Source of the DNA: Caldilineales bacterium
GTDB taxonomy: Bacteria > Chloroflexota > Anaerolineae > J102
DNA: 64,000 nucleotides
Reading direction: 5' to 3'
Assembly: GCA_019695115.1 (NCBI GenBank)
Contig: JAIBAP010000028.1
Location: forward strand, 1 to 64,000
Shown here: piece by piece, positions 1 through 64,000 of the stretch
Layout of the letters: the number at the start of each line of letters is the position of its first letter
How positions within the stretch are numbered: position 1 is the first letter of the stretch
Position numbers and translations under genes: made by a program
Notes under the pieces: generated by a model
Seen by the model: the letters and a program-made list of their open reading frames with translations, nothing else
Databases searched by the model: none
What the model was told of the DNA's origin: nothing

Positions 1-313
1 TTCAGCCTACTTTGATGCCAGGTGTCGACTGCTCGGCCGAGCCGGCGTTTGCGCCCCTGCCTGGATTATGTGAGTTCCGCCTACTTTAACTCATCTCCCT
101 CTCTTCGGGAAACTTTGACGCCCACCCACAGTTCCTGGAGGGCTTGCGGTTTCAATCGGCCTCCTGTAAAATAGGGTTGGTTCTCGAAGAGACATACGCT
201 GTGCGGAGCATTCGCCAGGCAACAAGAGATGATCTTCAGACTGCCGTAAACGATCTATTCCAGGACTATCTGCAATTTCAGTATCTTCTTGTTATCTGGG
301 GGTACGCGAACGC
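1..313. other. Upstream region with no supported gene
   Basis: No open frame here has family features. Two short similar words (cctactttgatg near 7 and cctactttaactc near 79) are visible but no larger repeat or RNA gene. The first supported gene begins at 314. A G-rich stretch at 299-302 is the only candidate ribosome-binding element for it. Confidence 0.5.
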
Positions 314-1447
314 ATGGAGAAGCACCCGTCCGAAGTCAAACCAGAGTCGTGGCTCGTCTCTGCCGGTCGCGCCGCCGAGCCTGGCGCCCCGTTGAACGTG
401 CCACCGATCCCCGCCTCGAACTTCCTGATCGGCCAGGGGCGCGAGTACGCTCGCGGTGATGGCACACCGACCTGGGAAGCACTCGAAGAAGTCGTCGGCG
501 GGCTTGAATCTGGTAGGGCCGTGGCGTTCGCGTCAGGAATGGCCGCCATCGCAGCGGTCTTCGATCAGCTTCCGGTTGGCGCCGTCGTGGTGCTGCCGGA
601 TGATTGCTATCAGGGTGTGGCGGGCCTGGTGTCCGCAGGCGCTGAACGACAGCGATGGTCGCTGCAGCGGGTGGCGGTGGACGATACCGCCGGCTGGATC
701 CGCGCCAGCGGTGTGGCTGACCTGGTCTGGTTGGAATCCCCGTCCAACCCGCTGCTGGCGGTGGCGGACCTGGAGGCCATTTGCGCCGCACCGCGCAAAC
801 TCGGCGCCATCGTGGCCGTGGACAACACCTTCGCCACGCCGTTGAATCAGCAGCCGCTTGAGTTTGGCGCGTCGGTGTCTCTGCAATCGGCCACCAAGTT
901 CATCGGTGGCCATTCGGACCTGCTGGCAGGACTGGCCACGACGAGAGACGAGGAACTCTGGCAGGCCCTCAGGAAGTCGCGCGAGTTGACCGGCGCGACG
1001 CCAGGGACACTCGAAGCCTTTCTGGCCGTCCGCGGGGCGCGAACCCTCGCCCTGCGTCTGCAGCGGGCCCAGCAGACAGCCATGATGCTTGCGGCTCGGC
1101 TCGAGATGCACCCGCTGGTCACACGCGTCCGCTATCCCGGCTTGTCCTCGCATCCGACGCACGCGATAGCCAGGCGGGTCCTCAAGGGCTTCGGCACGAT
1201 CATCTCGTTCGATCTGGCCGGAGGAGCCGAGTTCGCCGATGGCGTCTGTCAGCGCGTCCGCCTCATTCGCCACGCCACGAGTCTCGGCGCGGTGGAATCT
1301 ACTATGGAACGAAGAGCCGCGCTTCCAGGGCAGGGACACCTGCCGCCCTCGCTCCTGCGTCTCAGCGTTGGGATCGAAGACGCCGACGATCTCTGGCACG
1401 ATCTCGAGTCGGCAATCGGCTCTGCTGATACTCGACATAAACCCTGA
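314..1447 (+). CDS. Cys/Met metabolism PLP-dependent enzyme (cystathionine gamma-synthase/gamma-lyase family)
   Basis: This is a fold-type I PLP enzyme of transsulfuration: gamma-synthase, gamma-lyase or beta-lyase. The 377 aa match the usual 380-400 aa. Visible family marks are the aldehyde-binding region ASGMAAIAAVF, the Asp of VAVDNTFATP that contacts the PLP ring nitrogen, and the Schiff-base lysine in SATKFIGGHSD. The C-terminal domain ends with PPSLLRLSVGIEDADDL, which carries the Arg that binds the substrate carboxylate. Which of the family reactions it performs cannot be read from sequence. The next gene is 31 bp downstream in the same direction and may be cotranscribed. There is no clear Shine-Dalgarno; the ATG at 314 was kept because similarity to the family begins shortly after it. 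Confidence 0.85.
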   Translation: MEKHPSEVKPESWLVSAGRAAEPGAPLNVPPIPASNFLIGQGREYARGDGTPTWEALEEVVGGLESGRAVAFASGMAAIAAVFDQLPVGAVVVLPDDCYQGVAGLVSAGAERQRWSLQRVAVDDTAGWIRASGVADLVWLESPSNPLLAVADLEAICAAPRKLGAIVAVDNTFATPLNQQPLEFGASVSLQSATKFIGGHSDLLAGLATTRDEELWQALRKSRELTGATPGTLEAFLAVRGARTLALRLQRAQQTAMMLAARLEMHPLVTRVRYPGLSSHPTHAIARRVLKGFGTIISFDLAGGAEFADGVCQRVRLIRHATSLGAVESTMERRAALPGQGHLPPSLLRLSVGIEDADDLWHDLESAIGSADTRHKP

Positions 1448-1478
1448 GTGCTTTGCTACGATAGGAGGAAACAAACGC

Positions 1479-1904
1479 ATGAAGCTACCCGATTCTGCCC
1501 GCAACTTGATCGAATCCGGGGCGCACGCCCACCTGGTCACCCTCAACCCCGACGGCAGCCCACAAGTCACCGTCGTTTGGGTCGGGCTGGATGGAGATGA
1601 CATCGTCGCCGCGCACCTCATCGAGAGCAAGAAAGTACGCAATCTGCGGCGCGATGGGCGTATAGCGTTGACATTCGAAAGCGACGCCAAGAGCGCGATG
1701 GGACTGACGGAGTACCTGGTCGTCTATGGCCAGGCCCGCATCGAAAAAGGCGGCGCGGCTGAACTGCTGCAGAAGCTGGCCTATGTCTACCTGGGGCCTG
1801 GCGTCAAATTCCCGCCGATGGACAATCCACCGCCCGGCTTCATCACCCGCATCCAGGTCGAGCGCGTCAGCGGCGTCGGGCCGTGGACCGGGCGATCCGT
1901 GTGA
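1479..1904 (+). CDS. PPOX-class (pyridoxamine-phosphate-oxidase fold) F420/FMN-dependent enzyme
   Basis: The 141-aa split-barrel flavin or deazaflavin-binding protein belongs to the PPOX family. The N-terminal HAHLVTLNPDGSPQVTVVW is the typical first beta-hairpin; VRNLRRDGRIALTFE and EYLVVYGQARIE are the following family segments. Such proteins bind F420 or FMN and reduce small substrates; the specific substrate is unknown. The start at 1479 is supported by AGGAGG at 1463-1468. It lies 31 bp after the PLP enzyme, and no functional link is evident. Confidence 0.8.
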   Translation: MKLPDSARNLIESGAHAHLVTLNPDGSPQVTVVWVGLDGDDIVAAHLIESKKVRNLRRDGRIALTFESDAKSAMGLTEYLVVYGQARIEKGGAAELLQKLAYVYLGPGVKFPPMDNPPPGFITRIQVERVSGVGPWTGRSV

Positions 1905-2053
1905 GACCGCGGGCCATCGAACCCGGCCAGCCCCGCGCCGGCGACCCGGTGGCGCACAAGTGGGTTCCTGACTTCTTTCTATCATCCTGTTCCATCCTCC
2001 TATGCGGCTGAAGTACTAAGAAATAGCTCCTGTTGGAACGCTGACTGGATAGC

Positions 2054-2692
2054 ATGACTAGACTGACACAACACCGCTTGAGAAATGCCCGGAAACCTAC
2101 CGGCAGGCTCGGGCGGTTTTTGATCAGAGCCATGACCATCAGGCATTCCCCAATGACCAACTGGGGGTTGAGTCATCTCTCGATCGGGAAACAAGACACG
2201 GTCTTGGATATCGGCTGCGGCGGGGGCGGAGCTGTCCATAAGCTGGCCAAGATCGCCACTGCGGGAAAGGTCCATGGCATCGATTACTCCCATGAGAGTG
2301 TCATGGTAGCTCGTATCACAAACAAGCATTTTCTGCAGATGGGCCGCGTCGAAATCCAGCAAGGCTCAGTATCCTGTTTGCCGTTCTCCGATAGCGTGTT
2401 TGACCTTGTCACTGCTGTCAACACACACAACTTCTGGCCTGATTTGGTCACTGATATGCAGGAGATCTTGCGGGTCCTGAAACCCGGTGGAAAGTTGATA
2501 ATCATCGGGAGTGTGTATGCAGGCGGGAAGAATGACAAGCGGAATCAGGAATATGCGAAATTGGTGGAAATGGCATTCCCCAGCATCGATGAACTTGCCA
2601 ATCTCTGCGCGCAGGCCGGTTATTCAGAAGTGCAGGTATTCGAGGAATATGGTCGGGGTTGGATGTGTGGCGTCGGCAGGAAACCATTGTAG
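2054..2692 (+). CDS. Class I SAM-dependent methyltransferase
   Basis: A 212-aa Rossmann-fold methyltransferase. Motif I is VLDIGCGGGGAVHKLA (about residues 51-66). An acidic GIDYS follows at the end of strand 2, then VSCLPFSDSVFDLVTAVNTH (motifs II/III) and LKPGGKLIIIG before strand 5. This is the ubiquinone/menaquinone-type methyltransferase shape (Methyltransf_11), but the substrate is not identifiable. It stands alone, with 149 bp of empty sequence upstream and 169 bp downstream. Confidence 0.8.
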   Translation: MTRLTQHRLRNARKPTGRLGRFLIRAMTIRHSPMTNWGLSHLSIGKQDTVLDIGCGGGGAVHKLAKIATAGKVHGIDYSHESVMVARITNKHFLQMGRVEIQQGSVSCLPFSDSVFDLVTAVNTHNFWPDLVTDMQEILRVLKPGGKLIIIGSVYAGGKNDKRNQEYAKLVEMAFPSIDELANLCAQAGYSEVQVFEEYGRGWMCGVGRKPL

Positions 2693-2861
2693 AAAGTGAG
2701 AACGAGCAAGCCCCCCTCTTGGGATGTCCATCATGGTTGAATTCGTCACAGGCGGAGAGGGCAAGGATGAACCTGATCGCGTTCTCCGACGGAAAGCTGC
2801 GAGTCAATCCCCAAATCCCCAAAACTGATGGTTTTCGAACCCACTTTACCCCAGGTCACCC

Positions 2862-3245
2862 ATGTACTACATCATCCCCACCCCCAAATCCCTCGACCAG
2901 GCGTGCGCCGACCTCGAAGCCGCCGCCAAACGACACGGCTTCGGCGTCCTCCATGTCCACGACATCGGCGCCACCCTCCGCAGCAAGGGCGTCGCTTTCA
3001 GCGGCCAGGCCAGGGTCTTCGAGATCTGCAACCCGGTGCAGGCCAGCAAAGTCCTCTCCATCGATATGCGCCTGAATATGGCCCTGCCCTGCCGCATCTC
3101 GGTGTATGTGGACAGAGGCCAGACCCAAATCGGCTTGATCGAGCCGGTGCAGATGCTGGCAGCACTTTCTGACCACCCGGCCCTGCTACAAGTCGCCCAC
3201 GAGGTGCAGGAAAAGATGATCCAGATGGCCGACGAAGCGAGCTGA
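2862..3245 (+). CDS. DUF302 family protein
   Basis: A 127-aa DUF302-like protein: an alpha/beta single domain beginning MYYIIPTPKSLDQACADL, followed by the family segments KRHGFGVLHVHDI and ARVFEICNP. It ends with an amphipathic helix (LQVAHEVQEKMIQMA). DUF302 proteins are small soluble domains of unknown function, sometimes linked with redox or heavy-metal stress. No operon partner is close. The start ATG at 2862 has a weak AGGT upstream. Confidence 0.75.
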   Translation: MYYIIPTPKSLDQACADLEAAAKRHGFGVLHVHDIGATLRSKGVAFSGQARVFEICNPVQASKVLSIDMRLNMALPCRISVYVDRGQTQIGLIEPVQMLAALSDHPALLQVAHEVQEKMIQMADEAS

Positions 3246-3406
3246 GCATCCGGCGGCAGTTCGCCCTCGCCGTAACGATTGCGGAGTGGTTGGGCGAGGC
3301 GATACCGGATTAGCCTTTCACAGGAGGTGAAGCGTGATGCTGAGCCGCGCACAAGGCCGCGCCGCCGCTTGGCCGCAGCCCACTCTCTGGGGTAGACTCC
3401 GGCCTT

Positions 3407-4435
3407 ATGCGTCTGCTTCCCACTTTCGTCTGCACCCTGGCCCTGAGCACGGCCCTTCTCCTCTCCCCTCGCTCCACCTTCGCCCAGGGCCACCCCTGCG
3501 ACCCGCCCAACGTCCTGCCGAGCGGCGTCTGCAACTTCGACACCTTCTACGGCTCTCCCCCGCGCCAAATCCCATCCGGCTGGACGGCCTTCATCCAAAG
3601 CGGCGACCTGACCTATATGCAGGACCTGGACACCTTCTGGGGCGCGCCCAGCCTGCGCATGTGGAGCAACGGCGGCACCTTTCGGGCCGGCATCTACACC
3701 CAGGTCGCGGTCACGCCCGGCGCCGGCTATCGGGCCAGCATTGCCTGGGGCGCACCCAACGAACCGGACACCTTTGGCCGCCAGCTTGGACTCGACCCCA
3801 CCGGCGGCGCCGATCCCAACGCCCCTACCGTCATCTGGGGGCCGATGCACTGGGGGCCGGGGCGTCTCCTCAACTATCCGCCCGGCCAGGGCCCGAACAT
3901 CGACGTGCGCGCCCGCGCCGTCGGCGACAGGATGACGGTCTTCTTCCTCACCGACCACAACCGCAGCACCGGTGATAACTTCATCTTTGTCGATGCCATC
4001 GGCCTCTACCCGGACGAAAACGCGCCTGCCGCCGCCACCCCCACCCCGCCGCCCACCGCCACCCGCGCCCCCGTCCAGGCGCCCGCCCGTTCCCAACCTG
4101 CCCCGGCTTCGGCGACGCCCACCAACTCGCCCACGGCCTCGCCCACCCCAACCGCGACGCCCACCCTCACGCCCTCGCCCAGCCCTACCGCTACGTTTTC
4201 GCCCACCCCCAGCCCGACTGCCACGGCGACCGCCACCGTCACCCCCACCCGCACCCCCACCCCTTCGCCCACCCCCACCCCCACCGCCACGCCCGGCTTC
4301 TTTGGCCGCCTGGCCCCGCGCAGCTTCAGCCGTCTCCATTCGCCCGGCCTCGACTGGCTGGACCTGGCCGGATTCACCGGCGTCCTCATGGCTGCTGGTC
4401 TTTTCATCTGGCTTTACCGCCGGCCCCAGGTCTGA
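3407..4435 (+). CDS. Secreted, membrane-anchored protein with Thr/Pro-rich stalk
   Basis: The 342-aa protein has a signal peptide (about residues 1-26, ending STFA-QG) and a globular domain (about 27-205) rich in Trp, Gly and aromatic residues that looks like a beta-sandwich. A low-complexity Thr/Pro/Ser/Ala stalk covers about 207-295. The C-terminal membrane segment [17 protein letters not shown] is followed by positive residues, so it is probably displayed on the outer face of the cytoplasmic membrane. The globular part contains [11 protein letters not shown] and the end segment [11 protein letters not shown], which resemble carbohydrate-binding jelly rolls; that is an inference. The stalk type is typical of Chloroflexota. 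A large G-rich opposite-strand frame covering it is a shadow of the Pro-rich codons. Confidence 0.7.
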
Positions 4436-4441
4436 TATACT
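4413..4441 (+). promoter_or_regulatory. Predicted sigma70-type promoter of tRNA-Arg(TCG)
   Basis: TTTACC at 4413-4418, a 17-bp spacer, and TATACT at 4436-4441, placed so that transcription would start just before the tRNA at 4450. It overlaps the end of the preceding coding sequence. The second tRNA-Arg of this window has the same TATACT at a similar distance. Confidence 0.5.
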
Positions 4442-4449
4442 TCAGCCAT

Positions 4450-4522
4450 GCCCTCGTAGCTCAATGGCTAGAGCGTCGGTCTTCGGAACCGCAGGTTGGG
4501 GGTTCGAATCCCTCCGGGGGTA
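4450..4522 (+). tRNA. tRNA-Arg (anticodon TCG)
   Basis: A 73-nt cloverleaf. The acceptor arm GCCCTCG pairs with CGGGGGT (with G-U pairs), the D stem is GCTC/GAGC, the anticodon loop is CTTCGGA with anticodon TCG, and the T arm is GGGGG-TTCGAAT-CCCTC. The discriminator is A; CCA is not encoded. The outermost anticodon-stem pair is T-C mismatched. It reads CGA arginine codons. A coding gene starts 11 bp after it. Confidence 0.9.
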
Positions 4523-4533
4523 TTTCAGAGGCT

Positions 4534-5046
4534 ATGGCGCACGCACTCGTCGATCAACTTCGTTTCACCCGTTCCGAGTTCCTGCGCGGTCTCGAAGGGC
4601 TGGGGGAACAAGACGCGCAACGCCGTCTGGGGCCGATGAATTGTATCAGTTGGAATGTCGGGCATCTGGCCTGGCAAGAACAGCGCTACTGGCTCCAGCG
4701 CCTGGCCGGGACCACCCTGCTGCCAGAGTTGGATCGCCAGTTCTGCTACGGCTGCCCGCCGCTCACGCCACCCCTGGCCGAGATGCTGGCCGCCTGGAAC
4801 GCCGTCATCGCCGCCAGCGACCCACTCCTCGATATGCTCGCTACCGCCGATCTCACGCCTTTTCGCAGCTTCGGCGTCGAAGGCGGCGAATTCGTCACCA
4901 GCGTGGGCAACCTGATGCAACGGGTAATCTACCACTACTGGTATCACAACGGCGAGAACCAGGCCATCCGCCAGACGCTTGGGCACAGCGGCTTGCCGGA
5001 CTTCGTGGGCGACATCGATGTTCTGGCGCCGTACCGGCCGGAATAG
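4534..5046 (+). CDS. DinB-superfamily (four-helix metal-binding) protein
   Basis: A 170-aa DinB/DUF664-like four-helix bundle. The His residues expected to bind metal are in SWNVGHLAWQEQRYW (about residue 44) and in VIYHYWYHNGENQAIRQ near residues 131-135. These proteins are thiol-dependent transferases or hydrolases (bacillithiol and mycothiol types are known); no specific substrate can be named. This is not the DinB DNA polymerase, which occurs separately at 54548-55720. It begins 11 bp after the tRNA. Confidence 0.75.
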   Translation: MAHALVDQLRFTRSEFLRGLEGLGEQDAQRRLGPMNCISWNVGHLAWQEQRYWLQRLAGTTLLPELDRQFCYGCPPLTPPLAEMLAAWNAVIAASDPLLDMLATADLTPFRSFGVEGGEFVTSVGNLMQRVIYHYWYHNGENQAIRQTLGHSGLPDFVGDIDVLAPYRPE

Positions 5047-5200
5047 GGGCGAAGCTACGGGGTCTTGGCTCTCTCGACCGGGGAATCGCCAAATCGGCTT
5101 GTCCCTGCATCTTTAGCGCGCCCCACGGTTGCGGAAGACGCCCGGTTTGAGTACACTTAGGCACTTTTCTAATCCAACCAGGATTGTACCGGAGATGACC

Positions 5201-6682
5201 ATGACTGTGTTAGCAAACACTGCCGCCGCCGAGTTGAAGCCGCGCCACGGCTGGCTCAAGAGCGCCAACGTATTCTATGCGCCGGCGACCTTGACCCCCC
5301 TCCTCGAGGAGACGGCTCGCGGCCTTCTCAACGAATTCAGTGTGCTGGGGCACTTCGTGCAGGATGCGCCCAACGACGAAACCACCATCCTGCTCACCAC
5401 CGCTCGCTACGGCGAGAACCTGAACTGGCGGCAGGCGCCGCTGTTCACAGCCCGCGCCCGATACAAACTCGGCCGCCAGCCGACCATCTACACCCTTGTG
5501 CACATCCTGCCCGCCGAGTTGGATGAGCTGCTGGTGCACTTCGAGCAGGCGCTGGCCAAAGACCCACCCGCGCCCGAGGACTTCGAATTCGACGGCCTCT
5601 CGCCGCAGGCCTACCTGGTCCTCACCGAACAGGGGCGCCGGGGCGGGCCGATCCTGTCGGTCTTGCGGCTGTTGCAGGCGCAGCTCAAGAGCATCCGCAT
5701 CTTGCTGGTGGTGGGCGACCAGCACCCCGAATGCGTCTATCACTTCGATCTGGTGGGGGCCTACCCGCGCAGCAGCGCCGATGACCCGGCCGCCTTCTAC
5801 GAGGACATCGCCCTGCGCATGGTGACGACGGTGAGCACGCGCGAGGTCACACAGCACGAGATCGTCGCCGCGCCGCTGCCCTACGAACTCTGGCGGCAGA
5901 GCGGCGCCGCCGAAGCCATGCGCGCCGCCGCCCAGGAGCTTGGCCGCCGCCATTTCTTCACCGAGATGGTGCGCATCGCCGACCTGGTCAACGTGCCGGC
6001 GGTGGGCAGCTCGGTGGCCAGCCAATATAGCGAGGGGTGTTTCGGCACCTGGAGCCTCTCCCTGGACGGCCTGGTGGCCACCATCACCGGCAGCGCCCGG
6101 CCTGTCGATAAAGACAACATCACCGAAGACGAACTGGTGATCATCACCGGCGTGCGACCGGGCGGCGTGGGCGCCTTCGTCCGCCATGTCGAGGGCAAAC
6201 GCAACGACCCGCCCAGCTCCGAGGCGGTGGAGATGATCGACATGGATGTCTTGTTGCCCACCGTCCCCCTCGACCCTGCCTTTGGCGACGCCGCCACAGC
6301 GCCGGTGGTGCGGTCGAAGCTACACGGGCACCGCGGGGTGGCGTCCTACAACCCGGCCAGGGTCGAATACGTCGCCCTCGACCCACCCTATTTCCACTAC
6401 ATCGTCTCTTGCGCCACCGAAGCCCAGGCGCACGGCGTCAAGGGCGCCTTCTCGCGCTCGCAGTCCTTGCTCAACCCCGACGACCCCCGCCAACTGGCCT
6501 TCACCATCCTCCCCGGCCACGGTCTGGTGTTGGCGGAAAAATGGATCCCCGGCAAAGCGCCCTTCCAGGCCATGTGGGAGGCGATGGACGCTGGCGACAT
6601 CGTCATCGAAAGCCATGTCCCGCAGGGGCCGATCGAGTACGTCGGTTCTGGCGACGAGGCGATGGTCTTGCACGAGCTGTAG
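5201..6682 (+). CDS. Conserved-looking protein of unknown function (493 aa)
   Basis: I do not recognise this family. The protein is cytoplasmic in character, with no signal peptide or membrane segment. Notable segments are SVASQYSEGCFGTWSLSLDG near the centre, a following GSARPVD and IITGVRPGG, and a C-terminal half with ILPGHGLVLAEKWIPGKAP. Coding character is strong over the whole frame. The start is taken at the ATG at 5201 because GGAG lies at 5191-5194, 6 nt upstream; an alternative ATG at 5195 has no such site. A 25-bp-arm inverted repeat follows immediately and faces the convergent radical SAM gene. Confidence 0.7.
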   Translation: MTVLANTAAAELKPRHGWLKSANVFYAPATLTPLLEETARGLLNEFSVLGHFVQDAPNDETTILLTTARYGENLNWRQAPLFTARARYKLGRQPTIYTLVHILPAELDELLVHFEQALAKDPPAPEDFEFDGLSPQAYLVLTEQGRRGGPILSVLRLLQAQLKSIRILLVVGDQHPECVYHFDLVGAYPRSSADDPAAFYEDIALRMVTTVSTREVTQHEIVAAPLPYELWRQSGAAEAMRAAAQELGRRHFFTEMVRIADLVNVPAVGSSVASQYSEGCFGTWSLSLDGLVATITGSARPVDKDNITEDELVIITGVRPGGVGAFVRHVEGKRNDPPSSEAVEMIDMDVLLPTVPLDPAFGDAATAPVVRSKLHGHRGVASYNPARVEYVALDPPYFHYIVSCATEAQAHGVKGAFSRSQSLLNPDDPRQLAFTILPGHGLVLAEKWIPGKAPFQAMWEAMDAGDIVIESHVPQGPIEYVGSGDEAMVLHEL

Positions 6683-6686
6683 GCGG

Positions 6687-6748
6687 GAACGACTGAAGTC
6701 GTTACTACGAGGAGCCTTGACCACTCGTAGTAACGACTTTAGTCGTTC
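6687..6748. terminator. Bidirectional hairpin terminator between convergent genes
   Basis: Two 25-nt arms (6687-6711 and 6724-6748) are complementary except for one position that can form a G-U pair, with a 12-nt loop. The hairpin fills the space between the stop of the 493-aa gene and the stop of the radical SAM gene on the other strand. The arms contain the internal palindromic word AACGACTgAAGTCGTT. Confidence 0.7.
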
Positions 6749-7669
6749 TTAATCGTTCAACTCCAACGCCAACTGCCCGGTGGGGGCGGCGCGGGGTGGG
6801 CGCACGGGGGCGCGAGGGGCGAATCGCTGGCGCAGGCGGTCGATGCGGGCGCGCAACTGCTCGCGGTAGGCCCGGGGCGGGTCCTGTTGGCTGAGGTAGA
6901 GGCGCCGGTAGGGTTCCAGCAGGTGGGGGTGATGGCGGCGAAGATAGGCAAAGAGCGTGGTGCGGGTAGCGGCATACATGCGGAAGGGCTGATGAAAGCC
7001 GACCTCGGCCCCGTGGTCATAGGCGGCCTCGAACAGCGCCGCCAAGTGCACCTCATCGTCGTTGATCCCCGGCAGGATGGGCGCCAGCCCCACCGAGACC
7101 GGCACCCCCGCCTTCGCCAGTTCCGCCAGGGCGCGCAGCCGTTGGGCCGGCCCCGGCACATCCGGCTCCAGCTCGCGTGCCAGGCGCTCATCCAGGGTCG
7201 TGATTGACATAATCAGATGGAAGCGAGCGGCGCGATGGAGCGAGGCCATGATCTCGGCGTCGCGCAGGGCCAGGGTGTTCTTGGTCACCAGCGCCGCTGG
7301 CGTGAGTTGGTCGCGCAGGACCACGAGGGCGCCGCGTGTGAGTTGGTAGCGGCCCTCGGCGGGCTGGTAGGGGTCGGTAGCCGTGCCGATGCTGACATGC
7401 TCGCGGCGCCAACCGGCCGCGCGCAGGTCGGCCCGCAGCGCCTGCGCCAGATTTCGCTTCACGAACACCGTTTGGCTGAAGTCCTGATCGGGGTCGAGTT
7501 CCAGGAAGGTGTGCGTGTAGCGGGCGTAGCAATACACACAGCCATGCTTGCAGCCGCGATAGGGATTGAGCGACCATTTCATCGCCGGCATGTTGGCGCT
7601 CTCCACACGGGTGAGCGCGGTCTGCACGTCGATCTCGATGTAGCGGGTGCGTTCGGGCGCGGCGGTCAT
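6749..7669 (-). CDS. Radical SAM protein, Rv2578c/SplB-like
   Basis: A 306-aa radical SAM enzyme. The cluster motif is CKHGCVYC (Cys40, Cys44, Cys47 from the chosen start), preceded by the family signature SLNPYRGC. Later, VSIGTATDPYQPAEG and MSITTLDERLARELEP match the Rv2578c-type branch of the SplB-related group. The function in vivo is unknown; members are often near DNA repair or stress genes. The start was set at 7669 (MTAAPERT) rather than the longer frame, whose upstream part has no family character. It converges on the previous gene through the hairpin at 6687-6748. Confidence 0.8.
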   Translation of the reverse strand: MTAAPERTRYIEIDVQTALTRVESANMPAMKWSLNPYRGCKHGCVYCYARYTHTFLELDPDQDFSQTVFVKRNLAQALRADLRAAGWRREHVSIGTATDPYQPAEGRYQLTRGALVVLRDQLTPAALVTKNTLALRDAEIMASLHRAARFHLIMSITTLDERLARELEPDVPGPAQRLRALAELAKAGVPVSVGLAPILPGINDDEVHLAALFEAAYDHGAEVGFHQPFRMYAATRTTLFAYLRRHHPHLLEPYRRLYLSQQDPPRAYREQLRARIDRLRQRFAPRAPVRPPRAAPTGQLALELND

Positions 7670-7863
7670 GGCAGTCAGGCGGGGGGCAGGAACGAGGATG
7701 GGGGTAGGATAACATAGAACAAATGTTCTTGTCAAGCCGGGCTGCCGGGAGTGGGTAGCCGGAGGTGGGTAGCCGGTGCGTGCACTTCGGCGGCGGCTGT
7801 GCTACGATCTCTGGGCTGGCCGCAAGGGAGCGGACAAAGCATCGATCTTGCGCGATCAAAACC

Positions 7864-7892
7864 TTGACAAAATGTCTACAACCTGCTATAAC
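7864..7892 (+). promoter_or_regulatory. Strong predicted sigma70-type promoter for the peroxiredoxin/lacI pair
   Basis: TTGACA at 7864-7869, a 17-bp spacer, and TATAAC at 7887-7892: a full -35 match and a near-consensus -10. It lies 236 bp upstream of the peroxiredoxin start, so the 5' leader would contain the tandem simple-sequence block at 7910-8073. Confidence 0.6.
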
Positions 7893-7909
7893 TAGCTTGC
7901 CAGTTGACT

Positions 7910-8073
7910 GTTCCGTGTTCCGTGTTCCGTGTTCCGTGAGGATCGCCGACGTCTTCCCACGCCTCACGCCTCACGCCTCACGCCTCACGCTTCACGCTTC
8001 ACGCTTCACGCTTCACGCTTCACGCTTCACGTTTCACGCAACACGCAACACGCAACACGCAACACGCAACACC
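7910..8073. repeat. Simple-sequence block of 7-8 bp words
   Basis: Runs of tgttccg, then cacgcct, then cacgctt, then acgcaac succeed one another, each repeated several times. Closely similar words occur at 14741-14805, 23926-24043, 31428-31504 and 33558-33632. Here the block lies in the 5' leader of the peroxiredoxin gene. It has no spacer/repeat architecture, so it is not a CRISPR. The rest of the 7670-8127 gap holds a 14-bp tandem duplicate (gggtagccgg words near 7752-7775) and the promoter at 7864. Confidence 0.85.
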
Positions 8074-8127
8074 CATCTCAACCTGGCGCTCACCCCTCCC
8101 TCCTCCCCTTGCTCCCCGCCTTCCCCT

Positions 8128-8652
8128 ATGGACGCCCTTCTCGACACCATGCCGGCGCTCGACTTTCAGTCGCAGACCAACACCGGCGAACCCTTCCAAC
8201 TCACCCAGTACCAGGGCCAGCGCCACGTCGTGCTCGTCTTCAACCGCGGCTTCACCTGACCCTTCTGCCGCAAGCATATGGCGCAGTTGCGCCAAGACTA
8301 TCAGGCATTCATCGCCCGCGGGGCCGAGATCGTGGTCGTGGGACCCGAAGACGCCCGCATGTTCAACTATGTCTGGGATAAGGAGGCCATGCCCTTCGTG
8401 GGCGTTCCCGACCCCGACCATATCGTGGCCGAGCTCTACAGCCAGCAGGTCAAACTGCTCAAATTCGGCCGCATGCCCGCCCTGGTGGTCATCGACAAAC
8501 AGGGCCAGATCCGCTACCGGCACTATGCCAACTCCATGAGCGACATCCCCCCCAACGCCGAAATCCTGGCCGTGCTCGATCAACTCAACCGGCCGGACGG
8601 CGGCGCCGCGGCCATCACCCCTTCCCATCTGAGCCACGCCATGTCGGTCTGA
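8128..8652 (+). CDS. Peroxiredoxin-like (AhpC/TSA) selenoprotein with in-frame UGA
   Basis: A thioredoxin-fold peroxiredoxin-like protein of 174 residues if the TGA at 8257-8259 is read as selenocysteine. Frame and homology are continuous across the stop: VVLVFNRGFT-U-PFCRKHMA, where relatives have Cys-x-x-Cys after an RG. So Sec44-x-x-Cys47 replaces the redox pair CxxC. The downstream half (VVVGPEDARMFNYVW, FGRMPALVVIDKQGQIRYRH) is the normal fold. A GC-rich hairpin at 8279-8294 lies at the correct distance for a bacterial SECIS. An alternative reading is a nonsense-mutated pseudogene, which the intact downstream frame and the hairpin argue against. lacI follows 10 bp later. selA/B/C/D are not in this window. 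Confidence 0.75.
8279..8294 (+). promoter_or_regulatory. Candidate bacterial SECIS hairpin
   Basis: TGGCGC-AGTT-GCGCCA forms a perfect 6-bp stem with an AGUU loop. The loop begins about 25 nt after the in-frame UGA at 8257-8259, within the spacing known for bacterial SECIS elements, and it holds a GU as in the SelB-binding loop of E. coli fdhF. The assignment follows from spacing and loop content only. Confidence 0.55.
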
Positions 8653-8662
8653 CCAGGCAGCC

Positions 8663-9688
8663 ATGACCACACTCGAGCAGGTGGCCGTGCGCGCGGGCGT
8701 CTCGCCCGCCACCGCCGCCAGGGCGCTGAGCAATGTCCCCACGGTGGGCGGCGGCGCCAGGGCGCGGGTGCTGGCCGCCGCCGAGGAACTGGGCTTCGAA
8801 CCGGGCCTGGGGCTGCGCCATCCCACCGACGCCCGCAGCCGGCTGATCGGCCTCGTCTTCCCCTACCCGCCGGCTTTTGTCTTCGGCGACCCCAACCTGT
8901 TGGTCTTCATGCGCGGGGCCGAGCAACAACTGGCCAGGAGCGATCACGGCCTGGCTCTCTACCCCGCCCGCGAGGACCAGGACCCGGCCAGCGGTCTGCG
9001 CCGCTTTCTGGCCACGCCTTTTGCCGACGGCGCCATCATCGTCGGCACGAACGCGATCGAGGCTGCCTGCGAGCATCTTCGCTACCGCGCCCTGCCGGCC
9101 GTCATCCTCGGCTATCGCTCACCCTGGGGCCGCGACAACACCATCCACGCCAACAATCGCCACGGCGCCTACTTCGCCACCCGCCATTTGCTCGGCCTGG
9201 GCCACACCCGCATCGGCGTTATCGACGCCGCGGTGCCGCTGGCCGATCTTGCCGAACGTCTGGCAGGTCACAGACAGGCCCTGGCCGAGGCCAAGGTCGC
9301 GTTTCGGCCCGAACGGGTGGCGGTGGGGGACCTGACCGAACCGAGCGGCGGCGCCGCCGCCAGGCATTTGCTCTCCCTCTCGCCGCCGCCCACGGCCTTG
9401 TTTGCCTTCAACGACCGCATGGCCATGGGCGCCATCCACCAGCTCAAAACGGCCGGCCTGCGCGTCCCCGCCGACATCGCTGTGGTCGGCTTCGACGACA
9501 TCCCCCTGGCGGCCATGTTCGACCCGCCGCTCACCACCGTCCGCCAGCCCGCCCAGGAGATGGGGGCCACCGCCGGCCGCATGGTGCTGGGCCTGGTGGA
9601 GGGCAAGATCGAGCGTTTCCCCGAAATGTCATTGCCGGCGTTGTTGGTGGTGCGGGACTCGTGCGGGGCCGGGCTGAGGCCCTCATAG
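8663..9688 (+). CDS. LacI-family transcriptional regulator
   Basis: A 341-aa repressor-type regulator. The N-terminal helix-turn-helix is TTLEQVAVRAGVSPATAARA, followed by the hinge region LAAAEELGFEPG. The effector-binding periplasmic-binding-like domain starts at LIGLVFPYPP. Family signatures near the end are TALFAFNDRMAMGAI and IPADIAVVGFDDIPLA-type sequence, with TTVRQPAQEMG close to the C-terminus. The effector is probably a sugar or sugar alcohol: the convergent neighbour is a mannitol-dehydrogenase-like enzyme, and the two genes overlap by 6 bp at their ends. It is 10 bp behind the selenoprotein and likely in the same transcript. Confidence 0.85.
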   Translation: MTTLEQVAVRAGVSPATAARALSNVPTVGGGARARVLAAAEELGFEPGLGLRHPTDARSRLIGLVFPYPPAFVFGDPNLLVFMRGAEQQLARSDHGLALYPAREDQDPASGLRRFLATPFADGAIIVGTNAIEAACEHLRYRALPAVILGYRSPWGRDNTIHANNRHGAYFATRHLLGLGHTRIGVIDAAVPLADLAERLAGHRQALAEAKVAFRPERVAVGDLTEPSGGAAARHLLSLSPPPTALFAFNDRMAMGAIHQLKTAGLRVPADIAVVGFDDIPLAAMFDPPLTTVRQPAQEMGATAGRMVLGLVEGKIERFPEMSLPALLVVRDSCGAGLRPS

Positions 9689-11002
9689 GTCGGCGCTGAA
9701 ACCGCTCTCGACCCAGGCCAGAAGGCGGCGACGACCCTGCTCGACCAGCTGCTGCATCGCCTCCTGCTCGTCCAGCGCCGGCCATGATGGCTGTGGCCAG
9801 CCCGGCTGGCCATAGCCCGGCTGCCACAGCCCGGCCAACTGCGCCCGGCCCAGGTCGGGGTTGGTCAGGGTTTGGCGGTCGAGCACGGCCAGGGCGGCGG
9901 CGGCGCCCACCCCATAGCCGTGGGCGGCGATCCCCTGGCCCCGCGCCAGCCGCATCACACCGATCAGCCGGTCGTCCCAGCCCAGCTTGCGTTGCGGGTC
10001 GCGCCCCACGCGTTCGACCGTGTCGCGCAGATAAGGATTGGTCATGCGCTCCAGCAGGTCCTCGGCATAGGCGGCAAAACCCGCCTCGGTGAACAAGGGG
10101 TCGAGGCCGGCATGTTTGCGGCAGAGGGCCGCGCCCGATTCGGCGATGAAAGCGCGGCGCAGGAACGGCATCGCCCCCGGCAGATCCCGCAACTCGGCGA
10201 TGCGCGCCCGCCCCGCCATCGCCCCCAGATAGGCAGCCAGGGCATGGGTGGCGTTGTGGCCGTAGAGCTTGGCTTCCTCGAACGGCAGCAGGTCGGGCTT
10301 TTCGGCGAAGACGGTGAGGCCGCGGGTGAAGGGGGGGGCGGGGAAGTCGATGGCCGAGATGAGGATGCGGTTGAAGGCTTCGACCAGAAAGGTGCGCGGG
10401 CTGTCGGGCGTCACCACCCCCAGCCCGAAGGCTCGGATTTCGGCCGGGTCGGTGACGACGCCGCTCATCTTGCCGATGACGGTGTTCAGGAAGCGGGCCT
10501 TTGCCCGGACGGCCTCATGTTCAGCGGCGGGGATGGCCGCCATCACCGCCTCCTGCAGGCGTTCGGCGGCGTGGTTGTGGTTTTCGGCTGTGTAGATGAC
10601 CGTTCGCGGGCCGCCGTCTCTGGCCTTGCGTCGCAGCCCCTCGGCCAGCACCCGGTGCAGGCTACCCGGCGACTCGGTGGCATAGAAGGCGATGCTGGGG
10701 ACGGCGGTGGCGATTTCGGCGGCAGCGGCGATGGCGTCGCTTAGCCGCTCGCGGTCGGCCTCCTCGGCCGGGTTTTCGATGGCGACAGGGCCGAGGCTGG
10801 CCTGCTCCACCCGATCGGGGTGGGCGATGTTGACGACCACGCGGCCGCCGGCGCGGCGCACCGAGGCGACGATGTCGGGCACGACTTCGGCCACGACCAG
10901 CCGCCCGAACTGGCCCGAACGATGCGCTTCGTAGAGGAAGAGTCCGGCCTGGATAGCGCCAAAGCCTAAGCCGACAAACGTGCGGGAGCCTGTGAGGGAC
11001 AT
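9683..11002 (-). CDS. Mannitol-1-phosphate/polyol dehydrogenase-like protein
   Basis: A 439-aa NAD-dependent polyol dehydrogenase-like protein. The N-terminal Rossmann motif is FVGLGFGAIQAGLFLYEA (about residues 9-26). The mid-part AKARFLNTVIGKMSG and the catalytic-domain segment AKLYGHNATHALAAYLG resemble the mannitol dehydrogenase C-terminal domain, in which a Lys and an Asn-His pair act in catalysis. The C-terminal tail is Pro/Gln-rich (WQPGYGQPGWPQPSWPALD). The substrate is uncertain: mannitol-1-P, fructuronate or another sugar acid. The LacI gene converges on it with a 6-bp overlap, which suggests a shared carbohydrate theme. Confidence 0.75.
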   Translation of the reverse strand: MSLTGSRTFVGLGFGAIQAGLFLYEAHRSGQFGRLVVAEVVPDIVASVRRAGGRVVVNIAHPDRVEQASLGPVAIENPAEEADRERLSDAIAAAAEIATAVPSIAFYATESPGSLHRVLAEGLRRKARDGGPRTVIYTAENHNHAAERLQEAVMAAIPAAEHEAVRAKARFLNTVIGKMSGVVTDPAEIRAFGLGVVTPDSPRTFLVEAFNRILISAIDFPAPPFTRGLTVFAEKPDLLPFEEAKLYGHNATHALAAYLGAMAGRARIAELRDLPGAMPFLRRAFIAESGAALCRKHAGLDPLFTEAGFAAYAEDLLERMTNPYLRDTVERVGRDPQRKLGWDDRLIGVMRLARGQGIAAHGYGVGAAAALAVLDRQTLTNPDLGRAQLAGLWQPGYGQPGWPQPSWPALDEQEAMQQLVEQGRRRLLAWVESGFSADL

Positions 11003-11140
11003 GGGGGGCCTGAAACGTGGAGGCTGGGGGGCGGTCGCGGGTGGGGTTGAGGGTGACGGTGACGATCAAAGGCGTAATAGACAATCCGCCCCCAAAGGGA
11101 AACGGCGCGATCAAGCATCATCTTAGCACTTCTCCTCCCC

Positions 11141-11330
11141 GATCCGCCCATCCCAGCAATCCGCCCATCTCTCCCCCCGATCCGCCCATCCCAGCCATCC
11201 GCCCATCTCTCCCCTCGATCCGCCCATCCCAGCCATCCGCCCATCTCTCTCCCCGATCCGCCCATCCCAGCCATCCGCCCATCTCTCTCCCCGATCCGCC
11301 CATCCCAGCAATCCGCCCATCTCCCCCCCC
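11141..11330. repeat. 38-bp tandem repeat, five copies
   Basis: Units start at 11141, 11179, 11217, 11255 and 11293, each beginning gatccgcccatcccagc, with only a few substitutions between copies. Each unit itself contains two variants of atccgcccatc, so the unit probably arose from a shorter word. The array lies between the divergent mannitol-dehydrogenase-like gene and the MFS gene. There are no unique spacers, so it is a minisatellite. Confidence 0.95.
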
Positions 11331-11404
11331 GACAGGGGTTGGGCGCATCTTCGCAGCAACGTGCCTGCGCGAGAAGTTGGGCCACTGAGGTTATAATCCC
11401 GGCC

Positions 11405-12562
11405 ATGCGGCGCCTCCCTCGCTTCGTCCTCGTCCTCCTCGTCATCGAATTTGTGGATGAACTGGTCTTTGGCGCCGAAGCCGCGGCCTGGCCGCTCATC
11501 CGCCACGACCTGGGCCTGGACTACAGCCAGATCGGGCTGCTGCTCGGCCTCCCCGTCGTGGTCAGCGGCGTAGTCGAACCGATCCTGGGCATTCTGGCCG
11601 ACACCTGGCAACGGCGGGCGCTGATCTTGGGCGGGGGCGTCGCCTTTGCCGTGGCTGCGGCCCTGGTGGGGGGCAGCACCAGCTTTATCATGCTGCTGGC
11701 AGCCATGGCGCTCTTCTATCCGGCTTCCGGGGCTTTCGTCAGCCTCTCGCAGGCCACCCTGATGGACGTCGCCCCCGATCGTCATGAGCAGAACATGGCC
11801 CGGTGGACCTTTGCCGGGTCGATCGGCGTCACATTGGGGCCGCTGGCGTTGGGCGCGGCCATGGCCGTGGGCTGGGGATGGCGCGGCCTATTCTGGCTCT
11901 TTGCCGCCCTGGCGGCCGTGGCCGCCGGCTGGCTGTGGCGAACACCCTTCCCGCCGCCGGCGGCCGCCGAGACCGGGCAGCCGCAGGGGTTCCGAGCGGG
12001 GTTGGCCGGGGCCGTGCGGTCGTTGCGCCAGCGCGAGGTGCTGCGATGGCTGCTGCTGCTGCAATTCGCCGACCTGATGCTGGATGTCTTCTTCGGCTAC
12101 CTGGCGCTCTACTTCGTCGATGTGGCGGGCGTTTCACCGGCGCAGGCGGGCCTGGCCGTGCTTGCCTGGACATCGGTGGGGCTGACCGGTGATTTCCTCA
12201 TCATCCCGGCGTTGGAGCGCGTATCCGGGCTGGCCTATCTGCGCCTGAGCGCGGCGTTGGTGCTGATCCTGTTCCCGGCTTTCCTGCTCATCCCCGGCTG
12301 GTGGGCCAAGCTGGCGCTGGTGGCGGCGCTGGGGCTGCTGAACAGTGGCTGGTATGCCATCCTTCAGGGCCGGCTCTATTCGGCCATGCCGGGCAGAAGC
12401 GGCTCGGCCGTGGCCGTCGGCAACCTGTTCGGTTGGTTCGGCGCTTTGCTGCCGCTGGCGATCGGGCTGACAGCCGACCGCCTTGGCCTGGGGCCGGCGT
12501 TGTGGCTGCTTCTGGCCGCGCCGATTGCGTTGTTGGTGGGGCTGCCTTATAATCGGGCCTGA
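11405..12562 (+). CDS. Major facilitator superfamily transporter
   Basis: A 385-aa integral membrane protein with about 12 hydrophobic segments. The cytoplasmic loop after helix 2 is ILADTWQRRALILGGG, which is the MFS motif A position. The helices are rich in Gly and Ala (for example GVTLGPLALGAAMAVGWGW). The substrate cannot be inferred. The start ATG at 11405 was chosen over the longer frame because the upstream part runs into the tandem repeat region. The next gene (ygfZ-like) starts 8 bp after the stop, so the two are probably cotranscribed. Confidence 0.85.
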   Translation: MRRLPRFVLVLLVIEFVDELVFGAEAAAWPLIRHDLGLDYSQIGLLLGLPVVVSGVVEPILGILADTWQRRALILGGGVAFAVAAALVGGSTSFIMLLAAMALFYPASGAFVSLSQATLMDVAPDRHEQNMARWTFAGSIGVTLGPLALGAAMAVGWGWRGLFWLFAALAAVAAGWLWRTPFPPPAAAETGQPQGFRAGLAGAVRSLRQREVLRWLLLLQFADLMLDVFFGYLALYFVDVAGVSPAQAGLAVLAWTSVGLTGDFLIIPALERVSGLAYLRLSAALVLILFPAFLLIPGWWAKLALVAALGLLNSGWYAILQGRLYSAMPGRSGSAVAVGNLFGWFGALLPLAIGLTADRLGLGPALWLLLAAPIALLVGLPYNRA

Positions 12563-12570
12563 AACCGACC

Positions 12571-13557
12571 ATGACCCAACCGACTCCAACCGACTATCTG
12601 GCCGCCAGGGAAGGGGCTGTGTTCTACCGGCCGCCCGATCCAGGCTTTCTGTTAGTGGCGGGCGAAGATCGTCTCGATTTTCTGCAACGGCAGACGACCA
12701 ACGACCTCCGGCTTCTCGGCCCTGGCCTGAGCCTGCGCACCGTCCTCACCTCGCCCACCGCTCGCATCCTCGATGTCCTGATGCTGGTCGAGTGGGGCCA
12801 GGCGCTGGCGGCCATCACCCTGGCCGGGCGCGGGCCGCTCAGCGGGCGCGAGCTGCGCGGCAAGATCTTCTTCATGGACAGGGTCACGGTGTCCGATGCC
12901 AGCGCCAGCGTCGAGCAGGCCGAGCTGGATGGGCCGGCGGCGGGGGAGACGCTACGGCGGCTGGGGTTGGCGGCGCCACCTGGCCGGGATGAGACGGCCG
13001 TTTTCGATCTGAACGGGGCGCGGGTGCAGGTCATCGCCCGGCCCGGTCTCTGCGGCCCCGGCTACCGGCTGTTGGCCACAGGCGAGCGGCCGGAGGCATG
13101 GCCGGCGGTCTTGGCGGCGGTCGGCGCCCTGCCGCTGGCTGCCGCAACCACTCAGGTGCTGCGGATCGAAGCCGGTCTGCCCGGCCCCGAGGGCGAACTG
13201 ACCGACGCCTACAACCCGCTGGAAGTCGGGCTGGACGAACTGATCTCCGAGCGCAAGGGCTGCTACACCGGTCAGGAGATCATCGCCCGCCAGATCAGCT
13301 ACGACAAAGTGACGCGGCGACTGGTGGGGCTGAGGCTGGGGGCGCCGGCGATGCTTGGAGCCAGCCTGATGGTGGAGGATAGACAAGTGGGCGAGATTAC
13401 CTCGGCAGCTGTCTCTCCCCGTCTCGGCCCCATTGCTCTGGCGGTCGTCAAACGTCCATACAACAACGCCGGCGCCCTGCTGTCGGCCCTGACCCCAGGT
13501 GGCGCCATCGCTGCGACCGTCATCCCGCTCCCTTTCTCCCCGCCCTCCAATCACTAA
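12571..13557 (+). CDS. ygfZ: YgfZ/GcvT-domain folate-binding protein
   Basis: A 328-aa GcvT-fold protein. The decisive YgfZ signature is KGCYTGQEIIARQ (about residues 229-241), containing the conserved Cys. The N-terminal folate-binding part has FLQRQTTNDLRLL and VLTSPTARILDVLM. YgfZ proteins bind tetrahydrofolate and help maintain or repair Fe-S clusters in enzymes such as radical SAM proteins, and so fit an organism rich in Fe-S enzymes. It sits between the MFS gene (8 bp) and the octanoyltransferase (20 bp), probably in one operon with DUF503. Confidence 0.88.
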   Translation: MTQPTPTDYLAAREGAVFYRPPDPGFLLVAGEDRLDFLQRQTTNDLRLLGPGLSLRTVLTSPTARILDVLMLVEWGQALAAITLAGRGPLSGRELRGKIFFMDRVTVSDASASVEQAELDGPAAGETLRRLGLAAPPGRDETAVFDLNGARVQVIARPGLCGPGYRLLATGERPEAWPAVLAAVGALPLAAATTQVLRIEAGLPGPEGELTDAYNPLEVGLDELISERKGCYTGQEIIARQISYDKVTRRLVGLRLGAPAMLGASLMVEDRQVGEITSAAVSPRLGPIALAVVKRPYNNAGALLSALTPGGAIAATVIPLPFSPPSNH

Positions 13558-13577
13558 TCTCCAATCTCCAATCCCTC

Positions 13578-14384
13578 ATGTGGCGTTTGCTCATCACCGA
13601 CCCCGCGCCTGGCCCGTGGAATATGGCCGTCGATGAGGCCGTGGCCCGTTGCGCGGCCGATGGCCTCAGCCCCACCACCTTGCGCTTCTATCAGTGGCAG
13701 CCGGGCGCGGTCTCGCTTGGCCGCCATCAGCCGTTGGCCGACATCGACCGGGGGCAGGTCGAGCGCCTGGGATACGGTCTGGTGCGGCGGCCCACTGGCG
13801 GACGCGCCATCCTCCACATCGACGAACTGACCTACAGCATCGCCGGTCGGGCCGAGGACGAGGCGTTGCAGGGGGCGGTGCTCGATTCCTACAATCGCCT
13901 GAGCGAGGGGCTGGTGCTGGGCCTGCGTCGGCTGGGCCTGGAGGCGGCCAAAGCGCCCGCCACCAACCGGGCCGGGCCGGATGTCAGCCCGGTCTGTTTC
14001 GAGGTCCCCAGCGCCTACGAGATCATCATCGGCCCCCACAAGATCATGGGGTCGGCCCAGAGCCGCCGTGGCGGTTACGTCCTGCAGCACGGCTCGTTGC
14101 CCTTGCACGGCGAGATCACGCGGCTGGTGGAGGTGCTGGCCGTGGGGGAGGAGGCCGAGCGCGAGGGCCTGCGCCGAACCCTGCGCCAGCGAGCAGCCAC
14201 GGTAGAGACGTTGCTGGGCCGCCGGGTGACGTTCTGGGAGGCGGCGACCGTGCTGATCGATGGCCTAAGCTCGGCCCTGGGCATCGATCTCGAACCGGGC
14301 GAACTGACGCCGGCAGAACTCGATCTCGCCCACCGTCTCGAAGCCGAAACCTTCGCCCACCCCGCCTGGCTCGAACGAGTCTGA
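13578..14384 (+). CDS. Lipoate/octanoate protein transferase (LipM/LplA family)
   Basis: A 268-aa BPL/LPL-fold protein. N-terminal NMAVDEAVARC and the lipoyl-binding loop GYGLVRRPTGGRAILH are family hallmarks. The putative catalytic Cys is in SPVCFEVPSAYEI and the substrate-binding Lys in GPHKIMGSAQSRR. The Cys plus this architecture favour octanoyltransferase (LipM-type) over ATP-dependent lipoate ligase. It would modify lipoyl domains of glycine cleavage H protein or 2-oxoacid dehydrogenases. It follows ygfZ by 20 bp. Confidence 0.85.
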   Translation: MWRLLITDPAPGPWNMAVDEAVARCAADGLSPTTLRFYQWQPGAVSLGRHQPLADIDRGQVERLGYGLVRRPTGGRAILHIDELTYSIAGRAEDEALQGAVLDSYNRLSEGLVLGLRRLGLEAAKAPATNRAGPDVSPVCFEVPSAYEIIIGPHKIMGSAQSRRGGYVLQHGSLPLHGEITRLVEVLAVGEEAEREGLRRTLRQRAATVETLLGRRVTFWEAATVLIDGLSSALGIDLEPGELTPAELDLAHRLEAETFAHPAWLERV

Positions 14385-14418
14385 GCTTTCGCTGCGCCAT
14401 CCGCACTCAGCTTTCCCC

Positions 14419-14703
14419 ATGGTCATCGGCTCCGCCCTCATCGAACTCGACATCCCCGAAAACGGCTCGCTGAAGGACAAGCGCCGGGTGGTGAAATCGG
14501 TCATTGCCCGGCTGCGGCACGAATACAACCTGGCTGCGGCCGAGGTGGACGCCCACGACGAGTGGCAGCGGGCGGTGCTGGCCATCGTCACCGTCTCGAC
14601 CGACCCCGGCCACGCCCACAGCCTGCTGGAGAAGGCCGTGGCCGCGCTCGAGGCCTGGCGGCTGGACTGCAACCTGGCCGGGTATGAGATCGAGCTGTGG
14701 TGA
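14419..14703 (+). CDS. DUF503 family protein (YlxP-like)
   Basis: A 94-aa DUF503 protein with the typical start VIGSALIELDIPENGSLKDK and the following RRVVKSVIARLRHEYN. The family is a small ferredoxin-like fold, often near ribosome maturation genes; the function is not established. It starts 34 bp after the octanoyltransferase and probably closes that operon. A short simple-sequence block and the convergent DUF3786-like gene follow. Confidence 0.88.
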   Translation: MVIGSALIELDIPENGSLKDKRRVVKSVIARLRHEYNLAAAEVDAHDEWQRAVLAIVTVSTDPGHAHSLLEKAVAALEAWRLDCNLAGYEIELW

Positions 14704-14740
14704 CGGCCCGCCACTCAGTCCGCCACTGCAACCCTTCTCC

Positions 14741-14805
14741 CGATACGCCCCACGCCCCACGCACCACAGAACACGGAACACGGAACCCGGAACACGCCAT
14801 CCGGC
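14741..14805. repeat. Simple-sequence words between convergent genes
   Basis: Words of the cacgcc and gaacacg type repeated several times (for example agaacacggaacacggaac). They fill the gap between DUF503 and the DUF3786-like gene. These are the same word family as at 7910-8073. Confidence 0.7.
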
Positions 14806-14822
14806 GATCAACGTCATCCTGC

Positions 14823-15479
14823 CTACCGCACCAACCGCCGCACCAGCATACTGCCCAGGATGGCGCAGGCGTCGGTAGAGAGGTGGCGGGGGGCGGAGGC
14901 GTCGAAAAGGATGCGGTAGGAGGCGGGGAAATCTTCGTCGCCTTGCCAGCAGGCGGCCAGCAGGGGAGCACGGGGCAAAGGGCGAAAGGCGAAGGCGCGG
15001 TCGGCAAAGGGGACGGGGACGCCGCCAGCGGCGAGGGCGGCGGCGGCGAAGGCATCGGCATCCTGACCGAAGCGCCGGGCCAGCGGCTGCCCGGTGTAGC
15101 CCTGAAAAGCCTGGGCATAGAAACGGCCGTCGGGGAGCTCCGAGAAAGCCATCCATCTCCCGGCTACAGCGGCGCCCTGGCTGTGATGCAGGTGGTGGAG
15201 CAGCAGCGCCTGCGCGAGGTCGTCGAGGGCGCTGCCGGCGGCAGAACGGAAGCGGAGGGCGGGGAAGACGGCCTGGGCGGGTTCGCCCCAGAACGGCAGG
15301 ATGATGGCGACGCCGCCCTCCTCCTGCCGCAGTTCGGCCCCCGACCGCTCGGCCAGCGCCGCCGCCTCCATTTGTTGCAGGTCGTGGCGCAGGCTTTCGG
15401 CGTAAGCGGCCAGGGGCTGGCGGACGCTTGGGTCCAGCCGCTCGGCCAGGGCCTTTTGGAAGAGAGAGAAGGCGCTCAT
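14823..15479 (-). CDS. DUF3786-like protein
   Basis: A 218-aa soluble protein with features of DUF3786. The end segment ACWQGDEDFPASYRILFDAS, followed by APRHLSTDACAILGSMLVRR, matches the family's typical finish. The centre has GGVAIILPFWGEPAQAV and LDDLAQALLLHHLHHSQGA. The function is unknown; in other genomes the family is often near corrinoid or WL genes, which fits its place as the last gene of this leftward cluster, 48 bp behind the metV-metF fusion. Confidence 0.6.
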   Translation of the reverse strand: MSAFSLFQKALAERLDPSVRQPLAAYAESLRHDLQQMEAAALAERSGAELRQEEGGVAIILPFWGEPAQAVFPALRFRSAAGSALDDLAQALLLHHLHHSQGAAVAGRWMAFSELPDGRFYAQAFQGYTGQPLARRFGQDADAFAAAALAAGGVPVPFADRAFAFRPLPRAPLLAACWQGDEDFPASYRILFDASAPRHLSTDACAILGSMLVRRLVR

Positions 15480-15527
15480 CCAGCGAACAACGCCTGACAG
15501 CTCTCGCCAGACCTGCCAGGCGTCGGC

Positions 15528-17021
15528 TCAAGCCACTGCGACGGGTTGCGGTTGCGGGACGGGCGCAATCCAGGGCACGGCCGCCCGCTCCAGCCCGGCC
15601 TCGGCGATGATGCGGGGGACGATGGCCTCCCAGCCGACGGCCATGAGGTGGAAGCCGTGCACGCCCTGCAACGGCTTGATCTTCGCCATCAGTTCCAGGG
15701 CGATGGCCACGCCTTCCTCGGCGGCGCCATCGCCGGCGGCTTCCATCCGCTTGAGCAGGCGGTCGGGGAGGACGACGCCGGGGACTTCGTGGGCCATGTA
15801 TTCGGCCATCTTCAGGCTCTTGGGCGGGGTGATGCCGACGAGGATATAGACTTTGTCCAGGAGGTCGCGCTTCGCCAGCTCGTTCAGCCAGATCTCCAGC
15901 CCATCGGCGTCGTAGACCAGGTTGGTCTGGAAGAACTGCGCCCCGGCGTTGACCTTTTTCTGCTCGCGCAGGGCCTGGATGCGGGGGTTGGAGGCAAAGG
16001 GCGAGGCGGCCGCGCCCAGGAAGTATTGCGGCGGCTGTTTGATCGTGCGGCCGTCCAGATAGCGGCCCTCGTCGCGCAGCCGGCGCAGGATCCACAGCAT
16101 CTGCACCGAGTCGATGTCGATGATGTCCATGCGCCCGTGCGGCGGCGGCCCCAGCCGGGGGCTGTCGCCCGACAGACAGAGGATATTGCGGATGCCCAGG
16201 GCGCTGGCGCCGATGACATCGGCCTGAAGGTTCGTGCGGGTGCGGTCGCGGGCGGCGATCTGCAACACCGGCTCGGCCCCGCGCTGAAGGGCGAAAATGC
16301 TGCAGGCCAGGCTGGACATGCGCGGGGTGGCCGAAGGCGAATCGGTGAAGTTGACGGCGGCGACGTGAGGCTTGACCAGGTCGATGTTCTTTTCCAGCAG
16401 GTTGGTGGCGGTGCTCATGGGCGGCGCCACCTCGGCGGTGACGACGAATTCTCCCGCCTTCAGCCGGCGTTCGAGTTCAGAAACCGGCCCGGTGTAGGCG
16501 GGGGCATGGTAGGCGGCGTCGCCCTGCCACCAATCGGGTTGGCGCACGGGCCGAAAGACGCTGTCCAGGACTTCGATGCGATGGTGGGCATCGCGCCCGA
16601 CCACCGCCCCGGCGACGTTCCGCACTCCCACCTCTTTGACCTGATCCCAGACATCGCCCCAGGTCTCGCCGCCGACTTTGTCCCAGTCCAGCGGCGGCAG
16701 CACCTCCAGCAGCATCTCCTCGCGGCCCATCTTGATGGCGCGCTCGTAGATGTGATACCAGATGCAGGGGCGGGTCTCATCGACATAGCAGTGCTCGGAA
16801 GTGGAACCGCCGCAGGGGCCGTTGCGCAGCCCTTTGGGGCATTCCATCGGGCAGATGAAGGCCGTCTCTTGCAGCAGGCAGTTGCCGCACATCCGGCAAC
16901 CCCACAGCGGGCCTTTGACCAGCCGTTCGCTGCGGGCCAGGAGACGACGTCCGAATCGCTCTTTTTTGTGGAAGGGAGAATAGGCCGGTTGCCAGCGGCG
17001 GCCAGGCGTGAAGACGGGCAT
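15528..17021 (-). CDS. metF: MetV-MetF fusion: methylenetetrahydrofolate reductase with N-terminal MTHFR_C zinc/Fe-S domain
   Basis: A 497-aa fusion. Residues about 1-115 are the MetV-like domain with cysteine-rich GCRMCGNCLLQETAFICPM and ECPKGLRNGPCGGS. Residues about 180-480 are the MetF TIM barrel (AEVAPPMSTATNLLEKNI, VLQIAARDRTRTNLQADVIG, NILCLSGDSPRLG). It reduces methylene-THF to methyl-THF, the last step of the methyl branch of the WL pathway. MetV and MetF are usually separate subunits in acetogens, so the fusion guarantees equal amounts. The start at 17021 has AGGAG upstream, and the longer frame is not supported. It belongs to the leftward WL cluster between the RAM-domain gene and DUF3786. 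Confidence 0.88.
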   Translation of the reverse strand: MPVFTPGRRWQPAYSPFHKKERFGRRLLARSERLVKGPLWGCRMCGNCLLQETAFICPMECPKGLRNGPCGGSTSEHCYVDETRPCIWYHIYERAIKMGREEMLLEVLPPLDWDKVGGETWGDVWDQVKEVGVRNVAGAVVGRDAHHRIEVLDSVFRPVRQPDWWQGDAAYHAPAYTGPVSELERRLKAGEFVVTAEVAPPMSTATNLLEKNIDLVKPHVAAVNFTDSPSATPRMSSLACSIFALQRGAEPVLQIAARDRTRTNLQADVIGASALGIRNILCLSGDSPRLGPPPHGRMDIIDIDSVQMLWILRRLRDEGRYLDGRTIKQPPQYFLGAAASPFASNPRIQALREQKKVNAGAQFFQTNLVYDADGLEIWLNELAKRDLLDKVYILVGITPPKSLKMAEYMAHEVPGVVLPDRLLKRMEAAGDGAAEEGVAIALELMAKIKPLQGVHGFHLMAVGWEAIVPRIIAEAGLERAAVPWIAPVPQPQPVAVA

Positions 17022-17116
17022 TTTGGTTCTCCTTTGGTTGTGTGAATATGGGGGCGTGGAAACCACGCCCGTACCGGCGTCGATCCGCGTTCATCCGCGT
17101 ACCGATTCCGCCCAGG

Positions 17117-17347
17117 CTATTCGTCCGCAGCCAGGCAGGTGAGGGTGTCGAGGACGCCGGGTATGGGGTGGACTTCTTCGTGGACGATGCGGCTGAGCCG
17201 GGCGACCGAATCCACCTGGACGACGGCGACGGCGTCGTAGGGGCCGAAGGTGAGGTGGGCCTCGCTGACGCCGGCCAGTTTCTTGGTGTTGCGAACGACT
17301 TCTGCGCCCGAACCGGGGCGGATTTTGATCAGAATGTAGGCTTTCAT
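17117..17347 (-). CDS. Stand-alone Lrp/AsnC ligand-binding (RAM) domain protein
   Basis: A 76-aa ferredoxin-like RAM domain without a DNA-binding part: MKAYILIKIRPGSGAEVV, then GVSEAHLTFGPYDAVAVVQV and PGVLDTLTCLAADE. The family binds small molecules (amino acids) and forms oligomers. It starts 24 bp after focA ends, in the WL cluster, so it could sense a metabolite of the pathway; that is an inference. Confidence 0.85.
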   Translation of the reverse strand: MKAYILIKIRPGSGAEVVRNTKKLAGVSEAHLTFGPYDAVAVVQVDSVARLSRIVHEEVHPIPGVLDTLTCLAADE

Positions 17348-17371
17348 GAGAGGAGGTGTCTTGATGGGAAA

Positions 17372-18229
17372 TCAGGCATCGCGGCGGCGCAGGAACACCG
17401 CCCAGTAGATGGCGGCGACCAACGCGACGCCGCCGATGATGTTGCCGATGGTGACGGGGATGAGGTTGTTGAGGAAAAAGGCGTTCCAGGTCAGGCCGCT
17501 CAGGTCGAGCTTGGCCGTCTCGGCGGCTTTGGCGGCGAAGGCCGGGTCGAATTGCTTGATCAGCAGTCCGATGGGGATGAAGTACATGTTGGCGATGCTG
17601 TGCTCGAACCCGGCGGCGACGAAAGCGGTGATCGGGAAGAGGATGGCGGCGATCTTGTCGATGGTGCTGCGGGCGCTGAAGGTGAGCCACACGGCCAGAC
17701 AGACCAGGGCGTTGCAGAGGATGCCGAGGACGATGGCCTGGCTGAAGCCGAGGTGAGCCTTGCTGTTGGCGATGCTCAAGGCCGTCGTCCCCACGGCGCC
17801 GCCGCCGAAGGTGTATTGCCGGGCGATGAAGACGAGCACGGCCGTGCCCAGGGCGCCGACGAAGTTGCCAAAGTAGACGATGACCCAGTTGCGCAGCAGG
17901 GCGGTGGTGGTCACTTTGCGGCTGGCCCAGGCCATGACGATGAGGTTGTTGCCGGTGAAAAGCTCGGCCCCGCCGACGACGACGAGAATGAGGCCGAGGC
18001 AGAAGACCAGGCCGGTGAGCAGGCGGGTGACGCCATAGGGCCAGGCTCCGCCGGTGCCGGCGGCGATGGTGGTGGCGAAAACGGCGCCCAGGGCGATGAA
18101 AGCGCCGGCCAGGATCGCCAGGGCGATCATTTCCAGCGTTTTCGTCTCGGCCTTGCGCACGCCGACGTACTCGGCGCGCCGCGCCATTTCGGCCGGAAGA
18201 AGGGCATCGATGCGGATTTCAGTGGTCAT
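17372..18229 (-). CDS. focA: Formate/nitrite transporter (FocA family)
   Basis: A 285-aa pentameric channel protein with six membrane segments. Channel hallmarks are ELFTGNNLIVMAWASRK (the first helix break) and AAGFEHSIANMYFIPIG with the conserved pore His, then NNLIPVTIGNIIGG (the second break). It moves formate or related monovalent anions. In this place, beside methylene-THF reductase and the methyltransferase acsE, formate uptake or release linked with the methyl branch is the natural job (inference). No formate-THF ligase or formate dehydrogenase lies in the window. Confidence 0.9.
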   Translation of the reverse strand: MTTEIRIDALLPAEMARRAEYVGVRKAETKTLEMIALAILAGAFIALGAVFATTIAAGTGGAWPYGVTRLLTGLVFCLGLILVVVGGAELFTGNNLIVMAWASRKVTTTALLRNWVIVYFGNFVGALGTAVLVFIARQYTFGGGAVGTTALSIANSKAHLGFSQAIVLGILCNALVCLAVWLTFSARSTIDKIAAILFPITAFVAAGFEHSIANMYFIPIGLLIKQFDPAFAAKAAETAKLDLSGLTWNAFFLNNLIPVTIGNIIGGVALVAAIYWAVFLRRRDA

Positions 18230-18269
18230 TGTTGGTTGTTGTTGTTGGATGTGAGGTGGTTGATGTTTG

Positions 18270-18349
18270 TTATTGGTAATTGGTTATTGGAGATTGGAGA
18301 TTGACGCTAATCTCCAATAACTAATCTCCAATCTCCAATTACCAATTAC
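18270..18349. repeat. Hairpin-forming simple-sequence block between acsE and focA
   Basis: The left part (18270-18303) consists of attgg/agattgg words and the right part (18307-18349) of their complements (tctccaat, taccaat), so the block folds into a long imperfect hairpin. It reaches the acsE stop codon and can act as its terminator on the minus strand. The word used here differs from those at other junctions of the cluster. Confidence 0.75.
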
Positions 18350-19269
18350 TGCTCCAAATAGCCATCAGCATAGATAACTCTGTTGAGCAGAATCTGGACG
18401 GTCTTCCAGATGGCCAGTTGGTCGGGGTCGGTGAGGTCGAAGTCGTGGGGCGATGGCTCCTCCATGGCGGCGATGCGGTCGTGTAAGGCGAGATAGCAGC
18501 GCCCGACCGGGGTGCTGCCGTCGCGCGTCTCGATGATGCGGATGACGTTCTTCTGCTCATGGTCGAAGGGGTCGGCGATCATCATCTTCAGGCCCGCGCC
18601 CATCAGCATGGCGGCGTAGGTGCGGTTGATGAGCGGCCGGTTTTCCTTCGGCACGGCATTCGAAACGTTGGAAAGGCCCACCGAGATGGGCGGGGTCGGG
18701 TCCCAGGCCACTTGCAGGGTCTGGATGGCGCCGATCAGCTCCGGGCAGTATTGCTGGCAACCGGAGACAGTCAGCACCAGGGGGTCGATGATCAGGTCGG
18801 AGATGGGGAAGTCGATATCCAAGGCGCGGGGGATGAGCTTCTCGATGGCGATGTTGACGCGCTCATCGGCGCTGACCGGGATGCCCGATTGCCCCATGGT
18901 CAGGGCGATGAGCCGGGCGCCGTACTGCTTCGCCACCAGCGGCACTCGCTCCAGCCGCTCCGGCTCGGCGCTGGTCGAGTTGATGAGCGGTTGGGCTTTG
19001 GTCACGCGCTTCAGCCCGGCCTCGATGCCCAGCAGGTTGGTGCTGTCGAAGCTGAGGGGGACATCGACCACGGCCTCGACCGTTTGCACCATCCAGGGGA
19101 AGACCTCCTCCCAATCGGCCTTGCGCGGCCCCAGGTTGAGGTCGAGGGCCTGGGCGCCGTGCTCGACCTGGCGCACGGCCAGATCCTGGAAGAATTTGGC
19201 ATCGCGCGCCTTCAGCGCCTCTTTGACTTTGTCAGAAATGATGTGGATGTTTTCGCCGATGATGTACAT
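18346..19269 (-). CDS. acsE: Methyltetrahydrofolate:corrinoid/iron-sulfur protein methyltransferase
   Basis: A 307-aa pterin-binding TIM-barrel enzyme. Characteristic parts are the start MYIIGENIHIISDKVKEALK, ALDLNLGPRKADWEEVFPWM, the folate-site sequences PLSFDSTNLLGIEAGL and PLINSTSAEPERL, and ISVGLSNVSNAVPKENRPL. It transfers the methyl group of methyl-THF to the cobalt of the AcsCD corrinoid protein. The start at 19269 (MYIIGENI) was chosen because the extra upstream frame is simple sequence. It lies in the WL cluster between acsV and focA. Confidence 0.92.
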   Translation of the reverse strand: MYIIGENIHIISDKVKEALKARDAKFFQDLAVRQVEHGAQALDLNLGPRKADWEEVFPWMVQTVEAVVDVPLSFDSTNLLGIEAGLKRVTKAQPLINSTSAEPERLERVPLVAKQYGARLIALTMGQSGIPVSADERVNIAIEKLIPRALDIDFPISDLIIDPLVLTVSGCQQYCPELIGAIQTLQVAWDPTPPISVGLSNVSNAVPKENRPLINRTYAAMLMGAGLKMMIADPFDHEQKNVIRIIETRDGSTPVGRCYLALHDRIAAMEEPSPHDFDLTDPDQLAIWKTVQILLNRVIYADGYLEQ

Positions 19270-19282
19270 GGTTTCCTCGTGA

Positions 19283-19355
19283 TTGCGGAATTCGGATTGC
19301 GAATTGCGAAATGAAGGATGAACTGCCCATTTCGCAATCCGCAATCCGCATTTCG
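19283..19355. repeat. Hairpin-forming simple-sequence block upstream of acsE
   Basis: CGGATTGCGAATTGCGAAAT-type words on the left are complementary to ATTTCGCAATCCGCAATCCG at about 19329-19348, separated by a short loop. A second run of the same words lies at 19577-19616. It fills the gap between acsE and the four-helix-bundle fragment. Confidence 0.75.
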
Positions 19356-19359
19356 AGAT

Positions 19360-19572
19360 TTACTTGCTGGCGACGATGCCAATTTTGTGAATAAAGTCGT
19401 CGCGCGATTCGGCGCGATTGGCCTCTCGATCATTGGCGCCGAACGATGTTCCTGCCTTCAGAAGTTGATAGCCCATCACACTCGTAACTGTGTTTCTGGG
19501 CAAAGAAGCCACAAACTTGATCGTCCGCAAAGCAAACTGCTTCGTCCGCTTTTCCAGATCGCTCTTGTCCAT
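19360..19572 (-). pseudogene. Four-helix-bundle protein (S23/IVP type), C-terminally truncated
   Basis: A 70-aa fragment starting MDKSDLEKRTKQFALRTIKF, with the family core LLKAGTSFGANDREANRAES. This is the four-helix-bundle family first seen as intervening-sequence proteins of 23S rRNA genes. The family is usually about 115-125 aa; here the frame stops after DFIHKIGIVASK, where a further helix pair is expected, so it is probably a decayed copy. It is inserted between acsV and acsE and flanked on both sides by the same cgcaatccg words. Confidence 0.7.
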
Positions 19573-19579
19573 ACGTTCC

Positions 19580-21520
19580 TCATTTCGCAATCCGCAATCC
19601 GAAATCCGAAATCCCAGCAGTTACTGACGGAAAGAGATTTGCATTCGTGTGCGGTAAAAAGAGAGCCGACATGAACGCCTCGTAGAAACTGTTGTCGGCG
19701 GACAACTCGATATAGGTCATGCGGGCGGCAATGTCCTGGATGCGCTTGCGGGCGGCGGGGTCGAGCAAGGCCCGGTAGGCGCCCAGCACGGCGGTGTTGC
19801 CCAGGAAATGGAAGCGATCCCAGGGCAGGTCGGGCAGCAGGCCGATCTGCACCGCCTTTTCGACATTGATGTACTTGCCGAACGAGCCGCCGATCAGCAC
19901 CCGCTCCACCGCCGACAACGGCGCGCCCAGGCGCTCGGCCAGCACCGTGAATCCGGCGTAGATGGCGGCTTTGGCCCGGATCAGGTTGTCGATGTCCACC
20001 CGATTGATGGCGATGTCGCGCCCGTGTGCGGTCTCGGCGGCCCAGGCCACCACATACTCCGGCCCGTGCTCGCCCTCGCGAGTGCGCGGCGTCGGCAGAT
20101 CCAATTTCACATTCCCGGCCTTGTCCACGACGCCGGTCAGGAACATCTCGGCCAGAAGCGAGATGAGGCCAGAGCCGCAGAGACCGCGCGCCTTTTCGTT
20201 GCCGATGACGCGATAGCTTGGCTCGAAGCTGGCGCCGTTGATCCACACTTCCTCGATAGCCCCGCGCGTCGCTCGCATCCCATCCACCACGCCCGCGCCC
20301 TCGAAGGCCGGCCCGGCCGAACAGGCGCAGGCCACCAGCCATTCGTTCGAGCCGAGCACCATCTCGCCGTTGGTGCCCACATCCAGGAACAGCGTCAACT
20401 GCTCGCTTTCGCCCGCGCCTGATGACAGCACCCCGGCCGTGATGTCGGCCCCCACATAGCTGGCCACGCCCGGCAGACAATCCACCGCCGCTTCGGGGTT
20501 CACCGCCAGCCCCGTCTCGGCTGCGGTCAGGGGCGGGACGTCGTTCACGGCGGTGACGAAGGGCGCCAGGCGGATGCTGGCCGCGGGCAGACCCAGGAAG
20601 AGGTGGATCATGGTGCTGTTCCCGGCCACCACCGCCTTGACGATGTCGTTCGCATCCGCCCCCGCCCGCTGGCAGGCGCGCTCGATCAGCCCATTGATCG
20701 TTTCCAGCACCCTCGCCCGCAGCTCCTCGGCCCCGCCGTTCTTGCTGGCATAGATGATGCGCGAGATCACATCCTCCCCACGGGCGATCTGGCCGTTGTA
20801 TTCCGCCGCCTGCGCCCGCACCTGGCCGCTCACCAAATCCACCAGCCAGACGGTGACGGTGGTGGTGCCGATGTCGATGGCCAGCCCCCACAGCGGCGTC
20901 GTTTCAGCCACGTGGCCGGGGCGCAGGTCGATGAGGCGCGCCGGGCAATTGGGCGAGCAATCCCAGTCGGGGATGTCGAGGATGGCCGTGACCTGCCAAT
21001 CGCCCTGGCGCAGCACGCCGCCGATCCGCCGCAACAGCGGCAGCGAGATGGCAACGTCGCTGCGGTCGCTCTGGCGGCGCAGGGCCGTGCGCAGGCGGCT
21101 CCAGTCATCGGCCTGGTCGTCCAGGCTGGGCGGGGTCAAGCTCAACGACAGGCGGTGGATGGTCTGATGGGTGCGGAAGTGGTAGCCAGCCGGGACCTGC
21201 ACCTCGGCGGCCACGCGGTCGACCGTCAGCCGGCGCTCGACCTTCTCCTGCGGCGGGACGAGCACCGTGGCGTCGCCTTCGACCACCGTCTGGCAGGCGA
21301 GGGCGTAGCCCTGGGCGATGTCCTCGGCCGAAAGCCGCAACGAACTCCGCCGCCGCACGCTCCCAGACGCCACCTGCACGGCGCAGCGCCCGCAGCGCCC
21401 CTGCCCGCCGCACGGCTGGTTGATCTCGACCCCCGCCAGCCGCGCCGCCTCGGTCAGCAGGGCGCCGGTGGCGACGCGAGCGGCGTGGGTAGAGTCGAAA
21501 AGGACGGTATGTTGGCTCAT
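19580..21520 (-). CDS. acsV: Reductive activator of the corrinoid protein (2Fe-2S/ASKHA ATPase, AcsV/RACo type)
   Basis: A 646-aa protein. The N-terminal plant-type 2Fe-2S domain is QPCGGQGRCGRCAVQV with the fourth Cys in YALACQTVV. The C-terminal half is the DUF4445/ASKHA ATP-binding fold: PLWGLAIDIGTTTVTVWLVD, VAGNSTMIHLFLGLP, LTLFLDVGTNGEMVLG and ERVLIGGSFGKYINVEKA. It uses ATP to re-reduce accidentally oxidised Co(II) of the corrinoid iron-sulfur protein to Co(I). The start at 21520 overlaps the stop of the HicB-like gene (ATGA), so translation is coupled to it. The last 20 residues run into simple sequence. Confidence 0.9.
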   Translation of the reverse strand: MSQHTVLFDSTHAARVATGALLTEAARLAGVEINQPCGGQGRCGRCAVQVASGSVRRRSSLRLSAEDIAQGYALACQTVVEGDATVLVPPQEKVERRLTVDRVAAEVQVPAGYHFRTHQTIHRLSLSLTPPSLDDQADDWSRLRTALRRQSDRSDVAISLPLLRRIGGVLRQGDWQVTAILDIPDWDCSPNCPARLIDLRPGHVAETTPLWGLAIDIGTTTVTVWLVDLVSGQVRAQAAEYNGQIARGEDVISRIIYASKNGGAEELRARVLETINGLIERACQRAGADANDIVKAVVAGNSTMIHLFLGLPAASIRLAPFVTAVNDVPPLTAAETGLAVNPEAAVDCLPGVASYVGADITAGVLSSGAGESEQLTLFLDVGTNGEMVLGSNEWLVACACSAGPAFEGAGVVDGMRATRGAIEEVWINGASFEPSYRVIGNEKARGLCGSGLISLLAEMFLTGVVDKAGNVKLDLPTPRTREGEHGPEYVVAWAAETAHGRDIAINRVDIDNLIRAKAAIYAGFTVLAERLGAPLSAVERVLIGGSFGKYINVEKAVQIGLLPDLPWDRFHFLGNTAVLGAYRALLDPAARKRIQDIAARMTYIELSADNSFYEAFMSALFLPHTNANLFPSVTAGISDFGLRIAK

Positions 21521-21861
21521 GCCTGGCCTAACTCGGCGGATTTCAGCGATGTTTCGAGCACTTCGCCCACCCAACTGTTCAGGCTCTTCCTGGCCATGCG
21601 GGCGCGCAGGTACAGGTCTCGATGCAGCTCGGGGGAAATGCGCACCACGAATTTGCCGGAGAAAGGTCTCTCCGGCTCCTCGCCGCGCACAGCGCAGAAC
21701 TCAAGATAGTCGTCAACCGAGTCGTGAAACGCCCCGCGCAGTTCCTCGACCGACGTGCCCTGAAAGGTGATCACGTCGCGCAGATTGACCACCTCGCCGT
21801 GGAAAATACCGGCTTCGTCGTCATATTCGACTCTGCCAACATAGCCTTTGTAGGTCATCAT
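21517..21861 (-). CDS. HicB-family antitoxin-like protein, translationally coupled to acsV
   Basis: A 114-aa protein with an N-terminal HicB fold (RVEYDDEAGIFHGEVVNL, TFQGTSVEELRGAFHDSV) and a C-terminal ribbon-helix-helix (GKFVVRISPELHRDLYLRAR). HicB normally neutralises the RNase HicA, but no HicA (about 60-80 aa, dsRBD-like) is found on either side, so this is an orphan. It may now work as a DNA-binding regulator. Its stop overlaps the acsV start by 4 bp. Two Met codons (21861 and 21858) are possible starts. Confidence 0.85.
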   Translation of the reverse strand: MMTYKGYVGRVEYDDEAGIFHGEVVNLRDVITFQGTSVEELRGAFHDSVDDYLEFCAVRGEEPERPFSGKFVVRISPELHRDLYLRARMARKSLNSWVGEVLETSLKSAELGQA

Positions 21862-21881
21862 GGTCTCTTCTCAGGATGGCT

Positions 21882-22343
21882 TCAATTCGGCAGCCGGCCC
21901 ATCACCCCCATCATCCACTTCATGCACTTGTGGCCGAAGTCGAAGAACATCAGCGGGCAGCCGGCGGCGATGACGGTGATGCCGTTCTCACGGCAATACT
22001 GCGCCGCTGCATCCGAGTGGCTGCCGGGCATGAAGGTATTGTCGTGCATCCACACGCGGGGCGCACCCCCCTGTTTGGCGTCGCGCACGATCCCTTCGAC
22101 CAGCTCCGGCTTGGTGCTGATGACGACGCCATCGACGCCGCCGGGGATGGCTTGCAGGGTGGGGTAACAGGGGTCCCCTTCGACGGCGTCGGCGTTGGGG
22201 TTGACGGCGAAGACCTGGTAGCCTTTGCTGCGCAGCGTCTTATAGATCAAGTTGGCGGCATCCTGCTTACTGCGCGAGACGCCCACCACAGCAATGCGTT
22301 TTTGGGCCAGGAAATCCTGGGCCAGGGTATTGAGATTTGACAT
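21882..22343 (-). CDS. CoA-binding domain protein (YccU-like)
   Basis: A 153-aa Rossmann-like CoA-binding domain: RIAVVGVSRSKQDAANLIYK, then GYQVFAVNPNADAVEGDPCY and GGVDGVVISTKPE, and near the end GITVIAAGCPLMFFDFGHKC. It resembles the CoA-binding part of succinyl-CoA synthetase alpha without a catalytic domain. A role in CoA or acyl-CoA sensing in the WL cluster is possible but unproven. The HicB-like gene starts 20 bp downstream. Confidence 0.85.
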   Translation of the reverse strand: MSNLNTLAQDFLAQKRIAVVGVSRSKQDAANLIYKTLRSKGYQVFAVNPNADAVEGDPCYPTLQAIPGGVDGVVISTKPELVEGIVRDAKQGGAPRVWMHDNTFMPGSHSDAAAQYCRENGITVIAAGCPLMFFDFGHKCMKWMMGVMGRLPN

Positions 22344-22377
22344 AGCTTATGATTTTTTGCTTTCTGGTTACCAAGAG

Positions 22378-22584
22378 CCACGAATTGCACGAATTCGCGC
22401 GAAAAGCCTACAGCCTGATTTCGTGAAAATTCGTGAAATTCGTGGCAAAAAACCGACCTGTCGTTCAAAGAACTTCCTTTTGCACGAATTTGCACGAAAA
22501 ACCTACAGCCTGATTTCGTGAAAATTCGTGCAATTCGTGAAATTCGTGGCGAAAAACTGACCTGTCGTTCAGAGAACTTCCTTC
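22378..22584. repeat. Duplicated segment and hairpins between acsC and the CoA-binding gene
   Basis: A segment with cctacagcctgatttcgtg, gaaattcgtggc and gacctgtcgttca at about 22408-22481 is repeated at about 22502-22584. The second copy includes the last codons of acsC (gagaacttcctt region), so the first copy is a duplicate of the acsC 3' end plus its downstream sequence. Cacgaatt words at 22378 onward are complementary to aattcgtg words and form hairpins. Nothing else is seen in the 225-bp gap. Confidence 0.8.
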
Positions 22585-23906
22585 ATGAACCGGGGCAGAT
22601 CGACCGCCTCGCGCGGGCCGACGTGGATTTCCCAGCCGGGCAGCTCGGCCTCCAGCTCGCCAGAGAGCACAGCCACATGACCGGGGAGGACGATGCGCTT
22701 GCGGGCGACCTTGTCGGCCAGGCCGAAACGCTTCACATCCTTGGCGATGCGCTCAGCGTCGAACTTGCCCGCGGCCCAGGCCGTCAGCACGCTCATGCCC
22801 TCGGCGTCGGCTACCACCAGCCAGGCCGGCAGCCCCGACCCTTCGACCTCGTTGGCCACGCTGAAATAGGTGATACTGAAGTTGGTCGTGACCAGCACCG
22901 GGTCTTCGGGTTTGGGATTGTTGATCTCGTACACGCCCGGCTGCACCTGGATGGGCTTTTGCGGGTCGGTGTAGATGTTCTGCCGCAGCACAAGCAGCGG
23001 ATAGACGTGTTCGGGCGCAAAGTGGTCGATGACGACGAAGCCGGCGTACTTGGCGATAGCCTGCGCCGCCAGCATAGACTCAGCAGCAGCGTCTGGCGCC
23101 ACCGAGGGAAAAGCAATGATGGGGAAGCCCAACGGCCGGAAGTTCTTCTTCAGCGCCAGCCGGCGGATTTGCGTGTTGAGCGCCAGCGAAGCGCCGAAAT
23201 CCCGCGCGCCGGGGTCGAGCACCATATCTTCGACGCCCTTGCCCTTGATCTTCTCGGTCAAATCGGCCAGCCCGTCCAGGTCGGCGGCGCTGACGATCAG
23301 CGGGACTTTGTTCTGCGCCGCCAGATCGGCCATCTCGGCCCAGTTGTCGGCAGCGGCCATGCCGATCAGCGGCGTTTCCCCGCCCAGCGCGGCCAGCCCG
23401 GCCGCCAATGCCGCCGCCTTGCCCAGCAGGGTGAGCGGGCGCTGGCTGGCCCCGCGCACGGCCTTCACCGCCGCGGCGAAGCTCGCCGGGTCGCCGGCAA
23501 CCGACTCGACGGCGAAGCCATCGATGGTCAGGTCGATGCCGACATAGTTCACGCGGTAGGCGTCGGCTGCCGCGACTTTGGCCGCGATCTCTCCCGCGCT
23601 CAGGTCGTCGCCCACGCGCACGAACAGGCCCGGCCGGTTGTAGAACGTCTTCTCGTGGCGGAAGAGGACGACCTCGTTGCCGGCTTTCACCTGGTTGCCG
23701 TTGGCGCGCAGCGAGATCAGACGCACGGGCGGGGCCGCCGACTCGGAAAGCTGAGCTTTGGCGTCTTCCTTGACATGCGGACAGGCCGCCAATTCGACCT
23801 GCTTCGCCGCCAATTTCATGGCAAAAGCCAAACAGGTGGGAAAACCGCAGTCTTTGCAGTTTGTCTGCGGCAGCAGTTTATAGATTTGAATGCCGGATAA
23901 AGCCAT
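22569..23906 (-). CDS. acsC: Corrinoid/iron-sulfur protein large subunit
   Basis: A 445-aa gamma subunit of the CODH/ACS corrinoid protein. The N-terminal [4Fe-4S] motif is TNCKDCGFPTCLAFAMKLA with the fourth Cys in LAACPHV. A central TIM barrel (YRVNYVGIDLTIDGFAVE, GVEDMVLDPGARDFGASL) follows, and the C-terminal domain (FSITYFSVANEVEGSGLPAW) carries the corrinoid. It accepts the methyl group from AcsE and passes it to the A-cluster of AcsB. AAGGAGATAACCC precedes the start. acsD lies upstream in the same direction, separated by a simple-sequence block of about 130 bp. Confidence 0.92.
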   Translation of the reverse strand: MALSGIQIYKLLPQTNCKDCGFPTCLAFAMKLAAKQVELAACPHVKEDAKAQLSESAAPPVRLISLRANGNQVKAGNEVVLFRHEKTFYNRPGLFVRVGDDLSAGEIAAKVAAADAYRVNYVGIDLTIDGFAVESVAGDPASFAAAVKAVRGASQRPLTLLGKAAALAAGLAALGGETPLIGMAAADNWAEMADLAAQNKVPLIVSAADLDGLADLTEKIKGKGVEDMVLDPGARDFGASLALNTQIRRLALKKNFRPLGFPIIAFPSVAPDAAAESMLAAQAIAKYAGFVVIDHFAPEHVYPLLVLRQNIYTDPQKPIQVQPGVYEINNPKPEDPVLVTTNFSITYFSVANEVEGSGLPAWLVVADAEGMSVLTAWAAGKFDAERIAKDVKRFGLADKVARKRIVLPGHVAVLSGELEAELPGWEIHVGPREAVDLPRFMKEVL

Positions 23907-23925
23907 GGGTTATCTCCTTTCGGGG

Positions 23926-24043
23926 TATTGCGGGTTCCGTGTTCCGTATCCCGTACTACGCAACACGCATCACGCATCACGCAACACGCATCACGCAACA
24001 CGCATCACGCAACACGCATCACGCATCACGCATCACGTTTCAC
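23926..24043. repeat. Simple-sequence block of heptamer words between acsD and acsC
   Basis: Many copies of acgcatc and acgcaac alternate, preceded by ttccgtgttccgt on the left. The words are the same family as at 7910-8073, 31428-31504 and 33558-33632. The block reaches the acsD stop codon. Confidence 0.9.
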
Positions 24044-25002
24044 GCCTTCATCAAACCCTCGATCGCGATCCGCACCCGCCTTATGCTTTCGGGATGGCGG
24101 AGGACGACGATATCGGCGCCGGATTCGAGCAGCGAGACGGCCGTGAGGGTTTCCCAGGCGACCCCGCGCTCGGTCCAGTCGCCCCAGGCCGAGGGCACAC
24201 CGGCGCCGACCTTTGCCTCTTTCGTCTTCCAGGCCTCGAAACCAGGGGTGACGAGCATGGGCAATTGGGTCATGCGGTCGCCTTGCAAGGCGGCCAGCCG
24301 CAGCCGCTCCATCACCGAGTAGCCATACTCGATGCCGTAGCCGACGGCGCCGGTGGTGGGGTCCATGATCACGCGGTCGAGCGGCATGCCCATATCGGTG
24401 ATCAGGATGTTGAGCTGCTTGGCAAGATTGACATCCATGGGCGTGCGGGCGCTGACGAGATGGCCGTTGGCCATGGCCGTGGCCACGATGGTGCGATAGT
24501 TCTTGTCTTCGCAGATGCCCAGCAGCAGCCGCTCGCCCTTGGTCGCTTCGGCCACCGCCACCAACAAGTTGTTGTCGGCGTCGGCCTGGCCCGGCCCGAA
24601 GACGGCAAGGGGCAAGTCGCAAGCCGCAAGTACGGACTTCACCGCCGCCACAGCCGCAGCCGGCGTCGTCGGTTTGCCGTTGGCGTCGTTCAGGCTGAGG
24701 GCAAGGACGATGAGGTCGGCCCCGGTTTCGGCGGCGGCTTTGGCCCAGGCGCCGGGGTCGTTGGCCGCCTCGCCCCAGGCCTGCAGCAGCACCGGCGACC
24801 AGTCATCCGGCCGGCGGTCTTTGATCTCGACGGCGATGAGCGGCCGGTTCGGCGTAGGCGCCTCGAAGTGCATAAAGGGCAGCGTCTTCTCGCCGCCGAC
24901 GATGACGGTGTGGCTGCGCGTGCCGCCCTCGCCGGCCGTGGCGCCGAGGGTGATAGCCTGGACGGAGCCGGGCCAGGCGTCTTTGAGGATTTCGACGGGC
25001 AT
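24040..25002 (-). CDS. acsD: Corrinoid/iron-sulfur protein small subunit (CODH/ACS delta)
   Basis: A 320-aa TIM-barrel delta subunit that pairs with AcsC. It has the family start VEILKDAWPGSVQAITLGAT, ETGADLIVLALSLNDANG and the segment RVIMDPTTGAVGYGIEYGYS. It has no metal site of its own and shapes the corrinoid pocket together with AcsC. The start at 25002 has AGGAG 8 nt upstream. Upstream lies the 48-bp palindrome at 25022-25069 and then the HigBA-like pair, so this gene may need its own promoter. Confidence 0.92.
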   Translation of the reverse strand: MPVEILKDAWPGSVQAITLGATAGEGGTRSHTVIVGGEKTLPFMHFEAPTPNRPLIAVEIKDRRPDDWSPVLLQAWGEAANDPGAWAKAAAETGADLIVLALSLNDANGKPTTPAAAVAAVKSVLAACDLPLAVFGPGQADADNNLLVAVAEATKGERLLLGICEDKNYRTIVATAMANGHLVSARTPMDVNLAKQLNILITDMGMPLDRVIMDPTTGAVGYGIEYGYSVMERLRLAALQGDRMTQLPMLVTPGFEAWKTKEAKVGAGVPSAWGDWTERGVAWETLTAVSLLESGADIVVLRHPESIRRVRIAIEGLMKA

Positions 25003-25021
25003 GGGTTTCTCCTGGTTTCGG

Positions 25022-25069
25022 AAGTGCGACGCACCTCCGAGCAACCGTAGGTTGCCGTGCGTCGCACTT
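25022..25069. repeat. 48-bp palindromic element, copy 1
   Basis: Three internal hairpins lie in 48 bp: GTGCG-A-CGCAC, GCAACC-GTA-GGTTGC and GTGCG-T-CGCAC; the two end arms also pair with each other. The reverse complement occurs at 40869-40916 with one difference. It lies between the HigA-like gene and acsD. There is no coding capacity, which fits a REP/MITE-like element. Confidence 0.9.
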
Positions 25070-25083
25070 GGAAAGTGACTGCT

Positions 25084-25446
25084 CTATTCGCTCAAGCCTG
25101 GTTCCGGCTCGGCAAGGGACAAGGTCATGGGGTTTGGTTCGTAGGTCGTCAGGTTCTCGACCTCGACGGCGATGCGTAAACCGACGCTACGGAGCAAGGA
25201 GTTCAGGCTTGCCAGTTGCGGATTGCCCGTCGCCGATAGCATTTTGTAAAGGCTCTCACGGTTGAGGCGGGTTTCGCGGGCGACTTTGGTCATGCCGCGC
25301 GCCTGGATGATATCGCGTAGAGCTAACATGAAGACTTGTTGGTCGCCATCCTCGATGGCTGCGTTCAGATAGGCTGCCGCCTCCTCAGGGTCTTGCAGAT
25401 CTTCGAGTAAGCCATCGATGTAGGGTCGTGTAGGGGGGTAGCTCAT
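25084..25446 (-). CDS. HigA-type antitoxin (probable addiction module antidote)
   Basis: A 120-aa protein. A flexible N-terminal part is followed by the XRE-like helix-turn-helix FMLALRDIIQARGMTKVARE and TRLNRESLYKMLSATGNPQL, then the dimer-forming end SLLRSVGLRIAVEVENL. This is the 'probable addiction module antidote protein' family. Its ATG overlaps the toxin stop (ATGA, 25443-25446) and is preceded by GGAGG. The pair sits inside the WL cluster between acsB and acsD. Confidence 0.85.
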   Translation of the reverse strand: MSYPPTRPYIDGLLEDLQDPEEAAAYLNAAIEDGDQQVFMLALRDIIQARGMTKVARETRLNRESLYKMLSATGNPQLASLNSLLRSVGLRIAVEVENLTTYEPNPMTLSLAEPEPGLSE

Positions 25447-25781
25447 GATTTCCTCCGTTGGTATTCCGACCAATGTGCCTGCGCCAGCGCGACATCTTGA
25501 GACTGGGTCCGTTTATCGCCGCCGCACAACAAGAGGACGACCGCATTGCCTTGCCGCCCGAAATAGACGCGATAGCCAGGGCCGTAGTCGATGCGAAGTT
25601 CGTTGATACCGCCGCCAACTGAATGGCTATCGCCGAAGTTACCAACGCGCACGCGGTTGATACGAGCTCGCACTCGAATGCGCGCTTCTCGATCGCGCAG
25701 ATGGTCAAGCCAATCCCTAAAGGGGCTATGCCCATCCTCGGTCTGGTACTCGAGGACTTCGATGGTGACGGTGTCAAGCAT
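25443..25781 (-). CDS. HigB/RelE-superfamily toxin (Gp49-like)
   Basis: A 112-aa RelE-fold toxin: EDGHSPFRDWLDHLRDREAR, INRVRVGNFGDSHSVGGGIN, ELRIDYGPGYRVYFGRQG and VVLLLCGGDKRTQSQDV are the family blocks of the phage-derived Gp49-like/HigB group. It would be a ribosome-dependent or free mRNA interferase neutralised by the next gene. The toxin-first order with a 4-bp overlap is typical of higBA. It starts 118 bp upstream (low-coordinate side) of nothing else; the acsB stop lies 119 bp away. Confidence 0.85.
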   Translation of the reverse strand: MLDTVTIEVLEYQTEDGHSPFRDWLDHLRDREARIRVRARINRVRVGNFGDSHSVGGGINELRIDYGPGYRVYFGRQGNAVVLLLCGGDKRTQSQDVALAQAHWSEYQRRKS

Positions 25782-25899
25782 AGTGTAGCATAAAAGCTAC
25801 GGATTATCAACGGAGAGGCAAGGAAATCAGTAGCCGGTAGATCGGGAAATCGGAGCTGCATTCGCCAGGGTTCCCGATCTACCGGCCTTCAGGTCTACA

Positions 25900-28800
25900 T
25901 CAGAAGATCGGGTCCATCATTAGCGCCGGATGGTTGTGCTCCTCCATCCAGGCCAGCAGTTCATCGACGGTGCTGACGGCGCGCTCGTCGGCGATCTTGT
26001 CGATCAGATCGGGGTCGCCTTCGCGGATCGCCGCCGCCTTGAATTCGTCGGCCATCGACTCCTTGAGGAAGCTGCTCATCCACACCACGCGCTTGAAGCC
26101 GCCGTCGGCATAGATGAACTTGGGGCTGATCAGATAGTACTTGCCCACGCCCATCACGCCGGGTGTCTGCAAGCCGCCGCCGGCGATGCCCGCCAGGGTG
26201 CTGAAAGTCATCCCGGCCGGGGTCATGCTGGTGTCCTCGCGGCTGACCACCATCACACCGTTGGCTTCGGGGATGAGCATGACGATGCATTCGAAGCAGC
26301 CACAGTTCTTGACATGGATGCCGTTGGCCAGGTAGCTGTTCACATCCAGCAGGCTGAGGTTGTAGACATGCCGGAAGCGGCCATCATTGGCGACGGGGAC
26401 GGCGCTGGTGACGGTGTCGAGGAAGAAGTCGGTCTCCAGCCAGGGCGACAGCACGGCCTCCGTCTCAGGGGCCTCGGCCACGACGGTTCGCACACTATCG
26501 GCGATCGGGCGGGAGCGGCCAGTCTGGTAGTAGAACAGGGTCGAGCGACTCAAGGCTGACCGGCTTTCGGGCAGGCTGGCCAGGGCTTTGCCGGCGGCAT
26601 AGGGCAGCACTTGCTCTTGGGTCTTGTCCAGACGCCTGGGCAGGGCGGCGATCTCGGCCAGCACCGCCGCCTTCGCCGGATGGCGGGCCGGGATCAGTTC
26701 GGCAAAGCGGCGCAGGTTGCCGCCGTGGATTTCCACGCGGGCGACGGAGCCATCCAATCGCACCTGACTGAGCACGCCCAATCGCTTGAGCAGCAGCTGG
26801 AGATGTCGCGCCGCCCTTACGTCGCTGTGGCTCAGATAGGCTTCGCCCACCGGCCAGCGGTCGTCATAGCGCCGCAGCCGCACCGAGCCGTCGCCATCGA
26901 AGGCGCCAGCCAGGAAGGCGGCGATGTGCGCTTCGGGCAGCCCGACCATCCGAGCCAGGTCCCAGACCCGACCTTCGTTGTCTTCGGCCCGCATCCGCAG
27001 GCCGAAGGCTTCGGCCAGGAGACCGAGGACGAAGTTGTTGCCGTAGAGATCGGTGCTGGGCCGGGTCGCTGTGATCTTCCGGCCGGCGATGACGCCTCCG
27101 CCCCCCTTCTTGCGCTCGCCCAGAGGCGCATCCGCGAACAGGCGATGGTAAATCTCGGTGTACCGTGCCAGCAGGCTGGGGTCGCTGTTGGTGAAATTCA
27201 CCCGGCACCAGTGCGGCCCTTGCCAATCGAGGGAGCCATCCGATGCCAGCAGGCCGAGCAAGTAGAACAGGTCGGGGTCCAGTTCGGGCAGGGCTTGCGA
27301 AGCCTGGCCCGAAGGTGAAGCGACGGCGCCGATCTGCAGTTTGAAGACATCCCACGGCTCGCCCAGCGCCTCGACCAGCGCGCGCAACGTGCGCAGTGGG
27401 AGGGAGGGCAGGCGCGGGTCGGGCAGATCCAGGCCGAGGGAGCGGTAGGCGGCTGTCCGTGAGCCAAAGCGCTCCCGCAATCTGCTTTCGAGACCCCCCA
27501 GCAGAGCAGCATCCACCACCCGGCAGTCAGCGGGGATCAGATCGATGGCAGCCGGTATTTTGCCGGGCAGCCGCAGATGCTTGAGGGCATACACGCGGTC
27601 GCCGGCCTGGATTTCGTCGGCCCGCACCCAGGGCCCGTGCCCGTTCTGGCCCCAACGATCGACGGCCACTTCATGGTTGGGCGTCAGCACCAGTTCCAGA
27701 CCCGATTTGGTGCCGATGCGGATCAGCGTTTCTGGGGCCGGGTTTTTGTGCAGGCCCAGCAGATGGCTATCGACCTGACGCCCGCGCTCGTCCAGCGAAG
27801 CGAGCCGTTGCTGCTCCTCGTTGCCGGCTTCGACGAATTCACCGATGCGCCGAACCGTGCCATCGACCAGCACTTCGGTGTCGGCAGACAGGCAGGCCGT
27901 CATCGGGTTCTCCATGATCGAGTACATCGCCACTTCGTTGACGACGCCGTGCGAGCCGATCTTGGCGTAATCGTTGGTGCCGGTCCAGTAGCCCTTCTTC
28001 GTATCCAACGACCGGAACAGCTTGATTGGCTGGTTGGGGCCGGTGGGATTGATGCTGAACGAGGCTTTGCAGTCCAGCCAGTTGTAGGCGCCGCACAAGC
28101 CCAGGCGTTCGGGGCTGATGACACAGACGTGGTTCGGGGCGAAGGATTGGCAGTTCTTGACCACGACGCCGTTGACGACGTAGTTGTGCGTTTCTTCGAC
28201 GCTGAAGTTGTACACCCGGTCGTAGGTGGCAGCCACCCGTTCGACCGTTTCGACTTTCTGGAAGCGAAGGTCGGCCTCGGCCCAGGCGCGCAGCGTCTGA
28301 TAGTCGGGGTCATCGGCGGGAACGGCTGCGGCCAGATGGTCGAGCACTGCCGCCAGTTTGACCTTGCTGGGGCGGCGCTGGCCATCGCGCCAGGCAACCC
28401 AGGTCTTGTAATCGACCGGGAGTTTCGTCACCGGCACGGCATAGGCATCCAGCAGGCCGGCCAGCCGGGGGCCGCACGAAAGCGGGACGGCGTCGTTGCG
28501 CACCACGTGGCGCGAGTCAGAGCGAATGGTGATCGCTTCCAGGCGGGCGCGCTTGGCCGGATGCTCAGCGCCAACCCTCTCGCGGAAGCGGATCGTATCG
28601 GTGTCGGAACTGGTTGCGACCTGATAACCGCGCCTGATCGGGCTGATGTAGCTGATGATGCCGAGCTTCTTCAGCAGCAGGTGGATGTGTCGCGCTTCCA
28701 GTTCGGTGCGAGTGGTGAAGAATGCCCGCTGGCCAGTGACATGACCATCGCCATCGAAAAGGCCGCGCAGGAAGGCCGCCACCAGGTCGTTCGGCAACGA

Positions 28801-31419
28801 TGAGATCACATAGCCCGTCCATTTCTGCTCCTCGTCTGGCAGGCCGATGCCCAGGCCATTGAGCAGACGCCCATGCAGCGTGTTGCCGGCGACCGACACA
28901 GTCGTTTCCTTGCGGCCAACGACGACCAGATCACCAGAAATGCCGGTAACCGGCGGTACCATGCGCTCGGTGGGGCCGCGCCCGAACCAGTCGGCAACGA
29001 TGGCGGCGAAGCGCCGGCTCAGCGCCGGCTCGGTGTTGGTGAATTGCACGAATACGCCGCTCTGTCCTTGCTCGCCCCGCCAGCGCACACTGCCATCCGA
29101 CGCCACCAGCCCGGCGATATACAACAGGTCGGCGTCCAACTGGGTGCGAGAAAGTACAGTCTCGAACTGGAACTCATGCAGGTCCCCCTTGAGATCATCC
29201 CAGTTCTGGCCCAAAGCCGCCACGACCCGCTTGAGTTCGCCCAGGGTGAGGCGCTGGTGCGAGACCTCCTGGTGCGGGTACAGTGCACTGTACAGGCGCC
29301 GATAGGGGATGTCCAACTGGGCTGCGGCGTCGGTCAGATTGCCATACTTCGCCAACGCCCACTCGCTCAGCCGGGCATAGAAGGCTTCATCTGCGACCTT
29401 GTAATCGTCTGGCAGATAATCCACCACGAAGGGCCTGGGTCGCTCCTCGGTGTCCATCTCGGGCAGGGCGTCCACCAGGTAGTCGCCGGGATTGAGCTTG
29501 CCGGCCGGCGCCCAGATCAGTCCTTCGGGACGATCGACGAGGACTTTGTGATTGGCGGTCAAGGTCAGGGCATTGCCGTTGCGCAGCCCGATGCGCACCA
29601 GCACTTCGGGAGCAGGGTTGATGAATAGCTCGCCCATCGAACGCCGGGCAAGATGGTTTTGGTCGAAGGTCATCACCGGGCGTAGCCCGTTCTCGATGGC
29701 GTTCTCGACCAGCTTATCCACGGCCAGGAAGGAGCCATCCGCCAGCACGACATCCTGATCGGGCGGGACGCAGAGCGTGCACGAATAAAACTCCTCCACC
29801 TTGTCATCGGTCAGGTCGGCCAGGCGCTTGTTGCGATAGTCGTAAGCCTCGCGCGCCGTATCGAGCCAGGCGTGGAACTGGCCTAGATCGGTGTAGATCG
29901 TCACCTGCACCTTGTCGACGATGGCGCCGAAATCGGTCTTGAAGCGGGCGTGCAGGATTTTGCCGAAGTGCTCCAGGTCGAAGCCTTTGTCGGCGGCGGC
30001 GGTGGAGATGCGGATCCAGGCGATATCGCGCTGGCCGATATGCTGGATGCCGGAGGCGCCGTTGATGAAGTAGTGGATCTGGCGCTCCAGCACCGGCTCG
30101 AAGTCCTTCTGCATCTGCCGGCCGGCCACATCCACCACGATGCCCATGTCCATGTGACCCTGGGCCGGGAGATCGGCGAACTTCGGCCCCACCACCTCGA
30201 TCTTGCCATCCACCACCTCATCCATCCCCGCCATGCGCAGATACTCGAACGCCCGGCTGTACTTGCCGCCGAACTCGACCCGCATATCGGCCTTGCGCAC
30301 GACCTCGCCCTCGAACGCGGAACCGTAGGGCACGGGCACGGGCACATTGGCCACTTTGACCTTGACCCCCCGCACCTCGATGCACTTCTCCACCAGCCGC
30401 TCCGCCCGCTCCAGATCGTCTTTGCCGTCGATCTCGTTCCACGGCCAACTGACGACGTGCTCGTAGCGAGTGACGCCGGTGGGCAGGATTTCGGGGATGA
30501 CGGTGTCGGCGATGACCGGGAAGCCGAAGTTGATCGCCCCGGCGGCGGCCGCATATTTCAGATCATCCACCTCGCCCAGGGCCAGGACGAAGGCGAAGAC
30601 GCGCTCGCGGTTATAGAGCAGGATATCGCGCGCCTGCCCGGCCTTGAGACCGCCGAAGGTGAGGGCCGAGCGCGTGGCAAAGCCGAGGGCGTAGATGGCG
30701 CTGAGGGTGTCGGTGCCGAAGGGCACGGTGTACGTGTCGTAGCCAAGCTCCACGCCTTCTTCCATCAGCTGGTGGATGATGCTGCGGCCGTTGACATTGC
30801 CCGACAGGAACGTGAGGATGTTGCGCCGCTGAAGCTCGCGCACCAGCTTGACTGCTACCTCGTTCGATTTGGCGCAGCCGACGATGGCGGCGAAGCCCGG
30901 CATACGGCCATCCACCAGCTGGATGCCCCACGAGCGCAGTTGGATGTCATCGATGGGGCCGTTGAGGTGGCCGTCGGCATCAACGCTGTACCCAGCGTCG
31001 CCGTTGCCGCCGTTGCCCATGTCAGGGCTGGTGAACGACGTCCCACCCGCGAGATGAAAGCCCGGCATCGGCTCTGGCTGCAACTTGTAGACGAAACGCA
31101 CGGCCTCGATGGCCTCGGCTGCCAGCAGCGTGGCCATGCCGCTATCCAGCGTCTCGCCCAGGTAGGGCGTCCAATGGTGGGGTGCAGGCACGGGGTGGAG
31201 CAGCTCGCGGGCGTGTTTCAGCACCGGCGGCAGGTCGCCCAACTTCTGCACGGCCATGCCGGTCATGCCAAAGATGAGCGGGAGATGGTAAGCGGTATTG
31301 GGAAAAGCCACCGGCGTCTCGGCGCCTTTCTCGCGCAAAGCTTTGTGAAGCATGACTTCGGCTTCGTTGACGAGGGCGTTGGCCCCGCGGATGGCGCGGG
31401 TGGCAATGTATCGGGACAT
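25900..31419 (-). CDS. acsB: Acetyl-CoA synthase catalytic subunit with two in-frame inteins
   Basis: An 1839-aa precursor. After removal of inteins at residues 550-1089 and 1176-1705, the extein is 769 aa (Moorella AcsB is 729). The A-cluster cysteines then read CTLC (C547, C550), NHVC (C559), GLC (C569) and CGC (C636, C638). Their spacing equals Moorella 506, 509, 518, 528, 595 and 597. The enzyme condenses CO, the methyl of the corrinoid protein, and CoA to acetyl-CoA. N- and C-terminal parts are complete (ends NHPALMMDPIF). The start at 31419 (MSRYIATRAIRG) has GGAGG 6 nt upstream; the longer frame is simple sequence. cooS lies just upstream. Both inteins interrupt the active site itself. 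Confidence 0.95.
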   Translation of the reverse strand: MSRYIATRAIRGANALVNEAEVMLHKALREKGAETPVAFPNTAYHLPLIFGMTGMAVQKLGDLPPVLKHARELLHPVPAPHHWTPYLGETLDSGMATLLAAEAIEAVRFVYKLQPEPMPGFHLAGGTSFTSPDMGNGGNGDAGYSVDADGHLNGPIDDIQLRSWGIQLVDGRMPGFAAIVGCAKSNEVAVKLVRELQRRNILTFLSGNVNGRSIIHQLMEEGVELGYDTYTVPFGTDTLSAIYALGFATRSALTFGGLKAGQARDILLYNRERVFAFVLALGEVDDLKYAAAAGAINFGFPVIADTVIPEILPTGVTRYEHVVSWPWNEIDGKDDLERAERLVEKCIEVRGVKVKVANVPVPVPYGSAFEGEVVRKADMRVEFGGKYSRAFEYLRMAGMDEVVDGKIEVVGPKFADLPAQGHMDMGIVVDVAGRQMQKDFEPVLERQIHYFINGASGIQHIGQRDIAWIRISTAAADKGFDLEHFGKILHARFKTDFGAIVDKVQVTIYTDLGQFHAWLDTAREAYDYRNKRLADLTDDKVEEFYSCTLCVPPDQDVVLADGSFLAVDKLVENAIENGLRPVMTFDQNHLARRSMGELFINPAPEVLVRIGLRNGNALTLTANHKVLVDRPEGLIWAPAGKLNPGDYLVDALPEMDTEERPRPFVVDYLPDDYKVADEAFYARLSEWALAKYGNLTDAAAQLDIPYRRLYSALYPHQEVSHQRLTLGELKRVVAALGQNWDDLKGDLHEFQFETVLSRTQLDADLLYIAGLVASDGSVRWRGEQGQSGVFVQFTNTEPALSRRFAAIVADWFGRGPTERMVPPVTGISGDLVVVGRKETTVSVAGNTLHGRLLNGLGIGLPDEEQKWTGYVISSLPNDLVAAFLRGLFDGDGHVTGQRAFFTTRTELEARHIHLLLKKLGIISYISPIRRGYQVATSSDTDTIRFRERVGAEHPAKRARLEAITIRSDSRHVVRNDAVPLSCGPRLAGLLDAYAVPVTKLPVDYKTWVAWRDGQRRPSKVKLAAVLDHLAAAVPADDPDYQTLRAWAEADLRFQKVETVERVAATYDRVYNFSVEETHNYVVNGVVVKNCQSFAPNHVCVISPERLGLCGAYNWLDCKASFSINPTGPNQPIKLFRSLDTKKGYWTGTNDYAKIGSHGVVNEVAMYSIMENPMTACLSADTEVLVDGTVRRIGEFVEAGNEEQQRLASLDERGRQVDSHLLGLHKNPAPETLIRIGTKSGLELVLTPNHEVAVDRWGQNGHGPWVRADEIQAGDRVYALKHLRLPGKIPAAIDLIPADCRVVDAALLGGLESRLRERFGSRTAAYRSLGLDLPDPRLPSLPLRTLRALVEALGEPWDVFKLQIGAVASPSGQASQALPELDPDLFYLLGLLASDGSLDWQGPHWCRVNFTNSDPSLLARYTEIYHRLFADAPLGERKKGGGGVIAGRKITATRPSTDLYGNNFVLGLLAEAFGLRMRAEDNEGRVWDLARMVGLPEAHIAAFLAGAFDGDGSVRLRRYDDRWPVGEAYLSHSDVRAARHLQLLLKRLGVLSQVRLDGSVARVEIHGGNLRRFAELIPARHPAKAAVLAEIAALPRRLDKTQEQVLPYAAGKALASLPESRSALSRSTLFYYQTGRSRPIADSVRTVVAEAPETEAVLSPWLETDFFLDTVTSAVPVANDGRFRHVYNLSLLDVNSYLANGIHVKNCGCFECIVMLIPEANGVMVVSREDTSMTPAGMTFSTLAGIAGGGLQTPGVMGVGKYYLISPKFIYADGGFKRVVWMSSFLKESMADEFKAAAIREGDPDLIDKIADERAVSTVDELLAWMEEHNHPALMMDPIF
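26305..27894 (-). mobile_element. AcsB intein 2 (530 aa, LAGLIDADG type)
   Basis: It starts CLSADTEVLVDGTVRRIGEF after extein ...ENPMTA. Block B is LVLTPNHEVAVD. The endonuclease helices are LFYLLGLLASDGSL and AAFLAGAFDGDGSV. It ends YNLSLLDVNSYLANGIHVKN before the +1 Cys of CGCF. It is clearly homologous to intein 1 through the endonuclease and splicing parts. The penultimate residue is again Lys. Insertion is directly before the Cys equal to Moorella Cys595, which bridges both nickel ions of the A-cluster. Confidence 0.93.
28153..29772 (-). mobile_element. AcsB intein 1 (540 aa, LAGLIDADG type)
   Basis: The intein starts with Cys (CVPPDQDVVLADG), directly after extein ...SCTL. Block B is LTLTANHKVLVD. 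The two LAGLIDADG helices are LLYIAGLVASDGSV and AAFLRGLFDGDGHV. The end is YNFSVEETHNYVVNGVVVKN before the +1 Cys of the extein (CQSF). All splicing blocks are present, so it should splice. The penultimate residue is Lys instead of the usual His. Insertion is immediately before the Cys equal to Moorella Cys509, a ligand of the proximal nickel. The central endonuclease appears intact, so homing is possible. Confidence 0.93.
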
Positions 31420-31427
31420 AGGTGCCT

Positions 31428-31504
31428 CCGTGTTGCGTAGTGCGTATTGCGTATCCTTTCGCCTTTCCGGGCTTACGGAATACGCAACACGCAACACGCA
31501 CTAC
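31428..31504. repeat. Hairpin-forming simple-sequence block between cooS and acsB
   Basis: Left words gtgttgcgta/gtattgcgta (31429-31456) are complementary to right words tacgcaacac/gcaacacgca (31475-31503), giving an imperfect long hairpin about 3 bp from the cooS stop codon. It could reduce read-through or stabilise the cooS mRNA end. Confidence 0.75.
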
Positions 31505-31507
31505 ATA

Positions 31508-33523
31508 TCAATTCGGTGAAAAACCGTACATAGCGCTTCGTTTTTCGCTCAACGGCAGGGTTTCCAGCGCCATCATGCGGGCATCGCCAGAGCGACCGAA
31601 ACGGTTGGGTTCGTAGATAGGCAGGCCCAGGGCGGCGCGCTTCTTGTCGATGTGCTCGAGGGTGCGGCGGATCATCTCGTCCGCATCCTTGACGAACTCC
31701 ATCTTGCCGCCGTAGAGGTGCTCCCAGCCTTCGCCGATGTAGTTGAGGACGAGGTCGCTGTCCTCGACCCGATCGGGCATGCCGCCCACCGGCGACGAGC
31801 CGCCGAAGATGACATAGGCGCCGGAGGCCACGCAGTAGGTGCCGATGGCCAGGGCCTTCTCGCTCATCCATTCCGGGGCCAGGCCAACGGCGGGGACCAT
31901 GTCGATGTCATCGCCCAGGCCGCCTTCCTCCACGATCTGCGTCAGCACGGTCAGGATGCGGGTGTTGTCCACGCACGAGCCCATGTGCAGCACCGGCGGG
32001 ATGCCCACCGTCTCGCAAACCTCGCGCAGCCCTGGCCCCACCTTGTCCAGCCCGGCCTCGCCCAACATCAGCCCCAGCTTGGCGCTGGCGATGGCGCCGC
32101 AGCCGGTCTCGACCACCAGCACATCCTCCATCAGCAACTTCTGCGTCACGTAGGTGTGCAGCCAGTCCTGCTTGCTGCGCGGGTTGTTGCAGCCGACGAT
32201 GGCCGCCACCCCGCGGATGCGGCCCGACATGATGGCATCGTTGAGCGGGCGGAACGAGCCACGATAGCTGCCGCCGAGCATGTAATTGATGTATTCGTGC
32301 GAGAAACCGGGCACCAGGCTTTCCTTCACTTGGGGAATGTGTACCTTGCCCCGGTTCTTGAAATTATCGATAGCCGTCTTGAGGATATTTTTTGCCACCG
32401 TCAAGGCGTGTTTTTCATCGAATTCGATGTGCGTAGCGCCCTTGATCCGCACCTTCGGCGAGGTCGTGATCACTTTGGTGTGGAAATTCTCGGCCAATTG
32501 CACCAGCGCCTGCATCACGCACTGCACATCCACCACCATCGCCTCGACGGCGCCGGTGAGGATCGACAATTCCTGGTGCAGGAAGTTGCCGGCGGCGGGG
32601 ATGCCCTGGCGGCTGAGGATTTCGTTGGCCGTGCAGCAGATGCCAGCCAGGTTGACGCCCGTCGCCCCGGCGGCTTTGGCGTAGGCGATGATCTCCGGGT
32701 CCTGCGACGCCGCCACGATCATCTGGCTGAGGGTGGGTTCGTGGCCGTGGACGACAACATTGACCATGTCCTCTTTCAGCACACCCAGATTGGCCTGGCC
32801 CAGCACCGGGGCCGGGGTGCCGAAGAGGATGTCGGAGATGTCAGTGGCGATGAGGCTGCCGCCCCAACCGTCGGCCAGGGCCGTGCGCACGGCGTGGCTG
32901 AGAATGTGTTCGGGGTCCTGGTCATCGCCGATGTGGGTGCGGTGCAGGGCCTCCACCACCTCGCGGTCGATGCCCCGCGGGACGACGCCATTCTCGGCCC
33001 ACACTTTTTGCCGTTTCTCCGGCGCCCGTTTGGTCAGAACCACCTGGCCCCTTTGCTGCCCGAATTGGGCGATGTACAAATCCGCCAGGTCGTTGGCGAT
33101 CTCTTTGGGATGCCGCCCCTCGATGGCGATGCCGTAATACTGCGCCACCGTCCGCAACTTGGCCACATCGCGGATCACATAGCCCTCGGTCTGGTCGTTG
33201 GCCACGGCCTTGAGCGTGAAGGCCATGTCGCGACCATGATCAGAGTGGGCGGCGGAGCCGGCGGCGATGGCCCGGATCAGGTTGCGGGCCTGGATGGTGT
33301 CGATGGTGGCCCCACAGACTCCGGTCTGGCCGTCTTTGGTCAGGCGGCACGGCCCCATGCCGCAAAGTTTGCAGCACATGCCGGCGCCGCCGATGTTGCA
33401 GGGCGCCATATCGCTGGCCCGAGTGAAAGCGGTGCCGATGCCCAACTCCTCGGCCCGGATCAGCATCATCTGCGCCGCCGGATCGGCGCTATAGTCTTCC
33501 GGTCGATAGTCTTTTTTCGCCAT
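31508..33523 (-). CDS. cooS: Carbon monoxide dehydrogenase catalytic subunit
   Basis: A 671-aa Ni-CODH (AcsA/CooS). The N-terminal cluster-binding region (D and B clusters) is MAPCNIGGAGMCCKLCGMGP. C-cluster ligands lie in GICCTANEIL, VVDVQCVMQ, AAIVGCNNPRSKQ, VETGCGAIA and LHMGSCVDNTRI. It reduces CO2 to CO for acetyl-CoA synthesis or oxidises CO. TGAGGAGATGACACC precedes the start. It lies between the HMA-like gene and acsB, as in bacterial WL operons. The maturation ATPase cooC is not here but at 48488. Confidence 0.95.
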   Translation of the reverse strand: MAKKDYRPEDYSADPAAQMMLIRAEELGIGTAFTRASDMAPCNIGGAGMCCKLCGMGPCRLTKDGQTGVCGATIDTIQARNLIRAIAAGSAAHSDHGRDMAFTLKAVANDQTEGYVIRDVAKLRTVAQYYGIAIEGRHPKEIANDLADLYIAQFGQQRGQVVLTKRAPEKRQKVWAENGVVPRGIDREVVEALHRTHIGDDQDPEHILSHAVRTALADGWGGSLIATDISDILFGTPAPVLGQANLGVLKEDMVNVVVHGHEPTLSQMIVAASQDPEIIAYAKAAGATGVNLAGICCTANEILSRQGIPAAGNFLHQELSILTGAVEAMVVDVQCVMQALVQLAENFHTKVITTSPKVRIKGATHIEFDEKHALTVAKNILKTAIDNFKNRGKVHIPQVKESLVPGFSHEYINYMLGGSYRGSFRPLNDAIMSGRIRGVAAIVGCNNPRSKQDWLHTYVTQKLLMEDVLVVETGCGAIASAKLGLMLGEAGLDKVGPGLREVCETVGIPPVLHMGSCVDNTRILTVLTQIVEEGGLGDDIDMVPAVGLAPEWMSEKALAIGTYCVASGAYVIFGGSSPVGGMPDRVEDSDLVLNYIGEGWEHLYGGKMEFVKDADEMIRRTLEHIDKKRAALGLPIYEPNRFGRSGDARMMALETLPLSEKRSAMYGFSPN

Positions 33524-33557
33524 GGTGTCATCTCCTCATAAGTGGAGTGTGTTTGCG

Positions 33558-33632
33558 GAATCTATTCCGTGTTCCGTGTTCCGTAACATTTCGGCGAGAA
33601 CTCACCCTTCTACGCAACACGCAACACGCTCT
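33558..33632. repeat. Simple-sequence words between the HMA-like gene and cooS
   Basis: Three ttccgtg words and then acgcaac words again, with about 30 bp of ordinary sequence between. These are the same word family as at 7910-8073 and 23926-24043. Confidence 0.75.
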
Positions 33633-33633
33633 A

Positions 33634-34023
33634 CTACTCATCCATCCTTGCCACCGGCCCCAGTCCGGGGCACGGCCACAGGGGGCGGCCTTCGTTGGCG
33701 ACGACCTGGCCGAAGCCGACGGTGCGGCCGGCCTGGGCATAGACGGCGGTGTGGCGGAAATACTTGGCCGAGCCGTTCGATTCGGTCACAGGCTTGCCCG
33801 ATTCGACCGGCAGCGCCAACTCGCCCAGGTACCCGGCCTCGCCCAGCCTCTGCTCGATGGCGGCGGGCTGAATCTGGGTCGGGTCGTAGGTCACCTCGGC
33901 CGCCTGGAAGGCACTGCTGGCGTAGACATCCTGCACGCCGGGCAGGGCCAGCAACAGACGGCGCACTTCGGCCACATGGTGGTCGCCGTACATCGCTGGC
34001 AGGGAGACAGTCATTGTCGTCAT
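33634..34023 (-). CDS. HMA-fold protein with GDHH in place of the CxxC metal site
   Basis: A 129-aa protein. Residues about 3-75 have the ferredoxin-like HMA pattern (TVSLPAMYGDHHVAEVRRLL, LPGVQDVYASSAFQAAEVTY, IEQRLGEAGYLGEL). The usual M-x-C-x-x-C loop reads MYGDHHVAEV, with no Cys but two His and an Asp. The C-terminal tail contains YFRHTAVYAQ and RPLWPCPGLGPV. As the first gene of the cooS-acsB transcript it may handle a metal (nickel?) for the CODH/ACS; this is inference. The start at 34023 has GGAG about 11 nt upstream. Confidence 0.7.
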   Translation of the reverse strand: MTTMTVSLPAMYGDHHVAEVRRLLLALPGVQDVYASSAFQAAEVTYDPTQIQPAAIEQRLGEAGYLGELALPVESGKPVTESNGSAKYFRHTAVYAQAGRTVGFGQVVANEGRPLWPCPGLGPVARMDE

Positions 34024-34273
34024 GCAGAATCACTCCTTTCAAAATGCGGGCGCCAGCCATAACAGAAACGACCGCCCACAGCCTGGTTGCAGGCCGTGCG
34101 ACGGTCGTTTGCCGACAAGAGGAGGATCGCCATCCTTGGCGCCGCCAACATCGAATTAGCTGGCATGAGAGGGTCAGGACATGTCCGAGAATCACCGCTG
34201 CCGCACTGCCGCGCGCTGGCAAGATGTGAGGCTTCGGTATGTGATCTAGTGTAGTGATTCCAGCCCCTCGCGC

Positions 34274-34289
34274 CATGATCTAAATCATG
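34274..34289. promoter_or_regulatory. CRP/FNR-like palindromic operator candidate
   Basis: CATGAT-CTAA-ATCATG is a perfect 6-4-6 palindrome, similar in design to FNR boxes (TTGAT-N4-ATCAA). It lies in the divergent region between the WL cluster (starting at 34023, leftward) and coaX. An oxygen- or redox-responsive regulator would make sense for CODH/ACS genes. No regulator gene is nearby. Confidence 0.4.
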
Positions 34290-34350
34290 CTGTGGTTGAA
34301 TTGCTTCCGATCTTGCCCCAAACCGCCCCACTGTTGCGCCTTGATCCGAC

Positions 34351-34380
34351 TTGACAGGCATCTTCACTGGCGCTTATAGT
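34351..34380 (+). promoter_or_regulatory. Predicted sigma70-type promoter of coaX
   Basis: TTGACA at 34351-34356, an 18-bp spacer and TATAGT at 34375-34380; the coaX start lies 42 bp downstream of the -10. The rest of the 34024-34422 gap holds only the palindrome at 34274-34289. Confidence 0.65.
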
Positions 34381-34422
34381 CCCTTCCGGCTCCTGTCACC
34401 CTGCCCTCTCCTTGATTCGGCC

Positions 34423-35196
34423 ATGCTCCTCGCCATCGACATCGGCAACACCAACATCTGTTTTGGCCTCTTCGAAGGCGATCACCTCCGTCACGAATGG
34501 CGGCTGAGCACCGACGCCCGGCTGACGCCCGACGACTATCGCGCCAGCCTACGCTCGTTGGCCGCTGACGCGCGCCTCGACTTGCCCGCAGCCGTCGCTG
34601 ACCTCGTCATTGGCTCGGTGGCCCCGGTCCTGACGGCCACGCTTACCCGCATGAGTGTGGGCTGGCTGAGGCGAGAGCCGCTGGTTGTCCATTCTGGCCT
34701 GGACTGGGGGATGGAACTGCGGGTGAAGGAGCCGCGGCGCGTGGGCGTGGACCGGCTGCTCAACGCCATCGCCGCCCGCTCGACTCTCGGCGCGCCCTGC
34801 ATCTCGCTCGACTTCGGCACGGCCACCAAATTCGACGTCGTCGGCCCCGACGGCGCCTTCTGGGGCGGGGCCATCGCCCCCGGCCTGATGGCCGCCGCCG
34901 AATCGCTGGTGCGCAACACCGCCCAACTTCCCCGCATCGACATCGCCGCCCCGCCCAGTCCCATCGGCGACGACACCGCCAGCGCCATGCAATCGGGCAT
35001 CGTCCTCGGCTACGTCAGCCTGGTCGAAGGACTGCTGGCGCGCATTCAGGCAGCCCTGCCCGGCCCCCGGCCGGCGCCCGTCATCGCCACCGGTGGGCTG
35101 GCCGGCGTCCTTCTCCCCCTCATCCGGCCCAGCCTCGAACACGACCCGGCCCTCACCCTCCGCGGCCTCCGCCTCATCCACGCCCGCAACCCCTGA
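34423..35196 (+). CDS. coaX: Type III pantothenate kinase
   Basis: A 257-aa ASKHA-fold kinase: phosphate-binding LLAIDIGNTNICFGLFEGD, the family centre RRVGVDRLLNAIAARS, ISLDFGTATKFDVVGPDG with the catalytic Asp region, and GGAIAPGLMAAAESL. It catalyses the first step of CoA synthesis. The start at 34423 was preferred because homology begins at once with MLLAIDIGNTN. coaBC follows after 122 bp of low-complexity DNA, so two CoA-synthesis enzymes are grouped, next to acetyl-CoA synthase. Confidence 0.93.
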   Translation: MLLAIDIGNTNICFGLFEGDHLRHEWRLSTDARLTPDDYRASLRSLAADARLDLPAAVADLVIGSVAPVLTATLTRMSVGWLRREPLVVHSGLDWGMELRVKEPRRVGVDRLLNAIAARSTLGAPCISLDFGTATKFDVVGPDGAFWGGAIAPGLMAAAESLVRNTAQLPRIDIAAPPSPIGDDTASAMQSGIVLGYVSLVEGLLARIQAALPGPRPAPVIATGGLAGVLLPLIRPSLEHDPALTLRGLRLIHARNP

Positions 35197-35221
35197 CCCT
35201 CCCCCCTGCGTCCCTGCGTCG

Positions 35222-35284
35222 CCCCCTCCCTCCGTCCCCCTCCCTCCGTCCCCCTCCCTCCGTCCCCCTCCCTCCGTCCCCCCC
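35222..35284. repeat. 15-bp tandem repeat (cctccctccgtcccc type), about four copies
   Basis: Pyrimidine-rich units of 15 bp in tandem between coaX and coaBC. The strong strand asymmetry gives a C-rich + strand and G-rich minus strand. Opposite-strand open frames over it (Gly/Arg repeats) are artefacts. Confidence 0.9.
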
Positions 35285-35318
35285 TCCCTGCGTCTCCCCC
35301 TCTCTCCCTCCCACAATC

Positions 35319-36572
35319 GTGAACATCCTCGCAGACAAAAACATCCTCCTCGGCGTCACCGGCGGCATCGCCGTCTACAAAGCCGTCGATCTGTGCTCCA
35401 AATTGGTCCAGGCCGGGGCGGCGGTGCAGGTGCTGATGTCGCCCACGGCCCAGAAATTCGTCAGCGACCTGACCTTTGGCGCCATCAGCGGCCGCAAACC
35501 GGTCACGGACCTGTTCCAGCTCTACCAGGGCGCCAAGATCGGCCATGTCACCCTCGCCCATGACGCCGACCTGTTCCTCGTCGCCCCTCTCACCGCCCAC
35601 ACCCTGGCCCACCTGGCCCAGGGCATGGCCGACGGCGTGATCACCGCCACCGCCCTGAGCACGCGCTCCCCCATGCTCCTGGCCCCGGCCATGGAGACGA
35701 ACATGTGGGAGCACCCGGCCACGCAGGCCAATGTCGAAACCCTGAAGAGCCGCGGGGCCTACTTCATCGGCCCGGAAGCAGGGCGGTTGGCCTCGGGCGG
35801 GGTGGGGGTGGGGCGGATGTCCGAGCCGGAGACCATCGTCGAGCACGCCCGCATGGTCTTGGGGCGCAAGGGGCCGCTTTCGGGCCTGCGCATCACCATC
35901 TCGTCCGGCGGCACCCGCGAATGGGTCGACCCGGTGCGGTTCATGGGCAATCGCTCCAGCGGCAAAATGGGCGTGGCCCTGGCGCGGGTGGCGCGGGATT
36001 TGGGCGCCCATGTCAATCTCATCTACGGCTCGATGTCGGTCGCGCCACCCCTGGGCATCCACCTGTGGCCGGCCATACGCGCCCAAGACATGCTGGAAAC
36101 CACCCTCGCCCTGCTGCCCGAGACCGATGTCCTCATCAGCGCCGCCGCCATCGCCGATTTCCGCCCCGCCATCACCCACGACACCAAACTGAAGAAGGAA
36201 TCGGGCAGCGAGATCCACCTGGAACGCACCGAGGATGTGCTCAAGCATGTGGCCGCCAGGCGGGCCGAGATCGCCATGCCGCGGCTGGTGGTGGGCTTTG
36301 CCGCCGAAACCTCGGACCTGGTGCTCAACGCCCGCAGCAAGATGGAGCGCAAAAACCTGGAAATGATCGTGCTCAACGATGTCACCGCCGCCGACGCCGG
36401 CTTCGAGGTGGACACCAACCGCATCACCATCCTGACCCGAGATGGCGGCGTCGAGTCGCTGCCGTTGATGGACAAAGAAGCCGTCGCCTACCACATCCTG
36501 CACCGCGTGCGCGGTCTGCTCGGCGCCCAGAGCATCGGCTGGTCGCCGGGCATTGGTAGCGTCCTTCCCTGA
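35319..36572 (+). CDS. coaBC: Bifunctional phosphopantothenoylcysteine synthetase/decarboxylase
   Basis: A 417-aa CoaBC. The N-terminal flavoprotein CoaC half (about 1-185) shows ILLGVTGGIAVYKAVDLCSK, the catalytic His in LYQGAKIGHVTLAHDADL, LLAPAMETNMWEHPAT and the lid Cys region replaced by GPEAGRLASGGVG. The CoaB half (about 190-400) begins LRITISSGGTREWVDPVRF and has ISAAAIADFRP and GFAAETSDLV. It starts with GTG at 35319. In many homologues the flap carries a Cys; here none is seen at the expected GRLASG position. Confidence 0.93.
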   Translation: MNILADKNILLGVTGGIAVYKAVDLCSKLVQAGAAVQVLMSPTAQKFVSDLTFGAISGRKPVTDLFQLYQGAKIGHVTLAHDADLFLVAPLTAHTLAHLAQGMADGVITATALSTRSPMLLAPAMETNMWEHPATQANVETLKSRGAYFIGPEAGRLASGGVGVGRMSEPETIVEHARMVLGRKGPLSGLRITISSGGTREWVDPVRFMGNRSSGKMGVALARVARDLGAHVNLIYGSMSVAPPLGIHLWPAIRAQDMLETTLALLPETDVLISAAAIADFRPAITHDTKLKKESGSEIHLERTEDVLKHVAARRAEIAMPRLVVGFAAETSDLVLNARSKMERKNLEMIVLNDVTAADAGFEVDTNRITILTRDGGVESLPLMDKEAVAYHILHRVRGLLGAQSIGWSPGIGSVLP

Positions 36573-36643
36573 CATGGTGACATGGTGACGCAGCGAGACC
36601 TCCCTACTCCCTCCTCCTTACTTCCTACTCCTTACTCCCCCAA

Positions 36644-38119
36644 ATGCCCTCCCCCTTCAACATCCTCTACCTCAGCGCCGAGATGTCGCCCTATGCCAGC
36701 ACTGGCGGGCTGGCCCAGGTGGCGGCGGCCTTGCCGCGGGCCGTGCGGCGCCTGGGCGACGATGTGCGCGTCATCTTGCCTCGCTACGGACTCATCGACC
36801 CCCAGCGCCAGGGTCTGCGCCCGATTTTCGCGGCCATGGAGGCGCCGTTCGACCATGAGGATGAGCAGATGGGGCTATGGCAGGCGCCTGATCCCAACCT
36901 GCCCATCTATTTCATCGAGCACGACCGCTTCTTTGGCAGTCGGCACGGCATCTACTCCTTCCCCGATGACGCCGAACGCTTCATCTTCTACAGCCGCGCC
37001 AGCCTGGAAGCCTGCCGCCGGCTGGAGTGGCGACCGCACGTCATCCACTGCAACGACTGGCACACGGCCATCATCGCCAACTGGTTGCGTACGATCCTGG
37101 CCGACGATCCATTCTTTGCCGAAACCGCCGTCGTCTACAACATCCACAATCTGGCCTACCAGGGCATCTTCGGCCACCGTGTGCTCGAGACCGCCGGCAT
37201 CGCCAGCTACGGCTTCATCGCCCACCCCGACGTCTCGGCCGGCCTGAACGAGGTCGTCAGCCTGATGGCGCGCGGCATCATCTTCGCCGATATGATCGTC
37301 GCCGTCAGCCCCACCTACGCCCACGAAATCCAGACCCCGCGCTTTGGCGAGGGCCTGGACCCGTTGTTGCGCGACCGCAAGAACCGGCTGGCCGGCATCC
37401 TCAACGGCATCGACTACGAAAGCTACGACCCTTGTCGCGACCCGAACATCGTGGCCTGCTACGATGCCGAAAACACTGGCCCTCGCCGCCTGTGCAAGGC
37501 GGCTTTGCAGGCTGAGGCCGGGCTGCCGCAATCACCATCGACGCCCCTGATCTGCCTCACCTCGCGGCTGACCGACCAGAAGGGCTACGACATCCTTGCC
37601 AGCATCATCGAGCCGCTCCTGTCACACGTCGATGCACAGTGGGTGATCATGGGCACGGGCGAACAACGCTACCATGACTTTCTGACCGACTTGCAGCGAC
37701 GGCATCCCGAACGTATGGCCGTCTTCCTCACCTGGGATGCGGGCTTGCGGCGGCGCCTCTTCGCCGGCTCTGATATCTTCCTCATGCCCTCGCGCCACGA
37801 GCCGTGCGGCCTCGACCAGATGCTGGCCATGCACTACGGCGCCTTGCCGGTGGTGCATGCCACGGGCGGGCTGGCCGACACCGTCATCGATCACCGCCCG
37901 CCGGTGGTGGGCACAGGCTTCACCTTCGATAGCTATGACGGCATGGCGCTGTTCGGGACAGTGGTGCGCGCGGTCGAGGTCTATGGCTATCCCGAGCTGT
38001 GGGCAGCCATCCAGCGCCACGCCATGCAGCAGGATTTCTCCTGGACCCAACCTGCGCACGCCTACCACGACCTGTATCGCCGCGCCCGCTCGCTCAAGCT
38101 GACGGGGATGCCAGCGTAG
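36644..38119 (+). CDS. glgA: Glycogen synthase (ADP-glucose type, GT5)
   Basis: A 491-aa GT5 glycosyltransferase. N-terminal NILYLSAEMSPYASTGGLAQ is the donor-binding loop; HVIHCNDWHTAIIANWL and VYNIHNLAYQGIFG follow. The C-terminal Rossmann domain has LTSRLTDQKGYDILA and MPSRHEPCGLDQMLAMHYG, with the catalytic Glu region and E-x7-E type end. The widely conserved Lys of the KTGGL loop is Ser here (ASTGGL), which may affect ADP-glucose binding or specificity. It is a single gene 71 bp after coaBC. Confidence 0.88.
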   Translation: MPSPFNILYLSAEMSPYASTGGLAQVAAALPRAVRRLGDDVRVILPRYGLIDPQRQGLRPIFAAMEAPFDHEDEQMGLWQAPDPNLPIYFIEHDRFFGSRHGIYSFPDDAERFIFYSRASLEACRRLEWRPHVIHCNDWHTAIIANWLRTILADDPFFAETAVVYNIHNLAYQGIFGHRVLETAGIASYGFIAHPDVSAGLNEVVSLMARGIIFADMIVAVSPTYAHEIQTPRFGEGLDPLLRDRKNRLAGILNGIDYESYDPCRDPNIVACYDAENTGPRRLCKAALQAEAGLPQSPSTPLICLTSRLTDQKGYDILASIIEPLLSHVDAQWVIMGTGEQRYHDFLTDLQRRHPERMAVFLTWDAGLRRRLFAGSDIFLMPSRHEPCGLDQMLAMHYGALPVVHATGGLADTVIDHRPPVVGTGFTFDSYDGMALFGTVVRAVEVYGYPELWAAIQRHAMQQDFSWTQPAHAYHDLYRRARSLKLTGMPA

Positions 38120-38157
38120 GGGGGGCAGCAGGGCCGGCTTCACCGTCTTCCGCGGGC

Positions 38158-40482
38158 TCAGTGCACCAACGGCAGGTACAGGCCCTCGTGCGGGCCCTCC
38201 GTTGGGGCCAGGCTGCCGGCCGGCGGCAGCACGAACAGGGTGATCGAGCGGGCCGGGAAGCTGGCGCTGAATCCCCCTGAGACCACAGGCTGATCGGCCG
38301 GTCGCTGGATGGCGTTCAGATTGGCGGGGCTATAGCGGTAGACGGCGGCGAGGCCGGCGACAGGCTGGTTGGCGATGGTCAGGCCGGCCGTTTGCGCCGA
38401 ACCCGTCTTGTTGATGACGACCAAAGTCAGGGCGCCGTCGGCGCTCCGTTGGGCGGCGTAGATCGCCAGCTTGGCCTGGTTGCTGCTTGCGGCCTGCACG
38501 CTGACCTCGCCGAACTTGCCATGCTGCCCGTCGTAGTTGCGATACATGCGGAAGGCAAAGGCGCCGGGGCCGGACGAAGTGAAGTTGCCGCCGTCGCCGT
38601 AGGGTGTATCGAACAGCGTCGCCAGATCCAACCCCTCGCGCCCGAAGATGCCCAGGATGTCGGCCTGGGCCAGGGCGCCGTTGATGTGGTCGAGCGCGCC
38701 CCAGTTGTACTCGGTGATCGCCAGCTTCGTGCCGGGATAGTTCTGGGCCACCCATTCGCGCATGCGCGGGATCAGCCGCACGATGCCGCCGTCCGGCCCT
38801 GCCTGGGCGATCCAGCTTTCATCGACATAGGTGGGGTCCCAGAGGGCGCGAGTCGAGCGCAGCCGCAGGGCTTGCAGGCTGGAGTCGCCGGCATCGCGCA
38901 GGGTGACGCCGTTCTGGGGATAGAAATGGAGGTCGAAGTAGTCCAGCAGGCGGACGCCGTGCTGCTGCTCGTAGGCGGCCATCTGCTGCAAATACCAGGG
39001 CGCGAAGGGCGTGCCGCCGTGGGCGTTGCGATCGTCGGGCGTGACCCAATCCTGGCGTTGACCATCCCACGAGCCGTACCAATAGTAGGTCCAGCCCATC
39101 ACCACCGGGCCAAGCGTGCGGGCGGCGGGGTCGGCGGTCTTGATGGCGGCGGCGTAGCGCCAGGTGAGGTCGCGGAACTCGTCGTATTTCCAGGCGATGG
39201 GGTAGACATCGCGATGGGTGTCGAACCAGATGTCGGGTTCGTTGTCCAGACTGTAATACTTCACCCCACCGTTGGCGGCGCTCCCATGCGTCTGCTTGAG
39301 ATGGCCGATCCAGTTGGTGGCGAAGGGTGTATCGATGGCGAGGCTGGTGTCGTGTGGGTCGTTGCCCTGGAAGTAGACCGGGCTGCCGTTCTGGTAGGCG
39401 GTGATGCCGCTGCCGCAGTGCGAGCGGTTGGGGTCGGCGGGGTCGGTGGCGGGTAGGCCGTTGGGGAAGGGTTGCGGGGTGTAGTTATAGATGCGGGTGT
39501 CGAAGCTGCACTGGTAGGTGGCGCTGTTGCCCGCTTGGCCGGGATTGCGGGCCACCCAACCGATCATGGGGATGGTGATGATGCTGTCGGCGCCGATGCG
39601 TTTGCTTTGGGCCACGAACTCGTCGGCAGAGAGGTCGGCATACTCGTTTTCGTAGTACCAATCCGGGTTGCCGAACATGTCGTTTTGCCAGTTGTAGCGC
39701 GTGGTCGAGTTGCCGCCCCATCGACGCACCGGTAGGTCGATCTCGCGGGCAAAGGCTTCGTCGGGGGCGTAGTGGATGCCGTAGATGTCTTCGCTGATGG
39801 GGCGCCGGTTGGCGCTTGCGTCCACGGCCAGGGTCAGGCCGCTGCCGGGGGTGGGGGTAGGCGTGGCGGTGGGCGTGGCGGTGGCGCTGCGGGTGGGAGT
39901 TCGGGTGGGCGTGGCCCCGCGGGTGGGGGTGCGAGTGGGCGTCGCCGTCGAACCGCTCACCGTGATCAGGGCGATGTCATCCAGGTAATAGGCGGGTTGC
40001 GCGCCGCCGGTGGCATCCTGCCAGTAGATCTCGCCGACCGTAGCCGGGCTGCCCAGGCTGCTGAGCGGGGCTTTGATCACTTTCCAGGTGTTGGCGGGGG
40101 CGGTGACGGCGTAGGTCTGGGCGCCGGAGCCGTTGAGCACGACGGTGATGCGTTGGCCGCCCGTGGCGCCGCCGTGGATCCAGAAGCGCAGATGGGTGTA
40201 GCCGGCGGTGTCGATGGGGGTGTTGGCGTGGAAGTACAGCCCGCCCCAGGCGGCAGTGTGGGTCACGGCCAGGGAATTGGCCCCACCGTGGCGCGGGGTG
40301 GCGGCGACGGCGCGGGTGGTGTTCCACGACCAGTCTTGCCACCCGGCTGCCAGCGCGTCGGCATAGATGACCTTGTTGGCCGCGGTCTCGGGCGCCGGTG
40401 CAGCCGCAACCTGCCAGGCCGTGGGCAGGAGGACGGTCAGCACTGCCAGGAGGATGAGGAGGTGTCGGGGCGACGGTTTCAT
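38158..40482 (-). CDS. Secreted glycoside hydrolase family 44-like enzyme with N-terminal carbohydrate-binding module
   Basis: A 774-aa protein. A signal peptide (about 1-28) precedes a beta-sandwich CBM-like domain (about 37-178, VIYADALAAGWQDWSWNTTR, GYTHLRFWIHGGATGGQRIT) and a Thr/Pro linker (about 180-217). The GH44-like catalytic domain (about 218-720) has the acid/base region KYYSLDNEPDIWFDTHRDVY and the nucleophile region TKLAITEYNWGALDH. GH44 enzymes are endoglucanases/xyloglucanases. The C-terminus ends GLYLPLVH, a short LPLV-type tail seen on many Chloroflexota exported proteins. It points to plant polysaccharide degradation. Confidence 0.85.
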   Translation of the reverse strand: MKPSPRHLLILLAVLTVLLPTAWQVAAAPAPETAANKVIYADALAAGWQDWSWNTTRAVAATPRHGGANSLAVTHTAAWGGLYFHANTPIDTAGYTHLRFWIHGGATGGQRITVVLNGSGAQTYAVTAPANTWKVIKAPLSSLGSPATVGEIYWQDATGGAQPAYYLDDIALITVSGSTATPTRTPTRGATPTRTPTRSATATPTATPTPTPGSGLTLAVDASANRRPISEDIYGIHYAPDEAFAREIDLPVRRWGGNSTTRYNWQNDMFGNPDWYYENEYADLSADEFVAQSKRIGADSIITIPMIGWVARNPGQAGNSATYQCSFDTRIYNYTPQPFPNGLPATDPADPNRSHCGSGITAYQNGSPVYFQGNDPHDTSLAIDTPFATNWIGHLKQTHGSAANGGVKYYSLDNEPDIWFDTHRDVYPIAWKYDEFRDLTWRYAAAIKTADPAARTLGPVVMGWTYYWYGSWDGQRQDWVTPDDRNAHGGTPFAPWYLQQMAAYEQQHGVRLLDYFDLHFYPQNGVTLRDAGDSSLQALRLRSTRALWDPTYVDESWIAQAGPDGGIVRLIPRMREWVAQNYPGTKLAITEYNWGALDHINGALAQADILGIFGREGLDLATLFDTPYGDGGNFTSSGPGAFAFRMYRNYDGQHGKFGEVSVQAASSNQAKLAIYAAQRSADGALTLVVINKTGSAQTAGLTIANQPVAGLAAVYRYSPANLNAIQRPADQPVVSGGFSASFPARSITLFVLPPAGSLAPTEGPHEGLYLPLVH

Positions 40483-40747
40483 AGGCTTTGCTCTCCCAGG
40501 TTACGGAATCGGGGCTTCGATCAGGATGGCGTCCGTCATCGTCGCTTCGACGATGCTATGCATCGCTTGGAGGCGGCCACAATCTGGGCGCCGGCGTGGG
40601 GAGGGAGCGGCGAACGTCGAGCGGCGGCGGTTGCCCCCAGGTCGTGCAGCCTGACAATCAGGTACGCTAAACAAGCAGCAGGGCCGAAGTAAAACACAGG
40701 CGTTTGTGGGCGTCAACTCCTTCGCGGCCAAAACGCAGGGGCGAGAA

Positions 40748-40776
40748 TTGCCAAACCGGGCCGAGGCTGCTATACT
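40748..40776 (+). promoter_or_regulatory. Predicted sigma70-type promoter of tRNA-Arg(GCG)
   Basis: TTGCCA at 40748-40753, a 17-bp spacer, and TATACT at 40771-40776; the tRNA starts at 40790. The remaining part of the 40483-40789 gap shows nothing further. Confidence 0.6.
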
Positions 40777-40789
40777 GTCCTTTGTCCAG

Positions 40790-40862
40790 GCCCTGGTAGC
40801 TCAGCGGATAGAGCGCTTCCCTGCGGAGGAAGAGGCCGAGCGTTCAAGTCGCTCCCAGGGTA
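40790..40862 (+). tRNA. tRNA-Arg (anticodon GCG)
   Basis: A 73-nt cloverleaf: acceptor GCCCTGG/CCAGGGT, D stem GCTC/GAGC, anticodon stem CTTCC/GGAAG with loop CTGCGGA (anticodon GCG), a 5-nt variable loop, and T arm GAGCG-TTCAAGT-CGCTC. The discriminator is A and CCA is not encoded. It reads CGC (and CGT). Most bacteria use an A34-edited ACG tRNA for these codons, so the GCG form is notable. Confidence 0.9.
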
Positions 40863-40868
40863 TTTACC

Positions 40869-40920
40869 AAGTGCGACGCACGGCAACCTACGGTTGCTCA
40901 GAGGTGCGTCGCACTTTTTT
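40869..40920. repeat. 48-bp palindromic element, copy 2, ending in a T-run
   Basis: This is the reverse-complement form of the element at 25022-25069 with one difference. The outer arms GTGCGACGCAC and GTGCGTCGCAC pair, and a run of T follows directly (40915-40921), so it can serve as terminator for the tRNA just upstream. The T-run overlaps the -35 of the riboswitch promoter. Confidence 0.9.
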
Positions 40921-40947
40921 TGACCCACCGCCGCCTCATGCTATACT
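40920..40947 (+). promoter_or_regulatory. Predicted sigma70-type promoter of the riboswitch operon
   Basis: TTGACC at 40920-40925, a 16-bp spacer and TATACT at 40942-40947. The expected transcription start is within 10 bp, right at the first base of the riboswitch P1 stem (40955). Confidence 0.7.
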
Positions 40948-40954
40948 GCCCTCT

Positions 40955-41072
40955 GTTCCATCAAGAGTGACTGAGGGTAACGGCCCTGGGAAGTCCGGCA
41001 ACCTGCTGCACGAACAAGTTCAGCAAGGTGCCAATTCCGGCTGGCGAGTCGCATCGCCTGGCAAGATGGAAC
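40955..41072 (+). promoter_or_regulatory. SAM riboswitch aptamer (SAM-I/S-box type)
   Basis: P1 is GTTCCATC (40955-40962) paired with GATGGAAC (41065-41072). Internal conserved elements in order are CAAGAGTGACTGAGGG, GGCCCTGGGAAGTCCGGCAA (the kink-turn/pseudoknot region with GGCAACC), AAGGTGCCAATTCCGGC and GCAAGATGGA. These are the S-box landmarks. SAM binding would stabilise P1. It lies between a strong promoter and a terminator, ahead of the moxR-VWA-MAT operon. Confidence 0.9.
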
Positions 41073-41074
41073 GG

Positions 41075-41121
41075 AGGGGGAGCGATCCCCCTGGCCGCCC
41101 CTCGCATCGAGGGGCTTTTTT
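41075..41121 (+). terminator. Riboswitch expression platform: GNRA hairpin plus intrinsic terminator
   Basis: A first hairpin AGGGGGA-GCGA-TCCCCCT (41075-41092) is followed by the terminator GCCCCTCG-CAT-CGAGGGGC (41097-41115) with six T (41116-41121). With SAM bound, transcription should stop here, so the operon is expected when SAM is low. Confidence 0.85.
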
Positions 41122-41160
41122 ATGCCCCGCAAGCCTCCCTTCCTTCGCCCCAGGAGTCCC

Positions 41161-42558
41161 GTGCGAGCGCAATCCTACCTCCGACAGATCGGCGTCTACG
41201 GCTACGACCAAGTCGAAGCCATTGTGCTGGCGGCGCTGATCACCGAAGACCCGCTGCTGCTGATCGGCAAGAGCGGTACCGGCAAAACCTATCTTCTCAA
41301 CAGTTTATCCGAAGCGATGGGCCTGTCCCATCGCCACTACAACGCCAGTTTGATCGCCTTCGATGACCTGGTGGGCTTCCCCTATCCCACGCCCGATCAC
41401 ACCGGCGTCATCTACCTGCCTACGCCTGCCACCATCTGGGGCGCCGAATCGGTGCTGATCGACGAGATCAGCCGCTGCAAACCCGAACACCAGAATCGCC
41501 TCTTCTCCATCCTCTACGAGCGCCGACTCCAGGGCATCCGCGTCGAATCGCTGCGCTACCGCTGGGCGGCGATGAATCCGCCCGCTCTCGACCTGCTGGC
41601 GAGCGAAGATAGCTACAGTGGCTCCGAGGCTCTGGATCAGGCGTTGGCCGACCGCTTCGGCTTCATCGTCGAGACGCCCGACTGGGGTGAGTTGGACGAG
41701 GAAACCCAGATGCTGATCGCCGACCCGCGGGGCGAGGGCGCGTTGTCAGCCGACGGTGGCGCCATCCGGGCCCAGGTCGAAACCGGCCAGGCCCGTTATC
41801 GCCAACTCCTGCTCTCCGGTGCGACTCAAATTGTGGCCGACTATGCCCGCCAGGTAGCCACCTACCTGGGCCAAAACCGGATTCGCATCTCGCCCCGCCG
41901 CGCCCGCCAGTTGGCGCGCAACCTGCTGGCGGTCATGGCTCTGCGCGAGGGAGGGCAGAGCGAGGAAGATTTTCTGCTCGTCCTGCGCTGGAGCCTGCCC
42001 CAGCGGGCCTGGGGTGGGGCCGTCAGCGAAGAAGTGATACGCGCGGCCCATCGCGTCGCCTGGCAGGGAGCCTTCCTGACCGGTCGCGATCGTTGGCTGC
42101 ACGCCTTCGCGCTGGCCGCCAACTTGACCAAACGAGCGCGACTGCTGATCGACGAATGCCCCGACCCCGACGCCGGCAGCCTGGCGGTGGCGCAACTCCT
42201 GGCCAACGCCAGCAAGGAATACGCCGCTGCCTTTGCCCTGGCGGTCTACCCGCTGGCGCTCCAGGGCCGGCTGAACATCGGCAGTGAGGGGGTCAGCGAC
42301 CTGGGCAAAGTGGCCAACGAGGTGCTGGACTTACAGGGCGAACTGAAATGGGAGACGACATGGCGCGCCCCCAACGCCGGCCATCCCGAATACAGCCGCC
42401 TGGCTCAGATTCTGGCTGACCTGCCCAAGCGCCGGCGTGAGCGCGCCACCCAGCTGTTCTACTATTGTCTGATTCACGACATCACTCTGCCTGACCCGGT
42501 CGGGTATGAACGGGAGTTCGAGGCATGTATCGCCTACCTGCGCAGGAAAACCAGATAG
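41161..42558 (+). CDS. MoxR-family AAA+ ATPase
   Basis: A 465-aa AAA+ protein. Walker A is LLIGKSGTGKTYLL (about 34-47), Walker B VLIDEISRCKPEHQNRLFS, sensor-1 region YRWAAMNPPA, and the arginine-finger region LDQALADRFGFIVETPDWGE. The C-terminal third is helical and not recognised. MoxR ATPases act with a VWA partner to remodel or load metal or cofactor into client proteins; the partner is encoded two genes downstream. I chose the GTG at 41161 (AGGAG at 41152-41156) because an ATG at 41122 directly abuts the terminator; that alternative would add 13 residues. Confidence 0.85.
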   Translation: MRAQSYLRQIGVYGYDQVEAIVLAALITEDPLLLIGKSGTGKTYLLNSLSEAMGLSHRHYNASLIAFDDLVGFPYPTPDHTGVIYLPTPATIWGAESVLIDEISRCKPEHQNRLFSILYERRLQGIRVESLRYRWAAMNPPALDLLASEDSYSGSEALDQALADRFGFIVETPDWGELDEETQMLIADPRGEGALSADGGAIRAQVETGQARYRQLLLSGATQIVADYARQVATYLGQNRIRISPRRARQLARNLLAVMALREGGQSEEDFLLVLRWSLPQRAWGGAVSEEVIRAAHRVAWQGAFLTGRDRWLHAFALAANLTKRARLLIDECPDPDAGSLAVAQLLANASKEYAAAFALAVYPLALQGRLNIGSEGVSDLGKVANEVLDLQGELKWETTWRAPNAGHPEYSRLAQILADLPKRRRERATQLFYYCLIHDITLPDPVGYEREFEACIAYLRRKTR

Positions 42559-42998
42559 TCCCCCGCTCCTTTAATTTCGGGCCTCCGCAAGCGCAGCCGC
42601 GCAGCCAAACCCTGCGCTCCACCTTGCTCGGCGACGAACACAAGTTTGCTGCCTGGCCACGACGGCTGCGCGTCGGGTTGATCTTCCCGCCCAAGGTCAG
42701 TCCCCTCGCTTTCATGCTGGCCCTGCTGAAAACCGTCGGTCTGGCATCGCCCCAAGCACTCACCGACCGGGGCTATCCTCTGCCGCTCGAGCGGTTGACC
42801 CTGCGCACGGTTGCCGGCGGGGATGGCTTCTGTGATACCAGCGTCGCCCCGGTCGATGAAATCCTCCACCAAGCCCTGTTGCTGGGGCTGTGCGGCGTTG
42901 CCTACTACGATCCTGTCCGCCCCATCGTCTGGACGAACGCCAGTCTGGGACGCAGGCTGGAGCTCTTTGCCGTCGGAGACTTCTATGCAGATGACTGA
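42525..42998 (+). CDS. Unknown protein between MoxR and VWA genes (157 aa)
   Basis: I do not recognise the family. It overlaps the moxR end by 34 bp and the VWA gene by 14 bp, the pattern of a coupled operon. The sequence is compact and mostly soluble. Visible segments are FAAWPRRLRVGLIFPPKVSP, LRTVAGGDGFCDTS and LHQALLLGLCGVAYYDPVRP. It has two Cys and no known motif. It may be an adaptor specific for this MoxR-VWA system (inference). Confidence 0.7.
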   Translation: MYRLPAQENQIVPRSFNFGPPQAQPRSQTLRSTLLGDEHKFAAWPRRLRVGLIFPPKVSPLAFMLALLKTVGLASPQALTDRGYPLPLERLTLRTVAGGDGFCDTSVAPVDEILHQALLLGLCGVAYYDPVRPIVWTNASLGRRLELFAVGDFYADD

Positions 42999-44307
42999 AA
43001 GCCACTTTCGGGCCATCCTGGCCGAGATGATCGATGAAAACCCGCTGGCCTGTCGGGCCTTGCTACGCCTGGCCGACCTAGAATTCACCGATCAGGTTGA
43101 TACGCTGGCCGTCACTCTGGCAGCGCAACCCCGGTTGTTGGTGAACCTGGGCTTCGTCCGCCAGCATTGCCGGGACGAAAACCACATCAGGGCCGTGTTG
43201 CTGCACGAATTCCTGCACGTGCTACTGAACCATGTCGAGAGATTCACACACGTGGATGACGGCTTGAACTGGGCGCTCGATGTCGTGATCAACGCCCTCA
43301 TCCACCGGTTCTTCGGCCCGACCTACTCCTCGTTCATGAGTACGTACTACACCCATGCCCAAGGCCCCGCCCGGCTGCTGCGACCTATGAAAGCACAAGA
43401 GCCGCTCGCCGACCTGGGTCCCCTGGTAGACATCTGGCGCGGGGTCTACGCCGGCAGTCTCGTGACCGATGACCTCATTCAGATCGCCGACAGCCTGCGC
43501 CCAAGCAGCTTCGCACTGCCGCCCGATCGCATCCTGCTCGGCCAGCACCCCCTGGCCGCGGACGCCGGGCTTGCGGATGAAACTCGCCGCGCCCTCCTCG
43601 ACACACTGCATTCGCTCAACGGCGGCGGTATTTGGCGTTCTGGGCGAGCTCCGGGAATGGGCGACACGACCTTTTGGCGGGCATTGCCGGCGCAGGATGA
43701 ACGCCAGGCACGCTGGGAGCGGACAGCCTGGCGCGCCCTGCGTCAATGCCTGACGCCCGACCCGCGCGCACCCACTGGCACCCATCTCCCGCGATCAATC
43801 CTACTTCCCATCCTCAACCCACGCGACCGCCGCGGCTTCGTGCACAGCCAATGGCATCCCCTGCTCACCGACATGGTTTGGGAAACCACCGAGCGCAGGC
43901 CCGAAGGCTCAGTCCGGGTCTATCTCGATGTCAGCGGTTCGATGGACGCAGAACTCCAGGCCCTGGTCAATCTGCTGTGGCGGCTGCGCGCTGTCATCCG
44001 GCAGCCGTTTTGGGCCTTCAGCGACGCCGTGGCGCCGGCAACGTTCGACCAGGGCAGGCTCCAAACCACTTCCAGCGGCGGCACCTCGATCAACTGCGTC
44101 CTGCGCCATGTCGCCGCCACCCGACCCGGCAAGGCGCTGATCATCACCGATGGGTACATCGAACGATGCCAGCCACGCCTTCTCGCCGCTCTCCGCGGTC
44201 AGACACTGATCGCCATCGTCTCGCGCCACGGCTCGCCGGCGGAGTTGGAGCGCGCCGGCATCCCGGTCATGCAATTGGAGGAGTATTCTCATGCTACGCC
44301 TGGCTGA
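42985..44307 (+). CDS. Zincin-VWA protein (DUF2201-type), MoxR partner
   Basis: A 440-aa protein. The N-terminal putative metallopeptidase domain carries HEFLH at residues 74-78 (AVLLHEFLHVLLNHVERF), that is HExxH followed by another His. The C-terminal VWA domain has a complete MIDAS: DVSGSM at 315-320, a Thr in SSGGTSINCV, and Asp in IITDGYIERC. This is the DUF2201 layout. The start at 42985 has GGAG 6 nt upstream. Its end overlaps the next gene by 17 bp. With MoxR it forms a probable ATP-driven chaperone pair. Confidence 0.85.
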   Translation: MQMTESHFRAILAEMIDENPLACRALLRLADLEFTDQVDTLAVTLAAQPRLLVNLGFVRQHCRDENHIRAVLLHEFLHVLLNHVERFTHVDDGLNWALDVVINALIHRFFGPTYSSFMSTYYTHAQGPARLLRPMKAQEPLADLGPLVDIWRGVYAGSLVTDDLIQIADSLRPSSFALPPDRILLGQHPLAADAGLADETRRALLDTLHSLNGGGIWRSGRAPGMGDTTFWRALPAQDERQARWERTAWRALRQCLTPDPRAPTGTHLPRSILLPILNPRDRRGFVHSQWHPLLTDMVWETTERRPEGSVRVYLDVSGSMDAELQALVNLLWRLRAVIRQPFWAFSDAVAPATFDQGRLQTTSSGGTSINCVLRHVAATRPGKALIITDGYIERCQPRLLAALRGQTLIAIVSRHGSPAELERAGIPVMQLEEYSHATPG

Positions 44308-45388
44308 GGCTGTGCTCGATGGGCATCCCGACAAATTCTGCGACATCCTGGCCGACCGGGTGCTGGCCGCAGGCTACGCCGCCGACCCGGCATGCTACGG
44401 CCAAATCGAGGTAGGCTGCTGGGCCGATGCGATCTGGTTCAGCGGCGCCATCCTCAGCCGCACCCCCATGCGCGAGACGCTGGCCGAGATCGTCCATTGC
44501 TTGGGCCAGGAGATCGGTGCTGGCAGCGAAGGCGCTGCCGACGCCCGGCGCTATCGCATCCAGAACGAGATCTGTTTCGTGCGCGGCGACCCGCGGCCCT
44601 ACAACGCCATCGTCGATGACCAGTGCATCGTTATGGGCTGGGCCGGCTATGACGCCAGCACCCACTACCTGCCTCCCGAGCATTTCCTGGCCCACACTTT
44701 CCGCCAAGCGCTCATCGACGCCTGCCGGGTCGGCCCGCTGCATGGCCGGGGGCCGGACGGCAAGCTGCTGTTGCGACTGTGCGAGGAAGGCAAGCGCTGG
44801 CTGCTGGAGCAGGTGGTCGTGACGCTCCAGCACGGCCCGACCGAGACGCTGGTGGAACTGGCCCAGGCTGTGAGCCAGACCCTAGCCACAGTCTACGCCC
44901 GGCTGCGCGCTGCCGACCGGCGCTGGAACCGCCCCTGGCAGGATGTCGAGCTGCTGGTCAACCCTGGCGGCCCCTTGATCCGTGCCGGGAGCGATGGCGA
45001 CAACGGCCAGACCGGGCGCAAGTTGGTGATGGACTACTACGGCCCACGCCTGGCCATTGGCGGCGGCGCTCTGAGCGGCAAGCACTTGGCCCACATCGAC
45101 CGTATTGCCGCCTATGCCGCGCGCCATGCTGCCGTGGCGGCTGTGGTCACGGGCGCCTCGGCCTGCCAGATCACGCTTGCCTATGCCCCCGGAGGCGACG
45201 AACCGCTCGACGTGCTCTACGACATGGATGGCCGCGGACGCGTCCTCCCCAAAGCGAGCTTGCGGCACAGCGCCATGGTCCGGCGCTACGGGCGAGGTGT
45301 GGACATCGGCCGGCTGGGGCGGGGGACGCACTTTTACGACCTCGGCCTGCCCTGGAACAAGGCGCCTTCTGCAGATATGCTATACTGA
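44291..45388 (+). CDS. Divergent S-adenosylmethionine synthetase-like protein (MAT family)
   Basis: A 365-aa relative of MetK (usually about 384). Retained catalytic elements are GHPDK (11-15), GSDGDNGQTGRK (233-244), GGGALSGK (257-264) with the IDR following (269-271) and YAARHAAV. The GDQG of the substrate loop is DDQC here (109-112), and the end LPWNK replaces FPWEK. It probably makes SAM or a related sulfonium from methionine and ATP, but the altered loop could mean another substrate or a regulatory role. The SAM riboswitch upstream supports a SAM link. GGAGGAG precedes the start. Confidence 0.85.
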   Translation: MLRLAEAVLDGHPDKFCDILADRVLAAGYAADPACYGQIEVGCWADAIWFSGAILSRTPMRETLAEIVHCLGQEIGAGSEGAADARRYRIQNEICFVRGDPRPYNAIVDDQCIVMGWAGYDASTHYLPPEHFLAHTFRQALIDACRVGPLHGRGPDGKLLLRLCEEGKRWLLEQVVVTLQHGPTETLVELAQAVSQTLATVYARLRAADRRWNRPWQDVELLVNPGGPLIRAGSDGDNGQTGRKLVMDYYGPRLAIGGGALSGKHLAHIDRIAAYAARHAAVAAVVTGASACQITLAYAPGGDEPLDVLYDMDGRGRVLPKASLRHSAMVRRYGRGVDIGRLGRGTHFYDLGLPWNKAPSADMLY

Positions 45389-45394
45389 CAGGCG

Positions 45395-45799
45395 ATGACA
45401 AAACAACTGACTGACACATCGGGCCAGGAGACACCAACCTTCGGCCTGACCCTGCTTCTCCCCCCCGACCGCACCCTCCCCTGCCACCACTGCGGCGTCC
45501 GCTTCATCTGGACGGGTTGGGAACAGAGGCTGGATGGGGCCGAGCCGGCCCACTGCCCTGGCTGCCGCCATCTGCTGGCCCTCACCCGCCGGCAGCGCGG
45601 CGCGGTCAAATGGTACGATCGGCGCAAAGGCATCGGCTTCATCACCGCCGCCGACGGCAGCGAGGTCTTCGTCCGCCGTCGGGCGCTGATCTACGGCGCC
45701 GCCCTGCGCCGCGGCCAGCTGGTCGCTTTCCGCGTCGAACCCGCCCCCCAAGGCCCGCAAGCCGTCGAAGTCGAAGCACTGCCAGGCGAAGCGACCTAG
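45395..45799 (+). CDS. Zinc-ribbon/cold-shock-domain fusion protein
   Basis: 134 aa. An N-terminal zinc ribbon with CHHC (30-33) and CPGC (54-57) is followed by a cold-shock domain (about 67-130: [20 protein letters not shown], with RNP2-like EVFVRR). Such proteins bind single-stranded nucleic acid; the zinc ribbon may add a protein or RNA contact. It starts 6 bp after the MAT gene and is likely the last gene of the riboswitch operon. Confidence 0.85.
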
Positions 45800-45837
45800 C
45801 CCGCCATTCTCCCCGCACCACCCCATCTGCTTCTTCC

Positions 45838-45935
45838 CCATCTCCCCGTCTCCCCGTCTCCCCGTCTCCCTGTCTACTTGTCTACTTGTCTACTTCTTCC
45901 TTGTCTACTTCTCCCTTATCTACTCCCTCCCTCCC
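45838..45935. repeat. Pyrimidine-rich tandem words before rnhA
   Basis: Repeats of ctccccgt and then of ctacttgt. The open frame upstream of RNase HI is translation of these words plus the shifted cold-shock gene and is not protein-like. Confidence 0.85.
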
Positions 45936-46398
45936 CATCGTCCACATCTACACCGATGGCGCCTGCCTGGGCAATCCGGGGCCGGGCGCGTGGGCTGCCC
46001 TCTTGCGGTCGGGCCAGCACGAGAAAGAATTGGTCGGGGCTGCCAGCCGCACCACCAACAACCGCATGGAAATGCGGGCCGCCATCCACGCCCTCAGCTC
46101 CCTCAAACAACCGTGCCAGGTCTATCTGCACACCGATTCCGAGTACCTGCGCAACGGAATCAGCCAATGGATCCACAACTGGCAGCGCAACGGCTGGCGT
46201 ACAGCCGACAAGAAGCCGGTCAAAAACAAAGACCTCTGGCAGGCGCTCTTGTCGGCCCTGCAGCCGCACCAGGTGCAGTGGGATTGGGTCAAGGGCCATG
46301 CCGGGCATCGCGACAACGAACGAGTGGATGTCCTGGCCAACACCGCCGCCCACACTCAGGCCGCCGCTGCCTCTCCCGACCTGGATCCTCTGCACTGA
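45901..46398 (+). CDS. rnhA: Ribonuclease HI
   Basis: A 165-aa RNase H fold with all four acidic catalytic residues in place: [44 protein letters not shown] and [18 protein letters not shown]. It cuts the RNA strand of RNA-DNA hybrids. The frame continues upstream through simple sequence and the cold-shock gene in another frame, which is not real. No ATG precedes the fold, so TTG at 45901 is the likeliest start (a TTG at 45886 is also possible). Confidence 0.85.
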
Positions 46399-46539
46399 CC
46401 CCACGGCTGGCTGCCATCGCGGGGTGGCGGTCTCGCGATTAGTATTCATTCTTGCAATTTCCAGGTGAACATGTTTGAATCGCGTGGCGGTCTTGTCTGT
46501 GGCAGACTGCCCTCCTCCCTCTCCTAGTCGAGGTCTCCC

Positions 46540-48393
46540 ATGACACCCATGATCAATTACCCCAACAACCTCAAACACGATCGACTCCGCGCCTGGGTGG
46601 ACGAAATGGCCGTCCTGTGCAAGCCCGACCGCATCCACTGGTGCGACGGCTCGGATCAGGAATATGACGAGCTCTGCGAGCAGCTCGTGCAGGCCGGCAC
46701 CTTCGTCCGCCTGAACCCGGAAAAACGCCCGAACAGCTATCTTGCCCTCTCCGACCCCAGCGACGTGGCTCGGGTCGAAGACCGCACCTTCATTTGCAGC
46801 ATCAACCCCCGCGACGCCGGCCCCACCAACAACTGGGTGGATCCGAACGAAATGCACGCCACCCTCAACGGCCTCTTCGATGGCTGTATGGCCGGGCGCA
46901 CCATGTACGTCATCCCCTTCAGCATGGGGCCGCTTGGCTCCCACATCGCCCAGATCGGCGTCCAACTCACCGACTCGCCCTATGTGGTCGTCAACATGAA
47001 AATCATGACCCGCATGGGCCGGCAGGTGTGGGATGTCCTGGGTCGGGAAGGTTTCTTCATCCCGTGCATGCACAGCCTGGGCGCCCCCCTGGCTCCCGGC
47101 CAAGACGACGCTACCTGGCCCTGCAATCCCACGGTCAAATACATCGTCCACTTCCCCGAAGAACGCGCGATCTGGTCCTATGGCAGCGGCTATGGCGGCA
47201 ACGCCCTGTTGGGCAAGAAGTGCCTGGCCCTGCGCATCGCCTCGGTCATGGCCCGCGACGAAGGCTGGCTGGCCGAACACATGCTGATCATGGGCGTGCA
47301 GTCGCCCGACGGCGAGAAGACCTACGTGGCAGCCGCCTTCCCCAGCGCCTGCGGCAAGACCAACTTCGCCATGCTCATCCCGCCCAAGTCCTTTGCCGGC
47401 TGGAAAGTGACCACGATCGGCGACGACATCGCCTGGCTGAAGCCGGGCAACGACGGCCGTCTCTACGCCATCAACCCCGAAGCCGGTTACTTTGGCGTGG
47501 CCCCTGGCACCTCCGAAAAAACCAACCCCAACGCCATGGCCTCCATCCGGGCCAACACCATCTTCACCAACGTGGCTCTGACCCCGGACGGCGATGTGTG
47601 GTGGGAGGGCATGACCAAGACCCCGCCGCCCGAGCTGACCGACTGGCAGGGCAAGCCGTGGACGCCCGACAGCGGCCGCAAAGCCGCCCATGCCAACGCC
47701 CGCTTCACCGCCCCCGCCAGCCAGAACCCCGCCATCGACCACGAATGGGAGAACCCTGACGGCGTCCCCATCGACGCCCTCATCTTTGGCGGCCGCCGCA
47801 GCAATGTGGTGCCCTTGGTCCTTCAGGCCACGAACTGGAACTACGGCGTCTATCTGGCCGCCACCATGGGGTCCGAAACGACGGCCGCCGCCTTCGGGCA
47901 GGTGGGCGTGGTGCGCCGCGACCCCTTCGCCATGCTGCCGTTCTGCGGCTACCACATGGCCTCCTACTTCAACCACTGGCTCAACATCGGCCGCAACATC
48001 GGCCGGCCCCCGCGCATCTTTGGCGTCAACTGGTTCCGCACCGACAAGGATGGCAAGTTCCTGTGGCCGGGCTTTGGCGAGAACATGCGGGTGCTGAAGT
48101 GGATCGTCGAAAAATCCCGCGGCAAGGCCAAAGCCGTCGAAGGCCCGCTGGGGCGGATGCCGCACTACGAGGATATGGACTGGACCGGGCTGGAGAACTT
48201 CAGCCGCGAGCAGTTCAACGCCATCATGTCCGTCGACCGCCAACAGTGGATCCAGGAAGTGCTCTCGCACGAGGAGCTGTTCCTCAAGCTCTACGACCGC
48301 CTGCCCAAGGAGCTGATCTTCCTCAGAGAGCTGATCCTTTCCTCGCTCTGGCGCTCGCCCGAAACGTGGGAGCTGGCGCCTGAAAGCGCCTAG
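46540..48393 (+). CDS. pckG: Phosphoenolpyruvate carboxykinase (GTP)
   Basis: A 617-aa GTP-type PEPCK. The nucleotide loop [19 protein letters not shown] contains the reactive Cys; the metal site lies near [12 protein letters not shown]; the substrate-binding segment is [20 protein letters not shown]; the guanine pocket region is [18 protein letters not shown]. It interconverts oxaloacetate and PEP, serving gluconeogenesis from acetyl-CoA-derived carbon. It is monocistronic or linked with cooC (94 bp). Confidence 0.95.
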
Positions 48394-48487
48394 CTCCGAC
48401 CGGCTGGCCTGAACGCTGGGGCGAGGCCCCTCCTGGCCGCATCACACTCGCGCCCCAGCCATCCTCCTCCGCCAGCAGAGATTTGCC

Positions 48488-49267
48488 GTGAAACTCGCCA
48501 TTTCGGGCAAGGGCGGCGTGGGCAAGACCACCCTCGCCGCCCTGCTTGCCCAAACCTTCGCCGACGCCGGCCGCGACGTGCTGGCTGTCGACGCCGACCC
48601 TTCCCCCTGCCTGGCTCAGGCGCTCGGCTTCCCCCCCGACCTGCGCGCCCGGCTACGGCCCATCGTCGAGATGGACGCCCTGATCGAAGAACGCACGGGC
48701 GCCAAACCGGGCGCGTTCGGCGGCTTCTTCAGCCTCAACCCGCGCGTCGATGACCTCCCCGACCGTTTCAGCGTCCGGCACCGCGGGGTGCGGCTGTTGG
48801 AGATGGGCGGCATCGAGCAGGGCGGCTCCGGCTGCATCTGCCCCGAAAGCGCCATGCTCAAGACCTTGTTCACCCATCTGCTCTTTCGCAAGGACGACGT
48901 ACTCATCCTGGACATGTACGCCGGGGTGGAGCACCTGGGCCGGGCGACGGTGGACTTCGTCGATGCCATGCTGGTGGTGGTCGAACCGACGCGGCGCAGC
49001 CTGGGCACGGCGGCGCAGATCAAGCAACTGGCCCACGACATCGGTCTAACGCGGCTGTGGCTGGTGGGGAACAAGGTGCGGGGGGCCGAGGAGGAGGCTT
49101 TTCTGCGGGCCGAGGCCCCTGGTTTGCCCGTTCTTGGCTTCCTGCCTGCGGACGACGGCGTGCTGGAGGCCGACCGGTTGGGCTTACCCGCCTATGATCA
49201 CGTCCCCGCCCTGCGCCAGGCGGCCCTCGACATCATGGCGCAGATGGCGAAAGCCGACAAAGCCTAG
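48488..49267 (+). CDS. cooC: CO dehydrogenase nickel-insertion ATPase CooC
   Basis: A 259-aa MinD/ParA-type ATPase. The deviant Walker A is AISGKGGVGKTTLAALLA, the signature VLAVDADPSPCLAQALG follows, and the metal-binding CxC of CooC is SGCICPESAM. DVLILDMYAGVEHLGRAT is the Walker B region. It loads nickel into the CODH C-cluster. It starts with GTG at 48488. In many genomes it sits next to cooS; here it is about 15 kb away. Confidence 0.9.
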   Translation: MKLAISGKGGVGKTTLAALLAQTFADAGRDVLAVDADPSPCLAQALGFPPDLRARLRPIVEMDALIEERTGAKPGAFGGFFSLNPRVDDLPDRFSVRHRGVRLLEMGGIEQGGSGCICPESAMLKTLFTHLLFRKDDVLILDMYAGVEHLGRATVDFVDAMLVVVEPTRRSLGTAAQIKQLAHDIGLTRLWLVGNKVRGAEEEAFLRAEAPGLPVLGFLPADDGVLEADRLGLPAYDHVPALRQAALDIMAQMAKADKA

Positions 49268-49270
49268 CCC

Positions 49271-50041
49271 CGCCCCTGCTTACTCCTGCTCCCACTCCAC
49301 CCGCTCGTAAATGGTCGCCAAGACTATTGACAACTCAATGGAGGGCAGCCGTAGCACCGATTCGGGCGCGCCGAACGCTGTGAGCAGCCATGTATTGTTG
49401 GTCTGACGTTGGTAGTGCTCGACATAAAATCGATTCTGATCGACGAGGATATACTCCTTCAGCGTGCTGATGGCCCGATAGAACTCGAATTTCTTGCCGC
49501 GATCATAGGTCTCTGTCGAGGGGGAAAGGACTTCCATGATGATGACGGGATTGGTCACCGTGTCCAGGCGACCAGGCGCGAAGCGCAAAGAACCGCAGAT
49601 GACCATGATGTCGGGGTAGGTGAAGAACTGGTCGCCCTTTGTGAACAGACGCAGGTCGGTGGCAAAAACGCGGCATGACTGGTCGATGCCGCGACGTAAG
49701 GCGGTGTAGAGATTGCCCACAATCTGGTTGTGGTTGAGCGACCCACCCGCCATGGCGAAAATCTCGCCGCGGTAGTATTCGCTGCGATCATCCGCCCGTT
49801 CTTCGTGGGCAAAGTACTCTTCGACGGTGAAATAGGGCTGGGTTTTGGGCAAGGCGCTCATGGGCAAGCTGGAAAGCTGATCGGGGCCTGAAAAACGTTC
49901 GGGTTTGATTTTGGCACAGGCGTTGCGATCTGGCAAGCCGATTGTGGGCGAGGGTTGGCGCTCAGTCGGGCGCGCCCGAATTGCCGCCGACGTTCTCCTG
50001 GCGTAGAATGGGCGCTGGATGGAACTTCGCGGAACTGCCTT
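49271..50041. repeat. 771-bp direct duplication, copy A
   Basis: It matches 50712-51482 with no difference that I can see (offset 1441), and one mismatch separates it from 8 further matching bases. It contains a complete Uma2 gene and about 180 bp of its upstream sequence. Such identity means a recent duplication or gene conversion. Confidence 0.95.
49280..49861 (-). CDS. Uma2-family (DUF820) putative endonuclease, copy A
   Basis: A 193-aa PD-(D/E)XK-fold protein of the Uma2 family: FTVEEYFAHEERADDRSEYY, GSLNHNQIVGNLYTALR, TYPDIMVICGSLRFA, NPVIIMEVLSPSTETYDRG and EYILVDQNRFYVEHYQRQ include the Asp and Glu-x-Leu catalytic positions. The family is strongly expanded in Cyanobacteria and Chloroflexota and has no proven role. 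The start at 49861 (MSALPKTQ) was chosen. It is identical in sequence to copy B. Confidence 0.85.
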   Translation of the reverse strand: MSALPKTQPYFTVEEYFAHEERADDRSEYYRGEIFAMAGGSLNHNQIVGNLYTALRRGIDQSCRVFATDLRLFTKGDQFFTYPDIMVICGSLRFAPGRLDTVTNPVIIMEVLSPSTETYDRGKKFEFYRAISTLKEYILVDQNRFYVEHYQRQTNNTWLLTAFGAPESVLRLPSIELSIVLATIYERVEWEQE

Positions 50042-50079
50042 CGTTCCGTTCGTCTCTGGACCGTTGCGATGAGGTGATG

Positions 50080-50415
50080 ATGACAACGCACGCCTTCTCC
50101 CTAACCTCAGCCGAACAAGCCATTGTCGGGATCCTGCGCCGTTTGCCTAGCGAACGGGCGCTGGAACTGCTTGATTTTGCCCACTTCCTCGATCTACAGA
50201 CTGCGGTGTCCGAGTCACCATGGGATGGCCCGGCCGTCGTGGAGGGAGGTCGACGGGCCAGCACGACTGGCGACGAGGAATGGGATATGCTTCTCGCGCG
50301 ACCAGACGCCAGGGAAACGATGCGGATCATGGCGAGCGAGGCGCTGGCTGAGTACCGCGCCGGGCGCACGACTGAAATTGGCATCACAGAAGATGGGCGG
50401 TTGGCGCCAACATGA
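50080..50415 (+). CDS. DUF2281-like antitoxin
   Basis: A 111-aa protein. The N-terminal helix pair AFSLTSAEQAIVGILRRLPS and ALELLDFAHFLDLQTAVSE is followed by an acidic, disordered tail (WDMLLARPDARETMRIM). It precedes a RelE/ParE-like gene with an ATGA overlap, so it is the probable antitoxin. It starts 39 bp after the end of the duplicated segment, divergent from Uma2 copy A. The ATG at 50080 with GAGG is preferred. Confidence 0.65.
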   Translation: MTTHAFSLTSAEQAIVGILRRLPSERALELLDFAHFLDLQTAVSESPWDGPAVVEGGRRASTTGDEEWDMLLARPDARETMRIMASEALAEYRAGRTTEIGITEDGRLAPT

Positions 50416-50681
50416 GGTCGCGAGCGACGACAAAATTCTGGAAGTTGTACGACCGGCTGCCTCTCGCCGAGCAGCGGAGCGCGCGGTTGGCATATGAGAA
50501 ATGGAAGGCGAACCCGTTCCATCCGAGCCTGCATTTCAAGCGGGTAGATGACGAGGAGCCTATCTATTCGGCGCGTGTGAGCGAAGACTACCGAGTCCTG
50601 GGCATTCTTGAAGGCGATCTGGTCATCTGGTATTGGATCGGCAGCCACGATGATTATTTGCAGATGCTGAAGCGATCCTGA
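50412..50681 (+). CDS. RelE/ParE-superfamily toxin
   Basis: An 89-aa toxin-like protein: TTKFWKLYDRLPLAEQRSAR, FHPSLHFKRVDDEEPIYSAR, YRVLGILEGDLVIWYWIGSH and DDYLQML are the RelE/ParE-like blocks. Its start overlaps the antitoxin stop by 4 bp. It is the second gene of the module next to Uma2 copy A. Confidence 0.75.
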   Translation: MRSRATTKFWKLYDRLPLAEQRSARLAYEKWKANPFHPSLHFKRVDDEEPIYSARVSEDYRVLGILEGDLVIWYWIGSHDDYLQMLKRS

Positions 50682-50711
50682 CGCGCGGCAGAAGCCGAGA
50701 AGCCCTGGCGC

Positions 50712-51482
50712 CGCCCCTGCTTACTCCTGCTCCCACTCCACCCGCTCGTAAATGGTCGCCAAGACTATTGACAACTCAATGGAGGGCAGCCGTAGCACCG
50801 ATTCGGGCGCGCCGAACGCTGTGAGCAGCCATGTATTGTTGGTCTGACGTTGGTAGTGCTCGACATAAAATCGATTCTGATCGACGAGGATATACTCCTT
50901 CAGCGTGCTGATGGCCCGATAGAACTCGAATTTCTTGCCGCGATCATAGGTCTCTGTCGAGGGGGAAAGGACTTCCATGATGATGACGGGATTGGTCACC
51001 GTGTCCAGGCGACCAGGCGCGAAGCGCAAAGAACCGCAGATGACCATGATGTCGGGGTAGGTGAAGAACTGGTCGCCCTTTGTGAACAGACGCAGGTCGG
51101 TGGCAAAAACGCGGCATGACTGGTCGATGCCGCGACGTAAGGCGGTGTAGAGATTGCCCACAATCTGGTTGTGGTTGAGCGACCCACCCGCCATGGCGAA
51201 AATCTCGCCGCGGTAGTATTCGCTGCGATCATCCGCCCGTTCTTCGTGGGCAAAGTACTCTTCGACGGTGAAATAGGGCTGGGTTTTGGGCAAGGCGCTC
51301 ATGGGCAAGCTGGAAAGCTGATCGGGGCCTGAAAAACGTTCGGGTTTGATTTTGGCACAGGCGTTGCGATCTGGCAAGCCGATTGTGGGCGAGGGTTGGC
51401 GCTCAGTCGGGCGCGCCCGAATTGCCGCCGACGTTCTCCTGGCGTAGAATGGGCGCTGGATGGAACTTCGCGGAACTGCCTT
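50712..51482. repeat. 771-bp direct duplication, copy B
   Basis: Second copy of 49271-50041, here divergent from an MNT/HEPN pair. The junction after 51482 differs from copy A. Confidence 0.95.
50721..51302 (-). CDS. Uma2-family (DUF820) putative endonuclease, copy B
   Basis: This 193-aa protein is identical to copy A. It ends 40 bp after the RelE/ParE-like gene on the other strand and points away from the MNT gene. Confidence 0.85.
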   Translation of the reverse strand: MSALPKTQPYFTVEEYFAHEERADDRSEYYRGEIFAMAGGSLNHNQIVGNLYTALRRGIDQSCRVFATDLRLFTKGDQFFTYPDIMVICGSLRFAPGRLDTVTNPVIIMEVLSPSTETYDRGKKFEFYRAISTLKEYILVDQNRFYVEHYQRQTNNTWLLTAFGAPESVLRLPSIELSIVLATIYERVEWEQE

Positions 51483-51523
51483 GGTTCCGTTTCTGTCGAT
51501 TCGAAACTGGTGGTGTCAGAACA

Positions 51524-51874
51524 ATGACAACTTTGACTACGCTTCAATCCCCCAATGCAACCCAATACAACGAGATCATCAATCGCCTGGTTGCGCGGAT
51601 TGTCGAGATTGCGCACCCTTTGCGCATTATCTTGTTTGGTTCCGCCGCACGAGGTGAGTTACAGAAAGATAGTGATATCGATGTAATAGTGGTAATGCCT
51701 GATGGCACACATCGTTTCGATACAGCACGATATCTATACAGAAAACTGTCGGGTTTTGGTTTTCCGGTGGATATCGTTGTGGCGACGCCAAGTGTCCTTG
51801 AAACACATAAAGACACAGTTGGACTGATTTATCGATCGGCCTTGAGAGAGGGAACAGAAGTTTATGTCGCTTGA
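51524..51874 (+). CDS. MNT-type minimal nucleotidyltransferase (antitoxin of HEPN module)
   Basis: 116 aa. The nucleotidyltransferase signature GSAARGELQKDSDIDV, with both Asp residues, then FDTARYLYRKLSGFGFPVDI, is the MNT core. In MNT/HEPN modules MNT modifies (AMPylates) and silences the HEPN toxin. Its end overlaps the HEPN gene by 11 bp. Its codon use is more A/T-rich than that of its surroundings, suggesting recent transfer. Confidence 0.88.
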   Translation: MTTLTTLQSPNATQYNEIINRLVARIVEIAHPLRIILFGSAARGELQKDSDIDVIVVMPDGTHRFDTARYLYRKLSGFGFPVDIVVATPSVLETHKDTVGLIYRSALREGTEVYVA

Positions 51875-52265
51875 CAAGCCGGTTGTTGGTAGTGCTGCGG
51901 ATTGGCTTCGTCGCGCTCGTAGTGATTTGGCGCTGGCCAGTGTTACGTTGCCTCGCGGTGTACTTTACAATGAGTTGTGTTTTCATGCTCAGCAAGCCGC
52001 AGAAAAGAGCATCAAAGCGGTACTTGTGCATCATGGCATCGATTTTCGGCGGAGCCATGACATCGATTATTTGTTATCGCTCTTGCCCGATGAAGCACCT
52101 TTGCCGCCGGAATTAGAATGGGTGATTGACTTGACCAGTTATGCCGTAGCCCTACGCTATCCCGGCGATTATGAGGAGGTAACGATCGAGCAATATCAGG
52201 AAGCATTGGCTGCCGCTCGCACGGTCGTCAACTGGGCGGAGCGCCTTCTGCACGCATTGTCATGA
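51864..52265 (+). CDS. HEPN-domain toxin
   Basis: A 133-aa HEPN protein: AADWLRRARSDLALASVTLP, then ELCFHAQQAAEKSIKAVL, the signature helix, and DFRRSHDIDYLLSLLP. HEPN toxins are RNases. It is paired with the MNT gene upstream and, like it, is more A/T-rich than neighbours. A 108-bp empty gap follows. Confidence 0.85.
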   Translation: MSLDKPVVGSAADWLRRARSDLALASVTLPRGVLYNELCFHAQQAAEKSIKAVLVHHGIDFRRSHDIDYLLSLLPDEAPLPPELEWVIDLTSYAVALRYPGDYEEVTIEQYQEALAAARTVVNWAERLLHALS

Positions 52266-52373
52266 GCCAGAATACTATCGTGGCTCGCACCTGGATGAAA
52301 TCAGGGTTGATGGCCGGATAATCTTTGCCTTGAAGTTCTTACCCTACCAAGGCATCTGTCCCTGCCCCTGACA

Positions 52374-52892
52374 TTATGGCGCAGCCTGATCCGGTTCAGG
52401 TGGCCAGGCATAGAGCACGGTGAAACCGCGATAGTCTTCCTCGTTCTCGCACCAGGGCCGGCCGCCAAGCGTGTTCCAGGCGTGGCCGGCAAGGCCCGGC
52501 GGCTCGTGCGGCTGGCGGATGCGCACGCCAAAGGTGATGCCCAACGACAGCCCGGCCCGGCGCAGGAAGTGATAGCGCAAGAGCGAGCGCCGCAGACAGA
52601 GGCCGAAGGGGTGGCGGCGGTCGCTGCGGGCCAGGGCATCGACAAGGCTGCGCAGCCGGTCGTGGTCGAGTGCAGTCATGTCGGCGGCGGCAGGCGTCAG
52701 CTCGGCCAGGAATTCGGGCAGGGGGAGGGCGTCGTGCCGGGCCGGGAGGCCGGCGGCCAGTTGGCGGATGGCCGGGATGAGGGGACGCAGGTCGGGGTCG
52801 GTGTAGGCGCCAGCCACCGTCAACAGAGCCTGCACCCCACGCCAGGCGCGCTGGCTGGTTGGTACGAGGGGCCAGGATGTGACTCTTCGCAT
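52374..52892 (-). CDS. Transglutaminase-like (lasso-peptide B2/McjB-C type) protein
   Basis: 172 aa. The C-terminal half has the Cys of HPFGLCLRRSLLRYHFLRRA, and GLAGHAWNTLGGRPW with the His. These are the Cys/His of Transglut_core3 (PF13471 type). Such proteins cleave leader peptides in lasso-peptide pathways or act near asparagine synthetase-like genes. No precursor, B1 or C protein is seen here. It starts 32 bp behind the sulfatase-fold gene and may be cotranscribed. ATG at 52892 or TTG at 52898. Confidence 0.7.
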   Translation of the reverse strand: MRRVTSWPLVPTSQRAWRGVQALLTVAGAYTDPDLRPLIPAIRQLAAGLPARHDALPLPEFLAELTPAAADMTALDHDRLRSLVDALARSDRRHPFGLCLRRSLLRYHFLRRAGLSLGITFGVRIRQPHEPPGLAGHAWNTLGGRPWCENEEDYRGFTVLYAWPPEPDQAAP

Positions 52893-52923
52893 AGTCAATT
52901 GCTATGGCGCAATCGCACACAGA

Positions 52924-54444
52924 TCAGCATGGCGCCGGCCGCCAGGGTGAAATGGTCGCTTCGGGCAAGCGCAGCGATTCGAGGAAGTCGATGAGGTGGC
53001 CGTGCAAGCGGCGGGCGGTGTCGCAATCGTTCGCCAGGCGGTCGTTCTGTTGGGTGGGGTCGTCGGGCAGGTGATAGAGGTGGCTGACCACGTGCCCGCC
53101 GCCGTGCAGCAGCGTCCAAACGCCATCGCTGACGGTGATCAACGGCTGCGCGCTCAGCGCACCCACCAGGCTGCGCGACGAGATGGTGCTCGGTCGCAGC
53201 GCCGGCTCGCTCGTCGCTTCCTGCCGCAGGATGGGCGCCAGTGAGACGCCGTGCATGGTGTTGGGGCGGTCGATCCCGGCCAGTTCGAGCAGGGTGGGGG
53301 CGATGTCGGCCGGCTGGGCCAGGGCGGAGGTGCGGGCCGGCTGGCTGGTGGGGGTGCGGATCAGCAAAGGCACATGCGCCAGCTCTTGCCAGAGGGGATA
53401 AGCCTTGCGCACGCTGCCCCGCTCCCAGGCTTTGCCCACAGCGTTGTGCTCGCCGAGCATGATGCCGTGGTCGGCCATGATCATGATGACGGTGTTCTCG
53501 GCCAGCCCCATGCTTTCCGCGGCTTCCAGCAGGCGGCCCAGCCAGCGATCGGTGAGGGTGATGTCGGCGGCGTAGAGGGCGCGCATGTGCTGCAGTTCGG
53601 CCGGGCTGAGGTAGTCGGGCGGGGCGTAGGCCGGGTAGATGACTTCCTGACCGCTGTAGCCGGGGTCGTAGAGATCGACCAGTTCCTTGGGCGGGTCCCA
53701 GGGTTCGTGGGTGTCGAAGCTATCGATGTGGAGATAGAAGGGCCGGTACGAGGCGTGTCGCTCCAGCCAGTCGATGGCCGTCTGCATCGTCCTCGCCACC
53801 AGATACTCTTCCTCGCTTTCCCTCTCCCAGACGTTGCGCAGATATTGGCGAATTTCTTCGAGGTTGCGCAGCTTTTCAGGGTCGGCAGGCAGGGGAGGTT
53901 CGGGCGGAGCGGCGCGCCAACGGTCGGCCAGCTGCCCGCGCACCCATTCCCACGAGCCAAAGCCGCGGTCGAAGAAGAAGCCGTTGTCCTTGAGAAGCCA
54001 GGTGTCGAAGACCATGCCAGTGGTGTACCCGGCCCGGCTCAGCCGCTCGGCCAGGGTGACTTCGTCCGTCGGCAGTGTGACCCACCCCATGGTGGTATAC
54101 AGCCAGCGGCCAGTGAATTGCTCGGCGCGATTGAGAACGGTGGGGAAGCCGCCCATCATGTGCTTGTCGAAGACGATGGCCTTGCTGGCGAAGGCGTCGA
54201 GGTTGGGCGTCTTGATCCAGGGGTTGCCGAGAAAGCCGATGTGGTCGTAGCGCACCGAATCGAGGACGATGACGATGAAGTTCGGGCGCGGGTCGGCGTC
54301 GCCATTGCGAAGGCGCGGCATGTAGGTGCGCGCCGCAAGGTTTCGTCTGGCCTGAACAGCCCCACCCGCCAGCAAAGCCGCGGCCCCAACGGCGCCGGCG
54401 CCAGTGAGGAATTGGCGTCGCGTGATCTTTTTGGGGGTTTTCAT
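52924..54444 (-). CDS. Tat-exported sulfatase-fold hydrolase lacking the formylglycine cysteine
   Basis: 506 aa. The N-terminal twin-arginine signal is KITRRQFLTGAGAVGAAALL. The alkaline-phosphatase-superfamily core starts NFIVIVLDSVRYDHIGFLG (metal Asp). The normal Cys/Ser-x-Pro-x-Arg loop is GGFPTVLNRAEQFTGR, with Gly at the Cys position and Thr after Pro. A second metal site is MIMADHGIMLGEHN. Without the formylglycine it is probably not a classical sulfatase; a Thr nucleophile as in related phosphatase/phosphodiesterase branches is possible. AGGAGG lies 5 nt before the start. Confidence 0.8.
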   Translation of the reverse strand: MKTPKKITRRQFLTGAGAVGAAALLAGGAVQARRNLAARTYMPRLRNGDADPRPNFIVIVLDSVRYDHIGFLGNPWIKTPNLDAFASKAIVFDKHMMGGFPTVLNRAEQFTGRWLYTTMGWVTLPTDEVTLAERLSRAGYTTGMVFDTWLLKDNGFFFDRGFGSWEWVRGQLADRWRAAPPEPPLPADPEKLRNLEEIRQYLRNVWERESEEEYLVARTMQTAIDWLERHASYRPFYLHIDSFDTHEPWDPPKELVDLYDPGYSGQEVIYPAYAPPDYLSPAELQHMRALYAADITLTDRWLGRLLEAAESMGLAENTVIMIMADHGIMLGEHNAVGKAWERGSVRKAYPLWQELAHVPLLIRTPTSQPARTSALAQPADIAPTLLELAGIDRPNTMHGVSLAPILRQEATSEPALRPSTISSRSLVGALSAQPLITVSDGVWTLLHGGGHVVSHLYHLPDDPTQQNDRLANDCDTARRLHGHLIDFLESLRLPEATISPWRPAPC

Positions 54445-54547
54445 AGTTGCCTCCTGGGAACGGAAAACCGCTTTTCGTATAGTAGAATCGGCAAGATTGA
54501 GCCTGCGCGCCGCTGCAAGGGGCGTCGTTCTTCTTTGTTTGCCTGTC

Positions 54548-55720
54548 TTACGATCTTTCCAGGTCGCGGGCGCGGCTGATGGCGTGATCTCCAAAGCGAC
54601 GACGCAGATCGTCGAGTGTTTCCTGTAGTCGTTGGGCCTCGGCGTGAGGCGCATCCCACAGCCCCAACTGCCGATAGCCGGTCGCGAGGCCGCTGACGCC
54701 AACGCCAAGCAGCCGGATGGGGGTGCGGCCGTCCCAGGCCTGCTCGAACAACCGCGTGGCCGTGGCTACGATCTCGGCGTCGAGGTCGGTGGGGCGGACG
54801 AGGGTGGTCTGGCGGGTGATGGTGCTGAAGTCCGGCCAGCGCAGTTTGAGCTTGACCGTGCTTCCGGTCAGTCCCTCGCGGCGTAACTCTCGTCCGACGC
54901 CCTCGGCCAGGTCGCTGAGGGTGCGACGGAGTTCGCCAGCGTCGGCGATGTCGCGGGCAAAGGTCACTTCTTTGCTGACCGACTTGGTTTCGTGTTCGGT
55001 GACGATGGGCCGGTCGTCGATCCCGCGTGACCTTTGGGCCAGGTCGGCGCCAGGCTTGCCGAAGAGCCGCATCAGCTCGGCTTCGGGGCGGGCGGCGAGG
55101 TCGCCGATGGTGTGGATGCCCAGCCCGGCCAGCCGTGCGGCCGTCTTGGGGCCGACGCCCCACAGGGCCTGAGCCGGCAGTGGGGCCAGGAAGTCAGCCT
55201 CCTGGCCGGCCGGGACGACGGTGATGGCGTTGGGCGGCGCGCCGGTCTGGGCCTGGCCCTTGCCGAAATCGTTGGCGATCTTGGCTACCAGCTTGTTCGT
55301 GGCCACGCCCAACGAACTGGGCAGGCCCAGGCGGTCGCGGATGTCTTGCTGCAAGCGTCGGGCCAGGGTTTCGCCGTCTTCGGGCAGGTCGCTGAGGTCG
55401 AGGAAGGCTTCGTCGATCGAGATCTGCTCGACCAGCGGGGTGAGGTCGTGCAGCAGGGCCATGACCTGGCGCGAGACTTCGGCATAGCGCCGGTGGCGAG
55501 GGGGGACGATGATCAACTCCGGGCAGAGCCGCAACGCCCTCGACATGGGCATGGCCGAGCGCACCCCCAGGCGACGGGCGGCGTAGGAGCAAGAGGCCAC
55601 CACGCCCCTTTCGTCGGGCTGTCCGCCGACGGCGAAGGGCTGGCCGATCAGGTCAGGTCGTTCCAGTTCCTCGACCGCACAGAAGAAGGCGTCCAGGTCG
55701 AGGTGAAGGATGGTGGGCAT
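54548..55720 (-). CDS. dinB: DNA polymerase IV (Y-family)
   Basis: A 390-aa Y-family polymerase. The first catalytic Asp is in ILHLDLDAFFCAVEE; the steric and nucleotide region is SYAARRLGVRSAMPMSRAL; the second catalytic pair is EQISIDEAFLDLSDLPED. The helix-hairpin-helix region (LWGVGPKTAARLAGLGIHTI) and the little-finger domain (RPIVTEHETKSVSKEVTFAR) are present. It performs error-prone bypass of DNA lesions. No LexA box is evident. Confidence 0.93.
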   Translation of the reverse strand: MPTILHLDLDAFFCAVEELERPDLIGQPFAVGGQPDERGVVASCSYAARRLGVRSAMPMSRALRLCPELIIVPPRHRRYAEVSRQVMALLHDLTPLVEQISIDEAFLDLSDLPEDGETLARRLQQDIRDRLGLPSSLGVATNKLVAKIANDFGKGQAQTGAPPNAITVVPAGQEADFLAPLPAQALWGVGPKTAARLAGLGIHTIGDLAARPEAELMRLFGKPGADLAQRSRGIDDRPIVTEHETKSVSKEVTFARDIADAGELRRTLSDLAEGVGRELRREGLTGSTVKLKLRWPDFSTITRQTTLVRPTDLDAEIVATATRLFEQAWDGRTPIRLLGVGVSGLATGYRQLGLWDAPHAEAQRLQETLDDLRRRFGDHAISRARDLERS

Positions 55721-55797
55721 GGGGTGGTGCTGCGTGGTGGTGTTTCGTGGGTCGAGGAGTGAGAGCCGCTAGGCGCCGTGCTGCTGGCGTGCGCAAG

Positions 55798-57723
55798 CTA
55801 AGGTGTGTAGTAGATCGTCAACCTGGGGTTCTGATCGGCGGGCCAGCCTTCGCGAGAGGCCAGACTGTACTGAACGGGGTTGGCGCTCGAAGCTTGCAGC
55901 AGCAGGCCGAAATTCGACCCTGCGCCTGCGGTTGCCCAAACTTGCGCAGCGGCAGTCACATCCAGCGTCGCCCATCCCGAAGCGGGCAGGGTGATGGAGC
56001 TGAGGACGGTGGCGTCGCGGTCGGCGATGCTGCTGGCCAGCGGCGCCGACCAGGGCTGGCCGGCCTGGGCGACATTGGCTGTGACCTGCATTTCGTCCCA
56101 GGCGCGGAGCAAACGATAGGTCACGGTCGTCAGTGCCTGCTCATTGGTGCGACCGGTGGTGAAGACGGACAGCTCGGCCCGAGTGACGGTGGCTCCCGCA
56201 GGCAGTGTGCTCAGATCGAAGCGGAGCAGCGAAGACACGATGCCGGGGCGCACCGCCAGGATCGTGCTACTGCCGAAGTTGGCGTCGGGATTCCACAAGT
56301 TGATGTAGGCGTCGGCCACGGGAGCCAGGATGAGCGTTGCCGAGGCGGTTGAGGTTGATGTGGGGGTCGCGGTGGCCGTGGCGGTAGCCGTGCTGGTGGG
56401 GCCAGGTGTGGAGGTTGGGGTGCGGGTGACTGTCGCCGAGGGCGCGAGGGTTGGCGTGGCGGTGGCGGTGCGATTTGGGGTGGGCGTAACAGTCGAGGTC
56501 TGCAAGGGCGTTGGCGTCGGCGTCGCCCCGTCTTGAAAATGATAGATCTGATCGGCCAGCAGCCCACTCATCCAGACGTGGTTGTCGCAGACCCTGACGC
56601 CGAAAAGACTGTGGATCTTGAACGGGTTGGGCACGGAGGAGGTGGTGTAGGGTTCGGCCACGGCGCCCGCAGTGACATTGGTGGCGGGGGTTAGGGTGCT
56701 GACGAGAGGCGTGAGCGTTTGGCTCAGCGGCGTCAGGGTGCGGGCTTCTCGCAGCACGCCCTGGATGATGGTTGTATTCAGGGTGGCGGTCTCGTTCGCG
56801 CCGGCGGGGTTGAGAACGAAGAACTCGTCCGCAAGGATGTTCACGCCGATGATCTGGTTTCCTAGCCAGTCGAGACCGGTGCTGCGATGTGGATGAGGGT
56901 AGCTGCCATAGCTCGTCCATTGGCGGCTGCCCGGATCGAGCCGAGCGATGGCGACGGTGCTACTGCCAGCGCCTTGGACGTTGAAATTCGAGAACCAGAT
57001 GGCGCCGTCGGCTGCTTCGCGGATGCCCCAGGGATTGAACCCGGCCGGGAGTTGGTAGCGTGTGAATTTGCGCGTGGCTTTGTCGAACATGAACACGGCG
57101 GCGCCAGCACCGGGCTGATCGCCGGCGGCAATCCACAGCCTGCCCTGGCTGTCCATCAGGCTGTGTTTGAGCTGCACCCCTCCTGGCAGGGCAAAGACGC
57201 GTAGTTCGGCGATCCCAGGGCGGAAGCGCAACACAAAACCATCGCGCGATGTCGCCCACACGCTGCCCTCATCGACGGCGATGCCGTGGAGCCGGGTGTA
57301 GCCGGTGGCCCAGGATGTCAGGCGATTGGTGGCCAGATCCAGCCTGGCGATTTCGGTGCCCTCGAAATCCGCCGTCCAGAGGCGCCCTTTGCGGTCCCTG
57401 GCCATGTTGATCGGCGCCGACCCATAGGCCCATTCGGTTACGTGGCCATCGGGCGTGATGCGGCCCAGGTAGCCCGGCGCCACCCCTTTGGTTTCGCCGC
57501 CATAGAAGACGGCGCCGTTGGCATCACAGAAGAGGTTGCTGGCCGGCGTGCGGCCGGTGGGGAGTTGGAAGATGTCGTAGGTGATAGCAGCAGCCTGGTT
57601 TCCAGGCGTCTCAGGATCCAGCTGCGGTTTTGCCTGGGCGGGCAGGGCGAGGAGGATGGCCGTCAGCAGACAGGCGAGTCCTATCAGGAGAACATGGATG
57701 GGGCCTTTGAAGTGGGGTGGCAT
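55798..57723 (-). CDS. Secreted beta-propeller (virginiamycin-B-lyase-like) protein with DNRLRE module
   Basis: 641 aa. The signal peptide ends ALPAQA. A propeller (about 45-405) of repeated units of the type [17 protein letters not shown] and [20 protein letters not shown] follows. A Thr/Pro linker comes next (about 408-470). A C-terminal DNRLRE domain (about 475-640: [40 protein letters not shown]) completes it. The propeller is close in sequence to the adjacent gene at 57764-58960, so they are tandem paralogues; this copy gained the linker and the DNRLRE module. Confidence 0.85.
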
Positions 57724-57763
57724 CGGATTCCGTTATGTGATGTGTGGTTCGAACTGAGTGGAT

Positions 57764-58960
57764 TCAGCGCACGAAATGGTATAGCTGGTCGGCCAGCAGT
57801 CCACTCATCCAGACGTGGTTGTCGCAGACTTTGACGCCAAAGAGGCTGTAGACCTGCGAGGGGCTGGGAACGGCAAAGGTGGTGTAGGGCGCAGCAACGA
57901 CGCCGGCGGCGACGCTGTTGGTAAGCGGCGCTGTACTGACGATAGGCGTAAGAATTCGGTTGACCGGCGTGAGCGTTTTCAGTTCGTGGAGCGATGCCTG
58001 AATGACCGTCTTGTTCAGGGTGACGGTCTCGCCAGGGGCGGCGGGGTCGAGGAGAAAGAACTCGTCGCCGAGGATGTTGACGCCGATGATCTGGTTGCCG
58101 AGCCAGTCGAGGCTGGTGCTGCGGTTGGGATGGGGGTAGCCGCCGAAGCTGGTCCATTGGGCGGTGACGGGGTCGAGCCGGGCGATGGCTTTGTCGCTGG
58201 TGGTCTTGCCTTTGAGGCTGAAGTTCGTAAACCAGATGGCGCCGTCGGCGGCCGGGCGGATGTCGAAGGGGTTGAAGCCTGCCGGCAGCTGGTAGCGCGT
58301 GAACTTGCGGGTGGCGCTGTCGAACATGTAGACCGCCGCACCCGCGCCGGCCAGGTCGCCGCCCGCAATCCACAGCCGGCCCTGGTCGTCCATCAGGCTG
58401 TGCTTGAAGGGCGCCGCCGTGGGCAGGCCAAAAACGCGCAGTTCGCCGTTGCCGGGTTTGAAGCGCAGGACGAAGCCGTGGCGCGAGATCGACCAGATCG
58501 TGGACGAGCGATAGCTGATGCCGTGGAGGAGGGTGTAGCCGGTATCCCAGGTGGTCAGGCGATTGCTGGCGGGGACGAGGCGGGCGATCTCTGTGCCCTC
58601 GAGATCGGCCGTCCAGATGCGGCTTTTGTCGTCTTTGACCATGCTGACCGGCGCCCAACCATAGGCCCACTCGGTGATCTGACCAGTGGGTGTGACCCGG
58701 CCCACATAGCCGGGGGCGACGTTTTTGGTCTCGGCGCCATAGAAGACGGCGCCGTTGGCATCGCAGACAAAGGCGTTGTAAGGCGTGCGGGCAGGGGCAA
58801 GCGCGAAGATGTCGTAGGTGAAGGTCGCAGCCTGATTCGCCGGGCCTTCGGGATCCGGCCAGGGGGCCGCCAGCGCCGGAGAAGCGACCAGCACCGCCAC
58901 GAGCAAGGCGGTCAGGGCCAGGGTCAGGGTGTGCGCGGGAGAATGGCGGCTTTTGGGCAT
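57764..58960 (-). CDS. Secreted beta-propeller protein, paralogue without C-terminal modules
   Basis: 398 aa. The signal peptide (about 1-32) precedes the same propeller as its downstream neighbour: [36 protein letters not shown]-like units and [20 protein letters not shown] at the end. The protein stops where the paralogue continues into a Thr/Pro linker. Homology is to streptogramin lyase-like NHL propellers, with no substrate known. Confidence 0.85.
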   Translation of the reverse strand: MPKSRHSPAHTLTLALTALLVAVLVASPALAAPWPDPEGPANQAATFTYDIFALAPARTPYNAFVCDANGAVFYGAETKNVAPGYVGRVTPTGQITEWAYGWAPVSMVKDDKSRIWTADLEGTEIARLVPASNRLTTWDTGYTLLHGISYRSSTIWSISRHGFVLRFKPGNGELRVFGLPTAAPFKHSLMDDQGRLWIAGGDLAGAGAAVYMFDSATRKFTRYQLPAGFNPFDIRPAADGAIWFTNFSLKGKTTSDKAIARLDPVTAQWTSFGGYPHPNRSTSLDWLGNQIIGVNILGDEFFLLDPAAPGETVTLNKTVIQASLHELKTLTPVNRILTPIVSTAPLTNSVAAGVVAAPYTTFAVPSPSQVYSLFGVKVCDNHVWMSGLLADQLYHFVR

Positions 58961-58978
58961 GAAACACTCGCGGTCGCT

Positions 58979-60553
58979 CTATTTGCCGTTGAGTCCGGCC
59001 AGGATCCAATCATCGATGAGTGTCTTGTCCTGCTCGCTCAGGTCGAGTTCGACGTCCTCGCAGCGGGCGAGGACGCTGTTGCGGAACACGCGCGCCAGGG
59101 TGGCGGCGCTATCGCGCTTGCTGAAACGATGACCCTTGTAGATGATGCCTTTGAGGACGAAGCCAACATCGGCGCGAGAGATGGTTTCCCCGCGCTCGAT
59201 GCAACGGTCGCGCACCGACTTGGAGGTCTGGGTGAGGTTGTAGGCGTTTTCCTTCAGTTCGTCGGCGATGGCCTCGAACAGGACGGCGTATTGGCCGGGG
59301 CTGAGGTCGGGCGTGCCGGTGCCCTGGTGGATGCGGCGGATGAGATCGGCCAGGTCGCGCGGGACGGGCGCTGCCTCGACTGGCGGCGCTTCTTGCGGGG
59401 GCTCGTGGCGCTTGGGGTCGTAGAGGTAGCCGGGGGCCGGGGTGGGCGCGTAGGCGAAGCCGCGGTCGTCCACATCCGAGACCAGGTCGTGCAGGGTGCC
59501 GGCGCCCGCCCACTGCGAATCGATCACCTGCTGCCCCAGCCGCGCGACGATGTCGGCGGCGGCGGCGGTGAGGTCGATCGGTTCGGGCGCGGCTGTCACC
59601 ATGCGGCGGATCTGCTGGAAGATGCGCTGGCGGAGTTGCTCTTCGCCGATGCCCTCGCCGCGGGTTTGGGCCTCGCTGCGGCGACCAGGGGCCTGGCGGC
59701 TGGGGGTCTGCACCGTCACTCGCCAGGGGTCGCCTTCGCTCAGACGCAGGCCGGGGTGCCGGCGGGCCAGGTCGACCGTCAGCCCGCGCAACGAGTAGAA
59801 GCCGAACCAGTTGCTATCGCGAAAGCCGGGGAAGCTCATGTAGAAGCGCGGCAGGTCGGTGGCCAGGATGCGGCCGTTGGCGCTGGCCTGGGCATAGAGC
59901 CGGGCTGCCAGGTCATTGAGGATTTCGGCCGTGGCGGTGGGATGGGCCTCGCGCAGCCGTTGGCGGGCCTCGTCGCGTTCGGCTTCCGAGGCCATGCCCA
60001 GGGCGTATTCGATGAAGACGTCTTCCTGGATGACGATGTCGCAGGCGGCTTTGTAGGCATCCGAAGCGGGGCCAGCGGCCAGGATGGCGGTGTGGCGGTC
60101 GTGCGAACGCAGCCGCAGCAGCACGGGCATGAAGTCGGCGTCACCGGAGAGGATGATGAATTCGTCGAAATGCGTCTTGTGTTCGAGCGTGTCGATGATA
60201 TCCATCACCATGTAGATGTCGGCGCTGTTTTTGCCCTGGGCCGTGAGGGGCGGGCAATCGATCACGCTGAAGGCTGAGCGGGTGAAGTTGGGGCGATAGC
60301 GACCGAAATCGCGCGGGTTCAGATAACAACGGCGGATGAGGATGTCGCGCGGTTGCAGGAGGCTGGCGCTTTCCTCTTCGTCCTGGCGCGGCATGCCGCG
60401 GCCCATCCAGGCCAGCCAGCGGGCGGGGTCGGTGGCAAATCGTTCGGCGGCGGCTTCGTCGAGTTGTTTCAGGCCGAGATAGATGTTATCGAAATCGACA
60501 TAAAGCGCGGTCTTGAGAGCTTTGGTTGTGCTCAAAGGGGCAGGTTGTGACAT
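58979..60553 (-). CDS. NYN-domain (PIN-like) putative ribonuclease
   Basis: 524 aa. The N-terminal NYN domain (about 12-190) has LYVDFDNIYLGLKQLDE, KNSADIYMVMDIIDTLEHKT and FDEFIILSGDADFMPVLLRL, giving the acidic active-site set of the LabA/PIN-like RNases. The remainder (about 195-524) contains two winged-helix/OST-HTH-like segments (for example LYAQASANGRILATDLPRFY and SRADVGFVLKGIIYKGHRFS). It likely acts on RNA. The start at 60553 (MSQPAP) is preferred. Confidence 0.8.
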   Translation of the reverse strand: MSQPAPLSTTKALKTALYVDFDNIYLGLKQLDEAAAERFATDPARWLAWMGRGMPRQDEEESASLLQPRDILIRRCYLNPRDFGRYRPNFTRSAFSVIDCPPLTAQGKNSADIYMVMDIIDTLEHKTHFDEFIILSGDADFMPVLLRLRSHDRHTAILAAGPASDAYKAACDIVIQEDVFIEYALGMASEAERDEARQRLREAHPTATAEILNDLAARLYAQASANGRILATDLPRFYMSFPGFRDSNWFGFYSLRGLTVDLARRHPGLRLSEGDPWRVTVQTPSRQAPGRRSEAQTRGEGIGEEQLRQRIFQQIRRMVTAAPEPIDLTAAAADIVARLGQQVIDSQWAGAGTLHDLVSDVDDRGFAYAPTPAPGYLYDPKRHEPPQEAPPVEAAPVPRDLADLIRRIHQGTGTPDLSPGQYAVLFEAIADELKENAYNLTQTSKSVRDRCIERGETISRADVGFVLKGIIYKGHRFSKRDSAATLARVFRNSVLARCEDVELDLSEQDKTLIDDWILAGLNGK

Positions 60554-60622
60554 AGGGGTGGTGATGCAGGTTGCGTGGCGCCTGTAGTAGGACAAGTGAG
60601 GCGTGAGACACGGCGCCGAATG

Positions 60623-61426
60623 TTAGTGCGGCGGGCGCAGTCGGGCAATGAGAATGGGCGGGATACCGTGGAAGTTCGACCAAGAGAACGGGCGGTTGGG
60701 TTGGAGTTCGGGCGGGAGAACAGGCTCGGTCAGGGCGTCCAGCGCCATGCCGTGGCCGAAGAAAGGTGAGAGAAGGGCGCCGAGCGGACGATGGAAGTAG
60801 AGATGGGGCTGTGGCTGGCCGATGATGCCGATCCCGCGGGTGATGACAGGCTCCAAATAGCTATGACGTTTGATCGCATAGGAAGTGACCAGTTCGCCAT
60901 CGCGATCCTCTTCCTCGACCACCTTGCGGAACTCGCCGGAATTGAAGCAGGGATGCGTGACCGAGAAGACGAAGCGCCCGCCGGGCTTGAGCAGATAAGG
61001 GAGCGCCGCCGCCAGCGGTTGGAGGTCGGTCATGTCCATCAGGGCCATGTTGCAGACGGCGGCATCGAAGCGGCCCCGGCCCAGACTCCTGAGCGCCCCG
61101 GCGTCGGTGGCGTCGAGCACCAGGTATTCGATCGTATCGACATGCTCCCTGCTGTGCCCGCGCGCCCGCTCGATGAAGGTGGTGGCGGCGTCGAAAGCGA
61201 CAACCTGCGCCCCCAGGTCGGCCAGCCGGCGGCTGAACTGGCCGTTGCCGCAGGCGATGTCGAGGATACGCTCGTCCCGGCGCACGGCCAGGAGGTTTTC
61301 GGTGGCGGGTGCGACGAGGAGACGATGGAAGGGGTTGCCTTCCGGCCCGATGAAGTCATCCCACCAGGCGGCGTTGGCTTCCCACGCCGCCTGGGCTTGT
61401 TGCTTGAGGTTGGTAGGCGATGACAA
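60623..61426 (-). CDS. Class I SAM-dependent methyltransferase
   Basis: 267 aa. Motif I is RILDIACGNGQFSRRLADLG, followed by VVAFDAATTFIERAR, and strand-4 FDAAVCNMALMDMTDLQPL with LLKPGGRFVFSVTHPCFNSG after it. The THPCF segment and the Trp-rich N-terminus (WEANAAWWDDFIG) are typical of a common bacterial small-molecule methyltransferase group; the substrate is unknown. It begins 4 bp after ileS ends. Confidence 0.85.
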   Translation of the reverse strand: MSSPTNLKQQAQAAWEANAAWWDDFIGPEGNPFHRLLVAPATENLLAVRRDERILDIACGNGQFSRRLADLGAQVVAFDAATTFIERARGHSREHVDTIEYLVLDATDAGALRSLGRGRFDAAVCNMALMDMTDLQPLAAALPYLLKPGGRFVFSVTHPCFNSGEFRKVVEEEDRDGELVTSYAIKRHSYLEPVITRGIGIIGQPQPHLYFHRPLGALLSPFFGHGMALDALTEPVLPPELQPNRPFSWSNFHGIPPILIARLRPPH

Positions 61427-61429
61427 GGG

Positions 61430-64000
61430 TCAGTTGCGGACGACGCCCAGGGTGAGGGCGATGCTATCGATCTTGTGCTGCTCGCTGAAGGCTTGTTCGG
61501 GTGGGTCGTCATCCACCAGCCGGTCCGAGAGCGTCTCCATCTGGATGTAGGCGCCCCAGGTCTCGAACACCTCGTTGAGTTCGCTGCTGGGGGTGCTGTA
61601 CCAGGCGGTGATGTGGTCGGCGATGTCGAAGTTGGCGTTCTTGCGCATGCTTTGGATGCGGCGCACGACTTCGCGCGCCAGCCCTTCGGCCTTTAGCTCG
61701 GGCGTCACTTTGGCATCGACGGCGACCGTGAGCACTTTGTCGGCGGCAACAGCCAGGCCGGGGGCGGGCTGGGTGAGGACGAGGATTTCTTCGGGCAGCA
61801 GCTCGAATTCGGCGTCCTCGACGGTGAGGAGGACGTTTTCGCCGGCGTTGACCTGGCGGGCCACCTGGTCGGGGTCGATCGCGGCCAGGGCGGTGCGCAC
61901 GGCCGGGAAGGCTTTGCCCAGTTTGGGGCCGAGCAGCCGGTTGTTGGGGAGGACGCGGTAGGTGACCAGTTCCTCAGGCTCATCGACGAAGTCGAGGGCC
62001 TTGACGTTGAGTTCGTCGGCGACGATGTCGGCCAGGTCGGCGGTCAGGTCGTGGCGGCCTTCGGCCACATGCACCAGGGTGCGGGCCAGGGGCTGGCGCA
62101 CGCGCAGGTTGGCGCCGCTGCGGGCGCTCAGACCCAGGCTGGTGATGCGCCGGGCCAGGGCCATCTGGTCGAGTAGGGTGTCGTCGATGGCTTTGCGGTC
62201 GGCCAGCGGCCAATCGGTGTGGTGGATGCTGGCACGGGCGCCTTTCTGCGCCCCCACCACCAGGTTCTGGTACATCGTCTCGGTGACGAAGGGCAGGATG
62301 GGCGCCAGCCCGCGCATGAGCTTGACCAACACGTGGTAGAGGGTGGCGTAGGCGTCCTCTTTGTCGTCGTCTTGTTCGCTCTTCCAGAAGCGGCGGCGGC
62401 TGCGGCGGATGTGCCAGTTGGTCAGGTCTTCGATCAGGGATTCGAATTCGAGCGTGGCCCCAAAGGCATCGGAGTTTTCGAGATCGACGGTGACGCGTTC
62501 GATCACCTGGTTCAGGCGGGCCAGGATCCAGCGGTCGAGCGGGTTGGAGGTGCGAGGGGTGCGGCCTTCGGGCTGGGCGGGGTTGAACTTGCGGCCATCC
62601 GGCTCCCAGCCGTCCAGCCGGGCGTAGGTGACGAAGAAGTTGTAGACGTTCCAGAGCGGGATCAGCACCCGGCGGCGGGCCTCATCGGCGCGGTGGTAGC
62701 CAAAGAGGAGGTTGTTCTCGGGTTTGTGTGCGCAGTACAGCCAGCGCATCACATCCACGCCCATCTTGTCGGCGGCTTCGTTGAATTCGATGGCGTTGCC
62801 CCAGCTCTTGTGCATGGCCCGGCCGTCTTCGGCAAAGAGGAGGGCGTAGCCGAAGTTCTCGAGGAAGGGGGGCGAGTTATCGATGACGGTGGCCATGGCC
62901 AGCAGGCTGTAGAACCAGTTGCGGAACTGGCCGGGGAAGGATTCGCTGATCCAATGGGCGGGGTACCACTGCCGCCAGAAATCCGGGTCGGTGCGGTAGC
63001 CGATGGTGCTGAAGGGGACGATGCCGGCGTCGAGCCAGGGGTTGCCGACATCGAGGACGCGGCTCATCACGCCGCCGCAGTGCTCGCAGCGGAGTTTGAC
63101 GGCGTCCACCCACGGCCGGTGGGGCGTGTGGCCGGCGAATTCGTCCCAGCCGGCGATGGCGCGGTCTTTCAGCTCGTTCTCGTCGCCGACGACATGGTGG
63201 CGATGGCAGTTCTCGCACACCCAGAAGGGCAGCGCCAGGCCCCAGTAGCGGTTCTTCTTGCTGATCATCCAGTCGTGCATGTTGCGCAGCCAGTCCTGCT
63301 CGCGGGCATGGCCGAAGTCGGGGATCCAGCGGATCTGGTCGACGACATCCATGATCTGGTAGCGCAGGCTGCGTTCTTTCTCCTCAGCCGTCAGTTCCTC
63401 GCGCCCCTTGTCGTAGCTTTCGCCCATGCTGATGAACCACTCATCCACCAGCCGAAAGACCAGTTCGGTGTTGCAGCGCCAGCAGGTGGGGTAGCGGTGC
63501 GTGTAGGCTTCGACGCGATAGGAGATGCCTTTCCGTTCCAGATCCTCGAAGATCGGCGTCGCCACCTCGGCCACATAGCGCCCGGCCAGCCAGCCAAAGC
63601 CGGAAAGAAAGCGGCTGTCGTCGTCCAGCGGCGCCACTACGGGCAGGTTGTATTGCTTGCTGAGTTGAAAGTCCTCGGCGCCGCAGCCGGGGGCGATGTG
63701 GACGATGCCCGTGCCCTCGGCCTCGCCCACCTCGTCCCAGAGGATGACGCGATGGGACTCGATGGCGCTGGTCTCGCCCTTGAGCACACCCAGTTCTTCC
63801 AGGGGATGATAGCCGCCGGGCGCCTGGGCCGCGGGCAGGTCATCGAAGGGGCCGTCGTAGGCCCAGCCTTCCATCTCCCGGCCCTGCAACTCGCCCAGGA
63901 TTTCGTATAGCCCGTGCAGCATGTGCAGCGTGCCCTTGGAGAGGTAGAGGGTGTGGTCGCCTTGCCGGACGCGGACATAGGTCAGGTCGGGGCCGACGGC
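61430..64000 (-). CDS. ileS: Isoleucyl-tRNA synthetase, 3' part (start outside the window)
   Basis: 857 codons are present. The frame is open to the window end (codon boundary at 64000), so the N-terminus with the HIGH motif is cut off. Visible parts are the editing domain (AIESHRVILWDEVGEAEGTG, GIVHIAPGCGAEDFQLSKQY), TCWRCNTELVFRLVDEWFI, the zinc-type CEHCGGVMS, the KMSKS region which reads RAMHKSWGNAIEF, and the C-terminal anticodon-binding and tail domains (GARASIHHTDWPLAD). It charges tRNA-Ile. A methyltransferase gene follows 4 bp downstream. Confidence 0.93.
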   Translation of the reverse strand, partial: AVGPDLTYVRVRQGDHTLYLSKGTLHMLHGLYEILGELQGREMEGWAYDGPFDDLPAAQAPGGYHPLEELGVLKGETSAIESHRVILWDEVGEAEGTGIVHIAPGCGAEDFQLSKQYNLPVVAPLDDDSRFLSGFGWLAGRYVAEVATPIFEDLERKGISYRVEAYTHRYPTCWRCNTELVFRLVDEWFISMGESYDKGREELTAEEKERSLRYQIMDVVDQIRWIPDFGHAREQDWLRNMHDWMISKKNRYWGLALPFWVCENCHRHHVVGDENELKDRAIAGWDEFAGHTPHRPWVDAVKLRCEHCGGVMSRVLDVGNPWLDAGIVPFSTIGYRTDPDFWRQWYPAHWISESFPGQFRNWFYSLLAMATVIDNSPPFLENFGYALLFAEDGRAMHKSWGNAIEFNEAADKMGVDVMRWLYCAHKPENNLLFGYHRADEARRRVLIPLWNVYNFFVTYARLDGWEPDGRKFNPAQPEGRTPRTSNPLDRWILARLNQVIERVTVDLENSDAFGATLEFESLIEDLTNWHIRRSRRRFWKSEQDDDKEDAYATLYHVLVKLMRGLAPILPFVTETMYQNLVVGAQKGARASIHHTDWPLADRKAIDDTLLDQMALARRITSLGLSARSGANLRVRQPLARTLVHVAEGRHDLTADLADIVADELNVKALDFVDEPEELVTYRVLPNNRLLGPKLGKAFPAVRTALAAIDPDQVARQVNAGENVLLTVEDAEFELLPEEILVLTQPAPGLAVAADKVLTVAVDAKVTPELKAEGLAREVVRRIQSMRKNANFDIADHITAWYSTPSSELNEVFETWGAYIQMETLSDRLVDDDPPEQAFSEQHKIDSIALTLGVVRN

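Follow-up and report, generated by a model that had tools for sequence, protein, structure and literature searches.

The window, that is, the whole 64,000-nt stretch of DNA analysed, carries on its forward strand (8128-8652) a putative selenoprotein gene coding for 174 amino acids plus stop, with an AhpC/TSA (thioredoxin-like) fold, as judged from its frame, Pfam match, alignment and structural model. The frame runs from the ATG at 8128 to a TGA at 8650-8652 and contains one in-frame TGA, at 8257-8259, and no other stop. This UGA would specify selenocysteine 44 (Sec44) and opens a U-P-F-C motif, whose Cys47, the second residue of UxxC, is encoded by a TGC on the same strand (8266-8268). A SECIS-like hairpin follows at 8279-8294, also on the forward strand, and further downstream the codon for Pro117 (8476-8478) places a proline, within the sequence GRMP, at the cis-Pro position of the thioredoxin fold; this residue is Pro in 81 of 81 aligned copies.

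The gene was originally predicted to be a probable selenoprotein, with a TGA at the first position of a CxxC-type motif and with frame and homology running on beyond it, and these features are borne out. The 130 codons between the internal and the terminal TGA remain open, and the Pfam AhpC-TSA match (70.1 bits against a gathering score of 26, E 2e-19) covers residues 9-130 and extends across the TGA, as does the match to Redoxin. An in-frame UGA with conserved homology to both sides, by which bacterial selenoproteins are recognised, is thus found here.

Downstream of the gene lies a LacI-type regulator, and upstream, on the opposite strand, a radical SAM gene. Arrays of 7-base tandem repeats (TGTTCCG, CACGCTT, CACGCAA) occupy 7909-8072, just upstream of the selenoprotein gene. 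Elsewhere, the window contains a 300-nt direct repeat with 98% identity between its copies (49246-49545 and 50687-50986, 1441 nt apart), a SAM riboswitch (RF00162, 69.5 bits, 40955-41072), and a tRNA at 40790-40862.

Selenocysteine machinery and distribution of the gene

The source genome is a draft assembly of 5.99 Mb in 135 contigs. The original prediction had proposed looking in it for selA, selB, selC and selD, and the full set is present: selA (553 bits), selB with its neighbours (335 bits), selD (353 bits), and a tRNA-Sec with anticodon TCA (UCA; 73 bits). The selD gene itself carries a single in-frame TGA (L018 1531-1533, G000:C3), in the motif CAGUASK, with a stable hairpin downstream. 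The genome encodes another probable selenoprotein (L052, G000:C3:136355-136639, minus strand), with a ULPC motif (HLGULPCRQHVAQLR) and a TGGCGC-AGTT hairpin matching that of the window gene. A homologue at C12 of this genome was also listed with a TGA and was rejected: it is an ordinary PrxQ, and the TGA is its normal stop.

A search of 396 genomes from the same class gave 117 that encode a homologue counted as close with a TGA inside the match; the family is also found in other classes of the phylum, in fewer genomes. Searching genome contigs with the single protein sequence returned distant homologues only. The gene selA is present in 108 of the 117 homologue-bearing genomes and in 212 of the 279 others (Fisher p 6e-5), an association that reaches significance but says little on its own, since selA is found in most genomes of the class. 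Of the nine homologue-bearing genomes in which selA is missing, eight have a selB scoring above the cut-off, which makes assembly gaps the probable cause. Weaker TGA-containing matches recur in several genomes of this search, and an AhpC/TSA domain of one relative (L041, G028:C94, minus strand), with the sequence FFQRCGUGPDR, is another candidate for an active-site Sec.

In 60 relatives, the close homologues covering the full site carry TGA, at the same codon where it was read. The 82 distinct copies read directly, from many genera, all have TGA at the Sec44 codon, and none has Cys. This list was drawn by a pattern that allowed U or C at the site and fixed several neighbouring residues, and the conservation of those residues in it is therefore not counted as evidence. 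The position of the stop is thus not random among orthologues. A comparison for Cys at this site had also been suggested; the site proved to be conserved as TGA, and hardly any of the Cys homologues that would be expected turned up. A diverged copy with TGC at the site (L090, G289:C99) is the single close Cys form found. Substitutions in its hairpin (Ala GCG to Thr ACT, Gln CAG to CAA, Leu TTG to CTT) remove stem bases, but the region could still adopt a different fold; its genome retains selB and has selA in two pieces. This organism may be losing Sec, or its assembly may contain an error.

Conservation of the hairpin and reading of the UGA

The hairpin is present as the original prediction had described it, with a perfect GC-rich stem of 6 bp (UGGCGC/GCGCCA, 8279-8284 and 8289-8294) and an AGUU loop (8285-8288) beginning 25 nt after the UGA. 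The published model of bacterial SECIS elements asks for a loop of 3-9 nt with a G in its first two positions, a stem of 4-16 bp, a distance of 16-37 nt from the UGA, and a minimum free energy of at most -7.5 (PMC13188914). With its 4-nt loop, 6-bp stem, spacing of 25 nt, and about -10 to -12 kcal/mol, the hairpin falls within all of these limits. Taken alone, it is nevertheless weak evidence and not beyond chance: in this GC-rich DNA, 33 TGA sites of the 64-kb window pass a similar screen, 8257 included, and only the latter has a UxxC motif in the residues listed. The folding energy of the single sequence is not unusual against dinucleotide shuffles (z about -0.8 to +0.2), nor is it significant against synonymous-codon shuffles (p 0.07), and for this reason it was not used as evidence.

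Comparison across related genomes gives a different picture, where TGA and hairpin together are clearly beyond chance. At synonymous sites, the codons within the hairpin hardly vary: Ala52 is GCG in 81 of 82 copies (against 22% in the rest of these genes), Leu54 is TTG in 75 of 78 (against 16%), Gln53 is CAG in all 70, and codon 49 ends in G in 78 of 82. Against synonymous shuffles, the hairpin energy across copies averages z -2.05; no excess folding is seen at 15 other offsets along these genes (mean z from -0.29 to +0.26). Since the species are related, the copies do not count as independent, and the other offsets serve as the control; both the synonymous-site and the folding tests are independent of the pattern that drew the 82 copies. 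Each of the six stem pairs forms in 71 to 82 of the 82 copies. One pair is broken in 11 of them, and in four copies a stem pair has undergone a compensatory change from G-C to C-G. In 81 of 82 copies, a G occupies the first or second position of the loop, and a G remains in one of these positions where the loop has changed from AGTT to GCNT. Nearly all directly read copies thus keep the RNA hairpin, which provides a clear SECIS consensus for this bacterial group.

These results bear on three other readings of the UGA. A changed genetic code, in which UGA would stand for another amino acid in this lineage, could account for a TGA open in frame, yet it has practically no chance of being right given that the same gene terminates with TGA, that the Sec tRNA and SelB are present, and that recoding goes together with a conserved hairpin.

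It is exceedingly improbable that the gene is a pseudogene with a real stop, or that the TGA is a miscalled TGC. A lone in-frame stop in a conserved gene has the look of a fresh pseudogene, and the contig does come from a draft assembly. However, the TGA is common to many independent genomes, and this refutes both variants; moreover, no further stop has appeared in the frame, third-position bias continues downstream of the TGA, the synonymous constraint is specific to the hairpin, and the Sec machinery is complete.

Very unlikely, too, is a division into two products, as a standard gene caller would have it, with a 43-residue peptide up to the UGA and a protein of 124 amino acids started internally. 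The listing of open reading frames does include one inside the selenoprotein frame that starts with an ATG (8278-8652). This ATG corresponds to Met51, however, a position occupied by Leu in 23 of 81 copies, and the internal protein would be left without the active-site strand and the UxxC motif. In the aligned copies, codon-position differences are alike before and after the TGA, with third positions the fastest, and divergence upstream of the TGA resembles that downstream. An annotation taking the TGA as a stop would halve the gene and lose its active site.

The gene at 8128-8652 is, on comparative grounds, almost certainly a genuine bacterial selenoprotein with Sec44, a reading supported by the complete machinery and by the same TGA in its homologues. 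Codon, machinery, conserved hairpin and predicted fold, as compared between sequences, lead us to infer that Sec is inserted in the cell. In the proposed mechanism, SelB with Sec-tRNA(Sec) would bind the hairpin just downstream of the UGA at 8257, and Sec44 would be inserted instead of translation being terminated. The product would be a cytosolic-looking protein of roughly 19 kDa with a single AhpC/TSA domain.

Active site and relation to known selenoproteins

The predicted structure has a thioredoxin-like fold (pLDDT 86, pTM 0.82), with residue 44 just before a helix at 45-56. The active site Sec44-Pro-Phe-Cys47 would thus stand at the start of helix 1, with the conserved Pro of GRMP opposite. 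Columns 44 and 47 are invariant in the alignment. The gene had been called a peroxiredoxin, and this stands as far as the AhpC/TSA fold is concerned; the Sec is found at the preceding Thr position rather than at the peroxidatic Cys. Alignment with PrxQ places Sec44 on the Thr of TxxC and Cys47 on the peroxidatic Cys, while alignment with ResA places Sec44 on the first Cys of CxxC. These two placements make a UxxC chemistry of the thioredoxin type more likely.

Sec is a stronger nucleophile than Cys. Sec44 would most likely be the attacking nucleophile, Cys47 would resolve it as a selenenylsulfide, and a reductant of the thioredoxin type would restore Sec44. From the position of the Sec, the enzyme is probably either a thiol:disulfide oxidoreductase or a reductant-dependent peroxidase, possibly dependent on thioredoxin; this enzymatic role is suggested by motif and predicted fold, and peroxiredoxins and ResA alike appear among the ranked sequence matches. 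Alternatively, the selenoprotein might work by classical peroxiredoxin chemistry, in which Cys47 would be the peroxidatic residue and Sec44 would have a resolving or tuning role. The alignment of Cys47 and Sec44 with PrxQ is in line with this, as are the solved structures nearest to the model, which are Bcp peroxiredoxins (Bcp1, 3drn, first), ResA being also close. We consider this unlikely, though with an appreciable chance, given that the stronger nucleophile sits at the position of the ResA/thioredoxin nucleophile, and that the residue at the thioredoxin cis-Pro position is always Pro in the aligned copies. The classical signature (T/S)xxC(P) with a conserved Thr is also absent from the protein, the Thr position being Sec44 and residue 43 being variable.

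In 9 of the 20 relatives examined (L179, L181, L183, L184, L187, L188, L190, L195 and L197), one or two genes for alpha/beta hydrolases, of the Abhydrolase_1 and Abhydrolase_5 types, precede the homologue on the same strand, in most cases as immediate neighbours, and those sequences shown have a hydrophobic N-terminus. The window locus has no alpha/beta hydrolase gene upstream of the selenoprotein gene. That the family is a class-wide, almost all-Sec group of Prx-like proteins in which Sec is hard to trade for Cys, tied to these hydrolases and with a substrate new for Prx-like selenoproteins, is a speculative and rather improbable proposal. The clade is unusual in that it is almost entirely Sec, with hardly any Cys form, and it is therefore well suited to asking why certain enzymes retain selenium.

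Several known proteins share the fold of the window protein. The TxxU selenocysteine peroxiredoxin (NCBIfam peroxi_PrxU) and PrxQ/Bcp, the PrxQ of the same genome being about 32% identical, differ from it in that its Sec lies three residues earlier and the conserved Thr-x-x-Cys/Sec is missing. In ResA/TlpA, the CxxC aligns with UxxC, and the thioredoxin-fold Pro is kept in the window protein, which, unlike them, has no apparent signal or membrane anchor, has Sec for the first Cys, and falls short of the family cut-off. The protein stays under the cut-off of every NCBIfam model: the best match, the SelL-related redox protein NF040769 (residues 9-100), scores 70.1 bits against 120, and the deiodinase-related NF038285 scores 21 against 250. 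A narrow literature search found nothing on point on selenoproteins of Anaerolineae or Chloroflexota.

The closest counterparts are the Prx-like UxxC selenoproteins already described (Prx-like thiol:disulfide oxidoreductase or Prx-like 1, pfam00578; PMC1088965, PMC2398784, PMC13188914), which have in common with the window gene the AhpC/TSA domain, the UxxC motif, and a bacterial SECIS just after the UGA. Prx-like 1 was mostly a Cys protein in an ocean survey, with 2,740 Cys homologues against 225 Sec forms (PMC2398784), whereas nearly all forms found in the clade of the window gene have Sec. By domain and motif, the window gene fits this known group; as bacterial selenoproteins go, it is real but unexceptional.

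Follow-up and report, generated by a model that had tools for sequence, protein, structure and literature searches.

The question raised by this locus is how an acetyl-CoA synthase (ACS) gene that is interrupted by two inteins, each at the codon of a metal-binding cysteine, can give rise to an active enzyme. The window analysed, a 64,000-nucleotide stretch of contig JAIBAP010000028.1 from a Caldilineales bacterium, contains on its minus strand a frame (25900-31497) that is open across 1865 codons, and translation from the ATG at 31419 gives a product of 1839 aa. This intein-bearing product scores 898 bits against the AcsB equivalog model NF040764, for which the cut-off is 800. The original prediction of an 1839-aa acsB with inteins of 540 and 530 aa was right in its coordinates, lengths and sites, as judged by reading of the frame and alignment with Moorella ACS; the region it delimited, 26305-29772, comprises intein a, intein b and the 86-aa middle extein. 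Without the inteins, the exteins amount to 549 + 86 + 134 = 769 aa (Table 1). The answer favoured here, and considered very probable, is that these are mobile inteins that have spread within acsB and that must splice before ACS builds its nickel-iron-sulfur centre.

Table 1. Features of the intein-bearing acsB gene and of the neighbouring pathway genes; positions are those of the window
Feature	Position	Strand	Family model
acsB, acetyl-CoA synthase precursor, 1839 aa, two inteins	25900..31419	-	NF040764, PF19436
N-extein, 549 aa, C-terminal YSC(506)-T-L	29773..31419	-	
Cys506 codon, [4Fe-4S] ligand, position -3 relative to intein a	29779..29781	-	
Intein a, 540 aa, CVPPDQ...VVVKN, Hint and LAGLIDADG endonuclease domain	28153..29772	-	
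Cys509 codon, +1 of intein a, residue binds proximal Ni and the [4Fe-4S] cluster	28150..28152	-	
Middle extein, 86 aa, equivalent to Moorella 509-594	27895..28152	-	
Intein b, 530 aa, CLSADT...IHVKN, Hint and LAGLIDADG endonuclease domain	26305..27894	-	
Cys595 codon, +1 of intein b, Ni ligand	26302..26304	-	
C-extein, 134 aa, starts Cys595-Gly596-Cys597	25903..26304	-	
CO dehydrogenase (Prismane/CODH family), upstream partner of acsB	31508..33523	-	
CdhD-family corrinoid protein subunit, AcsD-like	24040..25044	-	
CdhD family and FeS domain, AcsC-like large corrinoid subunit	22569..23906	-	
RACo-like activator of corrinoid protein	19580..21574	-	
Pterin-binding methyltransferase, AcsE-like	18346..19344	-	

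Alignment of the exteins to the solved structures of Moorella ACS (1mjg, 1oao) by phmmer places query positions 550/1090 at Moorella Cys509 and runs query residues 1090-1176 on 509-595 without gaps. Once the inteins are removed, Cys506, Cys509, Cys518, Cys528, Cys595, Gly596 and Cys597 are all in register, and it is from this register that Cys509 is identified as the +1 residue of intein a and Cys595 as that of intein b. The same alignment bears out the claims that the inteins precede the equivalents of these two cysteines, that their excision restores the spacing of the A-cluster and that the middle extein is 86 aa long. The ligands of the proximal nickel are Cys509, Cys595 and Cys597 (PMC10299331), in agreement with the further claim that both insertion-site cysteines coordinate this metal; Cys509 bridges the proximal nickel to the [4Fe-4S] cluster and Cys595-Gly596-Cys597 constitutes the distal nickel site (PMC10299331; PMC8910529). 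In the unspliced chain, intein a separates Cys506 from Cys509 and intein b separates Cys509 from Cys595 and Cys597, so that the A-cluster cannot form; from the sequence, the ACS precursor must lose both inteins before an active site is possible.

Within the inserts, Pfam and NCBIfam identified matches to Intein_splicing, intein_Nterm, intein_Cterm, Hint and LAGLIDADG_3. AlphaFold models of inteins a and b, built together with related inteins, have a mean pLDDT of 88.6 and 91.2 respectively, and comparison of these models by VIA-align indicates similarity to the whole solved inteins TliVMA, PI-PkoII and PhoVMA (Z 24.5-28.1), to the Mtu RecA splicing domain (rmsd of 1.4-1.8 A across 137-139 residues) and, in the middle part of both models, to I-DmoI-type endonucleases; for the intein a model, solved inteins were also matched by Foldseek. 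Cys1, the T-x-x-H of block B (T71 and H74 in b) and the terminal Asn (Asn540 in a, Asn530 in b) are invariant across all 24 a and b inteins, and the +1 residue is Cys at both sites. Equally invariant in the 24 are a Lys at the penultimate position, where His is usual, and an Asn in block F, where Asp is usual. Inteins without the penultimate His are able to splice, and the pattern of conservation suggests that the two replacements are oddities common to a and b with no sign of decay; with the usual His and Asp absent, splicing may be slow or conditional. The LAGLIDADG motifs, ASDGS/DGDGH in a and ASDGS/DGDGS in b, have both acidic residues present, while in related b inteins the endonuclease motifs are either gone (five mini-inteins) or partly gone (L057 and L115). 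On the sequence and the predicted models, both inserts belong to the Hint inteins, with their splice termini intact and LAGLIDADG endonuclease motifs present. Chance is excluded by the matches to intein and LAGLIDADG models, by the full-length fold matches and by the occupation of both positions in many independent genomes.

The breadth of this occupation was established by two surveys. A PF19436 search of 396 Anaerolineae genomes found ACS in 150, the loci of which were then read, identifying inteins at site b in 13 genomes and at site a in 3, 14 genomes together. A search of the genome_contigs collection (84,980 species) with a DNA pattern encoding ENPMT[A/S]C and then a codon with T in second position, a pattern suited to bacterial-type ACS, recovered 20 ACS genes carrying an intein at site b, every one from Chloroflexota records. 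With both surveys merged, the search of AcsB families that the original prediction had suggested finds one or other site occupied in 23 Anaerolineae species (b in 22, a in 6 and both in 5). The carriers of both are the window genome, CHL4, Zod_Metabat.487, Zod_Metabat.248 and Gw_SlDig_bin_20, with b covered only at its start in Zod 487, Zod 248 and G265, and a covered only at its end in Gw_SlDig_bin_20. Five of the b inteins are mini-inteins without an endonuclease, of 174, 186, 219, 222 and 222 aa. No ACS intein was found in 34 ACS genomes from Chloroflexota classes other than Anaerolineae, in 21 ACS genomes of a Clostridia-class sample or in 255 ACS genomes of a Desulfobacterota sample, the last judged by per-genome match scores; an intein at site a or b would break the PF19436 match to ACS in two. 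Several candidates were rejected as intein genes: ORFs of 1180-1370 aa in which the ACS match is unbroken are AcsB-AcsD fusions, a break at the Cys595 codon in G059 is a contig end without an intein, and in Desulfobacterota, ACS matches that are split or weak come from contig ends, frameshifts or short CdhC-type genes.

Within Anaerolineae, the presence of the inteins does not follow the descent of their hosts. On a host tree of 71 rows, built from the spliced host proteins by a quick method, at least 11 changes are needed for b and at least 4 for a. Two congeners of the source bacterium have codon-exact empty sites at both positions, and b is present in L120 and absent, with a codon-exact empty site, from relatives with 91-93% identical flanking DNA. 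The Spearman correlation between intein and host identity is -0.20 (171 pairs, mini-inteins included). Furthermore, intein b of the window and the L055 intein are sisters, with the L055 host placed elsewhere on the host tree, and intein a of L097 is sister to that of L052, despite these hosts being 75% identical and the L097 host being 83-86% identical to other carriers. This mismatch between intein and host, together with the patchy presence, is the pattern predicted for homing and loss. Inteins a and b are themselves ~30% identical across their full length, and intein a of the window matches full-length b inteins with BLAST E values of 1e-41 to 1e-59, as against 1e-16 at best for other inteins. 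The a and b inteins also group apart from other inteins with a support of 93, in a quick tree that has long branches among those other inteins. By these measures, no other intein found in Anaerolineae is as close to a or b as the two are to one another, and the simplest account of their kinship would be that one acsB site was seeded from the other. Neither intein looks very recent here, because both have a G+C close to the host gene's. No relatives of b were found in viral contigs or plasmids, and none of a or b in phages. The mini-inteins of L054 (3897-4562) and L056 (6027-6692) share 92% aa identity with a dS of 0.29, compared with 82% for their hosts and a dS of 0.67 beside the intein, and are thus more alike than their hosts, as if moved or converted without an endonuclease of their own.

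The dN/dS ratio, taken only where synonymous sites are unsaturated, is 0.10-0.29 for the inteins, 0.05-0.27 for the adjoining host regions and 0.13 for one pair of mini-inteins without an endonuclease; inteins and exteins are under purifying selection. The genome has one ACS locus, situated in a Wood-Ljungdahl operon. The conservation suggests that splicing must work if the pathway does. Between acsB and acsD (25084-25783, minus strand) lie a RelE/HigB-like small ORF and then an HI1420-type addiction-module antidote (PF21716). In many other Anaerolineae (L040-L052, L057, L060; for example L045 and L057), AcsB and an AcsD-like protein are fused in frame, with the fused AcsD-like domain 61-74% identical to the stand-alone gene of the window, and in L057 a single chain of 2380 aa consists of ACS, both inteins and AcsD.

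It is suggested that the precursor is made as a single 1839-aa chain in which, at each site, Cys1 of the intein would form a thioester at the upstream junction, which would then be attacked by the cysteine at +1, Cys509 or Cys595. Cyclisation of the terminal Asn and ligation of the exteins would then yield the 769-aa ACS, which would only afterwards acquire its [4Fe-4S] cluster and Ni-Ni centre. The inteins would be maintained by homing into highly conserved acsB codons, where imprecise intein loss would destroy the enzyme; a and b derive from a common ancestor, most simply via a jump between the two acsB sites. Conservation points to splicing of both inteins in vivo, and both are likewise predicted to have homing activity. 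Ordinary class 1 chemistry would explain the observations, the special feature being a +1 cysteine that doubles as a metal ligand. Given that the penultimate His and the block F Asp are absent, it could be argued that a and b are dead inserts that no longer splice and that acsB is a pseudogene. However, this is very improbable: the frame is open for 1839 codons, the catalytic residues are invariant, dN/dS is low in exteins and inteins alike, and the product is recognised as ACS above the NCBI equivalog cut-off despite its inserts. It is barely credible that the arrangement is an artefact of assembly in which acsB was joined to intein sequence from a different gene or organism. The assembly is a draft of 135 contigs, but both inserts are in frame at either end, the same two codons are occupied in many independent assemblies, and a and b are ACS-specific with a base composition like that of the host gene.

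Compatible with the mobile-intein account, and an addition to it rather than a replacement, is the possibility that splicing is conditional, the inteins acting as switches that would release active ACS only once the cell is reduced or nickel is present. The original prediction had suggested that splicing might be sensitive to redox state or metal, and the -3 cysteine, which it did not mention, makes this specific for site a; the recurrence of the inteins in relatives and the kinship of a and b were likewise not part of that prediction. Cys-Thr-Leu precedes intein a, placing Cys506 at -3, in all five species for which the upstream junction was read, while intein b is preceded by Met-Thr-Ala, with no Cys at -3. 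A disulfide between Cys-3 and Cys1 stops splicing of the P. abyssi MoaA intein until it is reduced, and one between Cys1 and Cys+1 stops splicing of the Pab PolII intein (PMC3922620; PMC10663303). A Cys506(-3)-Cys1 disulfide might act at site a in the manner of the former and, possibly, a Cys1-Cys+1 disulfide at both sites in the manner of the latter. The Cys at -3 in the five site-a junctions and at +1 of both sites would accord with such control, as would the blocking of splicing by both disulfide types in known inteins, the identity of ACS as a metal enzyme of an anaerobe, and the conserved replacement of the usual splicing residues. Nevertheless, Cys506 and the +1 cysteines serve the A-cluster, so any intein inserted here acquires this geometry at no cost; the residues before site b are Met-Thr-Ala; and acsB is intein-free in most relatives, the same genus included. 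Conditional splicing as a whole is therefore considered rather unlikely, a redox brake being plausible by analogy at site a and possible at site b. A stricter form, in which an inert precursor would splice at Cys509 and Cys595 only under reducing, metal-replete conditions, is distinctly unlikely; here splicing at Cys509 would follow release of the Cys506-Cys1 disulfide, and the free thiolates of Cys509 and Cys595 in the spliced protein would bind iron-sulfur and nickel.

Insertion at catalytic residues is a known habit of inteins. The presence of two in one metal site of ACS had been put forward as undescribed, and no report of inteins in AcsB, CdhC or CODH/ACS was found in the literature searched, outside which most subscription papers lie. 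NCBIfam returned intein-containing models for RecA, GyrA, RtcB and Tes and none for ACS, and the inteins reported in PMC6390638 are in GyrB and DnaE. ACS inteins are best described as not found in earlier work, which falls short of never described. The hosts of inteins now include the central nickel enzyme of the Wood-Ljungdahl pathway, an ancient route of carbon fixation, with both insertion sites on ligands of a single Ni-Fe-S centre, and one class offers a natural series of empty, full, mini, single and double states that makes testable both the spread of inteins between sites of one gene and the redox or metal response of splicing at metal-ligand cysteines. Surveys based on ACS may misread intein genes, which range from 960 to 2400 aa.

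Among known systems, the P. abyssi MoaA intein resembles intein a in having an oxygen-labile host enzyme and an extein Cys at position -3 relative to Cys1, but its host is a different enzyme and AcsB has two inteins on one metal centre; disulfide control, shown for the MoaA intein, is for intein a suggested by analogy only. PI-PkoII, TliVMA and PI-PfuI share with a and b a whole-length fold in which Hint is split by a LAGLIDADG endonuclease, yet are 17-23% identical to them and reside in other hosts, namely a DNA polymerase, a V-ATPase and an RNR. Profile searches place the inteins of Anaerolineae MutS, DnaE and DnaB nearest among the non-ACS inteins of the class, at a best E of about 1e-22, host names taken from the intein-bearing sequences; unlike a and b with each other, these match over partial length and belong to a group apart. 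The window genome itself has further inteins with Cys at +1 in two UDP-sugar-dehydrogenase-type genes (L002/L009, contig C37; L007/L008, contig C22), where the +1 residue (GGSC-FPKD, GGHC-IPLDP) is taken to be the catalytic cysteine, and a DUF362-like protein with an intein (L003, contig C26; …TVKC-VHPD … VLHN-THIF). Its SufB gene (L004, L006; contig C104, about 2.7-4.6 kb) has two inteins, with Cys1 and Ser+1 at both, such that double inteins occur in this genome in the Fe-S assembly factor SufB and the Fe-S/Ni enzyme AcsB. SufB inteins, known from M. tuberculosis, are thus like those of AcsB in having a host of iron-sulfur metabolism and, here, two sites per gene, whereas SufB is an assembly factor with Ser at +1 and AcsB is a catalytic nickel enzyme in which the +1 residue is a metal-ligand cysteine.

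Follow-up and report, generated by a model that had tools for sequence, protein, structure and literature searches.

A conserved MoxR-VWA cassette with a divergent SAM-synthetase paralogue, frequently preceded by SAM riboswitches

In a stretch of 64,000 nucleotides of DNA from a Caldilineales bacterium (the window) we identified an operon in which a SAM-I riboswitch precedes genes for a MoxR-type AAA+ ATPase, a small protein (P157), a HExxH-VWA protein and a divergent SAM-synthetase paralogue (MAT'). Judged from gene order, these first four genes are the conserved unit; the order MoxR-P157-VWA-MAT' was repeated in 22 related loci, and ten named phyla are represented among the loci that show it. 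We give roughly even chances to the four genes being a SAM-shortage module, in which the MoxR-VWA pair would remodel or activate a dedicated SAM-synthetase-family enzyme as its putative client, with a predicted product. The features of the operon are as follows.

40920 to 40947, forward strand: sigma-70-type promoter-like site, TTGACC-16-TATACT plus TG (10/12 matches; 0.0 expected from shuffles)
40955 to 41072, forward strand: SAM-I riboswitch aptamer, RF00162 (69.5 bits, E 3.6e-14; gathering cut-off 44.4 bits)
41073 to 41095, forward strand: G/C-rich hairpin between aptamer and terminator, from folding and sequence inspection
41097 to 41121, forward strand: intrinsic terminator-like element, stem 41097-41115 and a run of six T at 41116-41121 (0.2 expected from shuffles)
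41122 to 42558, forward strand: MoxR-type AAA+ ATPase, 478 aa, from ORF and Pfam, with relatives in related loci
42525 to 42998, forward strand: P157, 157 aa, an ORF with a disordered N-terminal tail and a folded domain
42985 to 44307, forward strand: metallopeptidase-like HExxH (DUF2201_N) and VWA (DxSxS) protein, starting at ATG 42985 or 42991
44291 to 45388, forward strand: MAT', divergent SAM-synthetase paralogue, 365 aa, from family scores, residues and tree
45395 to 45799, forward strand: zinc-ribbon/cold-shock-domain protein (CSD 44.0 bits)

The promoter, the S-box aptamer, the terminator and the five packed genes lie exactly where the first-pass annotation had placed them, and the ORF coordinates agree with the overlaps of 34, 14 and 17 bp and the gap of 6 bp that it had listed, the second overlap becoming 8 bp if the VWA protein starts at its second ATG. 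This supports a single transcription unit controlled by a SAM riboswitch. The aptamer, one of four RF00162-type SAM-I riboswitches in the genome, folds at -51.1 kcal/mol. GAGGGG in the following hairpin could act as antiterminator by pairing with CCCCUC of the terminator, and GAGGGG in the terminator 3' arm is a possible ribosome-binding site for the ATG at 41122. The MoxR start is ambiguous between this ATG, right after the terminator T run, and a GTG at 41161 with AGGAG ahead of it.

A genome search for co-occurrence of all five genes had been suggested as a check; the first four are conserved across phyla, whereas the cold-shock gene gave no tblastn match among 30 related loci, in some of which the downstream sequence is missing. 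Its membership in the unit was thus not borne out, and this gene, whose product matches CSD_V in PADLOC 2.0, is a local operon passenger outside the conserved cassette. The cassette is rare, patchy and thinly spread over many phyla; of 400 genomes from the phylum to which the window belongs, solely the window's own passed E 1e-40. Cargo of plasmids or phages was considered and rejected: the protein-search matches listed had identities of 31% or less and were to metK-type genes or to sites lacking a usable name, and the viral contigs scanned held no relative of the cassette. The finding of the same gene set in other phyla supports the proposed linkage of the MoxR/VWA pair to a divergent SAM synthetase. 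Across 18 loci (frameshifted L018 and L031 were removed by hand), MAT' distances correlated with those of VWA and MoxR at rho 0.64-0.66, and those of housekeeping MetK somewhat less, at 0.45-0.55.

MAT' scored above the Pfam cut-offs for S-AdoMet_synt_C (73.2 bits) and S-AdoMet_synt_N (33.7 bits) and slightly below that for the central domain (27.7 bits, cut-off 29). It resembles MAT structures, with three domains and a TM of about 0.8, but reached only 126.5 bits against the metK equivalog TIGR01034 (cut-off 309.4). The residue table covers 26 rows, the partial or fused L028 and L033-L036 being excluded; alignment A2 has 24 rows, additionally leaving out L027 and frameshifted L031. H29, D31, E57, D179, K181, D258, R264 and K265 were present in 26/26 rows, and K285 and D291 were kept in 25/25. 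E70 was found in none of the 26 rows, the K289 position is His in 25/25, and Q113 occurs in just two of 26, at a position where the alignment is loose; R249 is in no row and F250 in 4/26. Nine of the twelve catalytic MetK residues given in the available text of PMC7271947 are kept, with E70, Q113 and K289 lost or replaced. These three are on the methionine side and R249 and F250 on the adenine side, according to the accessible passages of PMC7271947 and PMC6850014. D258, a methionine amino-group contact, is retained. In a tree leaving out L012, L028 and L033, MAT' and a sister family, MAT'', formed clades apart from MetK (100/99, 99/97 and 100/100).

By these sequence comparisons MAT' is distinct from the housekeeping enzyme, because a true metK coexists in 22 of the 24 cassette genomes. 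The TIGR01034 score, the residue losses and the separate metK also rule out that MAT' is a sole, ordinary metK, in line with the earlier view of the gene as divergent. Since E70, K289, Q113, R249 and F250 are lost or replaced, MAT' may make no SAM at all. It is possible, if rather doubtful, that MAT' makes another product, by an NTP/ATP-dependent, adenosyl-transfer-like reaction on a non-methionine acceptor that would yield a SAM analogue or signal nucleotide. MoxR-VWA-P157 would then serve MAT' as maturation or target machine, and SAM gating would be explained by a product that replaces or monitors SAM. The invariant triphosphate and metal residues beside the lost methionine-side and adenine-side contacts, the separate clades and the retained true metK argue for this. 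However, D258 would still contact the methionine amino group, prediction of the MAT' structure is poor over pocket residues 239-258, and near-canonical MetK in the same setting at two loci (L081 and L082, where it is a second MetK) fits plain SAM supply better.

For the partner proteins, the MoxR ATPase matched AAA_5 (PF07728) at 40.6 bits (cut-off 22) and carries Walker motifs (GKSGTGKT, VLIDE) conserved across 22 aligned rows; it scored 21.5 bits with the bpMoxR model (cut-off 27) and had generic ATPase matches only, up to 22.6 bits, in PADLOC 2.0. P157 gave no Pfam match, and its fold matched none among PDB or BFVD structures; its disordered N-tail, which bears an NxGGPxSR motif in relatives, is followed by a folded domain at 45-150. 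The VWA protein narrowly passed DUF2201_N (PF13203; 23.5 bits, cut-off 23.2), with H, E and H of the HExxH invariant in 19/19 rows. Pfam VWA models stayed below cut-off (CoxE-like 17.4 against 26.4), and the DVSxSM columns of the DxSxS metal-site motif were invariant in the same number of rows (19/19). The VWA domain forms the C-terminal end in the aligned rows, with no variable effector domain fused behind it.

SAM riboswitches were counted in 23 MAT' cassettes with upstream sequence (the window and 22 loci). A signal near MoxR was found in 18/23: in 13 an Rfam SAM riboswitch lay above cut-off within 500 bp of MoxR, and five loci (L009, L015, L024, L027, L032) had sub-cut-off signals from our own model or the core motif. 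Three kinds occur at the cassettes, namely SAM-I, SAM-I/IV and the unrelated SAM-II. The SAM-II core motif had no match in shuffles, and its GCTAAA adjoins the MoxR ribosome-binding site in L015, L022 and L024; our SAM-II model R1, having merely 5 base pairs, is mostly a sequence model. Outside the 18 stands a weak signal of 31.1 bits in L008. In L013 the riboswitch lies 1.4 kb upstream. No riboswitch was found near MoxR in L007, L020 and L030; a SAM-II motif in L020 went uncounted, since it lies 4 kb ahead of MoxR and ORFs on the opposite strand intervene. That riboswitches of three kinds have been captured repeatedly is strong evidence from nature for the SAM level as the system's input, which makes the system open to direct test.

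A deep sister system has the order MoxR-small protein-VWA-MAT'', and SAM riboswitches were found at its loci L048 (65.2 and 58.6 bits), L051 (51.9 bits) and L085 (47.6 bits). A VWA profile search matched 14 of 1,086 genomes, and a SAM-synthetase-family gene adjoined the VWA gene in 12/14, or 9/11 after removing three centre genomes. At L081 the near-canonical MetK lies 30 bp ahead of the MoxR ORF. No SAM riboswitch was found at L082 and L083, nor at L049 and L084, which have no adjacent SAM-synthetase-family gene. S-box control is common for metK-type genes, and the operon could accordingly hold an extra metK with common S-box control, packed beside unrelated MoxR/VWA neighbours. Such packing is already disfavoured, and we regard it as very improbable: the four genes are arranged identically in 22 related loci from many phyla, two deep subfamilies exist, MAT' scores well under the metK cut-off, and the VWA-based search returned MAT-type neighbours in 9/11.

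The SAM-shortage module is proposed because the gene order recurs, SAM riboswitches precede the cassettes, SAM-synthetase-family genes neighbour VWA and MAT' retains its triphosphate/magnesium residues. In this module, low SAM would permit operon expression through the riboswitch, and the VWA protein and P157 would recruit the MoxR ring. The ring could then remodel the co-translated SAM-synthetase-family protein, by assembly or by release of a dead-end ligand; the action of CbbQO on Rubisco is a model for this step. The enzyme would perform MAT-type triphosphate chemistry, giving SAM or a close adenosyl product alongside housekeeping MetK, and at a guess the metallopeptidase domain cleaves the client or an inhibitor. 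Against the module, L007, L020, L030, L082 and L083 lack a nearby riboswitch, and MAT' tracks its partners less than VWA tracks MoxR (rho 0.94) and just somewhat better than housekeeping MetK does. As gene neighbourhood gives no proof, it does not establish a chaperone-client relation between MoxR/VWA and MAT'. More tentatively, a MoxR-VWA-metallopeptidase machine with a small protein of unseen fold might form a SAM-homeostasis system, serving as SAM-synthetase activase for paralogues with rebuilt pockets and a non-SAM product, having independently recruited unrelated SAM riboswitch classes as its gate.

A role in defence appears unlikely; the attackers would be phages or elements that either degrade SAM, through SAM lyases, or block MetK. 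SAM loss would open the riboswitch and release a resistant back-up synthetase with its remodelling machine; the riboswitch placement suits such sensing, the distribution is patchy (one genome of 400) yet covers many phyla, and the solved complex 8bb1 is described in its available record as T3 SAM lyase with SAM synthetase. However, PADLOC 2.0 gave no match to P157, VWA or MAT', viral contigs lacked the cassette, and the partner is constant, with no turnover of effectors. The 105 neighbouring ORFs gave no clear signal of a defence island, which was rejected; among the families listed for them were three UvrD-type helicases, one McrBC and one AbiEii, counts that stand without a control set. This neighbour set comprises most of 120 script-listed ORFs, with two added by hand, and omits very long ORFs, linked MetKs, some doubtful ORFs and one phosphorylase ORF.

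SAM is the main cellular methyl donor, and we know of no AAA+ machine that acts on a SAM synthetase. If MoxR-VWA services such an enzyme, this would be an unexpected new client for the chaperone class; if the MAT' product is not SAM, a hidden new cofactor or signal would be wanted during SAM shortage. The combination had been called undescribed, and in the literature on MoxR/VWA with SAM synthetase or SAM riboswitch we found no description of such a set; that on DUF2201 yielded nothing useful. In the available text of a 2004 paper covering MetK, MoxR and riboswitch (PMC545781), the sole mention of MoxR is as an entry among listed Fur sites.

MAT' is like MetK (TIGR01034) in its MAT fold, three domains and phosphate and Mg residues, and differs by its score below cut-off, lost methionine/adenine contacts and separate clade. 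The riboswitches are Rfam-level aptamers like other SAM-I, SAM-I/IV and SAM-II members, followed by a terminator (window) or ending in the ribosome-binding site (SAM-II loci), but would control MoxR-VWA-MAT genes rather than a methionine biosynthesis or transport gene. MoxR-VWA remodelling pairs include RavA-ViaA, CbbQ-CbbO and NorQ-NorD. As in these pairs, the cassette encodes a MoxR AAA+ ATPase and a VWA protein together with a candidate client enzyme; unlike them, its putative client is a SAM-synthetase-family protein, a small NxGGP protein is added, the VWA protein bears a HExxH domain and the predicted control is by SAM riboswitch. The MoxR-vWA ternary conflict systems (Kaur et al. 2020, PMC7159879), as far as the available text describes them, likewise combine MoxR, vWA and a third conserved protein, known ones being VMAP and iSTAND, and S-adenosyl occurs there only for radical-SAM enzymes. 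Compared with those systems as so described, the cassette has no effector domain behind the vWA, a P157 without Pfam match, a constant MAT partner and predicted metabolite control.

Based on the ORF listing and the sequence, we confirmed the five ORFs that the first-pass annotation had placed behind a SAM riboswitch, along with the overlaps it listed. The leader and the order of the ORFs are as follows:

40955-41072: SAM-I riboswitch (69.5 bits against a cut-off of 44.4)
from ATG 41122: MoxR-type ATPase
next ORF: P157, a 157-residue protein
next ORF: HExxH and VWA protein
next ORF: MAT', a divergent SAM-synthetase paralogue
last ORF: zinc-ribbon/cold-shock protein

The riboswitch has a good promoter-like site on its 5' side and a terminator on its 3' side, the T run of which reaches the ATG at 41122. 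The 3' arm of the terminator contains GAGGGG, a possible ribosome-binding site, and therefore the leader could act on both termination and translation. An alternative MoxR start, GTG 41161, is preceded by AGGAG. P157 had no Pfam or NCBIfam match, and the VWA protein was marginally above the cut-off for DUF2201_N. The genome of the window carries four SAM-I riboswitches and, on another contig, an ordinary metK with 33% identity to MAT', so that the MAT-like gene is not its only metK. Between the operon and the next ORF, low-complexity CCCCGTCTC and TCTACTTG repeats were found at 45820-45935; the ORF starting near 45940, from its sequence, is presumably RNase H-like.

Relatives of MAT' were sought in one genome per species, which gave 30 loci (L-numbers, with local coordinates). 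According to record names and tree-tool labels these belong to Pseudomonadota, Myxococcota, Kiritimatiellota, Gemmatimonadota, Armatimonadota, Bacteroidota, Rhodothermota, Spirochaetota, Verrucomicrobiota and Elusimicrobiota, plus one delta-proteobacterium. Gene content, order and conservation could be established directly: all 22 loci with MoxR and upstream sequence have the order MoxR, small gene, VWA, MAT', and the MoxR neighbourhood is thus conserved across many phyla, mostly with a 4-bp overlap between VWA and MAT'. The cold-shock gene, previously counted as part of the unit, did not recur in the related loci. Outside the 22 are L011, L012, L021, L028 and L033-L036, which are contig-end cuts, fragments or fusions. 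The MoxR gene of L018 and the MAT' gene of L031 are disrupted by frameshifts. The cassette is rare, with the window's genome alone above threshold among 400 genomes of its phylum and 20 of its order, and 2 of 296 in the phylum of the Cnuella genome, that genome included. Two MAT'-type copies, some partial, were seen in each of the genomes G422 (L011/L012), G425 (L015) and G420 (L009/L035). At L033:6909-8435 a single reading frame runs from MoxR into the C-terminal portion of MAT', as though the intervening stretch had been deleted, with a SAM-II core motif upstream at 6236-6333; this could be a genuine deletion or an assembly fault.

Riboswitch placement was likewise observed directly. Among 23 MAT' cassettes (the window plus the 22 loci), 13 have an upstream SAM riboswitch that scores above the Rfam cut-off and lies no more than 500 bp from MoxR. 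It is of the SAM-II class in L010 and L022, SAM-I in the window and SAM-I/IV in the rest. L013 has one 1.4 kb upstream. Matches under the cut-off were found in L009 (two SAM-II, 34.2 each against 36) and L032 (39.3 against 41.1), and L008 gave a weak signal (31.1 bits, E 0.54). L027, a near-copy of L026, reached 72 bits with a model built here. The SAM-II core motif, with zero matches in shuffled sequence, was present in L015 and L024, and a model built here additionally supported the former. No SAM riboswitch was found near MoxR in L007, L020 or L030; in L007 and L030 this upstream place is taken by a linked MetK (ordinary-type SAM synthetase). The 3' end of SAM-II extends into the MoxR ribosome-binding site in L015, L022 and L024, L016 has three SAM-I/IV aptamers, and at L014:2317-2653 one MoxR gene has two elements in tandem ahead of it, a SAM-II motif first and then a SAM-I/IV aptamer. 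Because SAM-II is unrelated to the RNAs of the SAM-I clan, SAM control of the cassettes has been acquired more than once.

Other genes near the cassettes encode small proteins that are acidic and carry a CPxC...CxH zinc-like motif (L007:1171-4793, L025:3712-4590, L082:1319-1801); in L025 one of them comes with a SAM-I/IV riboswitch of its own. Genes of the phosphorylase superfamily (PNP_UDP_1) lie upstream of two cassettes (L007:1861-2577, L025:2719-3459) and possibly encode MTA/SAH nucleosidases. Short ORFs with an HHLWxNNGxWWIH-like pattern lie immediately before MoxR or MetK (L032:3488-3946, L081:2352-2759, L082:2195-2464) and, we assume, resemble the arm-binding end of tyrosine recombinases. 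The window neighbours at 38158-40482 (-) and 46540-49267 (+) include a GH44 glycoside hydrolase, a GTP-type PEP carboxykinase and what we take to be a CooC-like P-loop ATPase. A defence module is a possible reading of the cassette, but the neighbourhoods give no positive evidence for it.

Additionally, a VWA profile matched 14 of 1,086 genomes: the window's phylum gave six distant relatives and the phylum of L032 additional ones, and in that of L020 (398 genomes) none besides the centre genome matched. In the neighbourhoods of these relatives MoxR, a small protein and VWA are joined by members of a second SAM-synthetase-like clade, MAT''. In L047 the small protein carries the NxGGP motif of P157 and was not matched by the P157 profile. 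SAM riboswitches precede MoxR in L048 (65.2 and 58.6 bits), L051 (51.9 and 36.4) and L085 (47.6), with a weak signal in L047 (36.1) and none in L083. In L081 and L082, P157 and first-type MoxR and VWA are accompanied by a second, near-ordinary MetK in place of MAT' (480-502 bits with the MetK model built here), the main metK being located elsewhere; L081 has a weak aptamer-like match upstream (20.3 bits). A SAM-synthetase-family gene adjoins VWA or MoxR in 12 of the 14 genomes, or 9 of 11 without the three centre genomes, counting G1411, where VWA is split across two contig ends with a MAT-like gene beside one half. This count is free of MAT-query bias because VWA was the query. The exceptions, L049 and L084, had no detectable riboswitch. 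The best argument for the synthetase as the constant partner and candidate client of MoxR-VWA-P157, which we consider probable, is that MAT' is swapped for MAT'' or a second MetK and the machine retained.

Over 18 loci, pairwise distances of MoxR, P157 and VWA agreed closely (rho 0.83-0.94), with lower values for MAT' (0.64-0.68) and the genomes' main MetK (0.45-0.55), and the window MAT' clustered with a delta-proteobacterial MAT' (95/93). Together these fit a cassette that has been transferred as a whole, with a somewhat looser tie for MAT'. Ordinary-type MetKs were also seen beside MAT' cassettes (L030:1025-2167, L035:382-1572, L007:2-1138); the L030 protein (Elusimicrobiota) and the L035 protein (Pseudomonadota) form one tree group (93/96), as if MetK had moved along with the cassette.

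The predicted MAT' structure (pLDDT 86.5) has a TM of about 0.8 to solved SAM synthetases. Residue roles were taken from passages on human MAT in PMC7271947 and PMC6850014, and the residue pattern was read directly from the alignment. The residues for phosphate, magnesium and the dimer (H29, D31, E57, D179, K181, D258, R264 and K265) are invariant in 26/26 MAT' rows, and K285 and D291 are kept in all 25 rows with letters there. E70 is absent from all 26, the K289 position is His in 25/25 and the R249 position Pro in 24/26, adenine-stacking F250 is kept in 4/26, and Q113 is matched in 2/26, where the alignment is loose. MAT'' (four rows) keeps most of the invariant set, with R264 replaced by Lys. 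MAT', MAT'' and MetK formed three supported clades, the linked MetKs falling within MetK, with a tool warning of long branches meeting between MetK and MAT'. A true metK was above cut-off in 22 of 24 cassette genomes, and a contig may be missing in the other two (those of L015 and L016). The residue losses argue that many MAT'-type enzymes do not simply make SAM, which can be compatible with the client reading.

Residues 45-150 of P157 were modeled confidently (pLDDT mostly >90) and its fold had no match in PDB or BFVD; the N-terminal tail with the family's NxGGPxSR motif was of low confidence. We propose that low SAM would switch the cassette on, and that MoxR-VWA-P157 would work on a SAM-synthetase-family protein running MAT-type chemistry, the conserved tail of the small partner possibly serving as a handle for the MoxR ring.

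In the open-access literature, we found no description of MoxR/VWA tied to a SAM synthetase or SAM riboswitch. The closest described architecture is that of the MoxR-vWA ternary systems (PMC7159879), one defining feature of which, variable effectors fused to vWA, is lacking in the cassette. It therefore belongs to the MoxR-VWA kind as an undescribed variant, and would merit more than that status if MAT' makes a new product.
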